Assembly (NCBI RefSeq): GCF_005844085.1
Contig: NZ_VCDI01000008.1
Location: 1 to 64,000 of the forward strand
Source: Lichenicoccus roseus
GTDB taxonomy: Bacteria > Pseudomonadota > Alphaproteobacteria > Acetobacterales > Acetobacteraceae
DNA: 64,000 nt
Reading direction: 5' to 3'
Shown here piece by piece: positions 1 through 64,000 of the stretch (position 1 is the first letter of the stretch; each line of letters opens with the position of its first letter). Both the position numbers and the translations under genes were made by a program. The notes under the pieces were generated by a model. The model searched no databases. It was given only the letters and a program-made list of their open reading frames with translations, and was not told where the DNA came from.

Positions 1-60
1 GAATTCTCTCCCACCGAGTGCGCGAACTACTTTAAAGCCGCAGGATATGAGCCGGAATGA
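1..60 (+). mobile_element. 3' end of an IS630-family transposase gene (partial)
   Basis: The window opens inside a reading frame that ends at the TGA at 58-60. Its last 19 residues (EFSPTECANYF...AGYEPE) match the usual IS630-family transposase C-terminus, which carries an EC-NYF--AGY pattern. The rest of the gene lies outside the window. The element abuts a decapitated P-type ATPase gene about 17 bases downstream, and the last bases before that gene end in TA, the dinucleotide duplicated by IS630 elements. The insertion therefore probably removed or displaced the front of the ATPase gene. The family call rests on a short tail, so confidence is moderate. Confidence 0.6.
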
Positions 61-76
61 TCGGAATCTGCTCTAG

Positions 77-525
77 GTGCAGTTCGCGCTATTGACCCCC
101 GTCGTCCTTTGGGCCGGATGGCCGTTCTTCCAACGCGGCTGCGCATCGCTCGTCAGCCGGCATCTCAACATGTTCACGCGGATCGCGCTCGGCACCGGGG
201 CGACCTACCTCTACAGCCTGGTCGCCACCTTTGCCCCTGGGATCTTCCCAACCCGGTTCCACAGCATGGGCGGCACGGTACCGGTCTATTACGAGGCCGC
301 TTCCGTTATCATCGTGTTGGTGTTGCTTGGCCAGGTGCTTGAGCTGCGCGCGCGAGAGCGGACCGGCGACGCGATCCGGGCGCTGCTCAACCTCGCACCC
401 AAGACCGTCCGCCGGGTGCGGGACGGCGCGGATGACGAGGAAATCAGCGTCGCACAGGTCGCCCCAAGCGACCGGCTGCGCGTCCGGCTGGGCGACGGCG
501 TGCCCGTAGACGGCACGGTGCCTCG
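77..525 (+). pseudogene. copA: Copper-type P1B ATPase fragment, truncated at both ends
   Basis: The frame encodes the middle of a heavy-metal-translocating P1B ATPase. It has a membrane segment with [12 protein letters not shown], a hairpin with NMFT and YLYSLVA, then [16 protein letters not shown] leading into the actuator domain and ending at VPVDGT. The metal-binding N-terminus, the CPC membrane motif, the DKTGT phosphorylation site and the nucleotide-binding domain are all missing. After about base 525 the frame continues to a stop at 577 with unrelated residues. It starts directly at the edge of an IS630 remnant. About 150 of the usual 700-800 residues remain, so it cannot be a working pump. 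Confidence 0.8.
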
Positions 526-636
526 GTTCTTGCGGCAGGCGGTCGGGGCGGAACTTGCCTCCCCATCGCCCGTCTAATTAGAGCGCTGGGCCTTGTCACA
601 CAACTTTGGCCTGAACCCCGTTCCTGGAGAGCAAGC

Positions 637-1731
637 TTGTTCAATCCGTTCACGGCTAAGCCCGGCTTGATCATACATACAAAGGAGCCGTTCAACGCGG
701 AGCCATCTCTCGCCCGTCTGCGAGCTTCCTCTATCACCGCGCAGCCGGATTTCTACGTGCGCAGCCACGGCAAGATCCCACAGCTGGATGAAAAGACCCA
801 CCGGCTGCATGTCGCCGGCGAGGTGCGGACGCCCCTCGACCTTTCCATCACGGAACTGCGTGATCGCTTCACGCTCAGTACGGTGACCGCCGTCATGCAG
901 TGCGCGGGCAACCGGCGCCTCGACATGCAGGCCGTGAAGCCGACATCCGGCGACCCTTGGGCTCCAGGTGCCATCGGTAATGCCGAATGGACGGGCGTGT
1001 CGCTTGCCGACGTGCTGCAGGCCGCGGGTGCGAGTGCGGAGCCGGGGCTGCATGTAGCCTTTGAAGCCTGTGACGAGATCGAGATGCCAGATGAGGGACG
1101 TTTCAACTACGGCGTTTCAATCCCGATCGGCAAAGCGATGTCGCCGGAGGTGCTGCTCGCGTTCGAGATGAATGGCGAGGCTCTTGCGCGGGAGCATGGC
1201 TATCCGCTTCGCGTGGTCGTTCCCGGTTTCGCCGGCGTGCGTAGTCCAAAATGGTTGACCGCCATCATCGTCCAGGATCGTCCGTCGGACAACCATATGC
1301 AGCAGAGGGATTATAAGCTGGTGCCGGCGGAAATGACGGCGAACACCGTCAATTGGGATCAGGGCATAACAATCTACGACATGCCCCTTAACTCGGCCAT
1401 CTGCGAACCCGCTGCACGCGCCGAGATGAAGGCGGGCCTGGCAACCCTGCGCGGCTACGCGATCGCGACGGCACGTGAAGTCGTGCGTGTCGACGTGTCG
1501 ATCGACGGCGGCCGCAACTGGCGGCAGGCCGAGCTCGAGCATGATGCCGAGGCGCCCTGGAGCTGGTCGTTTTGGACCGCTACGGTGGATCTGCCGAAGG
1601 GCGAGCACGAGTTAGCTGTGCGAGCCTGGGATTCCGCCGGGCAGACGCAGCCCGCGCAGCCGGACGATACGTGGAACTTCAAGGGCTATCTGAGTGCGGC
1701 CTGGCATAGGGTGCACGTTTCGGCAACCTGA
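637..1731 (+). CDS. Sulfite oxidase-like molybdopterin enzyme
   Basis: The 364-residue protein has the two-domain sulfite oxidase layout: a molybdopterin-binding domain (about residues 35-215) with FYVRSHG near its start and the molybdenum-ligating cysteine C89 in MQCAGN, then a Mo-cofactor dimerisation domain (about 235-360) ending in TWNFKGYL. It would oxidise sulfite, or a related substrate, to sulfate. No signal peptide is seen, so a cytoplasmic site is likely unless an export signal was missed. The TTG start is supported by a GGAGAG ribosome site six bases upstream and by a decayed paralogue at 34380 whose start aligns here. A ClC channel gene follows 15 bases later, the same pairing as at the second locus. 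Confidence 0.88.
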   Translation: MFNPFTAKPGLIIHTKEPFNAEPSLARLRASSITAQPDFYVRSHGKIPQLDEKTHRLHVAGEVRTPLDLSITELRDRFTLSTVTAVMQCAGNRRLDMQAVKPTSGDPWAPGAIGNAEWTGVSLADVLQAAGASAEPGLHVAFEACDEIEMPDEGRFNYGVSIPIGKAMSPEVLLAFEMNGEALAREHGYPLRVVVPGFAGVRSPKWLTAIIVQDRPSDNHMQQRDYKLVPAEMTANTVNWDQGITIYDMPLNSAICEPAARAEMKAGLATLRGYAIATAREVVRVDVSIDGGRNWRQAELEHDAEAPWSWSFWTATVDLPKGEHELAVRAWDSAGQTQPAQPDDTWNFKGYLSAAWHRVHVSAT

Positions 1732-1746
1732 ACAACCGAGCTAAGC

Positions 1747-3072
1747 ATGATCGGCCCGATCCTGGCGCGGCGCGATGCCGCAGGCTTCTGGCTTGCGGTC
1801 GTGTTGACTGGCATTTGCACTGGACTTGGAGCCGCGGCGCTAACCGCATTGCTCGAACTGGTGCAGCACGCGCTCTGGGGCGGCAACGGTGTCGATCTGC
1901 TCGATGGAGCAACACAATCCGCTGGTTGGTGGCACATCCTGGTGCTGCTCGGCGCCGGCCTGCTGACCGGCATCGGTCAGCTGCTGCTGGTCCGGCTTTC
2001 AGCAGCCAACAGTATCGATATCACTGCGGCAATCTGGTTCCAGGCCGGGCGTCTGCCGATGGTGCGGACGCTCGGCAGTGCCGTGCTCTCGGTGCTGGTC
2101 GTCGGCATGGGAGCGTCGCTCGGTCGGGAGGGTGCGCCGAAACAGACTGGTGCGGTGCTTGCCAACCTGATGTCCAACCGGGTTCAGCTCACCGACGAGC
2201 AGCGCCGGCTGCTGGTCGCGTGCGGCGCCGGGGCCGGGATGGCAGCGGCCTACGGCGTGCCGCTTGGCGGCGCGCTGTTCGCACTAGAGGTGCTTCGCGG
2301 CGAGCTGGCGCTGCGCTTCGTGCTGCCGGCCCTACTGACCTCGCTGACCGCCACCGGCGTGTCCTGGGCCTTCCTGCCCGACGCCCCGACATATCACATT
2401 CCGTCCTATCCCAGTTCGCTGAGCTGCGCTCTCTGGGCTGTCCTGGCCGCTCCGATCATCGGCGTGGCGTCGGTTGGCTACGTCCGAGCGGTCGCGTGGG
2501 CCGATCATCACAGGCCGACGGGGACCTGGCGGCTGGTGGCGCCGGCCGTGGCGCTGACAATGCTAGGTATAGTCTCGATCCCCTTCCCGCAGCTGCTCGG
2601 CAACGGCCGAGACATCGCGCAACTCGCCTTCACCGGTCAGGTCGCGCCGCTGCTGCTGGTGGCGCTGGTCGCCTTGAAGCCGGCAGCGACCTTGCTTTGC
2701 CTGGGCAGCGGCACGCCGGGTGGGTTGTTCACGCCCTCTCTGGCAACCGGGGCACTGCTTGGCGGGGTGCTTGGCCTACCCTGGATGCATCTATGGCCGG
2801 GCGTCCCGGGCGGGCTGTTCGCCGTGCTAGGCGCCGGTGCCTTGCTGGCAGCCACTACCCAGGGGCCGTTATCGACCATCGTGCTGATGGTCGAGCTAAC
2901 CGGCCACGCGCGTGCGGCCATCGTGCCGATGCTGCTGATTGTCATGATCGCAACTTTGGTGGCACGCACCATCGAACCGCGCTCGATCTATGATGCGCGC
3001 CTGAGCGACGCCGAGGTGAAAAGACGCCAGCGCCAGCGTGAGGCCGTCTCCGATGGAGGCGCTGGCGCGTGA
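1747..3072 (+). CDS. ClC-family chloride/anion channel or antiporter
   Basis: The 441-residue hydrophobic protein carries the ClC signatures: GREGAPKQTGA, with the gating glutamate in the GxEGP-type turn, and GGLFTPSLATGALLG near the end. No CBS domains follow, so it is a short bacterial form. The first ClC selectivity motif, GSGIP, is not recognisable and is replaced around SAANSID. The gene lies 15 bases after the sulfite oxidase-like gene, and a close paralogue at 34638 follows a remnant of the same enzyme. This suggests a paired role, perhaps handling sulfite, sulfate or chloride, but the transported ion cannot be read from the sequence. Confidence 0.9.
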   Translation: MIGPILARRDAAGFWLAVVLTGICTGLGAAALTALLELVQHALWGGNGVDLLDGATQSAGWWHILVLLGAGLLTGIGQLLLVRLSAANSIDITAAIWFQAGRLPMVRTLGSAVLSVLVVGMGASLGREGAPKQTGAVLANLMSNRVQLTDEQRRLLVACGAGAGMAAAYGVPLGGALFALEVLRGELALRFVLPALLTSLTATGVSWAFLPDAPTYHIPSYPSSLSCALWAVLAAPIIGVASVGYVRAVAWADHHRPTGTWRLVAPAVALTMLGIVSIPFPQLLGNGRDIAQLAFTGQVAPLLLVALVALKPAATLLCLGSGTPGGLFTPSLATGALLGGVLGLPWMHLWPGVPGGLFAVLGAGALLAATTQGPLSTIVLMVELTGHARAAIVPMLLIVMIATLVARTIEPRSIYDARLSDAEVKRRQRQREAVSDGGAGA

Positions 3073-3075
3073 CGA

Positions 3076-3966
3076 TCAGGTTAGGCCAAGCAGCGAGAGC
3101 AGGGCCGCGGCACTCCGGCTGAGGTAGCGTTCGCGATGGTGGACGACCTGGAAGTGACGCTGCGGCAGGTCAAGCGGCACGCGATGCAGCAGCTCCGCCT
3201 CCAGACTTGGCGCCGCTACCGACGCGGAGATCACCGTCGCTCCCACACCGCTCTCTACCGCTGCCCGTACTGCTTCGTTTGAGGGGAGCTCCAGGGCAAT
3301 CCTCAGGGCATGTGGCGATACGCCGAGGCGCTCGAGCGCTGCCTCGAATTCAGAGCGCGTCCCTGAACCCGGTTCGCGCAGGATCCAGTCGGTCTCAAGC
3401 AGCTCGCTTGGACGAAGCTTCTGCTGTCGGTTCCTCTGGACCCAGGGATGTGACGGTGAGACCACCAGAACCAGTTGGTCCTGTGCGACCACGGCGGAAG
3501 CAAGCTCCGGATCATCGATGGCGCCCTCCACAAAGCCGATTTCGGCGACCCCTTCATGCACTTGGCGGACCACGTCATGTGTATTGCCGATCGCCAAGCG
3601 GATCTCGATCTGCGGGTAATGGGCTCGAAACGCCATGAGCCTGCTTGGCAGCCAGTAGCCGGCGATCGTTTGGCTGGCGTGGACTAGCAGCGTGCCTCGC
3701 TTGAGCTCTCCAAGCTCCGACAGCTTGAGGCGGGCGGCGGCCGCCCGTGCCAGGACAGCACGGGCTTCGCCAAGGAACATGATACCTGCTTCGGTCAACT
3801 CGATGCCGCGACCGACCCGGTTGAACAGCTTGACCTGAAAGCCATCCTCGAGCGTGCTTACGGCGTGGCTCACCGCCGACTGGGCAAGGTTGAGCGCTCT
3901 CGCTGCCTGGGTGACATGCTGTCGCTCCGCGACCGCCACGAATACTCGCAATTGATCAAGGGTCAT
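3076..3966 (-). CDS. LysR-family transcriptional regulator
   Basis: This is a 296-residue LysR protein. The N-terminal winged helix-turn-helix (about residues 1-60) reads MTLDQLRVFVAVAERQHVTQAARALNLAQSAVSHAV in pattern, and a periplasmic-binding-protein-like effector domain follows (about 90-290). The gene runs tail to tail with the ClC gene, with only three bases between them. No divergent partner is present. Its target may be the neighbouring sulfur genes, but nothing in the sequence proves this. Family assignment is firm and the effector is unknown. Confidence 0.9.
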   Translation of the reverse strand: MTLDQLRVFVAVAERQHVTQAARALNLAQSAVSHAVSTLEDGFQVKLFNRVGRGIELTEAGIMFLGEARAVLARAAAARLKLSELGELKRGTLLVHASQTIAGYWLPSRLMAFRAHYPQIEIRLAIGNTHDVVRQVHEGVAEIGFVEGAIDDPELASAVVAQDQLVLVVSPSHPWVQRNRQQKLRPSELLETDWILREPGSGTRSEFEAALERLGVSPHALRIALELPSNEAVRAAVESGVGATVISASVAAPSLEAELLHRVPLDLPQRHFQVVHHRERYLSRSAAALLSLLGLT

Positions 3967-4030
3967 CGCTTTGTATCACGCCTCAGACCTAGGGTCGCCT
4001 ATTGCCGTCCTGCCAAACAGCTTGCCGACA

Positions 4031-4561
4031 TCAACCCTGCTGGTAAGACGCGGGGTTGTTTGCACCGGGATAAAGCGCCTGGTAAAGCTGATACCTGATC
4101 AGATCGAAATTCTTGAAGAGCCATCGGGGCGACTGATCTACCGATCTTACATTTCCCGAAGCCCTTGTGACTTCCCGCTGACCGTCGCAAAGTGCTCCGG
4201 TGACCGACGCCAGATCGCCAGCCTGGCTGCCCGCACGGAAGGATTCGGGATCGCTGCAGAGGTTAGATTTGGCAGGCAGTTGCGAAGCATTGACGTAGAA
4301 AACAATGTGACGGCCGCTGTCGGCTGTCGATTCAGGAGCGGATGGAAACAGCGATGCCAGTTCCGCTTGCGATTTTCCGGGGATGCTCCCCAGGATCCTG
4401 ACTGGCAACTGATCATAATCGCGCCACGCGCGTGGCGCGTCACGGGATGGATTGCTGCTGCTGACAATACCCGTGCTGGCGCAGCCGCTCACGAGTGACA
4501 GCGCAGGAAGCGCGGCGAGAGCCGCTATGCGCGCAAGATGATGTGTCTTCATTGAAAACAT
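4031..4561 (-). CDS. Putative lipoprotein of unknown function
   Basis: The likely start is the ATG at 4561, which follows GAGGAG at a good distance; a second ATG lies nine bases on. The protein begins with a basic N-terminus and a hydrophobic stretch ending in a lipobox (LVSGCAS), so it should be lipid-anchored after cleavage. The mature part, about 150 residues, contains two further cysteines and no domain I recognise. It lies downstream of, and in the same direction as, the ba3 oxidase assembly genes, about 190 bases after the CtaG-like gene. It may be the last member of that run or be transcribed on its own. Confidence 0.65.
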   Translation of the reverse strand: MFSMKTHHLARIAALAALPALSLVSGCASTGIVSSSNPSRDAPRAWRDYDQLPVRILGSIPGKSQAELASLFPSAPESTADSGRHIVFYVNASQLPAKSNLCSDPESFRAGSQAGDLASVTGALCDGQREVTRASGNVRSVDQSPRWLFKNFDLIRYQLYQALYPGANNPASYQQG

Positions 4562-4749
4562 CGAAACATACTCCTCAAGGACCTGAACCGGCGAGGTGCG
4601 ACAGCTGATGCCTGGCTCGGTGTTCTGCAAATAGGAGGCAAGCGGAGTGACTTCCAATTCCGGGTCTTGATGCAATCGTTCGCCAACTTAGATGATACGA
4701 CCCGCACTATCTACCGAGGCCGATTGGTTGCAGCAAGGAGTTCCGTTGG

Positions 4750-5397
4750 TCATGACGGCTGCTTGTCGATCAGGCCCGGTGCTCGCAGGCCGAGGATCAG
4801 CCATAGGCTTGCCAGTTGCAGCGGCGCCCCGGACACCAGCATGATGAAGCCTGCCCACCGCTGATCCGCAAGCGGCGATATGTTCCAGCGGCAAAGGACG
4901 TCCAGATAAGGCGTATAAAGGACCGCTGGTGCCAGCATCCAGACGACGGCGACGACGGTCATGGGAATGCCTGCCAGGAAGCCGAATGCCCCGATCTTCC
5001 AATCGGCATCCAGCGTTTGGCCGCCAGGGAGAATCTGGCGCCAAAGGAGGAGACCGGAGGCCAACTCCAGTAGGCCCAGTGGCGCGCTGAATACGGCATT
5101 AGCCACCGCCGGCGCGAAGATCCCCGGAAGGCTGATCGCGATGGTGACTGCCCCGAAGACGCAGAAGGCTACCCAGGGATCGAACAGCCATTGCTCGATG
5201 GCACTCGCGCTTCGGCTCGATCTCCGCATCCCGAGCAGAAGCAGCGGCGGGGCGACCTGATTGAGCGCCATAAGCGACGCTGTATAGCTTGCCATCGACG
5301 CCAGTGGATCGCGCAGTCCGGCTACCGAACCGATGACGACGACCGTGCCGGTGGAGACGAACAGGCGTGGCCAATATCGACGCAAAGCCACCGCCAC
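4750..5397 (-). CDS. CtaG-like (caa3 type) cytochrome c oxidase assembly membrane protein
   Basis: The 215-residue polytopic protein has about six predicted membrane segments. It contains the pattern LNQVAPPLLLLG and a YTPYL--L region typical of the caa3_CtaG family, which helps assemble haem-copper oxidases and is unrelated to Cox11. The GTG start overlaps the stop of the SCO gene by one base (TAGTG), so the two are translationally coupled. It closes the ba3 oxidase operon. An assembly role at the CuB or CuA site is inferred from family and position. Confidence 0.75.
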   Translation of the reverse strand: MAVALRRYWPRLFVSTGTVVVIGSVAGLRDPLASMASYTASLMALNQVAPPLLLLGMRRSSRSASAIEQWLFDPWVAFCVFGAVTIAISLPGIFAPAVANAVFSAPLGLLELASGLLLWRQILPGGQTLDADWKIGAFGFLAGIPMTVVAVVWMLAPAVLYTPYLDVLCRWNISPLADQRWAGFIMLVSGAPLQLASLWLILGLRAPGLIDKQPS

Positions 5398-6011
5398 TAG
5401 CTTTTCATCACATGACGGATATCACGCGCAACGGCGGCCGGATCGGCAACTTGTGACAGGCCGTAGCGCACGCGCCAGCGGCCCTGTGGATCGACGAGCG
5501 TGATAACGGAGGCATGATCAATATAGGCGCCCCCCTCGGCCGGACGCCACGACACGCCCCAGTCCTTTGCCGCAGCACCGATGGCCGCAGCCGGGCCGGT
5601 CAGCCCGATCGGCATAGGCTCGAACGCCGACACGTAGGCATGCAGCAGTGCCGGGGTGTCACGCTCCGGGTCCAGCGTCACGAAGACGATCACGGCGTTC
5701 CCGCGGTCGGGTCCGAGCGCCTGGAAGACCGGTGCAAGCGCAGCCAGCGTGGTCGGACAGATATCGGGACAATGGGTGTAGCCAAAATAGACCAGCGCCG
5801 CCCTGCCCCGAAGCGCCGAAAGATCGAACGGTTTGCCGCGATCATCGGTGAGTTGCAGCCGTGGGGCCAAGCGGACCTTCAGCGGTGTTCCGATATAGCC
5901 GTACCGAGCACCCAGGTGCGCGTAGGCCAGCAGTCCGCAGCCAAGCACGGCGCAGACCGCTACCGCACGTAATGGCGATCGCCACCAGCCACGCCGCATC
6001 ATCGGCTGCAC
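5397..6011 (-). CDS. SCO1/SenC-family copper chaperone
   Basis: The 204-residue protein has an N-terminal membrane anchor followed by a thioredoxin fold facing the periplasm. The copper-binding CxxxC is present (THCPDICPTT), and a later histidine (YIDHAS) supplies the third ligand. SCO proteins deliver copper to the CuA centre of oxidase subunit II, and a CuA-bearing subunit II is encoded in the same run. It sits eight bases after the subunit I gene and overlaps the CtaG-like gene by one base. Confidence 0.92.
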   Translation of the reverse strand: MQPMMRRGWWRSPLRAVAVCAVLGCGLLAYAHLGARYGYIGTPLKVRLAPRLQLTDDRGKPFDLSALRGRAALVYFGYTHCPDICPTTLAALAPVFQALGPDRGNAVIVFVTLDPERDTPALLHAYVSAFEPMPIGLTGPAAAIGAAAKDWGVSWRPAEGGAYIDHASVITLVDPQGRWRVRYGLSQVADPAAVARDIRHVMKS

Positions 6012-6018
6012 CCTGCCG

Positions 6019-7788
6019 TCACCAGACGATCCACCCTGGGGCGTGCGTTAGGTGGTGCACGAAAGGCCACAGGATCGGAATGTACGCGGCCGCTGTGACC
6101 ACCGCCGTCCCCAGCGTGATGAGCCCGACATGCTCCAGCGTCCGGGCAAGTGGTGACAGTGCCGGATGCGCCACGATGCCGACGGGCGTGGTCTCGTCGG
6201 TCAGCGGCAGATCGATCGCGTAGCTCTCGCGGCCGCCGAAGGCCCGGGCGAACGGGATCGGCTCACGGTACGTCCCGCGGCTGCCGAACAGGATGGTGCC
6301 GAAGAACACGACGTAGAAGCAGAAAGTCGCCAGCCAGAGAACGACGCCGCCGATCGCCACCAGGGCCAGCGGCACATGGGCCATGCCATACAGAGTGTGA
6401 TACTCCGACGGCGGCAGGGCGGAGATCCAGGCACGACGGGGTACGCCGAACAGCCCGGCCCAGTGCATGCCGAGCGCGAAGATCGACATGCCGGCGAACC
6501 AGAGCCAGACCGAGGCGAGAGCAAGCCGCCGGCTGATCAGCGAGCGGCCGGTCAGATGCGGCACCATCCAGAACGACACCGCCATGAAGGTCATCGCCGT
6601 GACGCTGCCGACCGTGACATGGAAATGGCCGGGAATGAAAATCGTATTGTGAACGATGTTGTCGAGCTGCCAGCTCCCCTGCACCACGCCGGTGGCGCCC
6701 CCGAAGATGAAGGTGATGGCGGCGAGAACTTGGCCGGCGACGCCCGGGTTGCTCCAGGGCAACGCGCGGAACCAGCCGAACCAGCCCTTGCCGCCACGGA
6801 CGCGGCCAGCGAATTCCAGGCTCAGACCGATGGTGAAGGCGGTGATCAGGCTCGGCAGCGCCACCGACATCGTCAGCGCGACCAGGATGCCACGCCAGAT
6901 CGGCGAGAAGCCGGGATCGTCGAACTGATGGTGACTGCCGACCGGGAGCGAGAACACGAACAGCAGCACGAAGGTGAGGCGCGCCATCGGGTCCGACACC
7001 AGCTTGCCACCAGCCTGTCGCGACAGCAGGCCGTACCAGGAGACATAGGCCGGCATTAGCCAGAAATAGACGATCGGATGGCCGGTCAGCCAGAACAGCG
7101 TACGGCCGATGATCGGGTCGACCGTGCTGGTGAAGCCGAGTGCCCAAGGATCGAGCTGCAGCAGCAGTTCCGCCACCGCGCCGATGCTGGCCAGGCCCCA
7201 CATCAGCATGGTCACCAGGCTCATGTAGGTGACGAGCGGCGTCAATTCGCCACGCCGACGATGTTTCCAGGTGGCTCGCATCTCCAGCAGGATCGGCAGA
7301 GGCACTATGCTGCCGATGCTGAGCAAGGTCATGCCAAGATAGAACACCGCGCTTGCCTGGAGCGGCGGATAGAAGGTCCAGAGCACGCTCGAGGAGTTGT
7401 CGAACATCGACCAGAGCAGCATCAGCGCGCCGGCCGCCATCAGCACGAAGCCGCTGCGCCACAGCAGTAGATTCGGATGCAGCCCAAGCTCGCGTGCCGG
7501 TAGATAGACCAGCAGCCCACTGGTTATGAAGAAGGTGAAGACGTAGCCATTTAGCACGCCGTGGATGGTCAATCCCTGGTAGTAGCTTTTCAGCACCGGA
7601 TGCAGCGCCGGGTAGGCATTGATGCCACCATAGTTCAGCGCCTGCAGTGGGCCGATCGAGGCGCCGATCATCAGGGCCGTGAAGCCCGCGATCAGGAACG
7701 CCAGCATCCAGCGGCGCTCTGTTGCCGCCAAAGCACCTTCGTCAAGCCGGGCTGCTGAAAATTGCGTCGTCTTGAGGACGGCGCTCAT
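6019..7788 (-). CDS. Cytochrome c oxidase subunit I, ba3 (B) type
   Basis: The 589-residue protein has 12 or more membrane segments and all haem-copper oxidase ligands. These are LTIHGVLN for the low-spin haem, GHPIVYFWL for CuB with the cross-linked tyrosine, the HH pair in GSHHQFDDPG and the paired histidines in PGHFHVTVGS. HPIVY instead of HPEVY and the overall length point to the B (ba3) class, which works at low oxygen. The start used here is the ATG at 7788, whose ATGA overlaps the subunit II stop; an upstream in-frame extension is only the shadow of subunit II. It reduces oxygen to water in the inner membrane. Confidence 0.93.
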   Translation of the reverse strand: MSAVLKTTQFSAARLDEGALAATERRWMLAFLIAGFTALMIGASIGPLQALNYGGINAYPALHPVLKSYYQGLTIHGVLNGYVFTFFITSGLLVYLPARELGLHPNLLLWRSGFVLMAAGALMLLWSMFDNSSSVLWTFYPPLQASAVFYLGMTLLSIGSIVPLPILLEMRATWKHRRRGELTPLVTYMSLVTMLMWGLASIGAVAELLLQLDPWALGFTSTVDPIIGRTLFWLTGHPIVYFWLMPAYVSWYGLLSRQAGGKLVSDPMARLTFVLLFVFSLPVGSHHQFDDPGFSPIWRGILVALTMSVALPSLITAFTIGLSLEFAGRVRGGKGWFGWFRALPWSNPGVAGQVLAAITFIFGGATGVVQGSWQLDNIVHNTIFIPGHFHVTVGSVTAMTFMAVSFWMVPHLTGRSLISRRLALASVWLWFAGMSIFALGMHWAGLFGVPRRAWISALPPSEYHTLYGMAHVPLALVAIGGVVLWLATFCFYVVFFGTILFGSRGTYREPIPFARAFGGRESYAIDLPLTDETTPVGIVAHPALSPLARTLEHVGLITLGTAVVTAAAYIPILWPFVHHLTHAPGWIVW

Positions 7789-8315
7789 GAGCGTGTCGCC
7801 GGATCGACGATAATGCGGCCGATCATCGCCTGATGCTCGATGCCGCAGAATTCGTTGCAGATGATGTGATAGGTCCCGGGATGGCTGAAGTTGTAGCTGA
7901 CGGTGCCGACGATGCCGGGCACCGCTGTCAGGTTGATCGTCGTGCCCTGCACTTCGAAGCCGTGCAGCACGTCGGTGCTGGTCACGTAGAAGGTGATGGC
8001 GGCACCCTGTTTCACGTGGATTGGGCTCGGGCTCCACATCCAGAGATGGCCGACCATGTAGACCGAATACGCGTTCGGCCCAGTTTGAATTACACGTCCA
8101 TCCTGGAAGGCTGTCTCGCGCGCCGGCGCGGTCGGATCAGCATGGAAGGCTGCACCCTTGGTGACGACGCCATAATCATACACGGCGTAGAACATCGTGC
8201 CGGCCGTCAGCAGCAGGAGCATCGTGACGACGCAGAAGATCCAGACCCGCTCATGCCGTTCGGCGGATCGATGAAAGGCATGTTCGAAGTCGGGGCCCGG
8301 TGACTGTGTGTTCAT
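7785..8315 (-). CDS. Cytochrome c oxidase subunit II with CuA centre (ba3 type)
   Basis: The 176-residue protein has one N-terminal membrane helix (about residues 24-45) and a cupredoxin domain. The CuA ligands are all present: H118, C153 and C157 (CNEFC), H161 and M164. It therefore accepts electrons from a c-type cytochrome, unlike the quinol-oxidising CyoA elsewhere in the window. It overlaps both neighbours by four bases. Two c-type cytochromes are encoded just upstream and are obvious donor candidates. Confidence 0.93.
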   Translation of the reverse strand: MNTQSPGPDFEHAFHRSAERHERVWIFCVVTMLLLLTAGTMFYAVYDYGVVTKGAAFHADPTAPARETAFQDGRVIQTGPNAYSVYMVGHLWMWSPSPIHVKQGAAITFYVTSTDVLHGFEVQGTTINLTAVPGIVGTVSYNFSHPGTYHIICNEFCGIEHQAMIGRIIVDPATRS

Positions 8316-8482
8316 GACGGGATGTTGCCTCCGGCGCGGTGCATGAACAGGACGGAGACGAGGAACCAGATCGTCACCACCACGATGAGCAAGAACCCGC
8401 CGATGACCCAGGTGCCAACCGGGCGCACGATCTCAAGGGGAGCCTCGGCCGCAGGTGTCGAAATCCCTTCGGGCTCGTTCAT
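8312..8482 (-). CDS. Small single-helix oxidase subunit (subunit IIa-like)
   Basis: This 56-residue protein has one membrane helix (GTWVIGGFLLIVVVTIWF). The start is the ATG at 8482, just after the TsdA-like stop; an upstream start would run into that gene. B-type oxidases such as that of Thermus carry a tiny one-helix subunit IIa next to subunit II, and this gene's place, overlapping subunit II by four bases, fits. The assignment is by size, topology and position, since such peptides have little sequence conservation. Confidence 0.7.
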   Translation of the reverse strand: MNEPEGISTPAAEAPLEIVRPVGTWVIGGFLLIVVVTIWFLVSVLFMHRAGGNIPS

Positions 8483-8489
8483 GACGGGC

Positions 8490-9461
8490 TCACTCCGACT
8501 GCACCGGAGCTGGCGCCGCAGAAGAGGCGGCAACCGGGATCGTCCCTGCCGGCGGCGTCATCGCGGGATCGCCGAGCACGCCTCCGTTGACCGTCAAGCC
8601 GTACATCGAGTTGGCATTGTTGTGGAACTTCTTGCGTGTCGCGGCGACGTCGCCGGTGAAGCGCGGATCCTGCGGCCTCACTTGGCTGTCCATGTAGGTC
8701 GCGACGTCCCAGGCCTGCTGTACGCTGAGCGAGCCTCCAAGGCCCAGGGGCATGTTGGCCCGGATGAACTCCGCTGCGTTCTTGATAGAGCCCATGCCAG
8801 CCCCCCAGTTGAACGACTGCGCGCCCCAGAGTGCCGGGAACACCACCCTGCCGCCGGAGGATTGCCCCAGTCCGTCGCGGCCGTGGCAGGAGGCACAGTT
8901 CTCCGCATAGACCTGTGCCCCACGCTGATAGTCGGCGGCGACCGGGGGCTTCGGCAGCTTCGGAAAGCCACGGCCCGGAAGGTCCACCCCGGTGGGTGCG
9001 CCATGAGCCAGAAAGAAGGCGTAGCTCTCCAAGGACACCAGGGTCGGGTCGCCCAGCTTCGGCGCCTTGCCGTTCATGCTGAAGCGGAAGCAGCCCTGTA
9101 GCCGTTCCTCGAACGAGTTCACGTGGCCGTTCTTGCTGCGGTAGGCCGGGTAGGCCACATAGGCGCCCCACATTGGCGACGCACCGGCGAGGCGGCCGGC
9201 GGAGAGATGGCAGTTGCTGCAGCGAAGCTGGTTGCCGACGAAGGCGCTCGCATAGATCGCGGGCTCGCGGAAGATATGTTCCCCCCTGCGCACCTCGTCA
9301 CCGAACGGCGTCTTCGGGATCGCGCTGTCCGGCGGCGGCATGAAGTGTTCCGCCGGGACCGGGGACCGTGATGCGGAGTGATGCGATGTTGCCAGCCAGG
9401 CAGCACCCCCGCCGACGATCAGACCGGTCGCCAGCAGGACTGTGGGGACTGCGCCCTTCAT
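8490..9461 (-). CDS. tsdA: Di-haem cytochrome c, TsdA-like thiosulfate dehydrogenase
   Basis: The 323-residue protein has an N-terminal hydrophobic signal and two haem-binding motifs, CSNCH (81-85) and CASCH (189-193). Between them, C124 sits in ERLQGCFRFSMNG. In TsdA enzymes a cysteine in an equivalent INGC--RSMNG segment ligates the active-site haem and is needed to join two thiosulfates into tetrathionate. The first domain also has the YPAYR--NG pattern of the family. It follows a TsdB-like cytochrome with a four-base overlap and precedes the ba3 oxidase genes. Thiosulfate as substrate is a strong inference, and the direction of the reaction is not visible. Confidence 0.8.
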   Translation of the reverse strand: MKGAVPTVLLATGLIVGGGAAWLATSHHSASRSPVPAEHFMPPPDSAIPKTPFGDEVRRGEHIFREPAIYASAFVGNQLRCSNCHLSAGRLAGASPMWGAYVAYPAYRSKNGHVNSFEERLQGCFRFSMNGKAPKLGDPTLVSLESYAFFLAHGAPTGVDLPGRGFPKLPKPPVAADYQRGAQVYAENCASCHGRDGLGQSSGGRVVFPALWGAQSFNWGAGMGSIKNAAEFIRANMPLGLGGSLSVQQAWDVATYMDSQVRPQDPRFTGDVAATRKKFHNNANSMYGLTVNGGVLGDPAMTPPAGTIPVAASSAAPAPVQSE

Positions 9462-10165
9462 CGCGGGAGATCCTTTTGGACTGAGACAGGTGATACGGGC
9501 GCCGGTAGGGCCGCGAGGTAGGCCGCCACCGCCGCGATGTCGTTATGGCTCAACCGAAGGGCCTCGGCCTGCATGAAGATCCCCTTGGGATCGCGCCGCG
9601 AGCCGTCATGCCAGTCGGTCAACTGCTGAGCAATATAGGCCGCAGACTGGCCAGCGAGAGCCGGAGAGAAGTCGCCGACCCCAAGGCCGGAAACGCCGTG
9701 GCATTGCGAGCAGGACGGCATGTCCGCATCCGCGCTGCCATATTCGACGATCCGCTGCCCCTGCTCCAGCAGCGGTAATGGCGGCGCGTCCGCCTCGACG
9801 GGGCGCGGCACCGCAAGGCTTGCATAGTATGCCGCGACCTGCTGCCTTTGCCTGGCGTCTAGCATCCGAGCGTAGGGCCGCATGACAGCGTTCTGTCTCT
9901 GGCCGCTTGCGAAATACGACAGTTGCTGGTCAAGATAATCGAGGTGCAGCCCCGCCAATCGGGGGATGCCGACGTCCGGCTGGCCAGCGCCGTTCTCGAG
10001 ATGGCAGGCGGCGCAACCGACATGCCCCGCCAGCACCCCCTGCTGCGCGATCCGGCGCCCAGCCAAGACATCCGCATCGTCGGCCAGTGCTTGTGTATTT
10101 CCGGCAATTAGGGCGCCCATCAGGCTGAGCGCCAGCCGGTGTACACCAAAGGCGCCAACCATCAT
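9458..10165 (-). CDS. tsdB: Di-haem cytochrome c4-like protein, TsdB-like
   Basis: From the ATG at 10165 the protein is 235 residues with a signal peptide (cleavage near ALADD) and two haem sites, CAACH (51-55) and CSQCH (152-156), in two similar c4-type halves. Distal methionines are available in each half. TsdB proteins of this design often precede tsdA and take electrons from it. The gene follows the binding-protein gene with one base between the TAG and the ATG, and overlaps tsdA by four. Its likely job is to carry electrons from TsdA to the CuA subunit. A general cytochrome c4 role is the alternative. Confidence 0.8.
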   Translation of the reverse strand: MMVGAFGVHRLALSLMGALIAGNTQALADDADVLAGRRIAQQGVLAGHVGCAACHLENGAGQPDVGIPRLAGLHLDYLDQQLSYFASGQRQNAVMRPYARMLDARQRQQVAAYYASLAVPRPVEADAPPLPLLEQGQRIVEYGSADADMPSCSQCHGVSGLGVGDFSPALAGQSAAYIAQQLTDWHDGSRRDPKGIFMQAEALRLSHNDIAAVAAYLAALPAPVSPVSVQKDLPR

Positions 10166-10166
10166 T

Positions 10167-11204
10167 CTATCCGCCCGTCGCGCCGGGAGTGTACGGCTTG
10201 AACCCGTAGCGCTCGAAGATCGCAAGCGCCGGCTGCGAGTGGATAAAGCCGAGCCAGAGCTTTGCCGCCTTCGGATGGGCAGCGCCCTTGACCATCGCGC
10301 CGGCATAGATCGCCGTGCTGTTCTGGGCCGTGGGGATGTCGACATGGGTGATGGCGTGTCCTGCCTGCTCCTGGAACATCGCCTCCGACTGCCAGGTCAC
10401 GCCGGCATCGGCCAGGCCCTGCATCAGGAACAACGGCGTCTGGCGGTGATGGATGTGGGTCAGCACCGTGCTGCCGTCGGCGACCTTGGTCTTGTAGACG
10501 GCCGTTGCCAGTGCGGCACCACCTGCCTTCTTCAGGGCGGCGTCGATCTGGCGGGCGATTCCCTCAAACGCGGGGTTGGGCATGGCAAGGCGGATGCCCG
10601 GGCGGCCGAGGTCGGCGAGCGACGTCACATGCGCTGGGTTGTCCTTCGGCACCATGATGGTGAGCGTGTTGGTGACGTATGGCACCGCCGGCGACGCGAG
10701 CAGGCCGCTCTTGACGAACTGGTCGATCTTCTTGAGCCCGGCGAAGTAGGCATCCGGCCTGGCGGTCCAGGTCATGTTGCCTGACGTGATGGTGCCGCCG
10801 GCCTCGATCTGCTTGATCAGCAGGCCGGGCGGGATCGTCTCCCAGTACAGTCGGCCCTTATAATCCGGATGCTCGCGCTCGAACTCCACCACCAGCGGCG
10901 CCATCGCGAAAAAATAGTTGCCGCCGACATACAACACGAGCTTTGGATCGGTGATGTCGCCGTGAAAATCGGCGAGATCATCGACCTCCGGCACGGTGAA
11001 CTCGAAGCCGCGCTTCAGCGCGTCGTTGTTCTGCCCGTGCTGCCAGGGTGGAAACACGTCCTCCTTGTAGTGCGGCGCCTCCGCCTTGCCGTTCCATTGC
11101 ACGGGATCGGCGGCGGCGACACGCACGCCGCCGCACACGGCCAGGGCGAAGGCCGCGGAAGCGAGGGCAGCCCGGCGGATCGAGGTTTTCATGGTGCGGC
11201 TCAT
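10167..11204 (-). CDS. Periplasmic solute-binding protein (PBP2 fold)
   Basis: The start at 11204 forms ATGA with the stop of the upstream gene; a second ATG lies at 11192. A signal peptide (cleavage near VAAADP) leads into a 320-residue two-lobed binding protein. It resembles the ModA/SBP_bac_11 group in its later half (TVLTHIHHRQTPLFLMQGLADAGVTW, then a lysine- and alanine-rich end). No ABC permease or ATPase is linked, so it may act as a sensor or a metal/oxyanion scavenger for the electron-transfer operon. Ligand unknown. Confidence 0.75.
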   Translation of the reverse strand: MSRTMKTSIRRAALASAAFALAVCGGVRVAAADPVQWNGKAEAPHYKEDVFPPWQHGQNNDALKRGFEFTVPEVDDLADFHGDITDPKLVLYVGGNYFFAMAPLVVEFEREHPDYKGRLYWETIPPGLLIKQIEAGGTITSGNMTWTARPDAYFAGLKKIDQFVKSGLLASPAVPYVTNTLTIMVPKDNPAHVTSLADLGRPGIRLAMPNPAFEGIARQIDAALKKAGGAALATAVYKTKVADGSTVLTHIHHRQTPLFLMQGLADAGVTWQSEAMFQEQAGHAITHVDIPTAQNSTAIYAGAMVKGAAHPKAAKLWLGFIHSQPALAIFERYGFKPYTPGATGG

Positions 11205-12004
11205 TTCACGTAGCCGAAGCCGGCATGCTCGAGCTCCGGGATCGTGCCGACGATGCCCGGCGTCAGCACGACGCCTTCGATGAGATGGTTGGTCAGCTCG
11301 GCCGCCATCGCCTCGTGCGACAGCTTGCCAGGGTTGATCCCCTTCTCCTGCAGCTTGCCGGTCTGCTCCCAGATGGCGTTGTGGCAGGCCATGAACACGA
11401 TGCCGCGCTTCTGCAGCGTCGGGATGGTGTTGCCGGCAGCGCCGAATAGGCTTTTGGGACTCTCGTGTGCCGATGCGTCGCCGTCGCCGTCGCCGTCCTT
11501 GGCCACGATCAGCGTGTTGGTCTTGAAATCCGGGCCTGCCATCGTCGCGAGCTGGTACTTGTCCCACATCGCCTGGTCGTACAGTGCGAAATGGGCGCTG
11601 CCATGTGTCGCCGAGACTGCCAGGAAATCGGGATGCCTGAACGAGAACACCTGAGCGTTCAGCGAATTGCGCATCAGGTTCATCCAGGGGCTGCCGATCT
11701 CGGTATTGTCCCACACCTGCTTGCGGCTGCCGCGATAGGCGATGACCGCATCCAGCGCCGCCGCATCCCACAGGCCGGAATCGTCAAGCACCATCGGCAC
11801 GGTCTTGAAGTCTCGCCGGCGCGGTGCCTTTGCGAGCTGCGCCATCAAGGCGTGAAGCGTGCGCGACGCCGGCTCCCGCCCGGTCGCGGCCTCTGCAGAG
11901 GCGGGGCGCCCGGAGGCGAGGAGAGCAGCACCCGTCGTGGCCGCAGCGAGACCGAGGAGGGCCTGGCGCCGGCCGGGAACGGGCTCGTCGATGATGCGGG
12001 GCAT
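11201..12004 (-). CDS. Tat-exported protein with DsrE-like C-terminal region
   Basis: The ATG at 12004 opens a 267-residue protein whose N-terminus carries a twin-arginine-like signal (GRRQALLGLAAATTGAALL). The C-terminal part, IVFMACHNAIWEQTG followed by VVLTPGIVGTIPELEHAGF, resembles the DsrE/DsrF-like sulfur-carrier fold, with the cysteine of ACHNA in the position of the DsrE active-site cysteine. This could bind a sulfur species outside the cytoplasm, which would fit the thiosulfate genes next door. The similarity is recognised by eye and the function is inferred. Its stop overlaps the binding-protein gene. Confidence 0.65.
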   Translation of the reverse strand: MPRIIDEPVPGRRQALLGLAAATTGAALLASGRPASAEAATGREPASRTLHALMAQLAKAPRRRDFKTVPMVLDDSGLWDAAALDAVIAYRGSRKQVWDNTEIGSPWMNLMRNSLNAQVFSFRHPDFLAVSATHGSAHFALYDQAMWDKYQLATMAGPDFKTNTLIVAKDGDGDGDASAHESPKSLFGAAGNTIPTLQKRGIVFMACHNAIWEQTGKLQEKGINPGKLSHEAMAAELTNHLIEGVVLTPGIVGTIPELEHAGFGYVK

Positions 12005-12119
12005 GGGGGTTTCCTTCGTTATGTCGAGACATACTTGGCACCGACGGGGTGATCTGTTCCAACGGATTGAATGGAACGGATCGTTCCAAACTTTCGATCG
12101 ATTGGCCCGTGTGCCAGGA

Positions 12120-13349
12120 TCAGCCCGAGAAGCCGCCGGCAGACAGGAAAGATGCCTCATCCGCGGTTGTTTCCCGTCCAAGGAGGGCATTGCGATGCGG
12201 GAAGCGCCCGAACCGCCGGATGATGTCGACATGCACGGCCGCATGGCGTTCCAGCGCCGGGCCGAGTTTCCGCCGTAGCCGCAATGACAGCTCCTGGTCC
12301 ACCAGATCCTCCGAATGCGTGAACGGAAGATAGAAGAACAGACGCAGATCGGGGGGCAGCCTCTGGTCGAATCCCAGACGCAGGAAGCCATGCGCAAGCC
12401 GCAGCGCCAGGGCGTCGGTCGCCAACATGTGCGCGGTGTCGCGGAAGACGTTGCGCGGGAACTGGTCGAGCAGGATCAGCAGGGCCAGCGCGCCGCGCGC
12501 CGTCCCGGCCCAGCCATCGAGATCACGGCGCGCCGCCGCCTGGTGCAATGGCAGGAAATCGTTGCGGAAGCTGTCGTCGAAAACCGGGTCCTTGGCGAAC
12601 CACCCGTCCAGCCCCGCCTCGGCCCAGAAGGCGATCAGCCGCTCCTGCCAGATGTCGGGACCCGCCGCCGTGGACGAAGCCAGCAGGGCCTCGACCTCGC
12701 GCGCCGTGCCGTCCTGCCTGGGGCGCAGCACGAGGGCGTAGTGGTAAGGCGGCAGTTCGACCAGCCGCTCCGTCTCCAGACCGGCGGACGCGGCGGCGTG
12801 ATGCAGCTCGCAGGGAGTCATGCGCAGGTCGAAGCAAGGGCCGCGCGGCTGGCCGAGCACGATCGTCCCTTCCCTCGGCCAGTGATGCCAGTTGACGACA
12901 AAGATCCGGCCTCGTGCGGTCAGGTTGGCCGCGATCGCCCGCAACAAAGCTGCGCGATCAGACGCGCCGTGAAGCGTATTGGCCAGCAGCACCAGATCCG
13001 CCCGCCCACCCAGCTTGGGAGACACATCGAGAGCATCGCCGGCTACGAAGCGGCAGCCGGGGACCGCCTCCCTCTGCGCCCGCGCCGCCGCCATGGCGAG
13101 CAGCGGCCGATCAAGGTCCACGCCCACCGTCTCGTCGGCCATGCGGGCGAGTGCGGGAGTGAACCAGCCATCGCCGCAGCACAGATCGACTGCAAGACGT
13201 CCCGGACGAACCCCAAGCCGCCGCAGCGTCAGGTCCGGATCCGGCCATAGCGTGTGCCACCAGCGGCCGTCCGGCATGGCGGTGCCGGGAAACCGACCCT
13301 CCTCGCCTGCTGCAGCCCCTCCAGGCAGTTCCAAGGGAGCTATTGCCAT
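12120..13349 (-). CDS. Fusion: SAM-dependent methyltransferase + DUF924
   Basis: The first about 200 residues form a class I methyltransferase with the SAM-binding loop VDLCCGDGWF and the acidic VGVDLD strand. From about residue 215 the protein is a complete DUF924 domain (FRNDFLPLHQAAA, LILLDQFPRNVFR, FFYLPFTHSEDL, RRFGRFPHRNALLGR). DUF924 is normally a free-standing protein of about 180-200 residues and unknown function. The ATG at 13349 has AAGGA nine bases upstream and overlaps the barrel-protein stop by ten bases; an ATG at 13373 is possible. There is no gap or stop between the two halves. Confidence 0.85.
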   Translation of the reverse strand: MAIAPLELPGGAAAGEEGRFPGTAMPDGRWWHTLWPDPDLTLRRLGVRPGRLAVDLCCGDGWFTPALARMADETVGVDLDRPLLAMAAARAQREAVPGCRFVAGDALDVSPKLGGRADLVLLANTLHGASDRAALLRAIAANLTARGRIFVVNWHHWPREGTIVLGQPRGPCFDLRMTPCELHHAAASAGLETERLVELPPYHYALVLRPRQDGTAREVEALLASSTAAGPDIWQERLIAFWAEAGLDGWFAKDPVFDDSFRNDFLPLHQAAARRDLDGWAGTARGALALLILLDQFPRNVFRDTAHMLATDALALRLAHGFLRLGFDQRLPPDLRLFFYLPFTHSEDLVDQELSLRLRRKLGPALERHAAVHVDIIRRFGRFPHRNALLGRETTADEASFLSAGGFSG

Positions 13350-14158
13350 GGCAGGGCGTCCTTGATCGTCCATTTGATTCCGGCGAACACGCGGACAGCC
13401 GCCGCATCCTGCGCAAGGCCTGGCCCCAGGCCAGCACTCAGCGTGAGCGACCGGCCGACGATCCGGTTGAAGCCGACATCGAGATAGTCGGACTCGTGCC
13501 CGCGCCGATTCTGCTGCTGGTAGACCAGGTCGGCGACCAGGGCGGTCCGCCGGTCCAGCAGGCGAGACCAGACGATCCCGGCCAGCCAGCGTCCATGTCG
13601 CTCATCGGTCGCGGCCCCCACCGTGTGGGTCCAGGCGACCTCTACGCCTAAACGCGGCGCCTCTCGTCTACCGCCAAGAGACTTGGTCGCGACGCCCTGG
13701 ACCGCATAGTGCGGCCCCTGGTGACCGCCGCCATAAGGCTCATCGCGTATCAGCGCCAACAGGAAGGCGGGAATGTGGCGAGACTGCTGGTTGAGGTTCC
13801 ATTCCAGCTCGGCTCCGGCCAGGTTGCCATGCACGCTCGATGCGTCACCGAGCTGGCGGAACGGCGCCAGGCTCAGCTCGATACGCCCCGGCAGGCCGAA
13901 CTTGAGCGCTGGGCCGCCACGCAGGCTGTAGCGGCCATCATCCTCGATCGTTGTGCGGCTGCCGTACTGCAACGTCACAGCCCCGGGATCGGTGACGAAT
14001 GCGTCCTTCAGCCGCACCGGTAGGTTGGTGCTGAGCGCCTGCGGGTCGGCCTGCGCCTGCGCCGCCCCAGGTTGGAGTAAGAAGCAGACATAGACCGAAC
14101 CTACCCATGCCACCGGGAAGTTGATCAGATAAGAAGCAGAAGCCCTTATCCTGTTCAC
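13340..14158 (-). CDS. Putative outer-membrane beta-barrel protein
   Basis: The 272-residue protein has a signal peptide ending near GAAQAQA. After it come alternating amphipathic strands with glycine turns (TLQYGSRTTIEDDGRYSL, LSLAPFRQLGD, LDVGFNRIVGRSL) and a final strand, FAGIKWTI. This is typical of MetA-pathway/phenol-type transporter barrels. It overlaps the transporter gene upstream by four bases and the methyltransferase gene downstream. A porin role for the sulfur substrates of this operon is possible but not shown. Confidence 0.6.
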   Translation of the reverse strand: MNRIRASASYLINFPVAWVGSVYVCFLLQPGAAQAQADPQALSTNLPVRLKDAFVTDPGAVTLQYGSRTTIEDDGRYSLRGGPALKFGLPGRIELSLAPFRQLGDASSVHGNLAGAELEWNLNQQSRHIPAFLLALIRDEPYGGGHQGPHYAVQGVATKSLGGRREAPRLGVEVAWTHTVGAATDERHGRWLAGIVWSRLLDRRTALVADLVYQQQNRRGHESDYLDVGFNRIVGRSLTLSAGLGPGLAQDAAAVRVFAGIKWTIKDALPWQ

Positions 14159-15339
14159 GCGACATCAGCTTCAGCAAGCAGGTCATTGCCGATAGGTGCG
14201 ACGTTGCTCATCAGGCAGGGCGCGAAAAACAGGTCGCCACGCCAGGCACCGAGGATGGTGCGGGAGAAGACGATGCCCCAGAGCAGGACCAGCAGTCCGA
14301 CGAGAGCGATGCCGACATCTGCGAGGGAGGCGAGATGGGTCTGTCTCGCGAGGGCCAGGGTCGCAACTGCGTAGACGCCCAGCGGGAAGGTGAAGCCCCA
14401 CCAGCCGATATTGAACGGCATGCCGTCACGCAGGTAGCGGGCTGTCACCATCATCGCCAACACCAGCCACCAGACGCCGTAACCCCACAACACGGTTCCG
14501 CCAATGACCCCAATGCCCTGCGCCACGATGCCGATTGCGGGCAATCCGACGGCAGCAAACGTCGATGGCGCATCCTGCCCGAGCAGCAGCAGGCCCAGCG
14601 CGCCGGTGCCGATCGGGCCGAGCGCCAGCCAGCCGGATGCCGCCATGTCCTTGTGCGGCAGCTTGTGCAGGATCAGTCGCAGCACCAGCACCACCAAGAT
14701 GCTCAAAGCCAGCGGCACGGAGAACGCCCAGAGCGCGTAGCCCAGCACTAGCATTCTCAGCGCGGCCTGCGGATCGACCAAATGTGGGACTAGCTGCGCG
14801 GCACTGGCCGCGGCCACCTCCGCTGCGACCACCGGCAACAGCCAGACAGCGGTCATCTTCTCAATCGAATGCTCCTGGCTGGTGAACATCAGGAATGGAA
14901 TGCAGAGTCCGGAGCCCACCGACAGGCCGGCGTCGAGCCACCAGAGGCCATGGGCGATCGGAACGGCGGCATCCCCGAACACCGCCGGGCCAAAAGCCAG
15001 GAAACCATTGATGATCGTCGCCAGGCCCATCGGGATAGCGCCAAGGAACATCGACATCACTGAATGGCGGAAAATCCGGCGTGCGCCGTCGAAAAAGAAC
15101 ACCCAGCGCGCTGTGTACAGGATGCTGAACAAGACAAAAAGAACGATGTCGAAGAGCCAGAGGCCACTTGCCACGGCCCGCACGCCGGGCAGCGCAACGG
15201 GCAGCTGGTTCAGCGCCAGCGCAAGAATCCCCGTACCCATGGTCGCCGTGAACCAGTTCGGCGTAAACTGGCGAACCAGCTCGCGCGAAGCCGTCAGGCG
15301 GCTGAGTGGTCGAGGGAATGACCGCGGAGATAGTGCCAT
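14155..15339 (-). CDS. TDT-family transporter (TehA/SSU1/Mae1 type)
   Basis: The 394-residue membrane protein has about ten helices. It begins with FTPNWFTATMGTGILALALNQLP, the conserved TDT opening, and contains INGFLAFGPA and FNIGWWGFTFPLGVY. The family includes the yeast sulfite pump SSU1, malate transporters and TehA. Among thiosulfate-oxidation genes, sulfite export is the most attractive role, but dicarboxylate transport cannot be excluded. The start is the ATG at 15339, with GGAGAAG upstream. Confidence 0.88.
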   Translation of the reverse strand: MALSPRSFPRPLSRLTASRELVRQFTPNWFTATMGTGILALALNQLPVALPGVRAVASGLWLFDIVLFVLFSILYTARWVFFFDGARRIFRHSVMSMFLGAIPMGLATIINGFLAFGPAVFGDAAVPIAHGLWWLDAGLSVGSGLCIPFLMFTSQEHSIEKMTAVWLLPVVAAEVAAASAAQLVPHLVDPQAALRMLVLGYALWAFSVPLALSILVVLVLRLILHKLPHKDMAASGWLALGPIGTGALGLLLLGQDAPSTFAAVGLPAIGIVAQGIGVIGGTVLWGYGVWWLVLAMMVTARYLRDGMPFNIGWWGFTFPLGVYAVATLALARQTHLASLADVGIALVGLLVLLWGIVFSRTILGAWRGDLFFAPCLMSNVAPIGNDLLAEADVA

Positions 15340-15560
15340 AACGCTTGTTCTTCTCCGATGCGAGAGCCAAGCCACATCCCGGTCTCGCCGTCGATAGTGC
15401 GACCGGCGACGCGTCCAGCAACGGCCAAGCTGCCGCTCTAGCCCGAACCCGCCTGACTGCATACTTCCCGCGGCTCAACACGCAACCAAACGTTGCGGCC
15501 CCTAGTGCGACAGGTCGCACCTGCAGAAGATCAGCCACGCAGCGGTTCGGGCGAGGCGGT

Positions 15561-15788
15561 CTAGCCAACACAGCCCACATTGGCAACGATGCCGTTTGGA
15601 AGCAGTCCGTCCTTGTCAATATGCGGGTTGGTGGGATCAGAGTAGTAGGTCTGCGCTCGCGCAGTATGGTGTGGGGCCGTGACCTTGATCTGCTCCTGGG
15701 CGAACGCCGCGCCGCCGTCGGCCAGGCCCGCGATGGCTCCGGACAGGATCGCCAGCAAGGTCAGCCGGCTCAGGTGATTTGTCAGCAT
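15561..15788 (-). CDS. Small exported protein of unknown function
   Basis: The 75-residue product has a clear signal peptide (cleavage near AAFAQE) and a mature part of about 45 residues with one cysteine near its end. GGAGA lies at a proper distance before the ATG. It may be the promoter-proximal gene of the long minus-strand run, since the TDT gene starts about 220 bases on. No family recognised. Confidence 0.6.
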   Translation of the reverse strand: MLTNHLSRLTLLAILSGAIAGLADGGAAFAQEQIKVTAPHHTARAQTYYSDPTNPHIDKDGLLPNGIVANVGCVG

Positions 15789-16064
15789 CGGTTATCTCCA
15801 TTGATCTAAGGCTCGATTCCCGGGAGTAGATCCGCCGGCGCCAGAGGGCGGCATTGGCTGCTACCGAAGTTTCGTTGACACCAAAGTTACGAGGCCACGG
15901 TCAATCAGAAAAGACTTGCTTTGAGAACCATTCGATCGAATCAGTCGATCGTTTGAGGCAGATGATCCGAGGTGGTGCGGGCGGTCTACCGTGCCCAGTC
16001 AGTGCAGCGCTTCTAGTCAATTGACCGGTTGAGAAGTTTCTCGCGTCATGCGAGGTAGAGTCCC
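15789..16064. other. Divergent intergenic region
   Basis: This stretch separates the minus-strand sulfur run from the plus-strand fluoride locus and must hold promoters for both. I see no gene. Just before the riboswitch there are A/T-rich stretches but no confident -35/-10 pair. Confidence 0.4.
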
Positions 16065-16115
16065 AGGGAATGGGGTTTCCCTTTAACCGCCCGTCGTGGG
16101 CTGATGACTCCTGCC
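16065..16115 (+). ncRNA. Fluoride riboswitch (crcB motif)
   Basis: The sequence follows the crcB RNA plan. A first stem pairs GGGAA (16066-16070) with TTCCC (16077-16081), and its loop TGGGGT is available for the pseudoknot. A TTTAAC linker leads to a second stem, GCCC (16089-16092) with GGGC (16098-16101), then the near-invariant CTGATGACTCCT. The loop GGGGT (72-76) can pair with ACTCC (107-111), which is the family pseudoknot that encloses the fluoride ion. It lies 100 bases before a crcB-type gene in the same direction, as expected. Confidence 0.92.
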
Positions 16116-16143
16116 GATCGGACATGAAGTCCGCGGGAGGAGT
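16107..16143 (+). promoter_or_regulatory. Riboswitch expression platform sequestering a ribosome site
   Basis: ACTCCT (16107-16112), part of the riboswitch pseudoknot, is the exact complement of AGGAGT (16138-16143), which overlaps a strong GGAGGAG ribosome site. Without fluoride, ACTCCT can pair with and hide that site. With fluoride it is held in the pseudoknot and the site is freed. The site lies seven bases before the ATG of a short leader ORF. No run of T that would make an intrinsic terminator is seen, so translational control is favoured. Confidence 0.7.
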
Positions 16144-16149
16144 GTGTTC

Positions 16150-16218
16150 ATGGTCCTGAAGCCATCTACGCGATGCCTGGTCAGTCATGACCCCGTCCAG
16201 GTCACTTTCGCATGCTGA
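16150..16218 (+). CDS. 22-codon leader ORF coupled to the crcB fusion gene
   Basis: An ATG at 16150 follows the riboswitch-controlled GGAGGAG by seven bases and opens a 22-residue frame ([14 protein letters not shown]...) that stops at TGA 16216-16218. The crcB start ATG lies at 16212-16214, inside the last codons of the leader (ATGCTGA). The crcB gene has only a weak ribosome site of its own, so ribosomes finishing the leader would re-start on it. Whether the peptide has any function is unknown. Confidence 0.6.
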
Positions 16219-17447
16219 ACTATTTCCTGATTGCGGTCGGCGGCGCGATCGGCAGCGTCCTGCGCGCCTGGATCGGGTCCCTCATGGTCGCGCTGACAGG
16301 GCCTGCCTTCCCCTGGGGGACGATCCTTATCAACATCGTCGGCTCGTTCGTGATCGGTTTCTTTGGAACGTTGACGGCAACTGATGGTCGTTTCGCGGTG
16401 CCATTCGATATACGGGCCTTTGTGATGGTCGGAATCTGTGGCGGCTTCACCACCTTTTCCTCTTTCAGCCTGCAGACGCTTGAGCTGGCCCGCGATGGCC
16501 GTACCGGTCAGGCGCTCGGCAATATCGTGCTCTCGGTGGTGCTTTGCCTTGGGAGCGTAGCGGCTGCCTACTCGTTGGCGCTCCTCCTTCGTACTTCGCG
16601 ACTGGGGGCAATCAGCGACGCGGCACCGGGGACGATGAGTAGCAGCACCTTGGTGGCGCTGCATCGTCCGGAGAGCGTCTCGAACATGCTCGCGGTTGCA
16701 GATCAGCTCATGGCAGTCGAGGGCGGGCAAACGATCGCACTCGCCATAGATGGACCCGTTCTGGCCGATCTGCAGCTGACCGAGGAGGTGCAGACAAAAG
16801 AACGCCGCCGGGCCGTGTCCGAGCAGCGGCGCGACTGGGTCAAAGCGATGCGCAGTACACTCGACGGCTGGGTCTCGGGGGAGCGGGCCAAAGGACGCAG
16901 CGCGCGGTGGATCGAGGTGCATGGCGACGGAACACTTGCGGTCGCCGAGCATGGCCGTAGTGCTCACCTGCTGCTTCTGGAACAGAAGCCCGGTGACAGG
17001 GCGGCTCGGGAACGGGTCCACGAAGCTCTGGTCCGCTCCGGACGCCCGATACTTCTGCTCCCGGCGAGTACGGTGGCACCCATCGGATGCTGCATGGCCA
17101 TTGCGTGGGAGGGTGGCGTCCATGACCGCAAGGTCGTCCGGACGGTTGCGCCCCTCCTATCGAAGGCCAAGCGGGTTGTGGTGCTCCAGATCGGGGACGC
17201 CGCCGAGGTTATGGGTCTGGAGGATGTTCTTGGCGGCATGCCATTCGAAGTGGTGACAGCACCCTCCCAGCCGGACAGCGAGGTGGGTGCGAAATTGGTG
17301 GAAATGGCACACGAAGCCGGCGCGGATCTGCTCGTCATGGGCAGCTACAGCCACGGCAGCCTCCGGGAGCAGCTCTTCGACGGTGCCACGGAAGGGGTGC
17401 TGCGCAGCGCCGATCTTCCTGTCCTCATGCAGCATCAGGACGCCTGA
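16212..17447 (+). CDS. crcB: Fusion: CrcB/FluC fluoride channel + universal stress protein
   Basis: Residues 1-128 are a complete FluC fluoride channel: four helices with [11 protein letters not shown], the conserved asparagine N41 in LINIVGSF and FTTFSSF (79-85), which carries the pore phenylalanines. Residues about 145-411 form a UspA-type double domain ending in [26 protein letters not shown] and a PVLMQH tail, with the glycine-rich nucleotide loop. There is no stop or frameshift between the parts. FluC normally stands alone at about 125 residues and works as a dual-topology dimer. The C-terminal domain could report nucleotide or stress state to the channel. Confidence 0.88.
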
Positions 17448-17448
17448 A

Positions 17449-18263
17449 ATGGATCATATCGCGTGCATTCTAAACGATTCTGCAACGGCTCGATCCGTGC
17501 TGCAGACAGGAGCTCTGCTTTCCCTCAAATACGGATGTAGCCGGGCGCGCATTCTACATCCGAGACCCGGCTGCGATCCGAGCTTCATGCCGACTGAGGA
17601 GGTAATGACCGACGACCGGCGCAAGCGGTTTGCCCACTACCAGGACACTCAGTCAGCCGAACTCAGCCGCATCTTCCAGGCTTGGAAATCAGATAACGGC
17701 AGTGCACTGGTCTTTGAATAAGTTGAAGGTATTGTAGCCGACATCGTAACTCTGGCAGCCCGCGAGGCACGACTAGTCGTGGCCGGCGCCGCGGAGGGCC
17801 TGAACCAACCACGGCGGCCGCAACGATTCAGACAGTGCTGGTAGAACGCACTAGCGCGATCGTCGTGGTTCCGGTGGAACCACCTCGGACGATCGGCGCC
17901 CGCCCCGCAGTCGCCTGGAAGGCTGGCGTCCAGCTCGATGCGGCGATCGATCAGGCTCTGAAGCTTCTTCTAATGGCGGAACAGGTACACGTGCTGCTCG
18001 AGGCACAACAAGCCCGGGATGACGTAAAGCTACAGGATCTGCTAACGACCCTGCGGCGGAACGGCGTTCCCATCGAACTCCATCATGTTGAGCTCGGTGG
18101 TCGTCATGCTGGAGAGCTCCTGGTTCAAGCGGCGTATAAAGCAGGTTGCGATTTGCTGGTGATGGGAGCCCACACGCAATCTTGGTTCAGCGACCTTCTC
18201 ATCGGCGGAACGTCGAAGGATGTTCTCGCTCACCTTGACCTTCCGGTTCTTCTGCATGGCTAG
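17449..18263 (+). pseudogene. Universal stress protein gene broken by a stop and a frameshift
   Basis: The ATG lies one base after the crcB-usp stop. The first 90 codons read as the front half of a Usp protein (MDHIACILNDSATARSVLQ...) and stop at TAA 17719-17721. Usp-like residues continue beyond the stop in the same frame (VADIVTLAAREARLVVAG) until about 17820. There the frame shifts and the second half (QTVLVERTSAIVVVPVE to DLLVMGAHTQSW, ending in PVLLHG) continues to 18263. The intact gene would encode a double-domain Usp of about 270 residues. A more decayed copy of its second half is found at 33.9 kb. Confidence 0.75.
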
Positions 18264-18614
18264 GCTACACGAACGACGGGATCGACTGGCTCCGCAGGTT
18301 CGCTACGACCATGCCGTACGCGGCCAAATGCCCTCGACCTGGGGAACTCCATGACCGTCTCCGACGGCACGAAGGAAGCAGCATCATGCGAAATCACGAG
18401 CATCCCTGCCGCCTGTCATAAATGTCTGGCCGCCGCAGAGACATCATCCGTGAAGCAGCGAGCGCGATCCGGCATTTCCAGATCTAAAAGAAGTCTCACT
18501 TTCTCCGGCGTGAGTATGCAGGCCTCCTTAGTTCGTGTCATGTTACTGCAGCTGATAACGGTCTATCTCGCTCACCCTGACCGCCTGTGCGGAGCATCGT
18601 CGATCGTAAACCGG
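18264..18614. other. Leader region before cyoA
   Basis: No separate gene is seen. A frame in phase with cyoA is open from an ATG at 18351, but the residues before the lipoprotein signal are not like CyoA and there is no good ribosome site. This is therefore more likely the untranslated and promoter region of the cyo operon. Confidence 0.4.
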
Positions 18615-19541
18615 GTGCGGAGTATTCTGTCTGGCGCCATCCTGACAGGCGCAGCCTTATCGCTGGCCGGATGCGGCGCACTCAATCGCGGCTTTCTGTT
18701 CCCAGCCGGTCCCATTGCTGGCGCGATCCGTCATGAATGGATCGTTGTTTGCTTCATCATGCTCTTCGTGATCGGCCCGGTTCTACTGCTGGTGCCCCTG
18801 GTCGCTTGGCACTACCGGTTGTCAAACACTCGGAGCGCCTACCGGCCGCAGTGGGGATTCAGCTGGTCACTCGAGGGCCTGATCTGGATCCCGCCCAGCG
18901 CCATCGTTGTGATCCTGGCGGCCTTTCTTTGGCGTGATACCCACCGGCTGGATCCCTACAAGCGGCTCCCTGGTCACGCGTTGGAGATCCAGGCAATCGC
19001 CGCGGACTGGAAGTGGATCTTCATCTACCCGGAGCAGGGTATTGCCAGCGTGAACCGCCTGGTGATACCTGCCGGGCGTCCGGTGCATCTCAGCCTGACC
19101 AGCGCCACGGTCATGCAGTCGATCCTGATGCCTCGACTGGCCGGGCAGATCTACGCCATGGCGGGAATGCGGACACAGCTGTCGCTACAGGCCGACCGCT
19201 CCGGCCGCTTCCTTGGCGAGAACGTGCAGTTCAACGGCATGGGTTTCCAGAATGAGAAGTTCGCGGTGGATGCCATGGACGGGGCCGAATATGCACATTG
19301 GCTGGCGGAGATGCACGCCGAGCCGGATCGGCTGGGCGCTACGGAATACGAGACGCTGACCCGCCGTACTACACTGCCGCATCCGCTCGCTTTCGGCGCG
19401 GTCGAACCCGATTTGTTCGATCACGTGGTGATGCTGGCGCAGAAAAGCGGTCACGCGCTGGAGGTCGAGAAGCTGCCGGCGCTTCCCCTGCCGATGGCGG
19501 TGAGCCGGGACGTGCCACACGACCAGGGGATGCCACCATGA
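18615..19541 (+). CDS. cyoA: Cytochrome bo3 ubiquinol oxidase subunit II
   Basis: The protein has a lipoprotein signal (LSLAGCGAL), two membrane helices and a cupredoxin domain of about 200 residues. The CuA ligands are missing, as expected for a quinol oxidase, and DWKWIFIYPEQGIASVN is typical of CyoA. The GTG at 18615 places the signal peptide at the N-terminus, but it lacks a clear ribosome site, so longer forms from 18351 or 18504 remain possible. The ATGA overlap with cyoB shows coupling. Confidence 0.9.
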   Translation: MRSILSGAILTGAALSLAGCGALNRGFLFPAGPIAGAIRHEWIVVCFIMLFVIGPVLLLVPLVAWHYRLSNTRSAYRPQWGFSWSLEGLIWIPPSAIVVILAAFLWRDTHRLDPYKRLPGHALEIQAIAADWKWIFIYPEQGIASVNRLVIPAGRPVHLSLTSATVMQSILMPRLAGQIYAMAGMRTQLSLQADRSGRFLGENVQFNGMGFQNEKFAVDAMDGAEYAHWLAEMHAEPDRLGATEYETLTRRTTLPHPLAFGAVEPDLFDHVVMLAQKSGHALEVEKLPALPLPMAVSRDVPHDQGMPP

Positions 19542-21625
19542 CCGGCCCGACCATCACCGGCTTCCTGCTCGGCAGCCTTAGCTGGGGGGCGCTGCCATTT
19601 GTGCGAGCCTGGCGCGAGCCGAACATCAGCGAAATCATCGGCGCGGGAGCCGGGTCGATCGTGGTGATCGGCGCGGTGGTGACCATTGCGCTCATCACCT
19701 GGCTACAAGCTTGGGAGTATCTGTGGACGCAGTGGTTCACCAGCCTCGATCACAAGAAGATCGGCATCATGTATATCGTGATCGCCCTCGTCATGTTGTC
19801 GCGCGCCCTGATCGAGGCGGTGCTGATCCGCAGCCAGCAGGCGGCGGCGATCAACGGGCCCGGCTTCGTCGAGCCCGGGCACTTCGCGCAGCTGTTCTCG
19901 ACACACGGCTCCATCATGATCTTTTTCATGGCGATGCCATTCCTGACCGGGATGGTCAACTATGTCGTGCCGCTGCAGATCGGTGCGCGGGATATGGCAT
20001 TTCCCTACCTCAACTCGGTCGGGCTCTGGCTCACGGCCGGAGGGTCAGGATTGATGATGGCGTCCCTAGTGGTGGGCGAATTTTCCACCGGCGGATGGAG
20101 TGGCTACCCGCCCTACACGGAACTGAACTTTAGCGGTGGACCGGGGCCGGACTACTGGATCTGGGCTATAACCCTGGCCTCGATCGGCTCCACAACCGCA
20201 GGGATCAACATCGCCTGCACGATTTACAAGTTCCGGGCTCCCGGCATGACCTTCCTGCGGATGCCGTTGTTCTGCTGGACTGCAGTGTGCACCGCGATCC
20301 TGATGATCTTTGCCATGCCGCCTCTTACGGTGGCGACGGCGCTTCTCGCCGCAGACCGATATCTTGGAACGCATTTCTTCACCGATGATCTCGGTGGAAA
20401 CATGATGAATTATGTCAACTTGTTCTGGCTGTTCGGTCATCCTGAAGTCTACATCGTAGTGCTGCCTTCCTTCGGGGTTTATTCCGAGGTTGTCTCGGCT
20501 TTTTCATCTAAAGAGCTATACGGCTATAAGTCGCTCGTCATCGCGACCATGGCGATCGGCGTGCTGTCCTTCACCGTGTGGCTGCACCACTTCTTCACCA
20601 TGGGGCAGAGCGCTGACATCAATGCGGTGTTTGGTATCGCGACCATGGCGATTGCCATTCCGACGGGCGTCAAGATCTACGATTGGATCTTCACCATGTT
20701 CCGTGGCGAGGTGCGGTTCACGCCGCCAATGGTACTGTCGCTCGCCTTCATGGTTACTTTCGTGCTGGGCGGGTTCACTGGGGTGATCCTAGCAACGCCG
20801 CCGCTAAATTACATGGTTCACAACACGCTTTTCGTTGTGGCGCATTTCCACAACATGCTCATCCCCGGCACTCTCTACGGCCTGCTCGCCGGCTATATGT
20901 ACTGGTTCCCGAAGGCCTTCGGCTTCCGGCTGAACGAGCGCTTGGGCTGGATCAGCGCAGGTTGCTGGATCACCGGCTTCTACCTCGCGTTCTTTCCACT
21001 CTACGTCCTTGGTGCCTCAGGCATGGCTCGGCGTACGCATGAGGTCTTCGATCCAGCGTTTCGCCCGTGGCTCTACGTGGCTCTTTTTGGCGCTTTCGTG
21101 CTGTTCACTGCGCTCGTGACGCTGTTTGTCCAGCTCTTCGTGTCCATCCGCGATCGCCACGCCAACATGGTAGCGGTCGGTGACCCGTGGGATGCCCGCG
21201 GGCTCGAATGGTCGGTGGCCGCCCCACCACCCGAGTGGAATTTCGCCGTCATACCGCAGGTGGAAAGTCGCGACGCCTTCTACTGGCGCAAACGTAATCG
21301 CGAGGCTTACAAGCCGGTTGACCATTACCAAGACATTGAGCTGCCGAAGCCGAGCGCTTGCGGCGTCATTGTAGGTTTGTCCGCCGCAGCCTGCGGTTTC
21401 GGCTTGGTCTGGCGCATCTGGTGGCTGGTTGCGCTGTTCGGGGCCGTCGTCGTGGCCACCGTGATCATCCGCTCATTCCTGCGTGACGTTACGCGCACAA
21501 TCCCAGCCGCGGAGGTGGAGGCGTTCGATCGGCGCTGGCTGGCCCAGGCGCACTATGCGAAGCCGGTATCGCGCCAGCGCGAAATGTCCCGACGCAACGA
21601 GGGGCTAGCTGAATGGACAGCGTAG
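19538..21625 (+). CDS. cyoB: Cytochrome bo3 ubiquinol oxidase subunit I
   Basis: The 695-residue protein contains all haem-copper ligands: FSTHGSIMIFF for the low-spin haem, GHPEVYIVVLPSFG for CuB with the tyrosine cross-link, the HH pair in VWLHHFFTMG and VVAHFHNMLIPG. HPEVY marks it as A-class. It pumps protons while oxidising quinol. The start is the ATG at 19538, which overlaps the cyoA stop; an open extension upstream is only a shadow of cyoA. Confidence 0.96.
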   Translation: MTGPTITGFLLGSLSWGALPFVRAWREPNISEIIGAGAGSIVVIGAVVTIALITWLQAWEYLWTQWFTSLDHKKIGIMYIVIALVMLSRALIEAVLIRSQQAAAINGPGFVEPGHFAQLFSTHGSIMIFFMAMPFLTGMVNYVVPLQIGARDMAFPYLNSVGLWLTAGGSGLMMASLVVGEFSTGGWSGYPPYTELNFSGGPGPDYWIWAITLASIGSTTAGINIACTIYKFRAPGMTFLRMPLFCWTAVCTAILMIFAMPPLTVATALLAADRYLGTHFFTDDLGGNMMNYVNLFWLFGHPEVYIVVLPSFGVYSEVVSAFSSKELYGYKSLVIATMAIGVLSFTVWLHHFFTMGQSADINAVFGIATMAIAIPTGVKIYDWIFTMFRGEVRFTPPMVLSLAFMVTFVLGGFTGVILATPPLNYMVHNTLFVVAHFHNMLIPGTLYGLLAGYMYWFPKAFGFRLNERLGWISAGCWITGFYLAFFPLYVLGASGMARRTHEVFDPAFRPWLYVALFGAFVLFTALVTLFVQLFVSIRDRHANMVAVGDPWDARGLEWSVAAPPPEWNFAVIPQVESRDAFYWRKRNREAYKPVDHYQDIELPKPSACGVIVGLSAAACGFGLVWRIWWLVALFGAVVVATVIIRSFLRDVTRTIPAAEVEAFDRRWLAQAHYAKPVSRQREMSRRNEGLAEWTA

Positions 21626-22260
21626 GCCCACAACTCCGCCATGCCGGGCTTAATCTGGAGGACGATCCGCGCGAGAGCAGGCATCAGGTCGAGAGTGACG
21701 TATTTGGCTTCTGGATCTTCCTGATGAGCGACGCCGTGATCTTTGCGCTGCTTTTCGCCCTCTACGGCACCATGCTAGGCGCCCGGGCCGGAGGGCCTGG
21801 ACCAGCAGATGAATTCAAGATCGGCTCCGCTTTTGTCGAGACGCTGATCCTGCTCACCTCCTCTTTTACTTTCGGCATGACCTCTCTCTGCCTCAAGCGG
21901 GACCACAAGCCGCAGCGGCTTACGCTTTGGCTCGCGCTGACGCTGTTACTCGGCCTCGCCTTCCTTGGTATGGAGATCCACGATTTTGTCACCATGGTGT
22001 CACATGGTGCGACTGCCAGCCGCAGCGCCTTCCTGTCCGGCTTCTTTGTCCTGGTGGGAGTGCATGGATTGCACGTCACGTTTGGTTCGCTCTGGATCCT
22101 GGTAATGGTGGCGCAGGTTGCAACTCTCGGCCGCGACGCGAAGGTGAAGATCAACCTCATCCGGTTGTCGCTGTTCTGGCACTTCCTCGACGTGATCTGG
22201 GTCGCGATCTTTTCCGTAGTCTACCTCCAAGGGTTGATTGTTCCCGGAGGTGGGTCATGA
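21613..22260 (+). CDS. cyoC: Cytochrome bo3 ubiquinol oxidase subunit III
   Basis: The 215-residue protein has five membrane helices. FGFWIFLMSDAVIFALLFA, FVLVGVHGLHVTFG and FWHFLDVIWVAIF are standard subunit III motifs. It overlaps cyoB by 13 bases and cyoD by four. Confidence 0.95.
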   Translation: MDSVGPQLRHAGLNLEDDPRESRHQVESDVFGFWIFLMSDAVIFALLFALYGTMLGARAGGPGPADEFKIGSAFVETLILLTSSFTFGMTSLCLKRDHKPQRLTLWLALTLLLGLAFLGMEIHDFVTMVSHGATASRSAFLSGFFVLVGVHGLHVTFGSLWILVMVAQVATLGRDAKVKINLIRLSLFWHFLDVIWVAIFSVVYLQGLIVPGGGS

Positions 22261-22574
22261 GCACACCGCGCAGGCGGCGGACCGAAACGCTCCCTTACGT
22301 CATCGGCTACGGCCTGTCGCTGCTGCTGACAAGCATCGCGTTCGGTCTGGTTTGGCAGCACGTGCTCTCGGGCCACACTGCGCTGTTTGCCGTACTTGGC
22401 CTTGGCCTGGCACAAATACTGGTACATTTTCGCTGCTTCCTGCACATCGACTTGCGCCGCAACAGCCTGCCTGACCTCCAACTGCTTCTGTTCTCTTCCA
22501 TGATCATAGCATTGATGGTTAGTGGAACACTCGTTGTGCTGATCAACCTTCACAGCCGGATGATGGGACCATGA
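22257..22574 (+). CDS. cyoD: Cytochrome bo3 ubiquinol oxidase subunit IV
   Basis: The 105-residue protein has three membrane helices and QILVHFRCFLHID, the mark of CyoD. The ATG at 22257 overlaps the cyoC stop. No cyoE haem O synthase follows, so that function must be encoded elsewhere. The next 260 bases hold no gene that I can support. Confidence 0.93.
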   Translation: MSTPRRRRTETLPYVIGYGLSLLLTSIAFGLVWQHVLSGHTALFAVLGLGLAQILVHFRCFLHIDLRRNSLPDLQLLLFSSMIIALMVSGTLVVLINLHSRMMGP

Positions 22575-22834
22575 TTCGGTGGCATCCCCTGGCGCCTGGC
22601 CCCCTCCCGGTCAATGATTTCCAGCCCTCACGGGAGATCTCTGCCTAAACGATCAGCCGAGGCTGTACCCTCGCGGCGGACGCGCGATATTGGCCAGATC
22701 ACTAGAGCTGTCCTGCCGGCCACGCCAGGAACTATCCGCCCACCAAAGTCGTCTTCCGTATTCCATCGAAGCTCAGCTAGCGCAAGGTCATTGATCGGCT
22801 CGCGCCCTGCTGCATCCACCGAGAAGGATTTACC

Positions 22835-23827
22835 ATGGGCAAAATCGTCGTCATCACGGGCGCCGGGGCCGGCGTAGGCCGAGCGACCGTCGACGAGTTC
22901 GTCCGTCAAGGGTACGATGTGGGCCTGCTGGCTCGCGATCAGGACAGACTCGACCAGGCGGCCGCGCACGCACGAGGATGTGGCGTACGGGCGCTGCCGG
23001 TTTCCACTGATGTTGCCGACGCTGCCGCAGTTGAAGCTGCTGCCACCAAAATCGAGGACGAACTCGGACCGATTGACGTCTGGGTCAATGTCGCTATGGC
23101 GACCGTGTTCGCGCCGGTCAGCAAGCTGACGCCGCAGGAGTTCGAGCGGGGCACCCGAGTGACGTATCTCGGTCAGGTCCATGGCACAATGTCGGCGCTG
23201 AAGCGGATGCGTAAGCGCAATCGCGGCACGATTGTCAATGTGGGTTCGGCACTCGGCTATCGGTCCGTGCCGCTGCAGTCAATCTATTGCGGCGCAAAGT
23301 TCGCGATCCGCGGCTTCACCGATGCGCTTCGTTCGGAAATCATCCATGACAAGCTCGATGTGCATCTCACAATGGTCGACCTTCCGGCCGTCAACACGCC
23401 GCAGTTTGACTGGGCGATGAACAAGATGGGCTTCAAGGCAAAGCCGGTCGCCCCGATTTATCAACCTGAGGTGCCGGCGCGGGCAATCTTTTTTGCCGCC
23501 ACGCACCGTCGCCGCCAAGTCTGGGTTGGATATCCGACGGTGCAGGCGATTTTGGCAAATCGGATTGCGCCGGGCCTAATCGACAAGTATTTGGCCAAGG
23601 CGGGATACTCCGGGCAACTAACCGACGAGAAACTCGGGCCGAACGCTCCAGCAAACCTGTTTGAGCCTGTCCCGGGTGCCTACGCGGCGCACGGTCGGTT
23701 TGATAACCGTTCGAAGAGCCGCAGCTGGGAGATGTTTACCGACCGCCACCGTACGGCCTTCTGGGCGGCGGCTGGCATCGGTCTTGTCGTCGTCGTCCAC
23801 CAGATTGCCAAACGGCTCGATATCTAG
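22835..23827 (+). CDS. Short-chain dehydrogenase/reductase
   Basis: The 330-residue protein opens with the NAD(P) loop VVITGAGAGVGRA. It has an N-V-A region (WVNVAMATVF), a serine in VNVGSALGYRSVP and the catalytic YCGAK. The tail of about 80 residues ends in a hydrophobic helix (AFWAAAGIGLVVVVHQI), a common extension in SDRs clustered with GMC oxidoreductases. It starts at an ATG with GAAGGA upstream. It lies in line with the GH15 and GMC genes. Substrate unknown. Confidence 0.9.
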   Translation: MGKIVVITGAGAGVGRATVDEFVRQGYDVGLLARDQDRLDQAAAHARGCGVRALPVSTDVADAAAVEAAATKIEDELGPIDVWVNVAMATVFAPVSKLTPQEFERGTRVTYLGQVHGTMSALKRMRKRNRGTIVNVGSALGYRSVPLQSIYCGAKFAIRGFTDALRSEIIHDKLDVHLTMVDLPAVNTPQFDWAMNKMGFKAKPVAPIYQPEVPARAIFFAATHRRRQVWVGYPTVQAILANRIAPGLIDKYLAKAGYSGQLTDEKLGPNAPANLFEPVPGAYAAHGRFDNRSKSRSWEMFTDRHRTAFWAAAGIGLVVVVHQIAKRLDI

Positions 23828-23982
23828 TCGCGACCAATCGATCTATTGGCGGCAATACCGGGCACCGGGGTTGCCGTATGGGCGGGGCAGATCGCCCCTT
23901 TTCCATACGAGGCCATCATCCCCAGCATAAGAACGGACGCAGCGATGCCTCTCACACAACACTCCCGGGCCGTCAACACGCT

Positions 23983-25779
23983 ATGAGCAGCCCGATCGAG
24001 GATTATGCGCTGGTCGGCGATGGCGAAACTGCCGCTCTGGTCAACCGGGACGGTTCCATTGATTGGCTCTGCTGGCCGCGATTTGACAGCGACACGTGTT
24101 TCTCCGCGTTGCTCGGGACTCCGGATAACGGTGCGTGGCTCATTGCGCCGGTCGCCGGCGTGACGCAAACGAAGCGTCGATACCAGGAAGACACACTGGT
24201 CGTTGAGACCGACTTCGACACGACTGACGGCACCGTGCGGCTGATCGATTTCATGCCGATGCGCGATGCTGGCCCGGTGTCGTCGCTAATACGGATTGTC
24301 GAGGGGGTGACCGGAACAGTGACCCTCCGGTTCGACATGCGGCTACGCTTTGACTACGGGTCGTTGCTGCCCTGGTCGGAGCCGTACGGAAACGGCCTCG
24401 TCGCGAAAGTCGGCGCAGATCTGCTGGTCCTTTACGCAACGGTTCCGGTCACTGTGCGGTCGCATGTCGCGAGCGCACAGTTCAGCGTTCGATCAGGCGA
24501 CCGGCTTAGTTTCGTGCTTCGCCACGGCTCGGCACATCGAGAAGTTCCCAGCCCAATCGATGTCGACGCGGCGCTGGAGGCAACGCAGCAGAATTGGCGT
24601 GAGTGGATCGGCCGCTTCGATAGTACTAGGACCGATTGGCCGGGCGTGGTGAAGCGCTCGCTTATTACGCTGAGGGCGATGGTTCACCAGCCGAGTGGCG
24701 GGATCGTTGCGGCGCCGACCACTTCGCTTCCGGAAGCTCCCGGCGGCAAGATGAACTGGGACTACCGCTACAGCTGGCTCCGCGATGGGACGTTCACGCT
24801 CGGCGCGCTGCTGAACGCTGGCTTCAGGGAAGAGGCCGCGAGGTGGCGTGACTGGCTGCTGCGAGCCGTCGCCGGATCGCCGCAGCGGATGCGCATCATG
24901 TATCGTGTCGACGGGTCGAGGCACCTTTCGGAATGGGAGGTCGACACCCTAGCCGGCTATCGATACGCGTCACCGGTACGGGTCGGAAATGCAGCGTCGA
25001 CGCAGCACCAAATTGACGTCTACGGCGAGGTTCTGGACTCGCTGCATCTGGCGCGGCTCGGGGGTATCGAGCCCAACACGGAGGAGCGTTCCGTATCGCT
25101 TGCAATCGTCCGGCATCTCGAGACGGTGTGGAACAGCGAGGGTTCCGGCGTCTGGGAATCCCGCGAGACGCCCCGGCAATACACCTATTCCAAGGTCATG
25201 GCATGGGTCGGCGTCGACCGGATGCTTCGTATGCTCGAGCAGGACGGTCCTGGTTCCGGGGACGTCGACCGCACCGAACTCGAGCGTCTCAAGGCGCTGC
25301 GCCAGACCATCCATGACGAGGTCTGCCGCGAGGGGTGGAATGAGGGGTTAGGAACGTTCACGCAATATTACGGCGGCCAGGAGCTCGATGCCAGCCTGCT
25401 GCTCATCCCGCTGGTCGGCTTCCTGCCGGCGGATGATCCGCGCATCGTGGCGACGACCGGCGCCATACAGCGCGAGTTGTCCGAGGGCGGGCTGATCCGA
25501 CGCACCAAGGCCAAGCCGAGCGGTCCAAGCGAAGGCGCCTTCCTGGCCTGCTCCTGCTGGATGGCCGACTGCCTCAGGATGCAGGGGCGCGCCGGGGAAG
25601 CACGGGCGCAGTTCGAGCGAGTCCTGGCGGTTTGCAACGACGTCGATCTGCTGTCGGAGGAGTACAACGTACCGGCTGGACACCTTGCAGGCAACTTTCC
25701 GCAGGCGCTGACCCATCTGGCTGTCGTCAACACCGCGCTCGGGCTGTGTGGCCCGGTGCTGCATCGTGGCGGCGGCTGA
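23983..25779 (+). CDS. Glycoside hydrolase family 15 (glucoamylase/trehalase-like)
   Basis: The 598-residue protein has the N-terminal beta-sandwich of cytosolic GH15 enzymes (IEDYALVGDGETAALVNRDGSIDWLCWPRFDS) and an (alpha/alpha)6 barrel with WDYRYSWLRDGTF. The C-terminal catalytic region reads LLSEEYNVPAG followed by GNFPQALTHLA. No signal peptide is seen, so it acts inside the cell. The relatives include trehalases and glucoamylases; the sugar is not readable. The ATG at 23983 was chosen because homologous sequence begins there. Confidence 0.92.
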   Translation: MSSPIEDYALVGDGETAALVNRDGSIDWLCWPRFDSDTCFSALLGTPDNGAWLIAPVAGVTQTKRRYQEDTLVVETDFDTTDGTVRLIDFMPMRDAGPVSSLIRIVEGVTGTVTLRFDMRLRFDYGSLLPWSEPYGNGLVAKVGADLLVLYATVPVTVRSHVASAQFSVRSGDRLSFVLRHGSAHREVPSPIDVDAALEATQQNWREWIGRFDSTRTDWPGVVKRSLITLRAMVHQPSGGIVAAPTTSLPEAPGGKMNWDYRYSWLRDGTFTLGALLNAGFREEAARWRDWLLRAVAGSPQRMRIMYRVDGSRHLSEWEVDTLAGYRYASPVRVGNAASTQHQIDVYGEVLDSLHLARLGGIEPNTEERSVSLAIVRHLETVWNSEGSGVWESRETPRQYTYSKVMAWVGVDRMLRMLEQDGPGSGDVDRTELERLKALRQTIHDEVCREGWNEGLGTFTQYYGGQELDASLLLIPLVGFLPADDPRIVATTGAIQRELSEGGLIRRTKAKPSGPSEGAFLACSCWMADCLRMQGRAGEARAQFERVLAVCNDVDLLSEEYNVPAGHLAGNFPQALTHLAVVNTALGLCGPVLHRGGG

Positions 25780-25824
25780 GCGTCGAACAGGCAGGTATCG
25801 AAACCGGACAGGCGGGTTCATCAC

Positions 25825-27396
25825 ATGGCGTCAGAAGACCATTACGACATCATCGTTATTGGCAGCGGTCCCGGCGGCGGCTCATTGTCCCACCGGCTGG
25901 CGCCGACCGGGAAACGCATCCTGATGATCGAGCGTGGCGACTACCTGCCGCGGTCACGTGCCAATTGGGATGCCAAGACGGTGTTCGTGGATGGCGCCTA
26001 CCAAGCACCGGAGACGTGGTACGGGCGCGGCGGTACCAGGTTCCATCCGGGGCTGCACTACTATGTCGGCGGCAACTCGAAGGTCTATGGCTCGGCCCTG
26101 TTCCGCCTGCGCGAGCGCGACTTCGGTGCGCTGCGGCATGCGGACGGCATCTCGCCGGCTTGGCCGCTCGGCTACGACGTGTTCGAGCCGTACTACTGCC
26201 AGGCAGAGGACCTGTTCCATGTCCACGGGCGGCGCGGCGAGGACCCCAACGAGCCATGGTCCAGCAAGCCCTACGCCTACCCCCCGGTCTCGCACGAGCC
26301 GCGTATCCAGGCGCTGAGCGATACGCTGCAGAAGGAGGGGCTGCAGCCCTTCCACCTTCCGCTCGGTATCCTGCTTGACGAGAAGGACGGCAAGCCGACG
26401 CCGACATCACCCTGCATCCGCTGCGATGCCTTCGACGGCTTCCCATGCGCCATCAACGCCAAGGCGGACGCACAAGTGATCTGCGTCGATCCCACCCTGG
26501 CTGCCCATCCCAACTTCACGCTGCTTACCAACGCGTATGTGGAGCGGCTGGAAACTGATACGTCTGGCCGAACGATCACCGGTGTGCACGTGGCGCGCAA
26601 CGGCGCGCACGAAGTCTATTCTGCCGACATCGTGGTAGTCGCGTGTGGTGCGCTGAGCTCGGCCCTGTTGCTGCTGCGCTCTGCGAGTGACGTCCATCCT
26701 ACCGGCCTCGCCAACGGCTCGAATCAGGTCGGCCGCAATTACATGCGCCACGACATGAGCGTGCTGATGACGATCCTGAAGGAGCCGAACGACACCGTGT
26801 TCCAGAAGACGCTCGCTGTCAGCGACTTTTATTTCGGTGACTCGGATTGGCCCTATCCGATGGGTCTGATCCAGATGTGCGCGACGTCGCACGGCGAGCA
26901 GATCCGCAGCGAGGCGCTGCCGGCCTTCCTGTCCTTGGCGCCGGAGATGCCGTTCAACAAGATGGCCGCGCATTCGATGGACTTCTGGTTGCAAAGCGAG
27001 GACCTGCCGAGGCCCGACAACCGCATCTCCTACGACGGCAATAAGGTTGTGCTGTCGATTGCGGAGGGCCGCGAGGAGGGGGCACGGCGCCTGAAGCGCA
27101 AGCTGGAGGGCCTCCTGGAGCCGATCGGCGCGCTGCCGATCCTGCTGGATCGCAGCCTCTATCTAGGGAAGAACATCCCCATCAACGGAACGGCGCATCA
27201 GGCGGGGACGTGTCGCTTCGGCACCGATCCGAGAACATCGGTGCTCGATCTGGATTGCCGGGCACACGAGGTCGACAATCTCTATGTAACCGATGCCAGC
27301 TTCTTCCCGTCGATCGGTGCGGTAAACCCAACACTGACCATTATCGCCAACGCGTTGCGCGTTGCTGATCGGATCAGGGAGCGCCTCGATTCCTAG
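25825..27396 (+). CDS. GMC-family FAD-dependent oxidoreductase
   Basis: The 523-residue protein begins with the FAD loop IIVIGSGPGGGS (about 9-20) and has GGNSKVYGSALFRLRERDF. The C-terminal GMC domain has HQAGTCRFGTDP and NPTLTIIANALRVADRI, with the catalytic His/Asn pair. No Tat or Sec signal is seen. Such proteins oxidise alcohols or sugars. The cysteine-containing TPTSPCIRCDAFDGFPC segment is a less common insertion that could bind a metal or iron-sulfur cluster. The gene follows GH15 by 45 bases. Confidence 0.92.
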   Translation: MASEDHYDIIVIGSGPGGGSLSHRLAPTGKRILMIERGDYLPRSRANWDAKTVFVDGAYQAPETWYGRGGTRFHPGLHYYVGGNSKVYGSALFRLRERDFGALRHADGISPAWPLGYDVFEPYYCQAEDLFHVHGRRGEDPNEPWSSKPYAYPPVSHEPRIQALSDTLQKEGLQPFHLPLGILLDEKDGKPTPTSPCIRCDAFDGFPCAINAKADAQVICVDPTLAAHPNFTLLTNAYVERLETDTSGRTITGVHVARNGAHEVYSADIVVVACGALSSALLLLRSASDVHPTGLANGSNQVGRNYMRHDMSVLMTILKEPNDTVFQKTLAVSDFYFGDSDWPYPMGLIQMCATSHGEQIRSEALPAFLSLAPEMPFNKMAAHSMDFWLQSEDLPRPDNRISYDGNKVVLSIAEGREEGARRLKRKLEGLLEPIGALPILLDRSLYLGKNIPINGTAHQAGTCRFGTDPRTSVLDLDCRAHEVDNLYVTDASFFPSIGAVNPTLTIIANALRVADRIRERLDS

Positions 27397-27418
27397 CCCT
27401 TCGCGCGCAACGAGCATG

Positions 27419-27910
27419 TCATCCACTTCCTTCCTGAAAACTGTTCTGGCCGCCGCCGTCATCGGTGTGGTCGCCCTGATCTCGGTCTGGCTGCAACAGC
27501 CCCTGCTGGCACCAAGTCTCGGCTCTGCAGTCTTTGTCCAGGTCATGTCACCCGATGAGCCCAGTGCTCACCCGTGGAACACCGCGGTTGGTTAGTTTTG
27601 TGGCCTGATGGCTGGGTTAATCGGCGTATTTGTCGCCACGGCGTTCCACACGCCGAGTTTCATGGGAAGTCACCCGCTGGTCTATGCGCGGGTACTGGCT
27701 GTTGCGATCGCCGTGCCACTGACGGTATTGTTTGAACTCGCTCTCAGGGCGAGCAGTCCGGCCGGGGGTGCCACGGCCATCGTCTTGGCTCTCGGCCTCG
27801 AGACAGCAAATTGGCAGGGTTCAACCAGGTAGTGATTGGGCTATTGCTCGTGACCGGGCTTGGCGAGGCGGCGCGCAGGCTGATCCTTCGGGCGGAACAT
27901 GAATCGTGAG
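27419..27910 (+). pseudogene. HPP-family membrane protein gene with a stop and a frameshift
   Basis: The first part (FLKTVLAAAVIG to APSLGSAVFVQVMSPDEPSAHPWNTAVG) is the start of an HPP-family protein. A TAG at 27593-27595 interrupts it where CAG would give the usual glutamine. The same frame then continues (MAGLIGVFVATAFHTP to GGATAIVLALGLE) and, at about 27810, the coding sequence slips into another frame (GFNQVVIGLLLVTGLGEAARRLI) ending near 27910. The HPP proline motif itself is replaced around SPDEPSAHPWN. Two lesions make it inactive. Confidence 0.8.
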
Positions 27911-28060
27911 AGCACGAAAATCGACATCGCACGTGCCACCGCGACGACCGCCGGATGCGTTGCGGTGGTGTTCGAAACACGCAGATAGGTAAGGCTCACG
28001 GCATAGTCAGGCTGCTTAGATGATGCAGTGAGGTAGTGGCTTGTCTGGTTAACGATACGC

Positions 28061-28077
28061 TTGACAGTATAACTGTC
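28061..28077. promoter_or_regulatory. Short perfect inverted repeat, possible operator
   Basis: GACAGT-ATA-ACTGTC forms a perfect 6-bp inverted repeat overlapping a TTGACA box at 28061-28066. It lies just past the end of a small minus-strand gene and before no plus-strand gene, so it might instead be a weak terminator stem. Low confidence. Confidence 0.3.
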
Positions 28078-28094
28078 TGAGTAGGCGGAAACTC

Positions 28095-28337
28095 CTAGTC
28101 TTGGCGCTGCCGGCAGATGCGCGCAACATAATATTCATGCCCGATGCCTACGGCCGTACCTGCCAGACAGGCTAAGCCAACCACGGCACCGACGGCCGCA
28201 GGTGTCATCTCTAGCATGGATGTCACCAGGGTGGCCCAGATCACCGGCACCGCGACCAACATGACTAGCACGCCAACCTCACGTTGATCATCCCGGTTGG
28301 CATCGACTGCCAGACCCCGAACTGCAGTCTGAGCCAT
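28095..28337 (-). CDS. Small membrane protein of unknown function
   Basis: The 80-residue product has two hydrophobic helices (VGVLVMLVAVPVIWATLV and AVGAVVGLACLAGTAVGIG) and a basic tail (ICRQRQD). AGGA lies nine bases before the ATG. It sits between an HPP pseudogene and the TauE gene. No family recognised. Confidence 0.5.
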   Translation of the reverse strand: MAQTAVRGLAVDANRDDQREVGVLVMLVAVPVIWATLVTSMLEMTPAAVGAVVGLACLAGTAVGIGHEYYVARICRQRQD

Positions 28338-28456
28338 TGGTCACATCCTGTTCCATTACCTGATCCAGAGAATGCGCCGAGATGATCGATCCGGAAATAC
28401 CAATTCTTAGATGGATCCGTTCTGGAAAATAGAACGTAAGGTAGTAGCCTGCTGTC

Positions 28457-29257
28457 TCAGACCAAGTGGAAGACGGCGGCGTTTTCATAGAGCATGTAGA
28501 GAGCCACGATGCAGACGAGGCTGGAGAAGATACGCTTCAGCACGGTCTTCCGGCTCGAGAGTCTGCACGCGAGCTGCATCCCGATCCAGCCACCGATAAT
28601 GCCGCCGCCGATATATTCTGCCGCGACTGGCCAGTCGATCAGACCCGAGATGGCGTAATTCACTGCCGTGGTCAGGCCGAAAGCGGCGACACCCAACAGC
28701 GATGAACCGACCGCGAGCAACATCGGCATGCCGGTGGAGAACAGCAACGCAGGCACGATCAGAAAGCCGCCGCCGATGCCGAAGAACCCGGATAACAGAC
28801 CCACCCCGAGGCCCGAGGCGGCGATCTTCGGAATGCTCCTGCGGTTGCAGAAGCGAAAGCCGGCTGGAACGTCCTGTATCGGCAGCCCCGCCGTCGAGCG
28901 GAACATCCTGACGCCGACGACGATCATCAGGATAGCAAACAGGAACAGCAGCTTCCTGCCATCGAACGACTTGCCGAGCTGTGAGCCGATGAACGCGCCG
29001 AGCATGCCGACGGCCGCGAAGAGACCCGCACTGCGCCAGCGGACATTGCCTGCCCGAAAATGAGAGGCGAAGTTGGCGAATGCGCTGGCCGAGACCGCTA
29101 GCGCTCCGGTTCCAATCGCCTGGTGCGGTCCGAGACCGATAACATAAATCAGCAGCGGCGTGGCCAGGATCGAGCCGCCGCCTCCAAGCAGCCCTAGAGC
29201 AAAGCCGACGAAACTGCCGCAGAGAACCGCGAGCAGTTGCTCGAGCAGCGGCATCAC
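28457..29257 (-). CDS. TauE/SafE-family sulfite/organosulfonate exporter
   Basis: The 266-residue protein has about eight helices with the two TauE repeats: GLLGGGGSILATPLL and, later, GFFGIGGGFLIVPAL. It is the last gene of the BigR-type sulfide operon, overlapping the YeeE gene by four bases. In that setting TauE-type proteins are thought to remove sulfite made from sulfide. Confidence 0.92.
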   Translation of the reverse strand: MMPLLEQLLAVLCGSFVGFALGLLGGGGSILATPLLIYVIGLGPHQAIGTGALAVSASAFANFASHFRAGNVRWRSAGLFAAVGMLGAFIGSQLGKSFDGRKLLFLFAILMIVVGVRMFRSTAGLPIQDVPAGFRFCNRRSIPKIAASGLGVGLLSGFFGIGGGFLIVPALLFSTGMPMLLAVGSSLLGVAAFGLTTAVNYAISGLIDWPVAAEYIGGGIIGGWIGMQLACRLSSRKTVLKRIFSSLVCIVALYMLYENAAVFHLV

Positions 29258-29697
29258 GCCCGCCCACTGGTCGCGGGCGCTGCCTTAGTCGAACGCCGCA
29301 GCCGGTCGTGCGGCACCATCCCGATCAGCATGGCGATCACGAACACCACGCTCGCAGGCAGACCGAGAGAAAGCGAGGCCAGCGCCGGACCGGGGCAGAA
29401 ACCTGACAGGCCCCAGCCGATGCCGAACAGCCCAGCGCCCACGAGCAGGGGCCGGTCGATCCTGGTCACGGTTGGTAGGTCGAACCGATTCGCCAGCAGC
29501 GGCCGTGTCATGCGGCGCGACAGCATGACACTGAGGGCCGACACCGCGACGGCGCCCCCCAGCACGAAAGCCAGCGTCGGGTCCCAGGACCCTGCGGGGT
29601 CAAGGAAGCCGAGCACCCGAGCAGGGTCCATCATGCCTGACAGGGCGAGACCCAGCCCGAACAGGATGCCGGATAGCAGGGCCACGCCGATCCTCAC
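29254..29697 (-). CDS. YeeE/YedE-family protein, second half (PmpB/DUF6691-like)
   Basis: The 147-residue protein has four helices with GLGLALSGMMDPARVLGFLD and GIGWGLSGFCPGPAL. The cysteine in GFCPG is the thiosulfate/sulfur-handling residue seen in YeeE proteins. Together with its overlapping upstream partner it makes one split YeeE transporter for sulfur-containing ions. Confidence 0.88.
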   Translation of the reverse strand: MRIGVALLSGILFGLGLALSGMMDPARVLGFLDPAGSWDPTLAFVLGGAVAVSALSVMLSRRMTRPLLANRFDLPTVTRIDRPLLVGAGLFGIGWGLSGFCPGPALASLSLGLPASVVFVIAMLIGMVPHDRLRRSTKAAPATSGRA

Positions 29698-30128
29698 GAC
29701 GCAGCGCCGAGCAGGTGCCGAACCACGAAGACGGTCAGGAACGCGGTCACCATGAAGGTACTAACCGCGGCGAATGATCGCTTCGACAAGCGCGCCAGCC
29801 CGCTGACACCGTGCCCGCTGGTGCAGCCCGAGCCGAGACGAGTGCCGAACCCGACTAGAAGCCCGGCCCCGATCAGCACCGGAACACTGGCGCTGATCTG
29901 CATCGTGACGGACCGTCCGGTGGCGAGCTCGAGCAGCACCGGTCCGAGCAGCAGACCCAGCACGAAGGCTGCCCGCCACCCGCTGTCGCCGTCCGGACGC
30001 CCAAGCAGCCGCGCTGCGATGCCGCTGCATCCTGCGACGCGGCCAATCGAGAGCAGGAGCATACCGGCCGACAGACCGATCAGCGCACCGCCGGCGAGCG
30101 CCTCCCCGGGGTGGAACGGGAGGCTCAT
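29694..30128 (-). CDS. YeeE/YedE-family protein, first half (PmpA-like)
   Basis: The 144-residue protein starts at the ATG at 30128, which overlaps the repressor stop. It has four helices with IGRVAGCSGIA and GTRLGSGCTSGHGVSGLARLS; the cysteine in SGCTSGHG is the family mark. It works as a pair with the following gene to move a sulfur compound across the inner membrane. Confidence 0.9.
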   Translation of the reverse strand: MSLPFHPGEALAGGALIGLSAGMLLLSIGRVAGCSGIAARLLGRPDGDSGWRAAFVLGLLLGPVLLELATGRSVTMQISASVPVLIGAGLLVGFGTRLGSGCTSGHGVSGLARLSKRSFAAVSTFMVTAFLTVFVVRHLLGAAS

Positions 30129-30502
30129 CTCGCACCGATCCGGGCGAAGACCGCCGCTTGGTACTGTGGTCTCGTCGACAGGCGTGGCGGCGCGACCGGG
30201 CGGCCGGCTTGCTCTCCGCCGAAACCGTCGTGCAGTGCTTCGACCAGTCGGCGTCGCTTGTCGCCGGCAAGGCTGTAGATCATGTTTCGCGACTGTCGCT
30301 CCGCATTCACGATTCCTGTCTCCCGGAGTTCTGCCAGATGCTGGGACAGGTTCGGCTGGCGTGCTTCGAGGTCGGTCTCCAGCATGGCGACGGTACAAGG
30401 GCCTTGGAGCAGGCGCAGCGCCACAGCAAGGCGCGTCGGGTTGGCCAAAGCGCGCAGCGTCAATGCAGCAGCCTCGATGTCGAACGGCGGTTCGAAGCTC
30501 AT
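30125..30502 (-). CDS. bigR: ArsR-family repressor, BigR/SqrR-like
   Basis: The 125-residue winged-helix protein has RALANPTRLAVALRLL, a helix-turn-helix with RQPNLSQHLAELRETGIV and a wing (RQSRNMIYSL). It sits in the sulfide operon like the persulfide-sensing repressors BigR, YgaV and SqrR. One cysteine (GPCTV) matches the first sensor cysteine of that group. The second, usually in the last helix, is absent. It probably controls this operon and the divergent SQR genes, but how it would sense persulfide with one thiol is unclear. Confidence 0.82.
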   Translation of the reverse strand: MSFEPPFDIEAAALTLRALANPTRLAVALRLLQGPCTVAMLETDLEARQPNLSQHLAELRETGIVNAERQSRNMIYSLAGDKRRRLVEALHDGFGGEQAGRPVAPPRLSTRPQYQAAVFARIGAR

Positions 30503-31176
30503 GGCTGTCGCCTTCCTGCCGTAGGCAGAGCGTCCGGGGTGGCTGTCCGATAGTACCAGTCGCTGCCTGTTCCACTTGCCCCGAGAGCCTCCGAGGCGGT
30601 CGTCGGGGGCGGCAGGATGACGTCCCCTCCCGGTTGCCAGGCCTCGGGGGTGGAGACGCCATGCGTATCGGTCATCTTCAGCGCCGCAACCAGACGAAGC
30701 AGTTCAGCAACGCTGCGCCCGGTGGTCATCGGGTACCATGAGATGGCGCGGATGATCCCGTCAGGATCGATTACGAAGATGGCGCGCACCATGGCAGAAT
30801 CACGGGCCCGGGGAGAAATCATCCCGTAGGCCTGGGCAATCGCCATCGAGGGATCCTCGATGATCGGGAACGGTACGACCACGTCGAACTGAGCGTGGAT
30901 GCTGCGGATCCAGGCTAGATGTGAAAACAAGCTGTCGACCGAAAGTGCCAAGAGCGCGCAGTTGAGAGCCGTGAAGCGCTCCGCCGCCCTGGCGAAGGCA
31001 ACGAACTCGCTGGTGCAGACCGGCGTGAAGTCGGCCGGATGCGAGAACAGCAGCAGCCACTGGCCGCGATAGCTGGACAACGACCGATCGCCCATTGTGG
31101 TACGGGCGTGGAAATCGGGCGCCGGATCGTGCAGCAGCGGTGGGCCGGTGCGCTCGGACGGGGCGGGCTCGCTCAT
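30499..31176 (-). CDS. 1-Cys peroxiredoxin (Prx6 type)
   Basis: The 225-residue protein has the peroxidatic motif HPADFTPVCTSEF with C54. It has the long C-terminal extension of the Prx6 group (GVSTPEAWQPGGDVILPPP), but no other nearby resolving cysteine. It would reduce peroxide or persulfide. The ATG at 31176 overlaps the DUF442 stop. A peroxiredoxin inside a BigR operon is not the usual arrangement and suggests handling of reactive sulfur. Confidence 0.9.
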   Translation of the reverse strand: MSEPAPSERTGPPLLHDPAPDFHARTTMGDRSLSSYRGQWLLLFSHPADFTPVCTSEFVAFARAAERFTALNCALLALSVDSLFSHLAWIRSIHAQFDVVVPFPIIEDPSMAIAQAYGMISPRARDSAMVRAIFVIDPDGIIRAISWYPMTTGRSVAELLRLVAALKMTDTHGVSTPEAWQPGGDVILPPPTTASEALGASGTGSDWYYRTATPDALPTAGRRQP

Positions 31177-31601
31177 GTCGGCTGCCGGTCGAGCCAGGCA
31201 GAACCGTCGGCAAGATCCACTTGGTGCTGCTGACCCCAGCGAACCGCGTCCGGCCGCGTCATCGCACCGCACCTAATCTGGCTCAGCACCCAGAGGGTCG
31301 CCGACCGATGGCCTAAGGCGCAGTGCGCATGCACTGGGCCGATGGCGGCCGCCACGGCCCTTCCGAACTGATCGATGTCCTCGGTACGCAGGGTTGAAAT
31401 CGTCACGGGAATATGTCGGTAGGCAAGACCCACCTTCTCGGCCGCCTGCTTGCCTTGCGCGGCACTAAGCTGTCCCAGCTTCTCGCTGTCCGGACGGTTG
31501 TTGATGACGAGCGTCACACCCTGCCGGGCAAGCTCGGCAAAATCCGCAATTTCGAGCTGCGCGGAGGCGGTCAGCCCGTCCGCAAGGGTCTTTCGGTCCA
31601 T
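31173..31601 (-). CDS. DUF442/TIGR01244 phosphatase-like sulfur protein
   Basis: The protein contains the cysteine loop VHAHCALGHRSATLWVL, the HCxxGxRS signature of the beta-lactamase hydrolase-like (Blh) N-terminal domain. In other bacteria this domain is fused to an ETHE1-like dioxygenase and acts on sulfide-derived species. Here the two parts are separate genes on opposite strands. The ATG at 31601 with AGGG upstream is preferred; a GTG at 31619 would place the start in the operator. Confidence 0.85.
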   Translation of the reverse strand: MDRKTLADGLTASAQLEIADFAELARQGVTLVINNRPDSEKLGQLSAAQGKQAAEKVGLAYRHIPVTISTLRTEDIDQFGRAVAAAIGPVHAHCALGHRSATLWVLSQIRCGAMTRPDAVRWGQQHQVDLADGSAWLDRQPT

Positions 31602-31617
31602 AGAAGGCCCTCGCTCC

Positions 31618-31640
31618 ACATATTACGTATAGGATAGATG
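31618..31640. promoter_or_regulatory. Candidate BigR-type operator between divergent sulfide operons
   Basis: The divergent gap (31602-31705) contains an A/T-rich imperfect palindrome, TATTACGTATA (31621-31631), in GC-rich surroundings. BigR-like repressors bind A/T-rich palindromes in such gaps. The match is by position and composition only. Confidence 0.4.
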
Positions 31641-31705
31641 TTGAAGCGTTAGCTTGCAAGTGTTACGTCTTGCACAGGCGCTAGATCGCCAGCAGGAGAC
31701 CAACC

Positions 31706-32968
31706 GTGAGTGCTTCCAACGCCCCGTCACGCGTCGACGCCTTCGACATCGTCATCATCGGGGGTGGAGCGGCCGGCATCACTGTCGCAGCAGAGATGCG
31801 CCGACACCGCAAAAGCTTGAGCATTGGGATCGTCGAGCCGTCCGACACCCACGCTTACCAGCCTGGCTGGACCCTGGTCGGTGCCGGAGTGTTCTCGCTG
31901 AAGCAGACGCAGCGACCTGAGGAAACTCTCATCCCGAAGGACGTCACCTGGATCAGGAACCGTGCCGAAGTCTTTGAGCCAGAGCAGAACGCCGTCATCC
32001 TAGCCAATGGCCGTCGCCTCACGTATGGCTCGCTCGTCGTCTGCCCAGGTTTGCAGCTGGACTGGGAGAAAATCGATGGGCTCAAGGAGGCGCTTGGCAG
32101 CAACGGCGTCTGCAGCAACTACTCAGCCGCTTATGCAGAGTACACATGGCAATGTATCCAAAGCCTGCGCGGAGGCACCGCCCTGTTTACGCAGCCACCG
32201 ATGCCAATCAAGTGCGCCGGAGCGCCGCAGAAGATCATGTATCTCACCGCCCATCATCTGCGCCGGCAGAAGCGTCTGGATCAGGTCGATGTCGAATTCT
32301 GCTTGGCGGGCGACGTTTTGTTCGGGGTTCCTTTCTTCGTGCCCCCGCTCCAGCGCACGGTCGATGACTACGGCATCAAGCTGAACTATAAGCACACCCT
32401 GACGGCGGTCGACGGCCCGGCCCGCAAGGCCACCTTCACAATGACCGGTCCGGACGGACAGACCAGCAAGATCGTACGCGACTTCGATATGTTGCATGTA
32501 ACCCCGCCGCAGAGCGCGCCGGACTTCGTCAAGAAGAGCCCACTTGCCAATGAGGCCGGCTGGCTCGCCGTTGATCCGGCCACTCTGCAGCACACACGCT
32601 TTCCGAACGTCTTTGGCCTCGGAGATGCAGCCGGGACAACTAATGCCAAGACAGCAGCTGCAGTGCGGCTGCAGGCGCCGGTCGTGGTGCGCAACCTGCT
32701 TTCCCGCATCGAGGGGGCAAAGCTGTCTGCCGTCTATGACGGATACGGCTCATGCCCATTGACCACCGGCTACGGCAAGGTGGTGCTCGCAGAGTTCGGC
32801 TATGGCGGCAAGGTCACGCCCAGCTTCCCGCTCGACCCGCGCGTGCCACGCCTAAGCGCCTGGCTCCTGAAGCAGAACTTTCTGCCTTATATGTATTGGA
32901 ACTGGATGCTGAAAGGCAGTGAGTTCGATATCAAGCACCGCGAGCGCAGCTTCGCGAAGGCAGCCTGA
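31706..32968 (+). CDS. sqr: Sulfide:quinone oxidoreductase, mitochondrial-like type
   Basis: The 420-residue flavoprotein has the FAD loop IVIIGGGAAGITVAA (16-30). The likely redox cysteines are C170 in MPIKCAGAPQKIMYL and C350 in SCPLTTGYG, matching the pair in animal SQOR. It oxidises sulfide, passes electrons to quinone and releases persulfide. The C-terminus has the amphipathic membrane-binding tail (KQNFLPYMYWNWMLKG). The GTG start follows AGGAGA. The persulfide dioxygenase gene follows after two bases. Confidence 0.94.
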   Translation: MSASNAPSRVDAFDIVIIGGGAAGITVAAEMRRHRKSLSIGIVEPSDTHAYQPGWTLVGAGVFSLKQTQRPEETLIPKDVTWIRNRAEVFEPEQNAVILANGRRLTYGSLVVCPGLQLDWEKIDGLKEALGSNGVCSNYSAAYAEYTWQCIQSLRGGTALFTQPPMPIKCAGAPQKIMYLTAHHLRRQKRLDQVDVEFCLAGDVLFGVPFFVPPLQRTVDDYGIKLNYKHTLTAVDGPARKATFTMTGPDGQTSKIVRDFDMLHVTPPQSAPDFVKKSPLANEAGWLAVDPATLQHTRFPNVFGLGDAAGTTNAKTAAAVRLQAPVVVRNLLSRIEGAKLSAVYDGYGSCPLTTGYGKVVLAEFGYGGKVTPSFPLDPRVPRLSAWLLKQNFLPYMYWNWMLKGSEFDIKHRERSFAKAA

Positions 32969-32970
32969 GT

Positions 32971-33882
32971 GTGTGCCAGACGGAAGGGCCATCCGCAAGA
33001 AGGAGCGGTAGGCCCGAGGTCGCAGGCTTCTTCGACGCCCGCACCAACAGCGTCCAGTATGTCGTTACAGATCCAAACACGCAGATCTGCGCGATTATCG
33101 ACCCGGTTCTGGATTACGACGAGAAATCTGGGAGTACCGCCACACGCTCTGCTGATGCCATTCTTGAGCACGTCCGCGCGCGCGGTCTGACGATTGCCTG
33201 GATTCTCGATACCCATCCGCATGCCGACCATTTTTCGGCGGCGGGCTACCTGAAGGCCGTGACCGGAGCCCCGACCGCGATCGGCGCCCATGTTGTCGAG
33301 GTACAGTGTCTCTGGAAAGCGATCTACGATCTACCGGAGGATTTCCCGCCCGATGGATCGCAATGGGATCGGCTATTCAAGGAAGGCGACTGCTTCCAGA
33401 TCGGTGAACTCGATGTCCGGGTAATGCACTCGCCTGGACACACCCTCTGCTCAGTGACCTACGTCGTCGGCGACGCGGCCTTCATCCACGACACGCTGTT
33501 CATGCCAGATAGTGGCACCGCCCGCGCTGATTTTCCTGGAGGCGATGCCGCCAAGCTGTGGCACAGCGTCCAGGCAATTTTGTCGTTGCCCAACGAGACA
33601 AGACTATTTACCGGGCACGACTATCAGCCAGGTGGTCGACCACTGGCATTCGAGAGCACAGTCGCGCAACAGAAGCGGGAGAATGCTCATGCTCAGGTCG
33701 CTGACGAGGTCGCCTTCGTGGCACTCCGCACCGGTCGCGACCGGACCTTGCCAATGCCGAAGCTCATCCTGCACGCCCTGCAGGTGAATATCCGCGGTGG
33801 TCGGCTTCCGCCTGCCGACCATGGCGGAAAGGCTTTTCTAAAAATCCCACTTAATGGTCTGGGACGACCACCGTGGGAGTGA
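32971..33882 (+). CDS. ETHE1/Blh-type persulfide dioxygenase (metallo-beta-lactamase fold)
   Basis: The 303-residue protein has the iron-binding THPHADH (H82, H84, D86, H87), H157 in HSPGHT and FMPDSGTARADFPGGDA, all typical of ETHE1 and the Blh C-terminal domain. It oxidises glutathione persulfide from SQR to sulfite. It starts with a GTG three bases after the SQR stop, so the two enzymes are co-made. The C-terminal part beyond residue 245 (PMPKLILHALQVNIRGG) is the Blh-type tail. Confidence 0.93.
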   Translation: MCQTEGPSARRSGRPEVAGFFDARTNSVQYVVTDPNTQICAIIDPVLDYDEKSGSTATRSADAILEHVRARGLTIAWILDTHPHADHFSAAGYLKAVTGAPTAIGAHVVEVQCLWKAIYDLPEDFPPDGSQWDRLFKEGDCFQIGELDVRVMHSPGHTLCSVTYVVGDAAFIHDTLFMPDSGTARADFPGGDAAKLWHSVQAILSLPNETRLFTGHDYQPGGRPLAFESTVAQQKRENAHAQVADEVAFVALRTGRDRTLPMPKLILHALQVNIRGGRLPPADHGGKAFLKIPLNGLGRPPWE

Positions 33883-33894
33883 GGGTTAGCCAGA

Positions 33895-34207
33895 GGTGGC
33901 GATCGATCAGGATCTGAAGCTCCTCTTTGCTGAACAAGTGCACGTCCTGCTCGAGGCACCTCAGGCCTAGGACGAGCCAGAGCCACAGAATCTGCTGACG
34001 ACCGTGCAGCGGCAGGCCACTCTGTCAGGATCCATCATGTTGAGCTTAACGGTCGTCATGCGGGAGAACTCCTGTTCCGAGAGGCGCACAACGCAGGTTG
34101 CAAGTCGCTGGTGACGGGAACCCACACGCAATTCCGGTTTGAGGGATTTTCTACTCAGCAGACGGTTGAAGGATGTTCTCGCTCACTTGGTCCTGCTGCA
34201 AGGTCAG
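33895..34207 (+). pseudogene. Decayed second copy of a universal stress protein C-terminal half
   Basis: Base for base this stretch follows 17942-18250, the second half of the broken Usp gene: GATCGATCAGGATCTGAAGC, GTGCACGTCCTGCTCGAGGC, CATCATGTTGAGCT and GAAGGATGTTCTCGCTCAC-TTG are shared. Small insertions and deletions throughout destroy every frame. It lies just before a sulfite oxidase remnant and a second ClC gene, so it is part of a duplicated segment. Confidence 0.8.
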
Positions 34208-34379
34208 CACGGGAGCGAAGGCCTCCTGCGCTCACGAACGCCTTCAGTCTCTAGTGGATCTTCTAAGCGGAAAAGAAGGTCTCGCGGTCACGTCATCGCG
34301 GTGTCAAATTCTGCTCGATCTTATTATTATTCCGGCCGCCATTGAGTATCTTCGTTTTGTGCAAAACCAGGAGGTGATC

Positions 34380-34612
34380 GTGCTCAAGCCCTTTGCCCGC
34401 AGCGCAGACTTGATCGTGCGCTCCATGGTGCCGCTGAACGCCGAGCCGAGGCTGGCACGGTTGCGTGCGGTCTTGATCACCGAGCGATCCGACTTCTATA
34501 TCCGCAGTAACGGCAACATCCCGGAGCTTCGGCGGGCCGGACCTAGCCCGCACTTGCCGACGATATCTGGAACTACAAGGGCTACCTGAACGCACCCGGC
34601 ACAGAGTTCACG
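34380..34612 (+). pseudogene. Sulfite oxidase-like gene with a large internal deletion
   Basis: The first about 50 codons from the GTG at 34380 (good GGAGG upstream) match residues 1-50 of the intact enzyme at 637: NAEPRLARLRA, SDFYIRSNGNIPEL. Then about 280 codons are missing. The sequence resumes, in another frame, as DDIWNYKGYLNAP, matching the intact C-terminus DDTWNFKGYLSAA. The cysteine ligand and all cofactor residues are lost. The following ClC gene remains open. Confidence 0.88.
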
Positions 34613-34637
34613 TGCCTACCGTTGAGGCGGCACCCGC

Positions 34638-35945
34638 TTGGTGATCCCCCCGATCCTGGCCCGGCGCGACGCCGCCGGCTTCTGGCTGACGGTCCTCCTC
34701 ACAGGGATCGGCACTGGCCTCGGCGCCTCGGCGCTGACCGAACTCCTGGAGCTGGTGCAGCACACTCTGTGGTCGGGAAACGGGATCGACCTGCTGCAGG
34801 CGGCATGCCGCGCTGCCGCCTGGAAGCACCTCGTGATCCTGCTCGGGGCTGGGCTGCTGACCGGCGCCGGGCAGCTATTGGTGGTCCGGCTATCCGCCGC
34901 CAACAGCATCGATATCACCGCCGCGATCTGGTTCCATGCCGGGCGCCTGCCGACGCTGCGGACGCTCGGCAGCGCCATGCTGTCCATCCTGGTCGTCGGC
35001 ATGGGCGCATCGCTTGGCCGCGAGGGTGCGCCCAAGCAGACCGGCGCGGTCATCGCCAATGTAATGTCCGACCGGGTGCGGCTTTCCGACGAGCAACGCC
35101 GGCTGCTGGTGGCGTGCGGCTCAGGCGCCGGCATGGCGGCAGCCTATGGCGTGCCGCTCGGGGGCGCCCTGTTCGCGCTGGAGGTGCTGCGCGGCGAACG
35201 GGCGCTGCGCTTCGTACTGCCGGCGCTGCTGACCTCGCTGATCGCAACCGGGGTCTCCTGGGCATTCCTGCCCAATGCGCCCACCTACCTCATCCCGCCC
35301 TACACAGGCACGCTGGGCAGCATGGTCTGGGCGCTGTTGGCCGGTCCGATCATCGGCCTCGCCTCGGTCGGTTATGTCCGCGCGGTTGCCTGGGTAGATC
35401 ATCACCGACCAAGCGGACCGAGGCGGCTGGCAGCATCCGCAATCACCCTGACCCTGCTCGGGGCGATCTCGATCGTGTTTCCACAACTACTCGGCAACGG
35501 TCGCGACATCGCGCAACTCGCCTTCACCGGCCAAGTGGCGCCGCTGCTTTTGCTGTCGCTGCTGCTGCTGAAGCCGGCTGCTACACTCCTCTGTCTCGGC
35601 AGCGGCACGCCCGGCGGCCTGTTCACCCCATCGCTGGCGATCGGCGCGCTACTTGGCGGCTTGCTGGGCGTTCCGTTCGCCCATGCCTGGCCGGGGACCG
35701 CGCCGGGCCTGTTCGCAGTGCTTGGCGCCACCGCCCTGCTAGCCGCGACCACGCAGGGTCCACTCTCGGCAACCGTGCTGATGATGGAGCTGACCGGACA
35801 GGCCCGCGCATTCATCGTGCCGATGCTGCTCATCGTGGCACTAGCGACACTCATCGCACGTACTATTGAGCCGCGCTCGATCTACGATGCGCGGCTCAGC
35901 GATGCCGAGGTCCTCAAGCGCCAGCGTCAACGCGATCCGGTATAA
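34638..35945 (+). CDS. ClC-family chloride/anion channel or antiporter (second copy)
   Basis: The 435-residue protein is a close paralogue of the one at 1747, alignable end to end with the same motifs (LGREGAPKQTGA, GGLFTPSLAIGALLGG, ARTIEPRSIYDARLSDAEV) and scattered synonymous differences. It is translated from TTG 34638 or GTG 34641. It is free of lesions although its partner enzyme upstream has been gutted, so the channel has kept value on its own, or the deletion is recent. Confidence 0.9.
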   Translation: MVIPPILARRDAAGFWLTVLLTGIGTGLGASALTELLELVQHTLWSGNGIDLLQAACRAAAWKHLVILLGAGLLTGAGQLLVVRLSAANSIDITAAIWFHAGRLPTLRTLGSAMLSILVVGMGASLGREGAPKQTGAVIANVMSDRVRLSDEQRRLLVACGSGAGMAAAYGVPLGGALFALEVLRGERALRFVLPALLTSLIATGVSWAFLPNAPTYLIPPYTGTLGSMVWALLAGPIIGLASVGYVRAVAWVDHHRPSGPRRLAASAITLTLLGAISIVFPQLLGNGRDIAQLAFTGQVAPLLLLSLLLLKPAATLLCLGSGTPGGLFTPSLAIGALLGGLLGVPFAHAWPGTAPGLFAVLGATALLAATTQGPLSATVLMMELTGQARAFIVPMLLIVALATLIARTIEPRSIYDARLSDAEVLKRQRQRDPV

Positions 35946-36028
35946 TTAACGAGGTGGGCCGCACGCTATGACGCAGCGACTCAGCTGGGCATACGAGAAC
36001 ATAGAGCCGTAAGGAAACACGTCAGCAC

Positions 36029-37252
36029 ATGAACACGCTGCAGGGGCCGGGACACAAAACCGGCCAGATAGAGCTCTGGTTTCTGACTTACTTGCTGCTA
36101 GGCATCGCCGTGTACGGCCTGTCTGTCATCCTCATGCCGTCGGTCGTCGCCGCCGCCGGACATCGCCCCTTTCGGATCGGCGCGGTTGTTGCGCTTCAAA
36201 ATGCGGGGTTGCTCATTGCACCTGGGGTGGGGCTTTGGATGGACCGGTTTGAACGGCACCGTTTGGTTCTGATGTCCGGTTGCCTAATGATCGCGCTTGG
36301 CTTTCTGGGGCTGTATTCTGTTACGAGCCTCACCGCGCTCTTATTCTCCGCGTTCTGCATTGGTCTTGGAACGGCAGCTGCAACCACAGCAACAATGGTG
36401 TTTACCATTGCGGAAAGGTCTTCCCAAGACTGGAGCGGTAGAATTGGATATGTCCAACTCTTCAACTCGATTGGCACGACTATAGGATTTGGCTTAGCGG
36501 GGTGGCTTTCGTTACGTGCCGCAACTATGGCCGGGATCGTAGCTGCCGTGGCTGCCGCAGGGGTGACCCGGTTCACACTACCTGCTCGGGTTTGCAGGTC
36601 AGCTACTGCAAATCCCGAACCAAGCACTCAACCAGATACAGAGGCATATCAGGGCTTTCCAGGAGATCTCCCGCGCCTTCTTGTAGGATGGTTTATCCTA
36701 GGCTTTGGAATATCGTGCTTTTCTTCACCATACCCCGTCATCATGCGTCGTGTATTCGACATCGGTATTAGATCATCGTCATCTGTGTTGTCAGTCGCCA
36801 CTCTCGTCGGGCTCCCGCTGTATGCGATCAGTGGGATGATGGTCATACATCTAGGATCTCTGCGTGTTTTGGTCATAGGCACCGTGTGTCGGTTTGCCAG
36901 CCTCACTACGCTCTCGTTGATTGCTCTCTCGAATTTGGAAAAGGGAAAGGGTGTTGTTCTATTGATTGCGGTCGGAATCTTCCAGGCTTCTTGGCCCCTC
37001 ATAAGTGTTTCTGTCAGCGATCAGCTCTTTAGGGCGTCGTCCTGTGGCCGGGGCTTTGCCGTCGGACTGCTGACGTTTGTCGGCGCTGCTGCTTCCGCAT
37101 CGGGCGCAATCATCGGCGGTGTCATAGCCGGCCACGTCGGATATCGGGGTGTAATCTATGTCGCTGCTATAATCCTCTTACTAGCAGTCTCAGAAATCCT
37201 GTCGAGAAATGCCAAGCAGAGGACTAGGGGTCCGGATAGGATACCTGCCTAG
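36029..37252 (+). CDS. Major facilitator superfamily transporter
   Basis: The 407-residue protein has about 12 helices, with the loop 2-3 motif [14 protein letters not shown], close to the MFS G-x-x-x-DR--RR pattern. The codon use is noticeably richer in A and T than the neighbours, especially in the second half, which suggests separate transfer. It begins about 80 bases after the ClC gene and runs into a broken permease on the other strand. Substrate unknown. Confidence 0.85.
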
Positions 37253-37371
37253 CACTACTTTGGCAGAAGATGGTTGGATCGGCGTTTGCGACAGTGCGGA
37301 CATCGTGCCGTCGGTGGCGGGGCGAGCAGAGCGAGGACGGCTTTTCGTACGGCTGGCAGGGTCGAGCAGGC

Positions 37372-38064
37372 CTACCGCGGCCATCGTCAACGAAAACGGC
37401 AGGATGATCCGCAGCGTCTCGAGCGTCAGCGGGACTTGCGGAAAGTGGAAGGTGGGGAGCGACGTCGGCAGCTTACCCATGTCGCCGACCGTGTTGACGT
37501 GGATGCCGCCATAAACGGTGATGATCGTCAGCACGATGATTGCGACCAGCGGCGAAGGCACCATTTTCGTCAGCCGCGGGAACAGGTAAATGATGGCAAG
37601 CGCCCCTGCGACGAGCAGGTAGGTCACCGGCGGCACGTGGATCAGCTGCGGCAACTGAGCCATGAAGATCAGGATGGCGAGCGCGTTGACGAACCCGGTA
37701 ATTACGAGCGCAAGACGTACTGCATCAGCAGGTCCAGCCGCAGCAGACCCGCAATGACCTGGAATACGCCCATCAAGATGGTCGCCGCGAGCAGGTAATC
37801 GACACCGTGATCGCGAATGAGCGGCAGCACGAGTACGGCGATGGCAGCCGTTGCGGCGGAGATCATAGCCCGGCGACCACCGACAAATGCGATGATCGTT
37901 GCGATCGAGAACGACGCATACAGGCCGACCCTGGGATCGACGCCGGCGATGATCGAGAAGCCGATCGCCTCGGGTATCAGGGCCAGCGCGACGACGATGC
38001 CGGCCAGAATATCGGCGTGCGGATTGGCGAACCACTCGCATCTCAGAGAGGGAAAGGCTGGCAT
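37372..38064 (-). pseudogene. SulP-family sulfate permease, frameshifted and truncated
   Basis: From an ATG at 38064 the SulP front is clear: [37 protein letters not shown], then [27 protein letters not shown]. Near 37720 the frame shifts. The coding continues in another frame ([22 protein letters not shown] to [11 protein letters not shown]) and then breaks off. The rest of the membrane domain and the STAS domain are absent; unrelated sequence follows toward the convergent MFS gene. Not functional. Confidence 0.85.
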
Positions 38065-38430
38065 CGAGTTCCTATCGTGAGTAGTTGAAGAAGCGTTTTC
38101 TGTTTCGGTCGGAGCGGGCAGGATGTCGCGGCGGATGCTCGCGGGCCGAGGCCGTCCAGGCGGATCAGCGAAGCTGTCCGGCGCCAGTCGGGGCTGCCCA
38201 AACACGCCGACTGCGATCTCTCGCGGTATTTGGCTGGGTTTGATGATCATGGCTCGATGAGCCGGCCTTGGATGCAGGCAAAGGAAACCGCAAGGAGGTC
38301 GCGCTGTGCTCGAGGAGCGCCCGCGAACCATTTTGGTTCAGGTGCTATCTGGTTCAGTCATAAAAATTCTCGGATCGAACACGGACGCAGGACAGCCGAG
38401 CGACGGCAACCAGGTCTTACGTGCTTATGA

Positions 38431-38479
38431 TCCAGCGGATTGGCGGCTGGAATAGCCACCCGGGATTGCACCGGGTCCG
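38431..38479 (-). repeat. 49-bp hairpin-forming repeat, left copy
   Basis: Read on the minus strand, this 49-mer matches 42821-42869 at about 42 of 49 positions and lies in opposite orientation, so the two copies bracket the arsenic operon. Each copy can form two hairpins: CCCGG/CCGGG with a seven-base loop, and CCAGC/GCTGG here versus CCGGC/GCCGG in the other copy. The second stem shows paired changes. It may be a REP-like element or an end of a mobile unit. Confidence 0.7.
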
Positions 38480-38529
38480 GTCGAAGGGACTTACCGGCAC
38501 CTTGCTCAAGAAAGCAACCCCGAGGGATG

Positions 38530-38582
38530 ATGAGCGGATGAGCAGATGAGCGGATGAGCGGATGAGCGGATGAGCGGATGAG
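38530..38582 (+). repeat. Tandem 8-bp repeat, about 6.5 units
   Basis: Six head-to-tail units of ATGAGCGG (the second reads ATGAGCAG) followed by a partial unit. It lies 66 bases upstream of arsR and just outside its promoter. The unit length and perfection suggest slippage; the copy number may vary between strains. No coding role seen. Confidence 0.85.
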
Positions 38583-38613
38583 TGCTGATACGCGATAATG
38601 CCGTCATCAGGAC

Positions 38614-38643
38614 TCGACAAAGCTAGCATATCTTATATGCTAG
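38614..38643 (+). promoter_or_regulatory. arsR promoter with a perfect 9-bp inverted-repeat operator
   Basis: CTAGCATAT-CTT-ATATGCTAG (38623-38643) is a perfect 9+9 palindrome with a three-base centre. A -35-like TCGACA (38614-38619) and -10-like TATGCT (38636-38641) lie 16 bases apart, so the palindrome covers the -10. ArsR bound here would block transcription. The arsR ATG follows four bases later with no purine-rich ribosome site, so the message may be nearly leaderless. Confidence 0.75.
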
Positions 38644-38647
38644 ATAC

Positions 38648-39040
38648 ATGGATAACCAGCCTGCGATAAACGCGCTCAGTGCTCTTGCCCAAACCACCCG
38701 CCTGGACACCTTCCGCTTGCTCGTCAAGCACGAGCCAGACGGCCTGCCTGCGGGTGAAGTCGCCCGCCTGCTCGATGTGCCGCAGAACACCATGTCGGCG
38801 CATTTGGCCACCCTGGCACGGGCGGGGTTGATTCGATCCGAACGGCAGAGCCGCTCGATCATCTACCGCGCTGATCTCGATCAACTGCGCGATCTGATGC
38901 TGTTCCTCGTCAAGGATTGCTGCGGCGGGCGTGCCGATTTGTGCGCTCCGTTGATCGCGGCGCTCACGTCCTGCTGTCCCCCGAAAAGGTGCTGCAATGA
39001 CCACTCGCGCGTTCAACGTGCTGTTCCTCTGCACGGGTAA
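38648..39040 (+). CDS. arsR: ArsR-family arsenic-responsive repressor
   Basis: The 130-residue winged-helix protein has ALAQTTRLDTFRLLVKHEPDGLPAGEVARLL, a recognition helix in QNTMSAHLATLARAGLI and a wing. The ELCVCD arsenic site of classical ArsR is absent. Instead cysteines cluster near the C-terminus (KDCCGG--DLC, later SCC), as in the arsenite repressors that use C-terminal thiols. It overlaps the next gene by 44 bases. Confidence 0.9.
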   Translation: MDNQPAINALSALAQTTRLDTFRLLVKHEPDGLPAGEVARLLDVPQNTMSAHLATLARAGLIRSERQSRSIIYRADLDQLRDLMLFLVKDCCGGRADLCAPLIAALTSCCPPKRCCNDHSRVQRAVPLHG

Positions 39041-39524
39041 CTCGGCTCGCTCGATCCTGGCCGAAAGCGTTCTCCGCAAGGACGGTGCAGGCCGCTTCAA
39101 CGCCTACTCGGCCGGCAGTCATCCCAAAGGCGCGGTTCATCCGGCAGCCCTTAGCCTCCTCGCCGATATGGACTATCCAACTGAAGGACTGCGTTCCAAT
39201 AACTGGGACGAGTTCGCCGTGGCTGGCGCTCCGGTGATGGATTTTGTCTTCACGGTCTGCGACGACGCGGCCGGGGAGACGTGCCCGGTCTGGCCCGGGC
39301 AGCCGATCACGGCGCATTGGGGCATCGCTGATCCTGCCGCCGTCGACGGCGCTGATTGGGAGCGCGAGCGTGCCTTCGTCATGGCACTTCGCTACATGAA
39401 ACAACGTATCGCCGCTTTCACAGCCCTTCCGCTCGCGAGCCTGGAACGCGTCAGCCTGACTGCGAAGCTGCGCGAGATCGGCCATGCCGAGGGTGCCTCG
39501 TCACCACGATCCGATGTCGCGTGA
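38997..39524 (+). CDS. arsC: Arsenate reductase, low-molecular-weight phosphatase (thioredoxin) type
   Basis: The 175-residue protein has the phosphatase loop LFLCTGNSARS near its start and further cysteines (FTVCDDAAGETCPVW) for the disulfide relay. It reduces arsenate to arsenite for export. The ATG at 38997 lies inside the end of arsR. A second, unrelated ArsC follows immediately. Confidence 0.93.
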   Translation: MTTRAFNVLFLCTGNSARSILAESVLRKDGAGRFNAYSAGSHPKGAVHPAALSLLADMDYPTEGLRSNNWDEFAVAGAPVMDFVFTVCDDAAGETCPVWPGQPITAHWGIADPAAVDGADWERERAFVMALRYMKQRIAAFTALPLASLERVSLTAKLREIGHAEGASSPRSDVA

Positions 39525-39531
39525 GGCACTC

Positions 39532-39954
39532 ATGACCGTCACCATCTATCACAACCCGACCTGCGGGACGTCGCGAAACACCTTGGCGCTGATCCGCAAC
39601 AGCGGCACCGAGCCCGAAGTAATCGAGTACCTCAAGACGCCGCCAAGCCGGGACACCCTGCTCGACCTCATGCGCCGCGGCGACCTGACGCCACGCGCTC
39701 TGCTCCGCGAGAAGGGCACACCTTACGCCGAGCTCGGGCTCGCCGACCCGGCGCAGACCGACGACCAAATCGTGGACGCGATGATTGCGCATCCCATTCT
39801 CATCAATCGGCCTCTGGTTGTGACGCCGCTGGGCGTGAAGCTTTGCCGCCCGTCCGAAGCCGTCCTCGAGATTCTACCGGACCCGCAGCGCGCCGCCTTC
39901 ACCAAGGAAGACGGCGAGAAGGTCATCGATGCGGCCGGGCAGCGTGTAACCTGA
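39532..39954 (+). CDS. arsC: Arsenate reductase, glutaredoxin-dependent type
   Basis: The 140-residue protein starts at the ATG at 39532 and has the thioredoxin-fold motif YHNPTCGTSRNTLALI with one catalytic cysteine. Later arginines in LINRPLVV match the arsenate-binding site of plasmid R773 ArsC. It does the same reaction as the upstream enzyme, but with glutathione and glutaredoxin. Confidence 0.93.
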   Translation: MTVTIYHNPTCGTSRNTLALIRNSGTEPEVIEYLKTPPSRDTLLDLMRRGDLTPRALLREKGTPYAELGLADPAQTDDQIVDAMIAHPILINRPLVVTPLGVKLCRPSEAVLEILPDPQRAAFTKEDGEKVIDAAGQRVT

Positions 39955-40043
39955 CGCGCTCCGCCTAGCTCACGCTCTTCATCGCACCACGGCGGCCTCT
40001 CCAAGCGGCCTCGAACCCGCACGTTTGCGGGCTGAGTATCCCT

Positions 40044-41339
40044 ATGCTTGCTCTGCTCATCTTCCTGGCCACCCTCGTGCTCGTCATCTGGCAGCCGCGC
40101 GGCCTCGGCATTGGCTGGAGCGCCGTGGGCGGTGCGGTGCTCGCCTTACTGACCGGAGTGATCGGCTGGGGTGACGTCCCCGTGGTCTGGCATATCGTGT
40201 GGGACGCGACCTTCACCTTCGTGGCACTGATCGTGATCTCGCTGCTGCTGGACGAGGCGGGCTTCTTTCAGTGGGCCGCGTTGCACGTCGCCCGATGGGG
40301 CGGCGGAAGCGGGCGACGGCTTTTGCCGCTCGTCGTGGTGCTTGGCGCGGTCATCGCCGCCTTCTTCGCCAATGACGGGGCGGCGCTGCTGCTGACCCCG
40401 ATCGTGGTAGGGATCCTGCTACGGCTCGACTTCTCACCCGCGGCGACGCTGGCTTTCGTGGTGGCGACCGGCTTCGTGGCCGATACGACCAGCTTGCCGC
40501 TGATCATTTCCAACTTGGTCAACATCGTCTCGGCAAACTTCTTCGATGTCAGCTTCGACCGCTACGCAGCGGTGATGGTGCCGGTCGACCTCGTCTCGCT
40601 TGCCGCGACGCTGACCGTGTTGTGGTTCGCCTACCGGCGCGTGGTGCCGGTCCACTATCACATGGCTCAGCTCGAAGCGCCGGCGAGTGCCATCCACGAT
40701 CGGCTGATCTTCCGGGCCGCCTTTCCATTATTGGTCCTGCTATTGGTCGCCTACTTCGTGCTGGCGCCGCTCGGCGTGCCGGTGTCAGTGGTGACCGGCG
40801 CCGCCGCGTTCGTGCTTCTAGGGATGGCGCTGCGCGGCCGGGTCGTGCCGGTGGGCAAGGTGCTGCGCGGGGCACCGTGGCAGATCGTGGTGTTCAGCCT
40901 GGGCATGTACCTTGTGGTCTACGGTCTGCGCAACGCCGGCCTGTCCAATCATTTGGCGGGTGCGCTGATCTGGTTGGCCGGGCAGGGGCCGTGGGTCGCG
41001 ACGATCGGCACCGGCTTCGGCGCCGCGCTGCTCTCCTCGGTGATGAACAACATGCCAGGCGTGCTGGCCGGCGCACTCTCCATCGAGGCAGCCCGCGGCA
41101 TTCCGGCCGCAACGCGTGAGCTGATGATCTATGCCAACGTTATTGGTTGCGATCTCGGTCCGAAATTCACGCCCATCGGCAGCCTGGCGACGCTGCTCTG
41201 GCTGCATGTGCTGGGGACCAAGGGCATCCGCATTGGTTGGGGTCAGTACATGCGCGTTGGTCTCGCCATCACCCCGCCCGTGCTGCTGGTGGTGCTTGCC
41301 GCCCTGGCGCTCTGGCTACCGCTGCTGGGGCCGGAATGA
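40044..41339 (+). CDS. arsB: Arsenite efflux transporter ArsB
   Basis: The 431-residue protein has about 12 helices, with [15 protein letters not shown] and [15 protein letters not shown], the paired ArsB/NhaD signatures, and [24 protein letters not shown]. It exports arsenite, driven by proton motive force or by an ArsA not seen here. It starts 89 bases after arsC and overlaps arsH by four bases. Confidence 0.94.
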
Positions 41340-42040
41340 GCACGCCGATGGACGAGATGCCGGCTTTGCGGGCCGGTCTGCTGATGCCGCCAGATCTGAC
41401 ACGCCTGGAGCCAACCTCACGCGCGATACATCCAGCACGCATCCTACTGCTCTACGGTTCGTTGCGGGAACGGTCGTTCAGCCGGTTACTGGTCGAGGAG
41501 GCCGACCGGTTGCTGCGGGCGATGGGCGCCGAAACTAGGATCTTCGACCCGCGCGAACTACCGATGGCGAACGGCGCGCCGAAGGATCACCCAAAGGTGC
41601 AGGAGCTACGGGCCCTATCGCTGTGGTCCGAGGGGCAGGTCTGGTGCTCGCCCGAGGTGCACGGCGCGGTGACGGGCGCGTTCAAGAACCAGATCGACTG
41701 GCTGCCGCTCGAGGAGGGCTCCGTGCGGCCGACCCAGGGCCGAACCCTGGCGGTGATGGAGGTGTCGGGCGGCTCGCAAAGCTTCAACGCGGTGAACACG
41801 CTGCGCCTGCTCGGCCGCTGGATGCGGATGATCACAATCCCAAACCAGTCCAGCGTGCCGCGGGCCTACGAGCAATTCGACGAAGCCGGGCGCATGAAGC
41901 CAAGTCCGCTCTACGATCGGGTGGTGGATGTGATGGAGGAACTGCTCCGCTTCACGTTACTGCTGCGCGACCGAGGCGACTACTTGGTCGACCGCTACAG
42001 CGAGCGGAAAAGCCAGTTCAAGTTGCCGGATGCGCTGTAG
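41336..42040 (+). CDS. arsH: ArsH NADPH-dependent FMN reductase
   Basis: The 234-residue flavodoxin-like protein has the FMN loop [38 protein letters not shown] and the ArsH tail [15 protein letters not shown]. ArsH oxidises trivalent methyl-arsenicals or acts as a quinone reductase. The ATG overlaps the arsB stop (ATGA). It is the last intact gene of the cassette. Confidence 0.94.
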
Positions 42041-42189
42041 CGACGATGGCCGGAAGCAGAAGCCGACGTAGGGTCTTCCTGGCCTTCCGCACGGCGCTTG
42101 CAGCGACATCTCTCGGCTTTGACATCGGCACGTAACGCTACCGCACCGCATTCGTCCAACGCAGTCACACTTACAGTGTTGGGCGCAGT

Positions 42190-42480
42190 GGCTGCAGCAG
42201 CGTGCCCTTCTCCAAGGCACCAGCATCGGCAAACTTGCCATTGCAAGAAGAGTGCTGCCACTGATCCTGTTCGAAGCAGCCGGCTACGGTCTCAAGATGG
42301 GTGCTGTCGGCTCCGAGACAGATGCTGCAAAGCGCAGCGCCATCAGTGTTCGGCATTGTGTTGGACCGGCTTGGAGTGAGCGCAGCCCTCTTCTTATCAG
42401 GCGGCATAAGTCTGGCGGCCTTGGCGCGTCTTCTCACGCAGCGTGTAAGCCAGTCTGGTTGGGATGGTGGGGCGGCTAAG
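42190..42480 (+). pseudogene. Fragment of an MFS transporter gene
   Basis: One frame reads GSETDAAKRSA and another, slightly shifted, reads APSVFGIVLDRLGVSAALFLSGGISLAALARLL. The latter is typical of the last helices of an MFS carrier; the stop follows soon after. The front of the gene is absent and the frames are broken. It may be the remnant of an arsenic-cassette transporter. Confidence 0.55.
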
Positions 42481-43236
42481 GATCAACGGCAAGCAACTAA
42501 GCCTTTCAAGCTCGATGACCACGCCACGGTGGCTCAGCTCCCTCCGCGACCACCCCCGAATAAGGGTGGGCCAAGTCATGGCTTCTGCCGAATAATAATC
42601 CAAGCTATGATCCGTCTTTCCTCTTGGTAAACTACTAAATCATTCGCAATCCGAAAGTTGTCACTATGCCTTGATGGTTTATTTACGAGTTGAGCCATTC
42701 TGACTACTAGTCTAGTTCGCTTGTTAGAATAGAAGTTCTGTGAAGCTTTGGCTCGCTAAGCTGTGACATAAAAGACTATTGCTTGGCGTTTTTCTTTGGA
42801 CTACACAAGGGACGATATCCCGGACCCGGTGTGAACCCGGGTGGCTCTTCCGGCCGCCGATCCGCCGGACAACGCATATGACACGACCAAAAGACCGCTC
42901 CTATCTGCGTCTTTTTCGTGCGTTTTTGCGGATTCACAATTTACATGGCGAGCATCACCGACTTCCGGCAATGGCTGGGGGTTTCAGGGACCGGAACTCC
43001 GAGCAGTCTTGTTCTGGTCGTTAGGGCTGTATCGTCGGCCATTCCGTCCGTGACCCCATGTGCCGGAGCGCGTCCTGTAACGCGGCCAACCGCGGTTTCT
43101 GCCGTCGTAATCCTCATTCCAGATCGAGAGCCACCCTAGTTTTATCCTAGCGATGAGGCTTGCCTCTCCAACTAAAGCCAGTCTGACACGTGCGCACACG
43201 GTTCCTTTCCCGATGCGCTTAATAACTCGGTGCCAA
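42481..43236. other. Non-coding, A/T-richer stretch between ars cassette and flippase
   Basis: I see no gene here. Composition drops in GC around 42600-42800. The right copy of the 49-bp repeat lies at 42821-42869. The last part before the flippase has short frames with no recognisable similarity. Confidence 0.5.
42821..42869 (+). repeat. 49-bp hairpin-forming repeat, right copy
   Basis: This is the partner of 38431-38479 in inverted orientation. Stem 1 is CCCGG/CCGGG and stem 2 is CCGGC/GCCGG. Stem 2 differs from the left copy on both sides in a way that keeps pairing. The two copies enclose the whole arsenic operon plus the MFS fragment, a span of 4.4 kb. Confidence 0.7.
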
Positions 43237-44694
43237 ATGAATATTCGAGTTCCTGGACCTCACGCCTCGATTTGGGTGGTTGCCGAGAGTATGGCTTCCG
43301 CTGTCTTCTCCCTGATCTCTCTCCTGATGATCGGACGCGTCATTGGTCCGGCGGCTGCAGGCCTCGGCGTCATCCCTATCTCTGCTTTCATCTTGCTTGA
43401 GGTTTTGACGGCAGCACTCTTTCCGGATGCTCTGGTGCAACGTCGGCATCTTACTCGCCGGCATACGGACAGCGCGGTGACCGCCGCCGTTGTCCTCGGA
43501 GCTCTCTGCGGCCTGATGATGGCAGCAGGCGCTGCGCTGCTAGACTTTGGTGAGTTGGACAGAGGCGCGGTGCCATTGTGGCTTGCACTGGCACCCCTGC
43601 TGCCCCTTGCCGCATTCTCCGGGACAATCTCCGGCCTGCTCCTGCGTGAGCAGAGGTTTCGCATGCTGTCGATGCGCCTGCTTATCGGACAGCCAATGGC
43701 ACTCGGCTTCGGACTGCTGACGGCAAAGGCTGGGCTTGGAGCCTGGGCCATGGTTGCGGTGCAGGTGGTATCGGTCCTGATCACGTTCGTTCTGATGCTC
43801 TCGGCCGTCAGGGGCCGGTTTGCACCGTACTTCGACTGGCCGGCCCTGGCGGACTTGCTGCCCGTTGCGCTGCCGACTGTCACCGGTGTCTTTGTGATGC
43901 TCGGCAAGTATAGGTTCTTCCTGCTGGCGCTTGGGTTCCTGGTGACGCCAGTGGTGCTAGCCTTGTCCAACTTTGCGTTTCGCTTGTTGGACGCAGCCTT
44001 GGCGCTGGTATGGCAGTGCGTTGCTAAGATCGGGATCTCCCGGCTATGCGCCTTACAGGACGACCGTAACGCACTTGCCGAAGCTTACGGCGATCTCACT
44101 GAGCTGCAGGCTATATTAGGATTTGCAATCTGCGGGGGTGTGGCAGTGACATCTCATGACCTTGTGGCCGTACTCATGGGTCCATCCTGGGCCGCGAGCA
44201 GCACGGCAATCGGAGTCGCAGCCGTCGCCTCGACCTTGAACTTTGTTGCCGGGGACTACACCAGCCTGTTCGTGGCAGTTGGCAAGGCGAAGCGCAACTT
44301 TTACGTGGCGGTCTGCTCCGTTGTTGTACCGCTGCTAGCTCTGTTGATCCTGATGCCGACAACCCCTGCCACCGCAGCTATCGCTTGGTGTGCGCAGGCT
44401 ATAGTGCTACCACCAATACTGACCATTGTCGTGCTGCGCGAGCTTGATCGTCCGCTGCTTTGGTTGTTGCGAAAGCTGTTTCCCGGGGCAATTGGATGTG
44501 CTGCGATGATTGCCAGCGTGATGACCATGCAACGGACTGTGTTCATGGAACCAGTGGCACGGCTTAGCGGATCAGTGATCCTAGGCGCGGTCGTCTTTAT
44601 CCTGGTCACCTGGATAGCTATCGGTCGGCGTTCACCCCGGGCTCTAGCCGTCGGCCTGCTTCACCCACGATCAGGCACGTTATTCGTGACATGA
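43237..44694 (+). CDS. Oligosaccharide/lipopolysaccharide flippase (MATE/Wzx-like)
   Basis: The 485-residue protein has about 12-14 helices and the opening ASIWVVAESMASAVFSLISLLMIGRVIGPAAAGLG, typical of Wzx-type polysaccharide flippases. The ATG at 43237 is preferred because membrane-protein homology begins there; an ATG at 43153 adds 28 unrelated residues. No glycosyltransferase genes are nearby, so it stands alone, perhaps brought in by the surrounding elements. Confidence 0.78.
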   Translation: MNIRVPGPHASIWVVAESMASAVFSLISLLMIGRVIGPAAAGLGVIPISAFILLEVLTAALFPDALVQRRHLTRRHTDSAVTAAVVLGALCGLMMAAGAALLDFGELDRGAVPLWLALAPLLPLAAFSGTISGLLLREQRFRMLSMRLLIGQPMALGFGLLTAKAGLGAWAMVAVQVVSVLITFVLMLSAVRGRFAPYFDWPALADLLPVALPTVTGVFVMLGKYRFFLLALGFLVTPVVLALSNFAFRLLDAALALVWQCVAKIGISRLCALQDDRNALAEAYGDLTELQAILGFAICGGVAVTSHDLVAVLMGPSWAASSTAIGVAAVASTLNFVAGDYTSLFVAVGKAKRNFYVAVCSVVVPLLALLILMPTTPATAAIAWCAQAIVLPPILTIVVLRELDRPLLWLLRKLFPGAIGCAAMIASVMTMQRTVFMEPVARLSGSVILGAVVFILVTWIAIGRRSPRALAVGLLHPRSGTLFVT

Positions 44695-44810
44695 TGCGAA
44701 CGTCGATGCATAAATAGTTCCGCTTTAACTTCGCCCTATTAGCTACACCCATTTTGGTTATTGGGCCGCTAAAGGCATCGCCTCGTGGTTGGCTTCGGTT
44801 GGTCCATGAA

Positions 44811-44993
44811 CTAAGAAACCGATGGAACAACGGAGGGGCTGACTTGCTCCGGCGCGTCCATTACTAATCGCAGCGCCTGCGCTTTGACGTTGGAGCTAAC
44901 GCGCACGCGGCTGCCGCCCGGAAGCTCGATCTCGATCGTGTCGCGCAGACAGGCCGAAACACCTGCGGGCGGCAGGTCCGGTGTGATCGTCAC
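44811..44993 (-). pseudogene. Remnant of an IS66 TnpA (orfA) C-terminus
   Basis: The short frame contains TIEIELPGGSRVRVSSNVKAQALRLVMDA, the conserved end of IS66 orfA proteins; the intact IS66 at 48 kb has the related SIQIMLPGGVCVRVG. The N-terminal half is absent because the sequence is cut at about 45000, where the end of a different IS66 begins. Confidence 0.7.
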
Positions 44994-45000
44994 CGGAACG

Positions 45001-45240
45001 GTATCCGTCCGGTGTCACCGCCTGCTGTAACGTCCGGAGTTACACGACTCTACGCGCACTTTTTAGATGTGGCGTAAAGGCAGTTGTCCGTGGTCGAGAC
45101 CATCACCGGAGATGAGCGTCGCCGCCGACGGCGGTTGGGGACAAGACCATGGACTCCCGCCGAGAACGAGGAACCGGGCGCGAGCATTGGGATCGTTGCG
45201 CGCCGCTACAACTCGCGTCATCAGCTGCTGGCCTCCAACC
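45001..45240 (+). mobile_element. Orphan IS66 end with broken tnpA start
   Basis: The first about 110 bases repeat, in inverted orientation, the end of the intact IS66 at 48557-48666 (shared blocks TATCCGTCCGGTG, CACCGCCTGCTGT, ACGACTCTACGC and TTTAGATGTGGCGT). The following frame (VVETITGDERRRRRRLG, then EEPGASIGIVARRYNSR) is the start of tnpA with two substitution-rich patches. It ends near 45240 where the scpA region begins. Confidence 0.75.
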
Positions 45241-45294
45241 CAGCCGGCAGCTTAGATTACGCCCAGACACAACCTGGGTCCCTGATTGATTCCG

Positions 45295-46213
45295 TCAGAG
45301 ACGCTCAGGCTCTATTTCATCATATGGAGCAGCACGCCGAAACTCTAGCGCGGCACAACTCACCTTAACGTCCCCTGATGAGACTCCCAGGGCGTGCCGG
45401 CTGACAAGAATTATTTGCCACGCCTCCTCCTGATCCAGCGTCAGCTGACCGTCACGGGCAAGTTCCAGGCTGGCAGCAAACGTACTCGTCAGGGCGGACC
45501 GGGCCCGAAAGCTGCCTACCGTCTCCATCCCCAGGTCCGGCAGAAAGAACGTCAACGCGCTGCCATCCGGCAGCACCGCCAGCCGCTCGCGGATGCGGGC
45601 GATCGACGCTGGCACCGGCCACAGCGTGCGCGGCGGCAGCCGATAGGCCTCTGCCAGTTGGTCCCGGCAGCGCAAGAGCCACCAGACAGGCCCGCATCAG
45701 CTCGGCAAGATCCTCTCCCTCACCCGGAACGGCCGCAATCCCCTGCTCCGACCTGCCTCTCGCCCAGACATGCACACCAAGCTGCTGCCGGCGCTCGAGC
45801 CAGTCGACGGCTGCCTGGATGTGGCGCTGGCTGAGCAGCTGCCGCCGCAACGCGTCCGCCTCTCGAAGGGCGGCCTGCGCCTCCGGCGCGCTGGTCGGCA
45901 GGATTAGTCGCGCGCGTAGCTGGGTCAGCGTCGCCGCCATCACCAGCCAGTCCGCCCAGCGCGACAAGGACGAGGCTGCCGGTCGTGTGCCGTCCTGCTG
46001 CAGCGCCTGCTCCAGTGCGTCGGCAAAGGCCTCGATCAGCGCCACGATCGACAACCGCGACAGGTCGAGACGGTGTGTTCGCACCAGCTCGAGCAGCCAG
46101 TCAAGCAGGCCCTCAAACCCGTCCACCGACAGCACCGGCGCGTCGCCCTCCCGCCGGAACGCACGCGGCTTCTGCTCCCATTCGACCTCGTCGGGCTGAT
46201 CACCCCCTACCAC
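45295..46213 (-). pseudogene. scpA: Frameshifted scpA (segregation and condensation protein A)
   Basis: The N-terminal part has the ScpA pattern DGFEGLLDWLLELVRTHRLDLSRLSIVALIEAF and ADWLVMAATLTQLRARLILP, followed by a helical middle (ELMRACLVAL). At about 45670 one frame runs into nonsense and another carries the C-terminal winged helix (RDQLAEAYRLPPRTLWPV to LTFFLPD, LELARDGQLTLDQEEAWQIILV). A single-base error would restore a protein of about 290 residues. scpB is not adjacent. The gene sits between two IS66 ends. Confidence 0.75.
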
Positions 46214-46255
46214 CGGCGGTGCGGCGTAACCCTCCGGTGAGGGCCCTGTAGTAGC

Positions 46256-47830
46256 TCAGGCGGCCGACTGCTTGGCGTTGAGCGTGTGCGGGTAGTTCCA
46301 TGGCAGCAGTTCGTTCAGGCGCTGTGCAGGGTGGTCGGCGATGCGGCGTAGCGTGTCGCCAAGCCAGGCACGCGGATCAACGTCATTGAGCCTCGCGGTC
46401 ACGATCAGGCTGTAGATCGCGGCGGCTCGTTCGCCTCCACGGTCTGATCCCGCGAACAGCCACGCCTTGCGGCCGATGGCGATGCCACGCAGCGCGCGTT
46501 CCGCCGCGTTGTTGGTGAGACAGATCCGGCCGTCCTCGAGGAACCGCGTAAATGCGGTCCATCGCTTCAGCATGTAGTCCATCGCGCGCCCGACATCGTT
46601 GTGTCTCGACAGCCGCGCGCGCTCGGTGCGCATCCAGGCTTCCAGCTCGCTGACCATCGGCACGATCATCTCTTGCCGTACTGCCAGACGCTGCTCGGCA
46701 AGTTGCCCGAGGATCCCGCGCTCTGCGTCAAAGATGGCGTCGATCCGCCGCACCGCCTCGATCGCAAGCGGCGCCTTGGCCAGGTCGGCGAGGACGAACA
46801 GCTTGCGCCTGCCATGCGCCCAGCACGCTGCCTCGACAATGGTCCCAGGCGCGCGCCCCTCACGATAGAGCTCGTTGAACCCGGCATAGGCGTCCGCCTG
46901 CAGGATCCCCGTATAGCGGGAGAGATGCCGTCGCGGATGAGCCGCCGTCCGGTCGGGCGTGTAGTGGAACATCGCTGCTGGTGGGCTTGAGCTGCCGAAT
47001 GGCCCGTCGTCGCGCACATAGGTCCACAATCGACCGATGCTCGTCCGGTTCCTGGCCAGCACCGGCACGGTGGTGTCGTCGCCATGCAGCCGCTCGGCTG
47101 CGAGCACATGGGCGCGGATCAGCTCGATGAGCGGCGCGAGAGCCGTGCTGCAGGCTCCGACCCAATCCGCCAGCGTGGAGACGTCGAGGTTGATCCCCTC
47201 ATGGGCGAACGTCTCGCTCTGCCGGTTCAGGGGCAGATGCTGGCCGAATTTCGCCTCGAGGATGGTCGCCAGCAGTTCAGGTCCGGCGCGTCCGCGCGAG
47301 ATCGGATGGAACGGCGCCGGGACCTGGGTGATCGTCTCGCAGGCGCGGCAGACCAGGCGCTCGCGCACCGTCTGCACCACCTTCCAGGAGCGTGGCACCA
47401 CCTCCAGCGTCTCGGTGATGTCCTCGCCAAGCTTCGTCAGTTGCCCCTGGCAGCACGGGCAGGCCGCCGGGCCGGGGATGACGACACGCTCGCGCGGCAG
47501 ATGCGCCGGGAGGGGACGCCGTGCCGGACGAGGGTGCACGGGTTCCGGCCGATCGCTGTTGGATGACGTGACGGCCGTTGCGCGATCCTCGCTGGCTGCG
47601 GCCTCGAGCTCCTCGAGTTGCAGTTCGAGCTGGTCGAGCCTGGCGCCGCGCTCGGCGGAGGCGCCGAACCGCTCCTGCCGCAGCTTGGCGATCAGCAGCT
47701 TGAGATGCGCGACCATGGCATCCAGCCCGCTCGCCCGCGCCTCTGCCTCCTGGCGCGCCGCACGCTCGGCCAGGAGGGCCGCGCGCAGCGCCTCGAGCTC
47801 GTTCGGGATCGGATCCGCCGCGTCGGTCAC
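46256..47830 (-). CDS. tnpC: IS66 transposase (TnpC)
   Basis: The 524-residue protein has an N-terminal coiled coil (ELEALRAALLAERAARQEAEAR), a zinc-binding segment (CPCCQGQL and CRACET), the DDE core (LHGDDTTVPVLARN, GILQADAYAGFNELY, ACWAHGRRKLF) and the end NNAAERALRGIAIGRKAWLFAGSD. It starts at a GTG at 47830; a longer frame upstream overlaps tnpB. It appears intact. Confidence 0.93.
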   Translation of the reverse strand: MTDAADPIPNELEALRAALLAERAARQEAEARASGLDAMVAHLKLLIAKLRQERFGASAERGARLDQLELQLEELEAAASEDRATAVTSSNSDRPEPVHPRPARRPLPAHLPRERVVIPGPAACPCCQGQLTKLGEDITETLEVVPRSWKVVQTVRERLVCRACETITQVPAPFHPISRGRAGPELLATILEAKFGQHLPLNRQSETFAHEGINLDVSTLADWVGACSTALAPLIELIRAHVLAAERLHGDDTTVPVLARNRTSIGRLWTYVRDDGPFGSSSPPAAMFHYTPDRTAAHPRRHLSRYTGILQADAYAGFNELYREGRAPGTIVEAACWAHGRRKLFVLADLAKAPLAIEAVRRIDAIFDAERGILGQLAEQRLAVRQEMIVPMVSELEAWMRTERARLSRHNDVGRAMDYMLKRWTAFTRFLEDGRICLTNNAAERALRGIAIGRKAWLFAGSDRGGERAAAIYSLIVTARLNDVDPRAWLGDTLRRIADHPAQRLNELLPWNYPHTLNAKQSAA

Positions 47831-47870
47831 GCTGCAAGTGGAGCACGACGCGCACGCGGCGTGTACCCCC

Positions 47871-48218
47871 TTATCCCGCCATCTCCGGCCGCCAGGTGCG
47901 CTGCGGATGTCGCCAGTCGATGCCTTCCAGCATGTAGGCGAGCTGCGAGGCCGAGATCGCGACAGTTCCGTCTGCAGGCGTCGGCCAGATGAAGTGGCCG
48001 CGCTCGAGCCGCTTGGCATACAACGACATGCCGAGACCGTCGTGCCAGAGGACCTTCACCAGATCGCCACGACGGCCGCGGAACACGTAGAGGTCGCCTG
48101 CATGCGGATCGCGCTCGAGAGCCTGCTGGACCTGAAGCGCAAGGCCGTTCATGCCGCGGCGCATGTCTGTGTGCCCCGCCGCCAGCCACACGCGCACGCC
48201 GGATGGGACAGGGATCAC
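47871..48218 (-). CDS. tnpB: IS66 accessory protein TnpB
   Basis: The 115-residue protein has the IS66 Orf2 motifs VWLAAGHTDMRRGMNGLALQVQ, GDLYVFRGRRGDLVKVLWHD and GMSLYAKRLERGHFIWP. It overlaps tnpA by four bases. Confidence 0.95.
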   Translation of the reverse strand: MIPVPSGVRVWLAAGHTDMRRGMNGLALQVQQALERDPHAGDLYVFRGRRGDLVKVLWHDGLGMSLYAKRLERGHFIWPTPADGTVAISASQLAYMLEGIDWRHPQRTWRPEMAG

Positions 48219-48577
48219 GACCGCAAGGCCATCAGCACGCCCCGGAGCACCTTGAGGTCCGCACCACGGCCGACACGCACGCAGACGCCGCCCGGCAACA
48301 TGATCTGGATCGATCGGTCAACCGGGACCTGCGGCGCCGCCCTGCTGTCGCCAACCACCGTCACCGGCAGGAAAGCAGAGCCCTCGGCCGATGACAGCCC
48401 CGCTTGTGATCCATGCATGGCGCGCCGCCAGTGCCAGAGCAGGCCGCGACTGATGTCGTGGCGGCGCGCAACGATCGCGATGCTGGCGCCCGGCTCCTCT
48501 GTCTCGGCGAGGATCCGCACCTTGTCCTCTGGCCGCCAGCGACGGCGACGCTCAACTCCGGTGATGATCTCGACCAC
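48215..48577 (-). CDS. tnpA: IS66 accessory protein TnpA (IS3/IS911-like HTH)
   Basis: The 120-residue protein has a helix-turn-helix (RRRWRPEDKVRILAE, then SIAIVARRHDISRGLLWHWRR) and the C-terminal IQIMLPGGVCVRVG segment. It is the promoter-proximal gene of the element. Confidence 0.93.
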   Translation of the reverse strand: MVEIITGVERRRRWRPEDKVRILAETEEPGASIAIVARRHDISRGLLWHWRRAMHGSQAGLSSAEGSAFLPVTVVGDSRAAPQVPVDRSIQIMLPGGVCVRVGRGADLKVLRGVLMALRS

Positions 48578-48640
48578 GCCCAGCTGCCTCTAACGCCACA
48601 TCTAAAAGCATGCGTAGAGTCGCCTAATTCCGGACGTCAC

Positions 48641-48962
48641 AGCAGGCGGTGTTCACCGGACGGATACTCAGATCCCAGCATAGCTATCGAACCCTCCAAG
48701 ATACCACGCAGTCCCAAAATTGGGACATGCACTTGCAACATGCCGAGCGGTGCTGCCCCCGGGCCTAGGGTCTCGAATACTGGAATGTGCTGGGACGGCT
48801 ACTCGCCGCTGCGCTTCTGCCCGGCTCGATCAGGCGACCTTCACTTGCAAAGCCCTGCCCTGAAAGCCTGCCGGCTGTGGTGCGCGCGGTTAGCAGCGCC
48901 CGGCCATTCGATCCGTCCAGGGCATCCGACTGCGCGGGATGGCGGACGTCACGTGCCGGTCG
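48641..48962. other. Gap between IS66 and fetB
   Basis: The first about 26 bases belong to the IS66 end homology. The remainder has short open frames on the plus strand with no recognisable similarity. I see no gene. Confidence 0.4.
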
Positions 48963-49826
48963 TCAGCGCTGCAAGCGGCGCCGCCAGTCGGCGCGCATCG
49001 ACGCTATCGCCGTAGCGACGGTCGGGGCCGTCGCCAGGATGAGGCGGTCGAGACGCAGGCGCTGACGTCCGTCTGTCAGACGCCTTAATGCGAGCATCGC
49101 AGTCAGGCCCGAGGCGAAGACGCTGCTTCCCGCGAGAAGTAACATCAGCAGGATCTGGTATTTCACGGCTTGGACTGGGTCGAGCCCTGCCAGGATCTGG
49201 CCGGTCATGATCCCCGGAAGCGTGATCAGACCTGCGGCTGACATCTGGTTGACGATTGGAAGCATGCCGCGGCGCAGTGCCGCGCGCAGCAGTGGACCAG
49301 TGGCCTGCCGGTAGCCGACTCCCAGCGCCAACTGCGTCTCGATGGCGACCCTGTCGCGCGTCACCGTCTCCAAGACGTGGTCAAGCGACAGGCTCGCCGC
49401 GTTGAGCACGCTGCCGAGGACAATGCCAACGAGCGGGATCGCGTATTGTGGCGACCACCATGGATGCGGCCGGATAGCCGTGGTCAGCGCGAGCAGGGTG
49501 GTAGTCACGGTCGCCGAGGTTACCGATGCCAGGCCCACCATCAGGTTGCCCTGGCGACGGAGCTGACGCTCAGACCGTGCCGCCACCTCCCGCGCCGCCA
49601 CCAGGGTCATGAGGCCGATGGCCAGCAGCAGCAGGGCAGGCGACGCGAGCGAGAAGATCAAGCGTAGCACGTAGCCAATCAGGAGCAGCTGGATCACCAT
49701 ACGCGTAACCGCGATCAGCACCAGCCTGTGCAGGCCGAGATTGCACACGAGCGACAGCCCGGCCTCGACCGCCAGCAGCAGCCCGGCCGCGCCGAGATCG
49801 AGCGGCGACAGCGATACAGTCGTCAT
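48963..49826 (-). CDS. fetB: ABC transporter permease, FetB (UPF0014) family
   Basis: The 287-residue protein has about six to seven helices. It carries the UPF0014 signatures RMVIQLLLIGYVL, PLVGIVLGSVLNAASLSLDHV and MLPIVNQMSAAGLITLPGIMTGQILAG. FetAB of E. coli exports iron and helps in oxidative stress. It overlaps fetA by four bases. Confidence 0.93.
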   Translation of the reverse strand: MTTVSLSPLDLGAAGLLLAVEAGLSLVCNLGLHRLVLIAVTRMVIQLLLIGYVLRLIFSLASPALLLLAIGLMTLVAAREVAARSERQLRRQGNLMVGLASVTSATVTTTLLALTTAIRPHPWWSPQYAIPLVGIVLGSVLNAASLSLDHVLETVTRDRVAIETQLALGVGYRQATGPLLRAALRRGMLPIVNQMSAAGLITLPGIMTGQILAGLDPVQAVKYQILLMLLLAGSSVFASGLTAMLALRRLTDGRQRLRLDRLILATAPTVATAIASMRADWRRRLQR

Positions 49827-50425
49827 CGTGTGAGGGTGGCCACCTGCAGGCGGCCACCCTCAAGCACCGCGCAGGCAGTTCCCACCCGGTTGGCCTGCGC
49901 TGGATCATGCGTGACCATCAGGATGCTTGTCCCCGCGGCAAGTCGCTGCCGCAGCAGGTCTTCAGCACGTAGCACCGCTTCGGGATCGAGCGCTCCGGTC
50001 GGCTCGTCGAGCAGAAGCACCGGCGCATCGAGCGCCAGGACACGCAGGAGCGCCAGCCGCTGGCGTTCACCGGTCGAGCAGGACGCTACCGGGCGGGCGA
50101 AGATGTCCTGTGGCAGACCAAGAGCCGTCGCTGCCTCAACCGGCGGCGTTTTGAAGTGGGCGCCGACTTGATCCAGCCACCAGCCGCTTTCCGACGCGCC
50201 ATAGACGACGCGACGTCGCCAGTCAGGCGCCGGCATGGCAGCGCGAGGGCGGCCATCAAGCAGTGCCTCCCCGTCGTGCGGATCGAGATCGGCGATCATC
50301 CTCAGCATGAGGCTTTTGCCAGCCCCGGACGGGCCGGTGACGGCAAGGCATTCCCCAGGCTCCAGAGAAAGATCGAACGGCCCGGCACGTGGGCTGCGCA
50401 AGGCGATGAGCTGCAGTCGTGGCAT
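49823..50425 (-). CDS. fetA: ABC transporter ATPase, FetA-like
   Basis: The 200-residue ATPase has Walker A GPSGAGKSLML, Walker B VLLLDEPTGALDPE and the switch histidine in LMVTHDPAQ. The signature is degenerate, CSTGERQR in place of LSGGQ/E-QR. It is coupled to the FetB permease. Iron or another metal is the expected cargo by homology only. Confidence 0.9.
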   Translation of the reverse strand: MPRLQLIALRSPRAGPFDLSLEPGECLAVTGPSGAGKSLMLRMIADLDPHDGEALLDGRPRAAMPAPDWRRRVVYGASESGWWLDQVGAHFKTPPVEAATALGLPQDIFARPVASCSTGERQRLALLRVLALDAPVLLLDEPTGALDPEAVLRAEDLLRQRLAAGTSILMVTHDPAQANRVGTACAVLEGGRLQVATLTR

Positions 50426-50474
50426 GACGCGCTGCGCGGGTCCCCTGATGAAGCTTCGACGACATGAAGGCGAC

Positions 50475-53400
50475 TCACCGCCTGCCGGTGCCGGCAGGCG
50501 GACGTGCCGCTATCAAACCCAGCAGGACCGGCATTGCCAACAGCACCAGCGGGTATTGCAGCAGCAGCCCGGCGATGATCGCGATGGCCAGCGGCTGTTG
50601 GATTGCGGAGCCAGCGCCGATCGCCAGCGACAACGGCAGAAGAGTGAGGATGGCTGCCAGCACGGTCATGGTGATCGGGCGCAGCCGATTCCTGCTGGCG
50701 CTGCGGATTGCTTCGGCCGCCGGCATTCCGTGTGCCAGGTGGACATACTCCGACACGTAGAAGATCGCCATCTCGGTGCTGATGCCGACCACCATGGTCA
50801 TGCCCATCAGCGCGGTGACGTTGAGTTCAACGCCGGTGAGCCATAGCGCGATTAACACCGCCAAGGTCGACAGCAGCGAGCACAGCAGGATCGCCAGAGG
50901 GACCAGCACACCGCCGTACAGGAACATCAGCAGCAGCAATTCGGCGAGAAGGGCAGCGCAGAAAACCCGCAGGAGGCCAGCGAAGGCGATCTGCTGCTGC
51001 GCATACAGGCCGCCCAGCGTGTAGCGGGTGCCGGCGGGGAGCAGTCCGGTCTTAGCGAGCGTCTTGTTGATGTCGCCGATGACGGCACCGATGCCACGTC
51101 CCTCGATGCGGCCCACCACGGGGATCATTGGCTGCAGGTTGTCGCGCGAGATCTCCGGTTGGCCGGTCGTGGGCGTCATGCTGGCGACCCGCAAGAGCGG
51201 AAATACATGGCCGTCCGGCGCCCGGATCGGCAGCGACGCCAGCGTGTCCAGGCGGAAGGTACGCGCTCCGGAGACGCTGATGCGCACGCCGAGGACCTTG
51301 GTGGGTAGCGTAAGGCTGGTGGCGACGGTGCCTGCCAGCGCATCGCTTGCCTGGCTCGCCACCTGGGCGCCGGTCATGCCCTCCAAGCCGACCCGCACCG
51401 GATCGAGCCGCAGGTCGAGGGTGTCGCCGGCGAGCTTGACGCCGTCATTGACCTCAACCACGCCTTTAATCTTCCCAAGAGCGTCGGCGACGGTTTTGGC
51501 CACCGGAACCAGTGACGCGGTGTCCTGGCCGTACAGCCGGATCTCGATCGGCTGCGGCGCTCCGGTGAGATCGCCGATCAGGTCCTCCATCGGCTGCGCG
51601 GTGTCGACCTTAAGGCCGGGCAGTTGGGCGCCGATCCGTGCCACCACGTAAGCCATGACGGCCGGCGTCGTGCGTGCGTGGCCGTCCTTCAGCCTGACGA
51701 AATAGTCGCCGTGGTAGCTCTCGCCGAGATCGGCGCCGAGGCCGGTGCCGAGCCGACGTGAGAACGTGCGCAACTCCGGCATCGCGCGCAGGATTGCATC
51801 CACCTGCGCCATCTCGCGGTCGGTCTCATCCAGCGAGGTGCCGGCCGCGGTATAGTAGTCGAGCACGAAGCCGCCCTCGTCGACTTTCGGCATGAAGCCG
51901 GTGGGCACGCGCTGGTAGGCGAACCAGCCGACGGCCAGCAGCGGCACCAGGATCGGCAGCAGCAGTAGCGGGCGTCGCGAGAAGCGATCGAGCAGGCTGC
52001 CATGCAGCCGGTCCAGCCAGCCGCCTTCGCCGGAATGATCGGTGAAGTGCGAGAAGTCGATCAGCCCGCGCGCCATCAGCGGCACCACCACCGCGGTCAT
52101 CCCGTACGAGACCAGCAGCGCCGACCCCATGGTGATCGACAGCGCCTTGGAAAAGGCGCCGGTCACGCCGCTGAGAAACGCGAGCGGGATGAACACGATC
52201 AGCGTCGCGAGCGACGAGCCGGTCAGCGGCAGCAGGAACTCACGCGCCGCCGGCAGCACGTCGTCGCGCGAGCGGGCGCGCCGGGCGATGTGTTCGACCA
52301 TGACGATGACGTCGTCGATCAGCAGCCCAACCGCGGCCGCAATGCCGCCGAGCGTCATGATGTTGAAGCTGAGGCCGAGCAGGCTGAGCGGGATGATGGT
52401 GACTGCCAGCGTCATCACCACGGTGGCGCAGGCGATCAGCGTGATGCGCCAGCTGCGCAGGAACAGCAGCAGGACCAGGCCCGCCAGTATCAGGCCGATC
52501 AGCACTGCGTCGCGCACGCTGGTTGCGGACCGCGTCACCAGCTGACTCTGGTCATACCAGTTCACCAGCCGCACCCCGGGCGGCAGGGCGACGCTGGCGA
52601 GCTTCTGGCGGACGTCGTGCGCCACGTTGACGGCGTTGCCGTCTGGCTGCTCGTAGACGTTGAGCAGCACCGCCGGGTTGCCGTCCTCGGTAACCCGGAC
52701 CCATTGCGGCACCACGCCGGGCACCACCCGAGCCATGTCGCGCACCCGGACCACGCCGCCCGCATCGGCCCGCACCACCAGGGCGCCGATGGTCGCGGCA
52801 CTCGTCGGGCTGCTGTCGGCGACGGCCAGGAACAACTTGCTGCGGTCCTGCAGCTGTCCCACCGCCTGCAGCACCGTGCTGTTGCCGACCGCGCGCGCGA
52901 GGTCGGCGAGGGTCAGGTTGTAGGCGGCCAGTCGGTGGATGTCGGCCTGCACCTGGATCTCGGCGGTGTCGCCGCCCTGCACCAGCACCCTCCCGAGGCC
53001 GGATATAGAGGAGAGCAGCGGCACCAGCTGCAGCGTCGCGAGGTCGCGCAGCGCAACCGAGTCCGCCGCCGGCGCCGCCGGCTGCCCCGGCGTGGCCGGC
53101 GGCGGCAGCAGCGCAAAGGAGATAATCGGAAACACCGTGGGATCCATGCGCCGGACGCTGTAGCCGGTGCCGGGCGGCAGCTTCGGCATCGCCTGGGTGA
53201 TCGCCGCCTGAACCAGCAGCGTGCTGGCGACCATGTCGCGGCCCCAGCCGAAATCGATCGAGATCTGCGACGACCCGAACGAGCTCGACGAGCGCAGGCC
53301 CTGCACGCCCGGCACCGCGCGCACCGCCTCCTCGATTGGCCGGGTCACCAGCAGCGCGGTCTGGTCGGCCGGCCGACTGCCGCCATCGAGATCCACCACC

Positions 53401-53525
53401 ACGCGCGGAAACGCGACTTGCGGGAACAGCCCCACCGGAAGCGAGAGGGCGAAGAGCACGCCGGCTAGGGCGAGCGCTACCGCCAGGATGACGAGGGTGC
53501 GTCCATGACGCGCAATTAGGCTCAA
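50475..53525 (-). CDS. RND-superfamily efflux pump, inner-membrane component
   Basis: The 1016-residue protein has the RND layout: 12 helices and two large periplasmic loops. The fourth-helix region reads GLLIDDVIVMVEHIARR, with adjacent aspartates for proton relay, and a second-half match lies in MGMTMVVGISTEMAIFYVSEY. The heavy-metal (CzcA/CusA) methionine triad is not evident, and the fourth-helix motif is unlike the metal pumps, so a small-molecule or unassigned substrate is favoured. It overlaps the adaptor gene by four bases. Confidence 0.9.
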   Translation of the reverse strand: MSLIARHGRTLVILAVALALAGVLFALSLPVGLFPQVAFPRVVVDLDGGSRPADQTALLVTRPIEEAVRAVPGVQGLRSSSSFGSSQISIDFGWGRDMVASTLLVQAAITQAMPKLPPGTGYSVRRMDPTVFPIISFALLPPPATPGQPAAPAADSVALRDLATLQLVPLLSSISGLGRVLVQGGDTAEIQVQADIHRLAAYNLTLADLARAVGNSTVLQAVGQLQDRSKLFLAVADSSPTSAATIGALVVRADAGGVVRVRDMARVVPGVVPQWVRVTEDGNPAVLLNVYEQPDGNAVNVAHDVRQKLASVALPPGVRLVNWYDQSQLVTRSATSVRDAVLIGLILAGLVLLLFLRSWRITLIACATVVMTLAVTIIPLSLLGLSFNIMTLGGIAAAVGLLIDDVIVMVEHIARRARSRDDVLPAAREFLLPLTGSSLATLIVFIPLAFLSGVTGAFSKALSITMGSALLVSYGMTAVVVPLMARGLIDFSHFTDHSGEGGWLDRLHGSLLDRFSRRPLLLLPILVPLLAVGWFAYQRVPTGFMPKVDEGGFVLDYYTAAGTSLDETDREMAQVDAILRAMPELRTFSRRLGTGLGADLGESYHGDYFVRLKDGHARTTPAVMAYVVARIGAQLPGLKVDTAQPMEDLIGDLTGAPQPIEIRLYGQDTASLVPVAKTVADALGKIKGVVEVNDGVKLAGDTLDLRLDPVRVGLEGMTGAQVASQASDALAGTVATSLTLPTKVLGVRISVSGARTFRLDTLASLPIRAPDGHVFPLLRVASMTPTTGQPEISRDNLQPMIPVVGRIEGRGIGAVIGDINKTLAKTGLLPAGTRYTLGGLYAQQQIAFAGLLRVFCAALLAELLLLMFLYGGVLVPLAILLCSLLSTLAVLIALWLTGVELNVTALMGMTMVVGISTEMAIFYVSEYVHLAHGMPAAEAIRSASRNRLRPITMTVLAAILTLLPLSLAIGAGSAIQQPLAIAIIAGLLLQYPLVLLAMPVLLGLIAARPPAGTGRR

Positions 53526-54571
53526 GGCGCGGTCGCCTCGTGCAAGGCGTCACCGTTGTCAAGTTGACTGGCGCCGGTGCGCACGATCGGCTGCGACGCC
53601 ACAATTGGCCCGGTCACCAGGTCGGTGTCGCCGTCGAGAGCAAGCACCGCAACCTTTACCAGCACCGCCTTGCCGGCGTCGGCCTGGAACAGGTAGGCAC
53701 CGCCGCCGTCCTCCAGCACTGCTGCGTGCGGTACCAGCCATCCGGAGAGCGTGCCCACGGTGATCTCGGCGCGCATGTCACTGCCGGGCAGCACCTGTCC
53801 CGCAGTCGCCGCCAGGTCGACGTCCACCAAGCGCGAGCGCGGATTTAGAGCTGCATCAACCCGCAGCACCGAAGCCGGCCGGGCCGGCCCGCCACGCAGC
53901 GCTTGTACGATTGCCGCTTGGCCCGGATGCAGGTCGGCCAGCCGGTCCGGGTCCACGCCCACCGTGACTACGATGCCATCGTTGCGAGCCAACGTAGCCA
54001 GGGTCGCCCCTGCGGCGACACGGTCGCCCGCTGCCACGGGAACGGCGACCACGGTGCCGTCGAACGGTGCCGTCACCGTCCGTATCAGGCGATCAGCGCC
54101 CTCGCGACGCAACGCATCCACCGAGGCCTGGGCATCCGCGAGCGCCTTGGTGGCCTGGTCGAGCTGGTCGCGGGTGCCAAGGTGGCGCTCAAGCAGCAGG
54201 GCGGCATGCGCTCGCTCCTGCAGCGCCAGCGCCAGCTGCGTGCGGGCCTGTTCCCATCCCTGCCGGGCCAGGGCGGACGCCTCCCACTCCAGTATCGGCG
54301 CGCCCCGCTGCACTGCCTCGCCAGGTGCCCGTAGGATCTGGCGCACCCGGCCCTCTTGCAACAAGCTGAGAGTCTGCGTTGCATTGTTGGCGGGCACCGC
54401 CATGCCGTAGGCCTCGATGCGGTCGGGCAGGGTCCCGGACACCGGCTTGATCGTTGTCACCAGCACGCTCGGCGCCGGCTCCGCCTTGGTCACGGCTCCC
54501 ACCGCAAACGCTGCGAGGGGTGTCGTGGCGGACGCCAGCAGCAGGCAGGCATTCCGCAGTATTCGTCTCAT
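53522..54571 (-). CDS. RND efflux periplasmic adaptor (membrane fusion protein)
   Basis: The 349-residue protein has a signal peptide (AAFAVGAVTK), a barrel-sandwich/lipoyl domain (EGRVRQILRAPGEAVQRGAPILEW, IRTVTAPFDGTVVAVPVAAGDRV), a helical hairpin between the halves (WEQARTQLALALQERAHAALL) and a beta-barrel end. It bridges the pump and the outer-membrane channel. Overlaps both neighbours by four bases. Confidence 0.92.
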   Translation of the reverse strand: MRRILRNACLLLASATTPLAAFAVGAVTKAEPAPSVLVTTIKPVSGTLPDRIEAYGMAVPANNATQTLSLLQEGRVRQILRAPGEAVQRGAPILEWEASALARQGWEQARTQLALALQERAHAALLLERHLGTRDQLDQATKALADAQASVDALRREGADRLIRTVTAPFDGTVVAVPVAAGDRVAAGATLATLARNDGIVVTVGVDPDRLADLHPGQAAIVQALRGGPARPASVLRVDAALNPRSRLVDVDLAATAGQVLPGSDMRAEITVGTLSGWLVPHAAVLEDGGGAYLFQADAGKAVLVKVAVLALDGDTDLVTGPIVASQPIVRTGASQLDNGDALHEATAP

Positions 54572-55911
54572 GGTGCGCGTTCCGCGATCTGCGTGAGTGG
54601 CTCCGGGTCGTCGGCGGCCGTCAACGGCGGCAGGCCGGTGCCCGCCAGAGTCTCGATCGCGACCTGCTGCTCAAGCAGGCTCTGCTGCAGCACGATCAGC
54701 TCCGCCTGACGGGTGAAGCGGGCGACCTGCAGGTCGATGCGCGCCTGCGGGTCGATCAGCCCCGAGACGTCGGCGGCGTCCGCAGCGCGTGCCGCCGCCA
54801 GCACCGCCGGCAGCTGCGCTCGCGCGGTCGCGACCTGCTCCTGGAGCTGCGCCGTCTCGTCGAGGCGCGCCCGCACGTCGCCATCGGCGGCGGCGAGTCT
54901 CGCGGCATACTCGTCATGCAGCTGCTGCCTGGTGGCGCGGGCGGCGGCAATGCGACCCTGGCCGCGATCGAACACCGGCAGCTCCAGGCTGAGCTGCGGG
55001 CCGAAGGCGCGGACGTTGGTGTTGTCGCTGCCGCCGGTCGGCCCGAAGCTGACGTTCGGGAACTGGGTGATCAGCGCGCTGCGTATCTGCTCGTCTGCCG
55101 CCCGGTAGCCCCAGCGAAGCGCCACCAAGTCAGGCCGGCGATGCGGCAGCGCCGGCAACGCTGTGCGGATCGCGCCGGCGTCGAGCGGCGGCAGGTTGAT
55201 GCAATCGGCCAGCACCAGGAGCGCATCCGGACGTAGCCCAAGCAGGGCGGCCAGCCTGTGGCGTTGCTGCAGCAGCAGGCGCATGGCGTCGCGCGTGCGG
55301 GTCTGGGCGTCGGTGAGCGCCGCGAGATCGGGAGCGATGGTGGCATAGGTCGCGTCCCCGGCCGCCAGCGCCCGCCGCCGCTCGTCGAGGCGTCCGCCCA
55401 GCAGCTGGCGCAGCCCGTCCAGCAGCCGCAGGCCGCGCTGCTCCTCGATCAGCTGAACCATCAGCAGCCGGGCCTGCCCGGCGACCTGCCATTCCTGCCA
55501 CAGCAGGTCGGCCTCGACCTGATGCTTGCTGGCGCGGGCGGCGCGAACCGCGCTCGGCCGCATCAGCAGCGACCGCAGGTCGACGGTGAAGCCAGCGTTC
55601 CAAGCGGTGGTGGTGCCGGGCCCAGCCAGCGTGGGGGTGGCCGACAGGCTGGCCTGCGGGTTCGGCAGGATGCCCGCCTGCAGCAGTTGTGCCGCAGCCA
55701 CGCCGGTGCGATTGCGCGCTGCACGCAAATCGGGATTGTTCAGCACCGCCAGCCGGACCACGTCGGAGACCGTGAGCGCCGCCGGCAATGGGCGGTCGTG
55801 CACCAGCCCGCCTAGGTCCGGCGAGAGCGCCGCCTGTTGCGGCAAAGGTAGGGCGGCGTAGTGTGCGCAGCCGCCCAGCGATGCTGCCAGGAGCAGCCCA
55901 GCCGGCTTCAT
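54568..55911 (-). CDS. TolC-family outer-membrane efflux lipoprotein
   Basis: From the ATG at 55911 a lipobox (SLGGCAHY) starts the mature protein. Two outer-membrane efflux repeats follow (VVRLAVLNNPDLRAARNRTGVAAAQLLQAGILPNP and the second half with LSLELPVFDRGQGRIAAARA), rich in alanine, leucine and arginine as in the TolC helical tunnel. It completes the tripartite pump. Confidence 0.9.
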   Translation of the reverse strand: MKPAGLLLAASLGGCAHYAALPLPQQAALSPDLGGLVHDRPLPAALTVSDVVRLAVLNNPDLRAARNRTGVAAAQLLQAGILPNPQASLSATPTLAGPGTTTAWNAGFTVDLRSLLMRPSAVRAARASKHQVEADLLWQEWQVAGQARLLMVQLIEEQRGLRLLDGLRQLLGGRLDERRRALAAGDATYATIAPDLAALTDAQTRTRDAMRLLLQQRHRLAALLGLRPDALLVLADCINLPPLDAGAIRTALPALPHRRPDLVALRWGYRAADEQIRSALITQFPNVSFGPTGGSDNTNVRAFGPQLSLELPVFDRGQGRIAAARATRQQLHDEYAARLAAADGDVRARLDETAQLQEQVATARAQLPAVLAAARAADAADVSGLIDPQARIDLQVARFTRQAELIVLQQSLLEQQVAIETLAGTGLPPLTAADDPEPLTQIAERAP

Positions 55912-55930
55912 CGACAGCCGCACGATCGTA

Positions 55931-56959
55931 TCAGTGCATGTCGACAACGAGCACACCGAAGCTTCCGGGCACCAGCTTCGGCTTCTGCCCCTTGGCGCGC
56001 ACGGTGTCGCCATACGGCAGGTAGAGGCGCTCAGTGGCAGGATCGTAGGCCCCAGTGCGCGCACCCGCTCGCGTCGCCAGCGTCCGCACCACGTGCGGGG
56101 TCGGCGCAAGGGCGACCTCAACCAGGGTGCCGTTGCCACCACTTGGGATGAACATCCGATCGCGCGGCGGATCCGCGATCACCGCATCCGGATGTCGCCC
56201 GATGGCGAAGCTGGCGCGCTCCGTGCCGTCGGCGCTAAGCACCTTGGCCACCCCATTGCCGCAGGCGGAGACCAGCAGGTGGCGCGCCCGGCTGTAGGCC
56301 AGCCCGGTCGGCCCCTCGCAACCGGCAAGCGGAAGGCGCGCGGTCACCGTGCCGGAAGCCAGCGAGATCACCGCAATCTGGTTGCGGTCCTCGACATTGA
56401 TGAACAGCCGCCCTGCACCGTCCAGCGCCGCTGCCTCCAGCTTGCCGCCGACGGGGATGTGTCCACTCACATGCGGCCTGGGCGCCATGACGTCGATCCG
56501 GGTGACGCCGCCGTCGCCACCGTCCATGACCAGAACCTGGCCGGACGCTACATCGAAGGTCGCGGCGTCCGGCCTGATCCCGGTCCTGAAGCTCGCCAGC
56601 AGCGCACCGCTGGTGCCATCGACGAGGCTGGCTGTGTCGGTGTCACCGTTGGTAAACAGCACGCGGTTGCCGGGCAGCGGCAGCACCTCGTGCACATGCC
56701 GTCCCGGCGCCAGTCGCGGTCCCGGCTGGTTGTCAACCAGTGTCACGGTCTGCACCCCGTCCATCCTGGCGACGAGCAGCCGCCCCGAGCTGGCATCGAC
56801 GGCGGCATAGTCCCAACCGCCCGCCTGATCTGAGCCATGCAGGTCGGCCACCACCCGGAGCACCGAAGCATATGGAAACGCAGCATGGGTCGCAGTAGCC
56901 AGTGTCGGCGCCGTCAGAACCATCAGCAAGCTCGACAAGGTTCGCTTGATCATCTGCAT
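55931..56959 (-). CDS. Exported YncE-like beta-propeller protein
   Basis: The ATG at 56959 has AAGGA upstream and starts a signal peptide (cleavage near THAAFP). The mature part is made of repeats of about 40-45 residues (DASSGRLLVARM, DVASGQVLVMDGG, DGAGRLFINVEDRN, DPATERLYLPYGDTV), a seven-blade propeller of the YncE/cytochrome cd1 type. No haem site is seen. It is the first gene of the RND operon, and the two-component genes are read away from it. A substrate-binding role is possible but unproved. Confidence 0.8.
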   Translation of the reverse strand: MQMIKRTLSSLLMVLTAPTLATATHAAFPYASVLRVVADLHGSDQAGGWDYAAVDASSGRLLVARMDGVQTVTLVDNQPGPRLAPGRHVHEVLPLPGNRVLFTNGDTDTASLVDGTSGALLASFRTGIRPDAATFDVASGQVLVMDGGDGGVTRIDVMAPRPHVSGHIPVGGKLEAAALDGAGRLFINVEDRNQIAVISLASGTVTARLPLAGCEGPTGLAYSRARHLLVSACGNGVAKVLSADGTERASFAIGRHPDAVIADPPRDRMFIPSGGNGTLVEVALAPTPHVVRTLATRAGARTGAYDPATERLYLPYGDTVRAKGQKPKLVPGSFGVLVVDMH

Positions 56960-57070
56960 GTCCCATTCCTTAGCCATAACAGGCTGGACGGGCGCAGCTT
57001 GTCGGACCATGACGCGAAGCTTGTGGATCGACAACTTGACGGCGCGCGGAACTCCGGCGCGAAGGAAACT
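56960..57070. promoter_or_regulatory. Divergent promoter region of the RND operon and its two-component system
   Basis: The 111-base gap separates the propeller-RND operon from the response regulator. AGCTTGT occurs twice as a direct repeat, at 56996-57002 and 57018-57024, a 22-base period (about two helical turns) as used by OmpR-type regulators. This is a candidate site only. Confidence 0.4.
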
Positions 57071-57751
57071 ATGCGCCTGCTCCTAATTGAGGACGATGCC
57101 GAGACCGCCGCCTTCATCGACGAGGCGCTGCGTGGCCAGGCGCACGAGCTGCAGCTCGCCGTCGATGGCCGGGACGGGCTGATTTGCGCGGTGGGCGGCG
57201 GCTGGGAAGTGATCATCGTCGATCGCATGCTGCCGGCGCTGGACGGCCTGTCCATCGTGCGGACCCTGCGCGCCACAGGCAGCCAGGTGCCGGTGCTGTT
57301 TCTCACCACGCTGGACGGGATCGACGACCGCGTCGAGGGATTGAATGCCGGTGCCGACGATTACCTCGTCAAGCCGTTCGCAATGGCAGAGCTGATCGCA
57401 CGCATCGCGGCGCTTGGGCGACGCCGAGAGCGCACCAGCACCGTCACACATTTGCGTGTTGCCGACCTGGAAATGGACCTGCTGGACCGGTCGGTGCGAC
57501 GCGCGGCAGAGCCGGTCATGCTGCAGCCGCGCGAGTTCCGCCTGCTCGAACACCTGATGCGTCACGAAGGCGAGGTGCTGACGCGGACGATGCTGCTGGA
57601 GCGGGTCTGGGATTTCCATTTTGACCCCAACACGAACATTGTTGAAAGTCATGTCAGCCGGCTGCGTGACAAGCTTGGCCGACATCGTCCGGAGTTGATT
57701 CACACCGTGCGTGGATCCGGCTACATGTTGCGAGCACCGGATCGTGTCTGA
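57071..57751 (+). CDS. OmpR-family response regulator
   Basis: The 226-residue protein has a receiver domain with acidic pair EDD (8-10), phospho-acceptor D51 in VDRMLP and the lysine in DDYLVKPF. A winged-helix DNA-binding domain follows (LQPREFRLLEHLMRHEGEVLTRTMLLERVW, ending RGSGYMLR). The ATG at 57071 is the natural start. It overlaps the kinase gene by eight bases. Confidence 0.94.
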   Translation: MRLLLIEDDAETAAFIDEALRGQAHELQLAVDGRDGLICAVGGGWEVIIVDRMLPALDGLSIVRTLRATGSQVPVLFLTTLDGIDDRVEGLNAGADDYLVKPFAMAELIARIAALGRRRERTSTVTHLRVADLEMDLLDRSVRRAAEPVMLQPREFRLLEHLMRHEGEVLTRTMLLERVWDFHFDPNTNIVESHVSRLRDKLGRHRPELIHTVRGSGYMLRAPDRV

Positions 57752-59129
57752 CACCACCGCCGAGGCGGTCGCGGGCCGCGGCCGGGCACGACGGCTGATC
57801 GGTAGCTCGTTGTTCCGGCTGATGCTGCTCTATGCCGGATTGTTCAGCCTGTCGGTGATGGTGCTGTTCGTCGTCATCGGCATCACCACCGATGGCTTCA
57901 TGACGCGCCAGATCGACGCGACCGTCGCCAACGAAGTCGCCGAGGTACGCGCCGATGCCGGTGGAGACGATCCGGTCCGTCTGCGGGATGTTGTGCACGG
58001 GCTGGTCCAGACCTCGCCCGGCTTCTACTACCTGCTTCAGGATCGCACCGGACACGTGCTGGCGGGCAACATGAGCGCGATCCATCCGACGCCCGGGCAG
58101 CGCAGCCTCGAGCGATCACATCGCCAATATGCCAGCGCGCGCGACGCACCGCTTCTCGGCGATGGCGTCATCCTGCCAGACGGCAGCTACCTGTTCGTCG
58201 GCAGCAGTGCTGGGGCCCGGCGGGAGATGCGGCTCTCTCTGCTGCGCGCCTTCGCCTGGAGCCTCGGCATCATCGTAATGCTGGGCTTGGGTGGAGGATT
58301 GCTAATGAGCATGCTCGTGCTGCGCCGGATCGAGGCGATCAGCCGGGCGATCCGCACGATCATGGGCGGCAACCTCTCGCAGCGCATACCGGTCGGTGGA
58401 TCCGACGACGAGTTCGACCATCTTTCCGACGGACTGAACAGGATGCTGGACCGGATCGAGACCCTGGTCGGCAGCATGCGGCAGATCTCGAATGATATCG
58501 CGCACGACTTACGTACGCCGCTGACCCGGCTAAGGCAGCGGCTGGAACTCGCGCATCGGGATGCAACAGGCGCTTTGGCTGAGCAGCTAGACGCGGCCCT
58601 CACTTATCTCGACGGCATTCTGGCCACCTTCACTTCGCTGTTGCGCATCTCACAGATCGAAGCCCGCATCCGGGAGGAGGACTTTACCGACGTGGCATTG
58701 ACACCCCTAGTGCAGACCCTCATCGAGGCATACGGGCCCACAGCTGAAGCACAGCAGCAGACGCTGACCGCCGATCTACGTGACGACCTAATGGTGCGCG
58801 GCGATAGCCATCTTCTGACCCAGCTTCTGGCAAACCTGGTCGAGAACGCACTTCGCCACACGCCGGTCGGAAGCCACGTCAGCATCGGCGGCACACGCTG
58901 CACCGGGGGTATTGTCGTGACCGTTGCCGATGACGGTCCTGGAATACCGGCTGACCAGCACGATTTCGTGCTTGGGCGCTTCGCCCGGCTCGATGCTAGC
59001 CGAAGCACGCCCGGCAGCGGGCTCGGCCTTAGTCTTGTTAAGGCGGTTGCCGGACTGCACGGTGCGAGCCTGGAGCTGATGGACAATCAACCTGGCTTGT
59101 TGTGTCAGTTGCTGTTTCGCAAGCCATGA
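57744..59129 (+). CDS. Sensor histidine kinase
   Basis: From the GTG at 57744 the 461-residue protein has a first membrane helix (FRLMLLYAGLFSLSVMVLFVVIGI), a periplasmic domain of about 125 residues and a second helix (LGIIVMLGLGGGLLMSMLVL). It then has a HAMP segment, the phospho-acceptor HDLRTPLTRLRQRL, the N box NLVENALRHTP and the G boxes DDGPGIP and GSGLGLSLVK. The periplasmic part is not a recognised metal-binding type. It is the partner of the preceding regulator and probably controls the divergent pump. Confidence 0.93.
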   Translation: MSDTTAEAVAGRGRARRLIGSSLFRLMLLYAGLFSLSVMVLFVVIGITTDGFMTRQIDATVANEVAEVRADAGGDDPVRLRDVVHGLVQTSPGFYYLLQDRTGHVLAGNMSAIHPTPGQRSLERSHRQYASARDAPLLGDGVILPDGSYLFVGSSAGARREMRLSLLRAFAWSLGIIVMLGLGGGLLMSMLVLRRIEAISRAIRTIMGGNLSQRIPVGGSDDEFDHLSDGLNRMLDRIETLVGSMRQISNDIAHDLRTPLTRLRQRLELAHRDATGALAEQLDAALTYLDGILATFTSLLRISQIEARIREEDFTDVALTPLVQTLIEAYGPTAEAQQQTLTADLRDDLMVRGDSHLLTQLLANLVENALRHTPVGSHVSIGGTRCTGGIVVTVADDGPGIPADQHDFVLGRFARLDASRSTPGSGLGLSLVKAVAGLHGASLELMDNQPGLLCQLLFRKP

Positions 59130-60192
59130 CTTTTAGTAGCAGCCTTTTGCTGCGGGTATCGGCGACAAAGACGCTTTGAAGATGTGGCCCAATACAATTT
59201 TCTTGTCCTTGACGGAAAAGACGGCTCGTTGACTTACGACACGTTCAAGACGGGGAGCGACCATCTTGCCTCAGAACATGTCCGCGCAAAACTTACGCTG
59301 GCGTTGAAAATAGAGTTGTGGTGCATCGACCACACGGTCAAGGCAATATGATTCCGCGGTAGAACCGTTGGTCTTGCCTGTCGGTGTATTTGCCATTTGG
59401 GGCTGTCAATATCCACCGCGCACCTGTCCCCATTGGAGGAAAGCGACTACTTGCTGGCCCTCTTTTCGAAAAAGCATGCTTGAATTACGCGGTGTCAGTT
59501 TGATCAATCATGCAACCTTAGGCTGGGATTTGACAAGTCAAAGCTCCCGCTCCGGAGCTTGTCGATGCCGATATGCCGGATCTACATTTTTGATCCTCTG
59601 GGAAAGTTCGATGAAACCGCATCACAAGAATGTTGCGACGACGAGCCGCCCTTGCTTTGGGGGGCAAGCTTCGGGTGGAAGGAAAGCTCGTCGTGGTCTG
59701 GTAGTTACCTGCGAAGATCATGCGAGCGGGGTCCGGGTGAGCAAGCATCAGCTCTGAAACTAGAAGGTAGGTTTTGTCATCTCCGTAAGCTGTTGCCACT
59801 GGGCCGTGCCCGCTCCAAACCGTAGCGCCGCCTGCCTTCGTGCTAGCTCGCCCCAGATAGCTGTTGCTAATCTATTCCGAAGACGCATTGACAGTGCTTG
59901 TGCCATCTATACCGGCCTCAACACTCACAAGGATCTAGATCCAGGAGCTCATCACCGTTTGACCCCATCAGTCTGAAATGGCTAGAAATGCTGTAGCCGG
60001 AGCGCCACCTTACGGACAGATCATCAACATGGCCATGCAAACTCGTCATCCCGGTCCATGCTGGCGCCCCGACTTCGGGTGGCCTGTAACAAATATTGCA
60101 AAAGAGTCTTTTGTGTTCGTATCAAAGATACTGCAATGCTCGGGTTCCAATAGTATAGATATTTGAAGTGTATACCTTCTTGAGTAGCTAGT
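59130..60192. other. 1.06-kb stretch without a confident gene
   Basis: No gene is supported. From about 59169 to 59351 (+) a frame of 60 codons (RRFEDVAQYNFLVLDGKDGSL...) reads like a protein tail, possibly of a metallophosphoesterase or other enzyme, but it has no sensible start. Other short frames on both strands show no known motif. The stretch is A/T-richer toward 60150 and may be decayed mobile DNA. Confidence 0.4.
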
Positions 60193-60756
60193 TTAACGTC
60201 CGTGGATCGGCTTGTCGCTCATGAGTCCGGCTAGCCTCTGTTTAGCGCGGTAGATCCGCATTTCCACCGCTTTAACTGAGATGCCGAGCTGCTTGGCGGC
60301 GTCCAGGTGGCTCTTACCGCTGAATGTCGTCAGAAGAAGCGCTTCCTTGTAAGCCGGCGGCAGCGCCGCGACTTCACGTTCAAGCCGAGCCAAGCGCTCG
60401 GTGTTCGGATCGGCGGTTGCAGCGGCCTGAGCCGATGCTGCTTCGGCAGGCTGTTCCCGTTCGAACCTGGTGAGGAAGAGCCGCCGGACCAGACCACGAC
60501 GTCCGAAGTCGCGGCACTTGTTGAGGGTGATCCTTTGCAGCCAGGCGGCAAAGGACCGGCGCTCGTCATAGCGCTGCAATCCCATCCAGGCGGCGACGAA
60601 TGCATCCTGGAGGACATCGGAGGCATCGTCCGCATTGCCGACGTAGCGGCGGCAGAACCGGTAAAGCGGCTCCTTATACCGCCGGACGAGAACTTCAAAT
60701 GCTTGTCTGTCTCCGGTCCTAGCCAGTGCGGCTAGTGCCTCGTCACTATCTTTCAC
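60193..60756 (-). CDS. ECF sigma factor, CnrH-like
   Basis: The 187-residue protein has sigma region 2 (FEVLVRRYKEPLYRFCRRYVGNADDASDVLQDAFVAAW) and region 4 (LPPAYKEALLLTTFSGKSHLDAAKQLGISVKAVEMRIYRAKQRL). It is the last gene of a three-gene set in the order antisigma, sensor, sigma, which is the order of cnrYXH. It overlaps the sensor gene by four bases. It probably directs polymerase to its own and perhaps the copCD promoters. Confidence 0.92.
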   Translation of the reverse strand: MKDSDEALAALARTGDRQAFEVLVRRYKEPLYRFCRRYVGNADDASDVLQDAFVAAWMGLQRYDERRSFAAWLQRITLNKCRDFGRRGLVRRLFLTRFEREQPAEAASAQAAATADPNTERLARLEREVAALPPAYKEALLLTTFSGKSHLDAAKQLGISVKAVEMRIYRAKQRLAGLMSDKPIHGR

Positions 60757-61196
60757 GAGGTAGGCGATGTGAGCGCCCTGGCCACCAGGACATCGAACTG
60801 GTGTGCTTGCTCGGGCGTCATGACCGCGCGCATCGCGAAGACGTGGCGAATGGTGTCCTCCTGCAGGGCGCCCATCGCAGCGTGGAAGCGGCTCACCGCT
60901 TCCTGCGCCTTCCGTCCGTAGGCGTGCTGCGCGCCAATCGCTTCGGCCAGATCAGCATTGGCGGACTGCATCTCGACCTGCCGCGCCTTGCGTAGAACAG
61001 CGAAGTGCGTTTCCAGGACGGCCAGCTGGCGATCCTGATCAGCGGTCAGGTGGATCTGGCGGTGGACGATGACGTCCAGTCCGGCCGGAGCCTGTACCTG
61101 GTGCAGGCCGAGGTGGACGCCAACCCATCCTCCCAAGCCGGCTGCCATCGCGGTCAGCACGATGATGACAAAGCTGATGCGGCCCAGTCGATTCAA
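60753..61196 (-). CDS. Periplasmic metal sensor, CnrX-like
   Basis: A TTG at 61196 overlaps the upstream stop (TTGA) and gives 147 residues with one membrane helix (about 8-28) and a four-helix hooked-hairpin domain. The region LQEDTIRHVFAMRAVMTPEQ aligns with the CnrX segment containing the metal-binding His-x3-Met pair (here H118 and M122). Of the first CnrX histidine pair one is replaced by aspartate (D41) and one is kept (H45). So a nickel/cobalt or other divalent-metal sensor is likely, with an altered site. Confidence 0.78.
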   Translation of the reverse strand: MNRLGRISFVIIVLTAMAAGLGGWVGVHLGLHQVQAPAGLDVIVHRQIHLTADQDRQLAVLETHFAVLRKARQVEMQSANADLAEAIGAQHAYGRKAQEAVSRFHAAMGALQEDTIRHVFAMRAVMTPEQAHQFDVLVARALTSPTS

Positions 61197-61477
61197 AATT
61201 GGAAGCCTAGCAGGGTAGAGGGAGCGAGCCCGGCGGCTTCCGAGGAGATCTGGACCAGCGACGAAGTGGACGGCCGCGCCCGCGCGAGCGCCACTCCGAT
61301 CGTTGTGCTGGCCCCCAGAGCGACAACCAGCGCCAGGGTCTGGAGACGCATAGTAAGCACCTCGACGCGATGCGAATGCTGCAGCACCTCGATCCTGCAC
61401 CAGATTGCCTCTTCCAGACCTGGAGGCGGCACGTCGCCCACGCAACCGGTGAGCTCCGCCAAGTCATGTTCCAGCAT
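61193..61477 (-). CDS. Antisigma factor, CnrY-like
   Basis: The ATG at 61477 has GGGAGGAG at good spacing and gives 94 residues: a cytoplasmic N-terminal helix region (EHDLAELTGCVGDVPPPGLEEAIWCRIEVLQHS), one membrane helix (LQTLALVVALGASTTIGVAL) and a short periplasmic tail. Size, topology and place before the CnrX-like gene match CnrY, the antisigma that holds CnrH. Sequence identity is too low to assign by motif alone. Confidence 0.65.
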   Translation of the reverse strand: MLEHDLAELTGCVGDVPPPGLEEAIWCRIEVLQHSHRVEVLTMRLQTLALVVALGASTTIGVALARARPSTSSLVQISSEAAGLAPSTLLGFQF

Positions 61478-61586
61478 GATCGTACTCCTCCCGCCCATCA
61501 CATACGCATCACGGTCGTCCTTCCCTCGCGAGGGTTCTGGCAACTCGCTGCGTAGTGGTTATGCAACCCGTCGGGAAGAGCTACCC
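61478..61586. promoter_or_regulatory. Divergent promoter region with a 12-bp palindrome
   Basis: The 109-base gap between the antisigma gene and copC contains CCCTCGCGAGGG (61523-61534), a perfect palindrome near its middle. On the minus strand GAACCC followed about 18 bases later by CCGTGATG could be an ECF-type promoter. These are candidates by eye only. Confidence 0.45.
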
Positions 61587-61958
61587 TTGTCTAAAATCCA
61601 TCGCTCCCATCGCCATCTGCTCACCATTTGCGCATTCCTTGCGGGACTTATCCTGGCACCGGCGGCTGAGGCTCATGCTCACCTAATGGTCAGCCATCCG
61701 GTGGCGGATGCCACCGGTGGTCCTCCGGGAGACATCGAGCTCCGGTTCAGCGAGGCACCTCTAGCGATGTTGTCCAGCATAGAGCTGCGGACGGCAACGG
61801 GTGAAGACATCCCGGTCTCGTCCAAGGACATGGGTAAGAACATGCTTGTCGTCGTCCCGCAGCGCCCGCTCAAGAGCGGCAGCTACACGGTGAAGTGGCA
61901 CGTCGTGACGGCCGATACGCACCGCACCCAAGGGACGTTCGCGTTTATAGTTCGATGA
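61587..61958 (+). CDS. copC: CopC-like periplasmic copper-binding protein
   Basis: A TTG start at 61587 after GGAAGAG gives 124 residues with a signal peptide ending AEAHAHL, so the mature protein starts with the copper-binding histidine. The domain has PPGDIELRFSEAP and ends with VKWHVVTADTHRTQGTFAFIV, the second copper site. It binds copper in the periplasm. The copD ATG overlaps the stop (ATGA). Confidence 0.9.
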   Translation: MSKIHRSHRHLLTICAFLAGLILAPAAEAHAHLMVSHPVADATGGPPGDIELRFSEAPLAMLSSIELRTATGEDIPVSSKDMGKNMLVVVPQRPLKSGSYTVKWHVVTADTHRTQGTFAFIVR

Positions 61959-62863
61959 GCCTCTCGCAGACTGTGCTCGTTCTTGCCCGCACAGCTCAGT
62001 ATGCTGGGACGTCCGGCCTGTTTGGCGGAGGCTTCTTTCTGGCTCGTCAGCATCCCGACCTGCCCACTATCGGCGAACGTCGTCTGCTCGTTTTTTGTGG
62101 GCTAATGTTAGTGGCTGCGACGATGGCCGCACTGGTTCTACAGGCGGCGGACATGGCTGGCGGTGCTGACCCAGCCATGATGGCGATGGTGATGACGTCA
62201 ACATCCTTTGGGCACGCTGCCGTCAGTCGTCTTATCGTCGTCGCTACGGCACTGCTCCTGCTCCTGAACCAGCCGAGCAGCCTTCGACTCTGGTTGGTGA
62301 CCGTTCTTGGTGCTGTGGCGACGACGAGCCTGGCCTGGGGCGGTCACGGCATGAGTGGCGACGGCACCGCCGGCCTCGTCCACTTCGCGGCCGATATCAT
62401 CCACCTGCTGGCTGCCGCCATCTGGATCGGGGCGCTCGGCATCCTCACGATGATGGTGATGGATCACCTCGCGAGGACCAGCGGCAGCCCTGCACGTCGC
62501 CTCGATCGGGCTTTGTCAGGCTTCTCGGGAGTGGGCACCGCGGCGGTCGCCCTTCTGATCCTCTCCGGCCTGATCAATAGCTGGTTCCTGGTCGGGCCGA
62601 ACCATCTTTGGGGCCTGTTCACGACGCTCTACGGGAGGCTCCTGCTGATTAAGCTCGCCTTGTTCATGGTGATGCTCGGCTTGGCCGCCTTGCACCGCTG
62701 GCGGCTGACGCCTCGGCTGCAAACTGCCGCACAGGGGGGCGCCGACATCCGGGACGGGGTGATAGAGATCCGGCGCAGCATTGCCCTGGAGACGGTCAGT
62801 GCGGTGCTGGTTTTGGGACTGGTGGCATGGTTCGGCACCCTGGCCCCGCCCGACGATGGCTGA
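61955..62863 (+). CDS. copD: CopD-like copper-resistance membrane protein
   Basis: The 302-residue protein has about eight membrane helices with GGHGMSGDGTAGLVHFAADIIHLLAAAIWIGAL, the CopD core with conserved histidines, and LYGRLLLIKLALFMVMLGLAALHRW. It works with CopC, probably bringing copper into the cytoplasm or to enzymes. The multicopper oxidase gene follows about 80 bases later. Confidence 0.92.
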   Translation: MSLSQTVLVLARTAQYAGTSGLFGGGFFLARQHPDLPTIGERRLLVFCGLMLVAATMAALVLQAADMAGGADPAMMAMVMTSTSFGHAAVSRLIVVATALLLLLNQPSSLRLWLVTVLGAVATTSLAWGGHGMSGDGTAGLVHFAADIIHLLAAAIWIGALGILTMMVMDHLARTSGSPARRLDRALSGFSGVGTAAVALLILSGLINSWFLVGPNHLWGLFTTLYGRLLLIKLALFMVMLGLAALHRWRLTPRLQTAAQGGADIRDGVIEIRRSIALETVSAVLVLGLVAWFGTLAPPDDG

Positions 62864-62946
62864 GCCGCCAAACGCCGCGATCCACGATGAATGCACGAGC
62901 TGTGACCCCGACCGCTGGGTCGTTCTTAACTTTGGACGATGGGACG

Positions 62947-64000
62947 ATGACCATGGACTTCCGATCCGCATCGAAGCACGGCGTGATGAGCCGCCGACGC
63001 TTCGTCCAGGGCTCCGTCCTCAGCGGGGCAGCCCTGGCAACGCTTGGCGGCAGAGCATGGGGGATGAAGGTTCCCGGCTCCGTAGAAGCGCTGTCCGGCA
63101 CCAGTTTCGACCTCGCGATCGGCAGCGTGCCGGTTAACCTGACCGGTCGTCCGGCCGTCGCGACTGGCGTAAACGGCTTGGTCCCTGGACCGATGCTGCG
63201 CTGGCGCCAGGGCGACACCGTCGTGTTGAATGTCAGAAACACGCTCGCAGTGCCGAGCTCGATCCACTGGCATGGCATCCGCTCTCCAGCCGACATGGAC
63301 GGGGTTCCAGCGCTGAGCTTCCGCGGCATCATGCCCGGCGAGACCTTTACCTACCGCATCCCGCTGCATCAAAGCGGCACCTACTGGTATCATAGTCACT
63401 CCGCTTTCCAAGAGCAGACCGGTCTGTATGGCGCGATCGTCGTGGAGCCGAAGGCCGGCTATGCGCAGCGTTTCGATCGTGATCACGTCGTGCTGCTGTC
63501 GGACTGGAGTGACAGCAGCCCGGAAGAGATCGTCAGCAATCTCAAGATGCAGAACGACTACTACAATTTCCATGAGCGCGACGCTGGCACTTTCCTTGCG
63601 GATGCTCGCCGTGAGGGGTTAGGCGCCACTATTGGTGACCGGCTGATGTGGGGCCGCATGCGCATGAGCGCCGCCGACATCGCCGACGTCACCGGCGCAA
63701 CTTACACCTACCTGTTTAACGGCGCGCCACCGAATACCAACTGGACTGGCCTGTTCCGGCTGGGCGAGCGGGTAAGGCTACGTTTCATCAACGGCTCGTC
63801 GATGAGCTTTTTCGACGTCCGCATACCCGGTCTGAAAATGACTGTGGTCGCCGCCGACGGCAACGACGTTGAGCCGGTGCCGATAGACGAGTTCCGCATC
63901 GGCGTTGCCGAGACCTATGACGTCATCGTGGAGCCGACCGCGGAGACGTATACCATCTTTGCCCAGAGCGAGGACCGCACCGGTTTCGCCCGTGGCACGC
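62947..64000 (+). CDS. copA: CopA-type multicopper oxidase (3' end outside the window)
   Basis: The frame is open from the ATG at 62947 (alternative 62953) to the end of the window. It starts with a Tat signal (SRRRFVQGSVLSGAAL). The first cupredoxin domain has the trinuclear copper motifs SIHWHGIR and TYWYHSHS, followed by FQEQTGLYGAIVVEP. A second domain follows with YLFNGAPPNTNWTG. This is the PcoA/CopA class that oxidises Cu(I) in the periplasm. The remaining domains and the HCHxxxH motif are outside the window. Confidence 0.93.
   Translation, partial: MTMDFRSASKHGVMSRRRFVQGSVLSGAALATLGGRAWGMKVPGSVEALSGTSFDLAIGSVPVNLTGRPAVATGVNGLVPGPMLRWRQGDTVVLNVRNTLAVPSSIHWHGIRSPADMDGVPALSFRGIMPGETFTYRIPLHQSGTYWYHSHSAFQEQTGLYGAIVVEPKAGYAQRFDRDHVVLLSDWSDSSPEEIVSNLKMQNDYYNFHERDAGTFLADARREGLGATIGDRLMWGRMRMSAADIADVTGATYTYLFNGAPPNTNWTGLFRLGERVRLRFINGSSMSFFDVRIPGLKMTVVAADGNDVEPVPIDEFRIGVAETYDVIVEPTAETYTIFAQSEDRTGFARGT

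Follow-up and report, generated by a model that had tools for sequence, protein, structure and literature searches.

The window, meaning the whole stretch of DNA analysed here (bases 1-64000 of contig C25, which has 171,697 bases, in a genome of 4.79 Mb), carries on its forward strand a gene in which a complete FluC (CrcB) channel is continued, in one reading frame, by two universal stress protein (Usp) domains. It is preceded by a fluoride riboswitch and followed directly by the remains of another tandem-Usp gene. The features of the locus are:

16057..16120, + strand, fluoride riboswitch aptamer (crcB RNA motif, RF01734; cmscan)
16107..16143, + strand, inferred expression platform (from the fold of 16104-16160)
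16150..16218, + strand, possible leader ORF of 22 codons with a good Shine-Dalgarno site, its stop overlapping the FluC ATG (ATGCTGA)
16212..17447, + strand, FluC-Usp fusion gene, 411 aa, ATG start
16212..16595, + strand, FluC/CrcB channel domain with four TM helices, residues 1-128 (Pfam, NCBIfam and fold match)
16596..16631, + strand, linker, residues 129-140 (one short helix, lower model confidence)
16632..17444, + strand, tandem Usp domain, residues 141-411 (fold match; second Usp with a degenerate nucleotide loop)
17449..18263, + strand, decayed second tandem-Usp gene

The fusion gene and its leader RNA

The fusion frame runs through 411 codons without an internal stop. Its first part matched the Pfam family CRCB (PF02537) at residues 6-118 with 91.2 bits (cut-off 32.9) and the NCBIfam CrcB models NF010802 and TIGR00494 with 157.7 and 91.1 (cut-offs 140 and 80.45), while Pfam Usp (PF00582) matched residues 357-406, in the second Usp half, with 30.6 bits (cut-off 24). 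The first Usp half had no Pfam match at E<=1 but is present according to its predicted fold. An AlphaFold2 model built from an alignment of 61 rows had a mean pLDDT of 90.3 and a pTM of 0.85, with a mean pLDDT of 59 in the linker block 131-140. Its channel helices span residues 2-29, 35-54, 65-79 with 82-94 (a broken TM3) and 98-127, and residues 1-128 superposed on Fluc-Bpe (5nkq) with Z 18.9 and an rmsd of 1.1 over 122 residues at 31% identity. Residues 144-408 matched the tandem Usp TTHA0350 (3ab8) with Z 22.6 and an rmsd of 3.9 over 245 residues, and residues 142/144-411 aligned to tandem Usps at Z 18.5-22.6. The first-pass annotation, made from the sequence alone, had described a complete FluC followed by a double Usp, and this description stands. 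A frame error between residues 128 and 145, or a fault of assembly, was considered and rejected, as no stop interrupts the linker or the fusion in other, independent assemblies, among them a complete Lichenicola plasmid; compared with the latter, linker residues 125-143 gave a dN/dS of 0.15, over only 19 codons.

The TM3 signature of Fluc channels has been given as GxxGGxTTFSTFxxE (PMC3755343), and the corresponding 15 residues of the fusion keep eight of the ten fixed letters, with T replaced by S and E by Q. Across 14 aligned fusions the invariant positions of the FluC part include R18, N41, G74, G77, G78, T80, T81, F82, S83, F85 and S108. As no part of the domain is missing and its signature positions do not vary among the aligned fusions, it probably forms a working channel.

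The riboswitch match, covering model positions 1-64, scored 59.4 bits (E 6e-14), where the gathering score is 34. The six-pair pseudoknot, with two G-U pairs, between GGGGUU (16072-16077) and GACUCC (16106-16111) was assigned by eye only. The element had been recognised in the first-pass annotation, which placed its start at 16065, eight bases inside the covariance match. The pseudoknot strand may also act in the expression platform: ACUCCU (16107-16112) can pair with the Shine-Dalgarno sequence AGGAGU (16138-16143), and as the same bases take part in both pairings, ligand binding should free the Shine-Dalgarno site. The fold of 16104-16160 had an energy of -23.2 kcal/mol (z -2.48), equalled by 5 of 200 shuffled sequences, and at L009, L020 and L157 (the Lichenicola locus), too, ACTCCT stands ahead of an AGGAG or GGGAG site. 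The ATGCTGA overlap suggests that the putative leader ORF is translationally coupled to fluC. The 22-codon layout is shared by L009 and, by eye, by L157, and L020 has an 11-codon version; the peptide is not conserved, a script found no leader ORF at L022, L023, L027 or L030, and since some 20 codons without a stop are not rare, the leader ORF is treated as a lead only.

In a scan of 15 fusion loci (the window, L009, L010 and L020-L031, with L078 outside the scan), RF01734 reached its cut-off at nine: the window, L009, L020, L022, L023, L027, L028, L030 and L031. At L028 the riboswitch lies 1.1 kb upstream of the fusion with other reading frames intervening, and the interval (432-1500) contains a membrane-protein-like ORF of 254 codons. 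The motif was not found at L010, L021, L024, L025, L026 and L029, even at E up to 10. The Lichenicola plasmid locus likewise has a fluoride riboswitch.

Two further genes lie upstream of the riboswitch on the opposite strand. One, at 14155-15462 (-), specifies a SLAC1-type anion channel, and the other, at 12120-13373 (-), combines a methyltransferase domain and DUF924 in one frame.

Recurrence of the fusion and its separate-gene counterparts

The fusion is recurrent. The family sample comprised 200 genomes of the Acetobacteraceae, the genome of the window included, 173 of which had a CRCB match; the tree labels place Roseomonas in the Roseomonadaceae, so the family name depends on the taxonomy used. 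FluC sites were read in 97 of these genomes, covering every listed site with an open frame of at least 270 aa and including G110, where FluC runs off the contig end. FluC and Usp occurred in a single frame in at least 15 of the 200 genomes (at least 15 of the 173 with a CRCB match), namely G000, G131, G180, G057, G181, G074, G022, G025, G001, G002, G048, G132, G145, G041 and G177, a lower bound because matches were available only as listed and some frames are short at contig ends. All but three of the fusions read have an open tail of about 230-300 codons; the exceptions are G001, which keeps one Usp, G145, where the fusion stops at the contig edge, and G177, which has a frame break inside the Usp part. 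Two more fusions were found beyond the sample, in MAG L009 and on the complete plasmid NZ_CP053712.1 of Lichenicola cladoniae. The latter is 77% identical to the window fusion over its whole length, and its record annotates only crcB, so that in this case the tail goes unnoticed in automatic annotation. In samples of the class (385 genomes) and of the phylum (398 genomes), the matches listed included no fusion outside the family; these samples overlap each other and hold some family genomes, and for most genomes four candidates were scored, so absence outside the family is not proven.

A tree of the FluC part (128 rows, 125 columns, bootstrap not settled) requires seven changes of the fusion label, which may be gains or losses, at least four of them forced by well-supported branches, and the idea that the fusion arose as one single event is not supported. 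Nineteen duplicate loci were dropped before the tree, charge and loop counts.

Separate, same-strand usp genes were found beside fluC in 14 of the 97 genomes, downstream in G113, G136, G055, G150, G012, G087, G067, G023 and G186 and upstream in G122, G183, G060, G073 and G037, many of the 97 having been picked for Usp hits or long frames. Among 39 genomes picked without that criterion (long frames having been removed beforehand, and G522, of another family, set aside) the two genes were separate neighbours in three and fused in none. Pfam Usp matches numbered 1 to 8 per genome in the six genomes counted, and Pfam misses some members of the Usp subfamily concerned; some of the neighbours may be due to chance. 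Outside the family, fluC-usp neighbours were seen in G522, in the fluC-usp-fluC arrangements of L016 and L017, and on three plasmids, as crcB-usp-eno in Methylocella tundrae, crcB-usp in Sphingomonas paeninsulae and crcB-crcB-usp in Gordonia sp. KTR9. The fluoride riboswitch reached its cut-off at the separate-gene loci L016, L017, L037, L089, L127, L132, L158 (Gordonia) and L159 (Methylocella), and at L150, where the matches of G783 to fluC and usp abut; it did not reach the cut-off at L032, L035, L081, L088, L090, L091, L092, L095, L107, L108, L145, L151 and L160 (Sphingomonas). At L016 (4806-6649) and L017 (4319-5941) the whole cluster lies behind the riboswitch and its two FluCs are opposite in charge bias. 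On the Methylocella plasmid (L159, 2551-5682) riboswitch, crcB, usp and the enolase gene stand in a row; enolase is a fluoride-inhibited enzyme (PMC5533749).

A comparable arrangement has been reported. The fluoride-riboswitch operon of Enterobacter cloacae FRM consists of ppaC, uspA, eno, gpmA, crcB and orf5249 (PMC5533749), and resembles the present locus in that a fluoride riboswitch controls both crcB and a usp gene; it differs in having separate genes and further fluoride-sensitive enzymes, and the accessible part of that report does not mention a fusion. Mutants lacking uspA, crcB or both all had a fluoride MIC of 3,000 mg/L, whereas growth of the wild type was reported at 4,000 mg/L (PMC5533749), so any effect of Usp may be small. 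Given this operon and the separate neighbours described above, the FluC-Usp fusion is a joined form of an already known type of neighbourhood. The first-pass annotation knew of no earlier account of a fluoride channel gated by, or sensing, ATP or AMP through such a domain. No FluC-Usp fusion was found in the literature searched, which excluded most subscription journals, but the association of Usp with fluoride was in part known from E. cloacae.

The tail: selection, nucleotide loop and topology

The reading favoured here, at a probability of roughly 0.55, is that the gene specifies a channel, induced by fluoride, with a stress effector or stabiliser tethered to it, and not an ATP- or AMP-driven gate. 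Three other readings bear on the same observations, and concern in turn the conservation of the tail, its nucleotide loop and its orientation.

The Usp tail is under purifying selection. Against Lichenicola (dS about 1), FluC had a dN/dS of 0.07 and each Usp half one of 0.17; in more distant pairs, where dS is rough, the values were 0.14 to 0.31 for FluC and 0.21 to 0.75 for Usp. The tail nevertheless evolves much faster than the channel, with 4 invariant columns over 14 aligned fusions, compared with 35 in FluC. The gene behind the fusion followed another course: this second usp is interrupted in the window by an in-frame TAA (17719-17721) and, near 17802-17808, by a shift of frame, is intact in Lichenicola (271 aa, WP_171835218.1; L157 11232-12047), and in L009 is mostly gone, leaving a short relic at 6295-6396. 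These data bear on the possibility that loss of the fluC stop simply joined two operon genes, and that the resulting Usp tail has little effect and is being lost slowly. Fast Usp evolution, loop loss, the truncation in G001 and the frame break in G177 would all fit a dispensable tail, and to that extent count against the favoured reading. So would the stand-alone FluCs that are the nearest tree neighbours of some fusions (L036 with L010, L038 with L031), which indicate that the tail comes and goes. Such a passive fusion is nevertheless unlikely, given the low dN/dS of both Usp halves against Lichenicola, the long tail kept open in nearly all fusions read, and the contrast, in the window, between the open fused Usp and the decayed usp gene next to it.

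ATP-binding Usps of the MJ0577 type carry the loop motif G-2x-G-9x-G(S/T). In the second Usp half of the window fusion the corresponding stretch of 14 residues, G377 to position 390, does not conform to it, the third glycine being lost, and no G-2x-G-9x-G loop was found in an alignment reading of the first half. The third glycine is missing from 9 of 16 readable fusions (the window, L009, L020, L021, L025, L026, L029 and Lichenicola, together with L027, which lacks the whole second Usp) and is kept in L010, L022, L023, L024, L028, L030 and the frame-broken L078, whereas 26 of the 27 separate Usps with a readable stretch retain it, the one exception being the relic behind the L009 fusion. These are hand counts of rows that are not independent (about three lineages), leaving out L031, which ends before the loop, and L034, on the same contig as L010; a Fisher test rests on earlier hand-typed counts (8 of 14 fusions against 0 of 26 separate Usps) that predate the addition of Lichenicola, L078 and the L009 relic. 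The second glycine is replaced in most separate Usps too, so the loop was already loose across the subfamily.

The first-pass annotation had proposed gating or sensing by ATP or AMP, for which the degenerate loop leaves no support. In a broader form, in which opening and closing of the FluC pore would depend on a nucleotide or some other small ligand bound by the cytosolic tail, a gate is quite unlikely. The tandem Usp fold itself and the glycine kept in 7 of the 16 fusions are in its favour, as is the resemblance of the tail to the C-terminal domains of the KCC and NKCC cation-chloride cotransporters and of a prokaryotic relative (7aio, Z 13.6; 3g40, Z 12.1). The tandem Usp-like tails of these cotransporters are thought to regulate transport, and it is this likeness that keeps a gate under consideration. 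Against it stand the degenerate loops, the lack of a loop in the first Usp and of a second Usp in G001, the use of Usp as a separate protein by relatives, and the description of Fluc channels as constitutively open (PMC3755343). More probable than an ATP-controlled gate is a tethered helper in the response to fluoride stress, both because the loop is degenerate and because relatives keep Usp as a separate protein; in addition, the part of the E. cloacae operon study available to us is silent on gating (PMC5533749).

The two subunits of a Fluc channel dimer are antiparallel (PMC3755343); one fluC gene serves both orientations, while paired genes, considerably rarer in Gram-negatives, give fixed inward and outward subunits (PMC11139923). 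Of 14 genomes with the fusion, 11 have no other CRCB match, as do 7 of the 10 that are well assembled, and G177, read later, also has one match; further matches occur in G022, G002 and the genome of the window, whose second FluC is a stand-alone protein (C12:141472-141873). A sole match in an antiparallel family suggests that both orientations are needed, and if so the fusion would not be single-sided where it is alone. Lysines and arginines on either side of the membrane were counted for 128 FluCs with loop limits set by hand. With tails, 16 fusion rows had a mean bias of +1.5 (-1 to +4, the +4 being L026 alone) and the other 112 a mean of +0.83; without tails the means were -0.5 (-2 to +1) and -0.17, and as the rows are related, p values of these comparisons are not to be trusted. 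The excess in fusions stems from the linker, the first 10 residues after TM4 holding 1.75 K/R in the 16 fusions and 0.96 in 50 other FluCs with tails of at least 10 residues. Likely fixed pairs showed biases of +6/-3 (L082), +4/-2 (L083), +5/-2 (L133), +5/-2 (L016) and +4/-1 (L017); without tails their C-in members fell at 0 to +4, with L083 at 0, so touching the range of the fusions. The linker excess, L026 and the L083 core make the charge test a weak one. Even so, with roughly balanced core charges, as in stand-alone homologues, and a sole CRCB match in most genomes, the suggestion in the first-pass annotation that the fusion forces a single topology is unlikely to hold.

It is also rather improbable that the fusion inserts with its C terminus inside only and pairs with a separate C-out FluC encoded elsewhere: the stand-alone FluC of the window genome, the K/R-rich linkers and the existence of likely opposite pairs are consistent with this, but most fusion genomes offer no partner, C-in pair members reach +4 to +6 with their tails, matched among fusions by L026 alone, and fusion cores lie near those of other FluCs.

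The pairs themselves merit mention. L082, L083 and L133, from the same family as the window genome, are tandem fluC genes with opposite K/R bias that probably form fixed-topology heterodimers.

A proposed tethered stress effector on the channel

On the favoured reading, that of a channel with a tethered effector or stabiliser, fluoride entering the cell would bind the aptamer, as its strong family match implies, and the pseudoknot strand, if the predicted fold is correct, would then be unable to cover the Shine-Dalgarno site. The leader ORF and the overlapping fluC start would be translated, giving a FluC channel with a C-terminal tandem Usp tail in fixed ratio to it. The gene most likely originated in a fluoride-stress operon in which fluC and usp lay side by side and became joined, and the tail would act at the membrane as a stress effector or stabiliser. 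The channel should remain an antiparallel dimer, in which case one tail of each dimer would be cytosolic and the other outside or removed; an outside tail, as dual topology predicts, is awkward for this explanation, and the six of 15 fusion loci at which no riboswitch was found also count against it.

Comparison with known systems places each half of the protein in familiar company. Fluc-Bpe (5nkq) and Fluc-Ec2 (5a43) share the four-helix fold and the conserved TM3 signature, but solved Fluc chains have about 123-147 residues, and the fusion adds about 270 residues of tandem Usp after TM4. The tandem Usps TTHA0350 (3ab8), Archaeoglobus 3loq and Rv2623 (3cis) resemble the tail in that a single chain holds two Usp folds (Z 20.4-22.6), but have no channel attached; the structure of TTHA0350 contains ATPs, according to its title, whereas the glycine loops of the fusion tail are degenerate or absent. 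Among membrane proteins, the C-terminal domains of cation-chloride cotransporters (3g40, 7aio) are likewise tandem and Usp-like by fold, although no paper describing them as Usp-like was found in the literature searched, and KdpD also contains a Usp domain; the membrane parts of both differ from FluC. To our knowledge, neither the cotransporter tails nor the Usp domain of KdpD have any link to fluoride. The KdpD domain binds c-di-AMP (PMC4686210, PMC8214093).

A usp gene was thus already known in one fluoride-riboswitch operon, with no clear job; the natural fusion links Usp to the channel itself and is a simple subject for tests. With it comes a topological puzzle, that of a dual-topology channel bearing a large folded tail and often being the sole FluC of its genome. 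One improbable solution is a regulated channel, in which the single cytosolic tail of an antiparallel, one-gene dimer senses a signal, maybe not a nucleotide, and sets fluoride export, the outer tail being cut or serving outside. If true, an otherwise always-open channel family would have been made controllable and asymmetric.

Elsewhere in the window are two CLC-family genes, 1747-3072 and 34638-35945 (both +), alike by eye. They are not claimed as fluoride antiporters, since ClcA-type chains outscored CLC-F for both (110 against 58 bits, and 109 against 56). ClcA carries the sequence GSGIP, and in the gene at 1747-3072 (+) a different stretch is aligned at that position. Two sul1 RNA motifs, at 42819-42874 (+) and 38426-38481 (-), flank an ArsB gene at 40044-41339.
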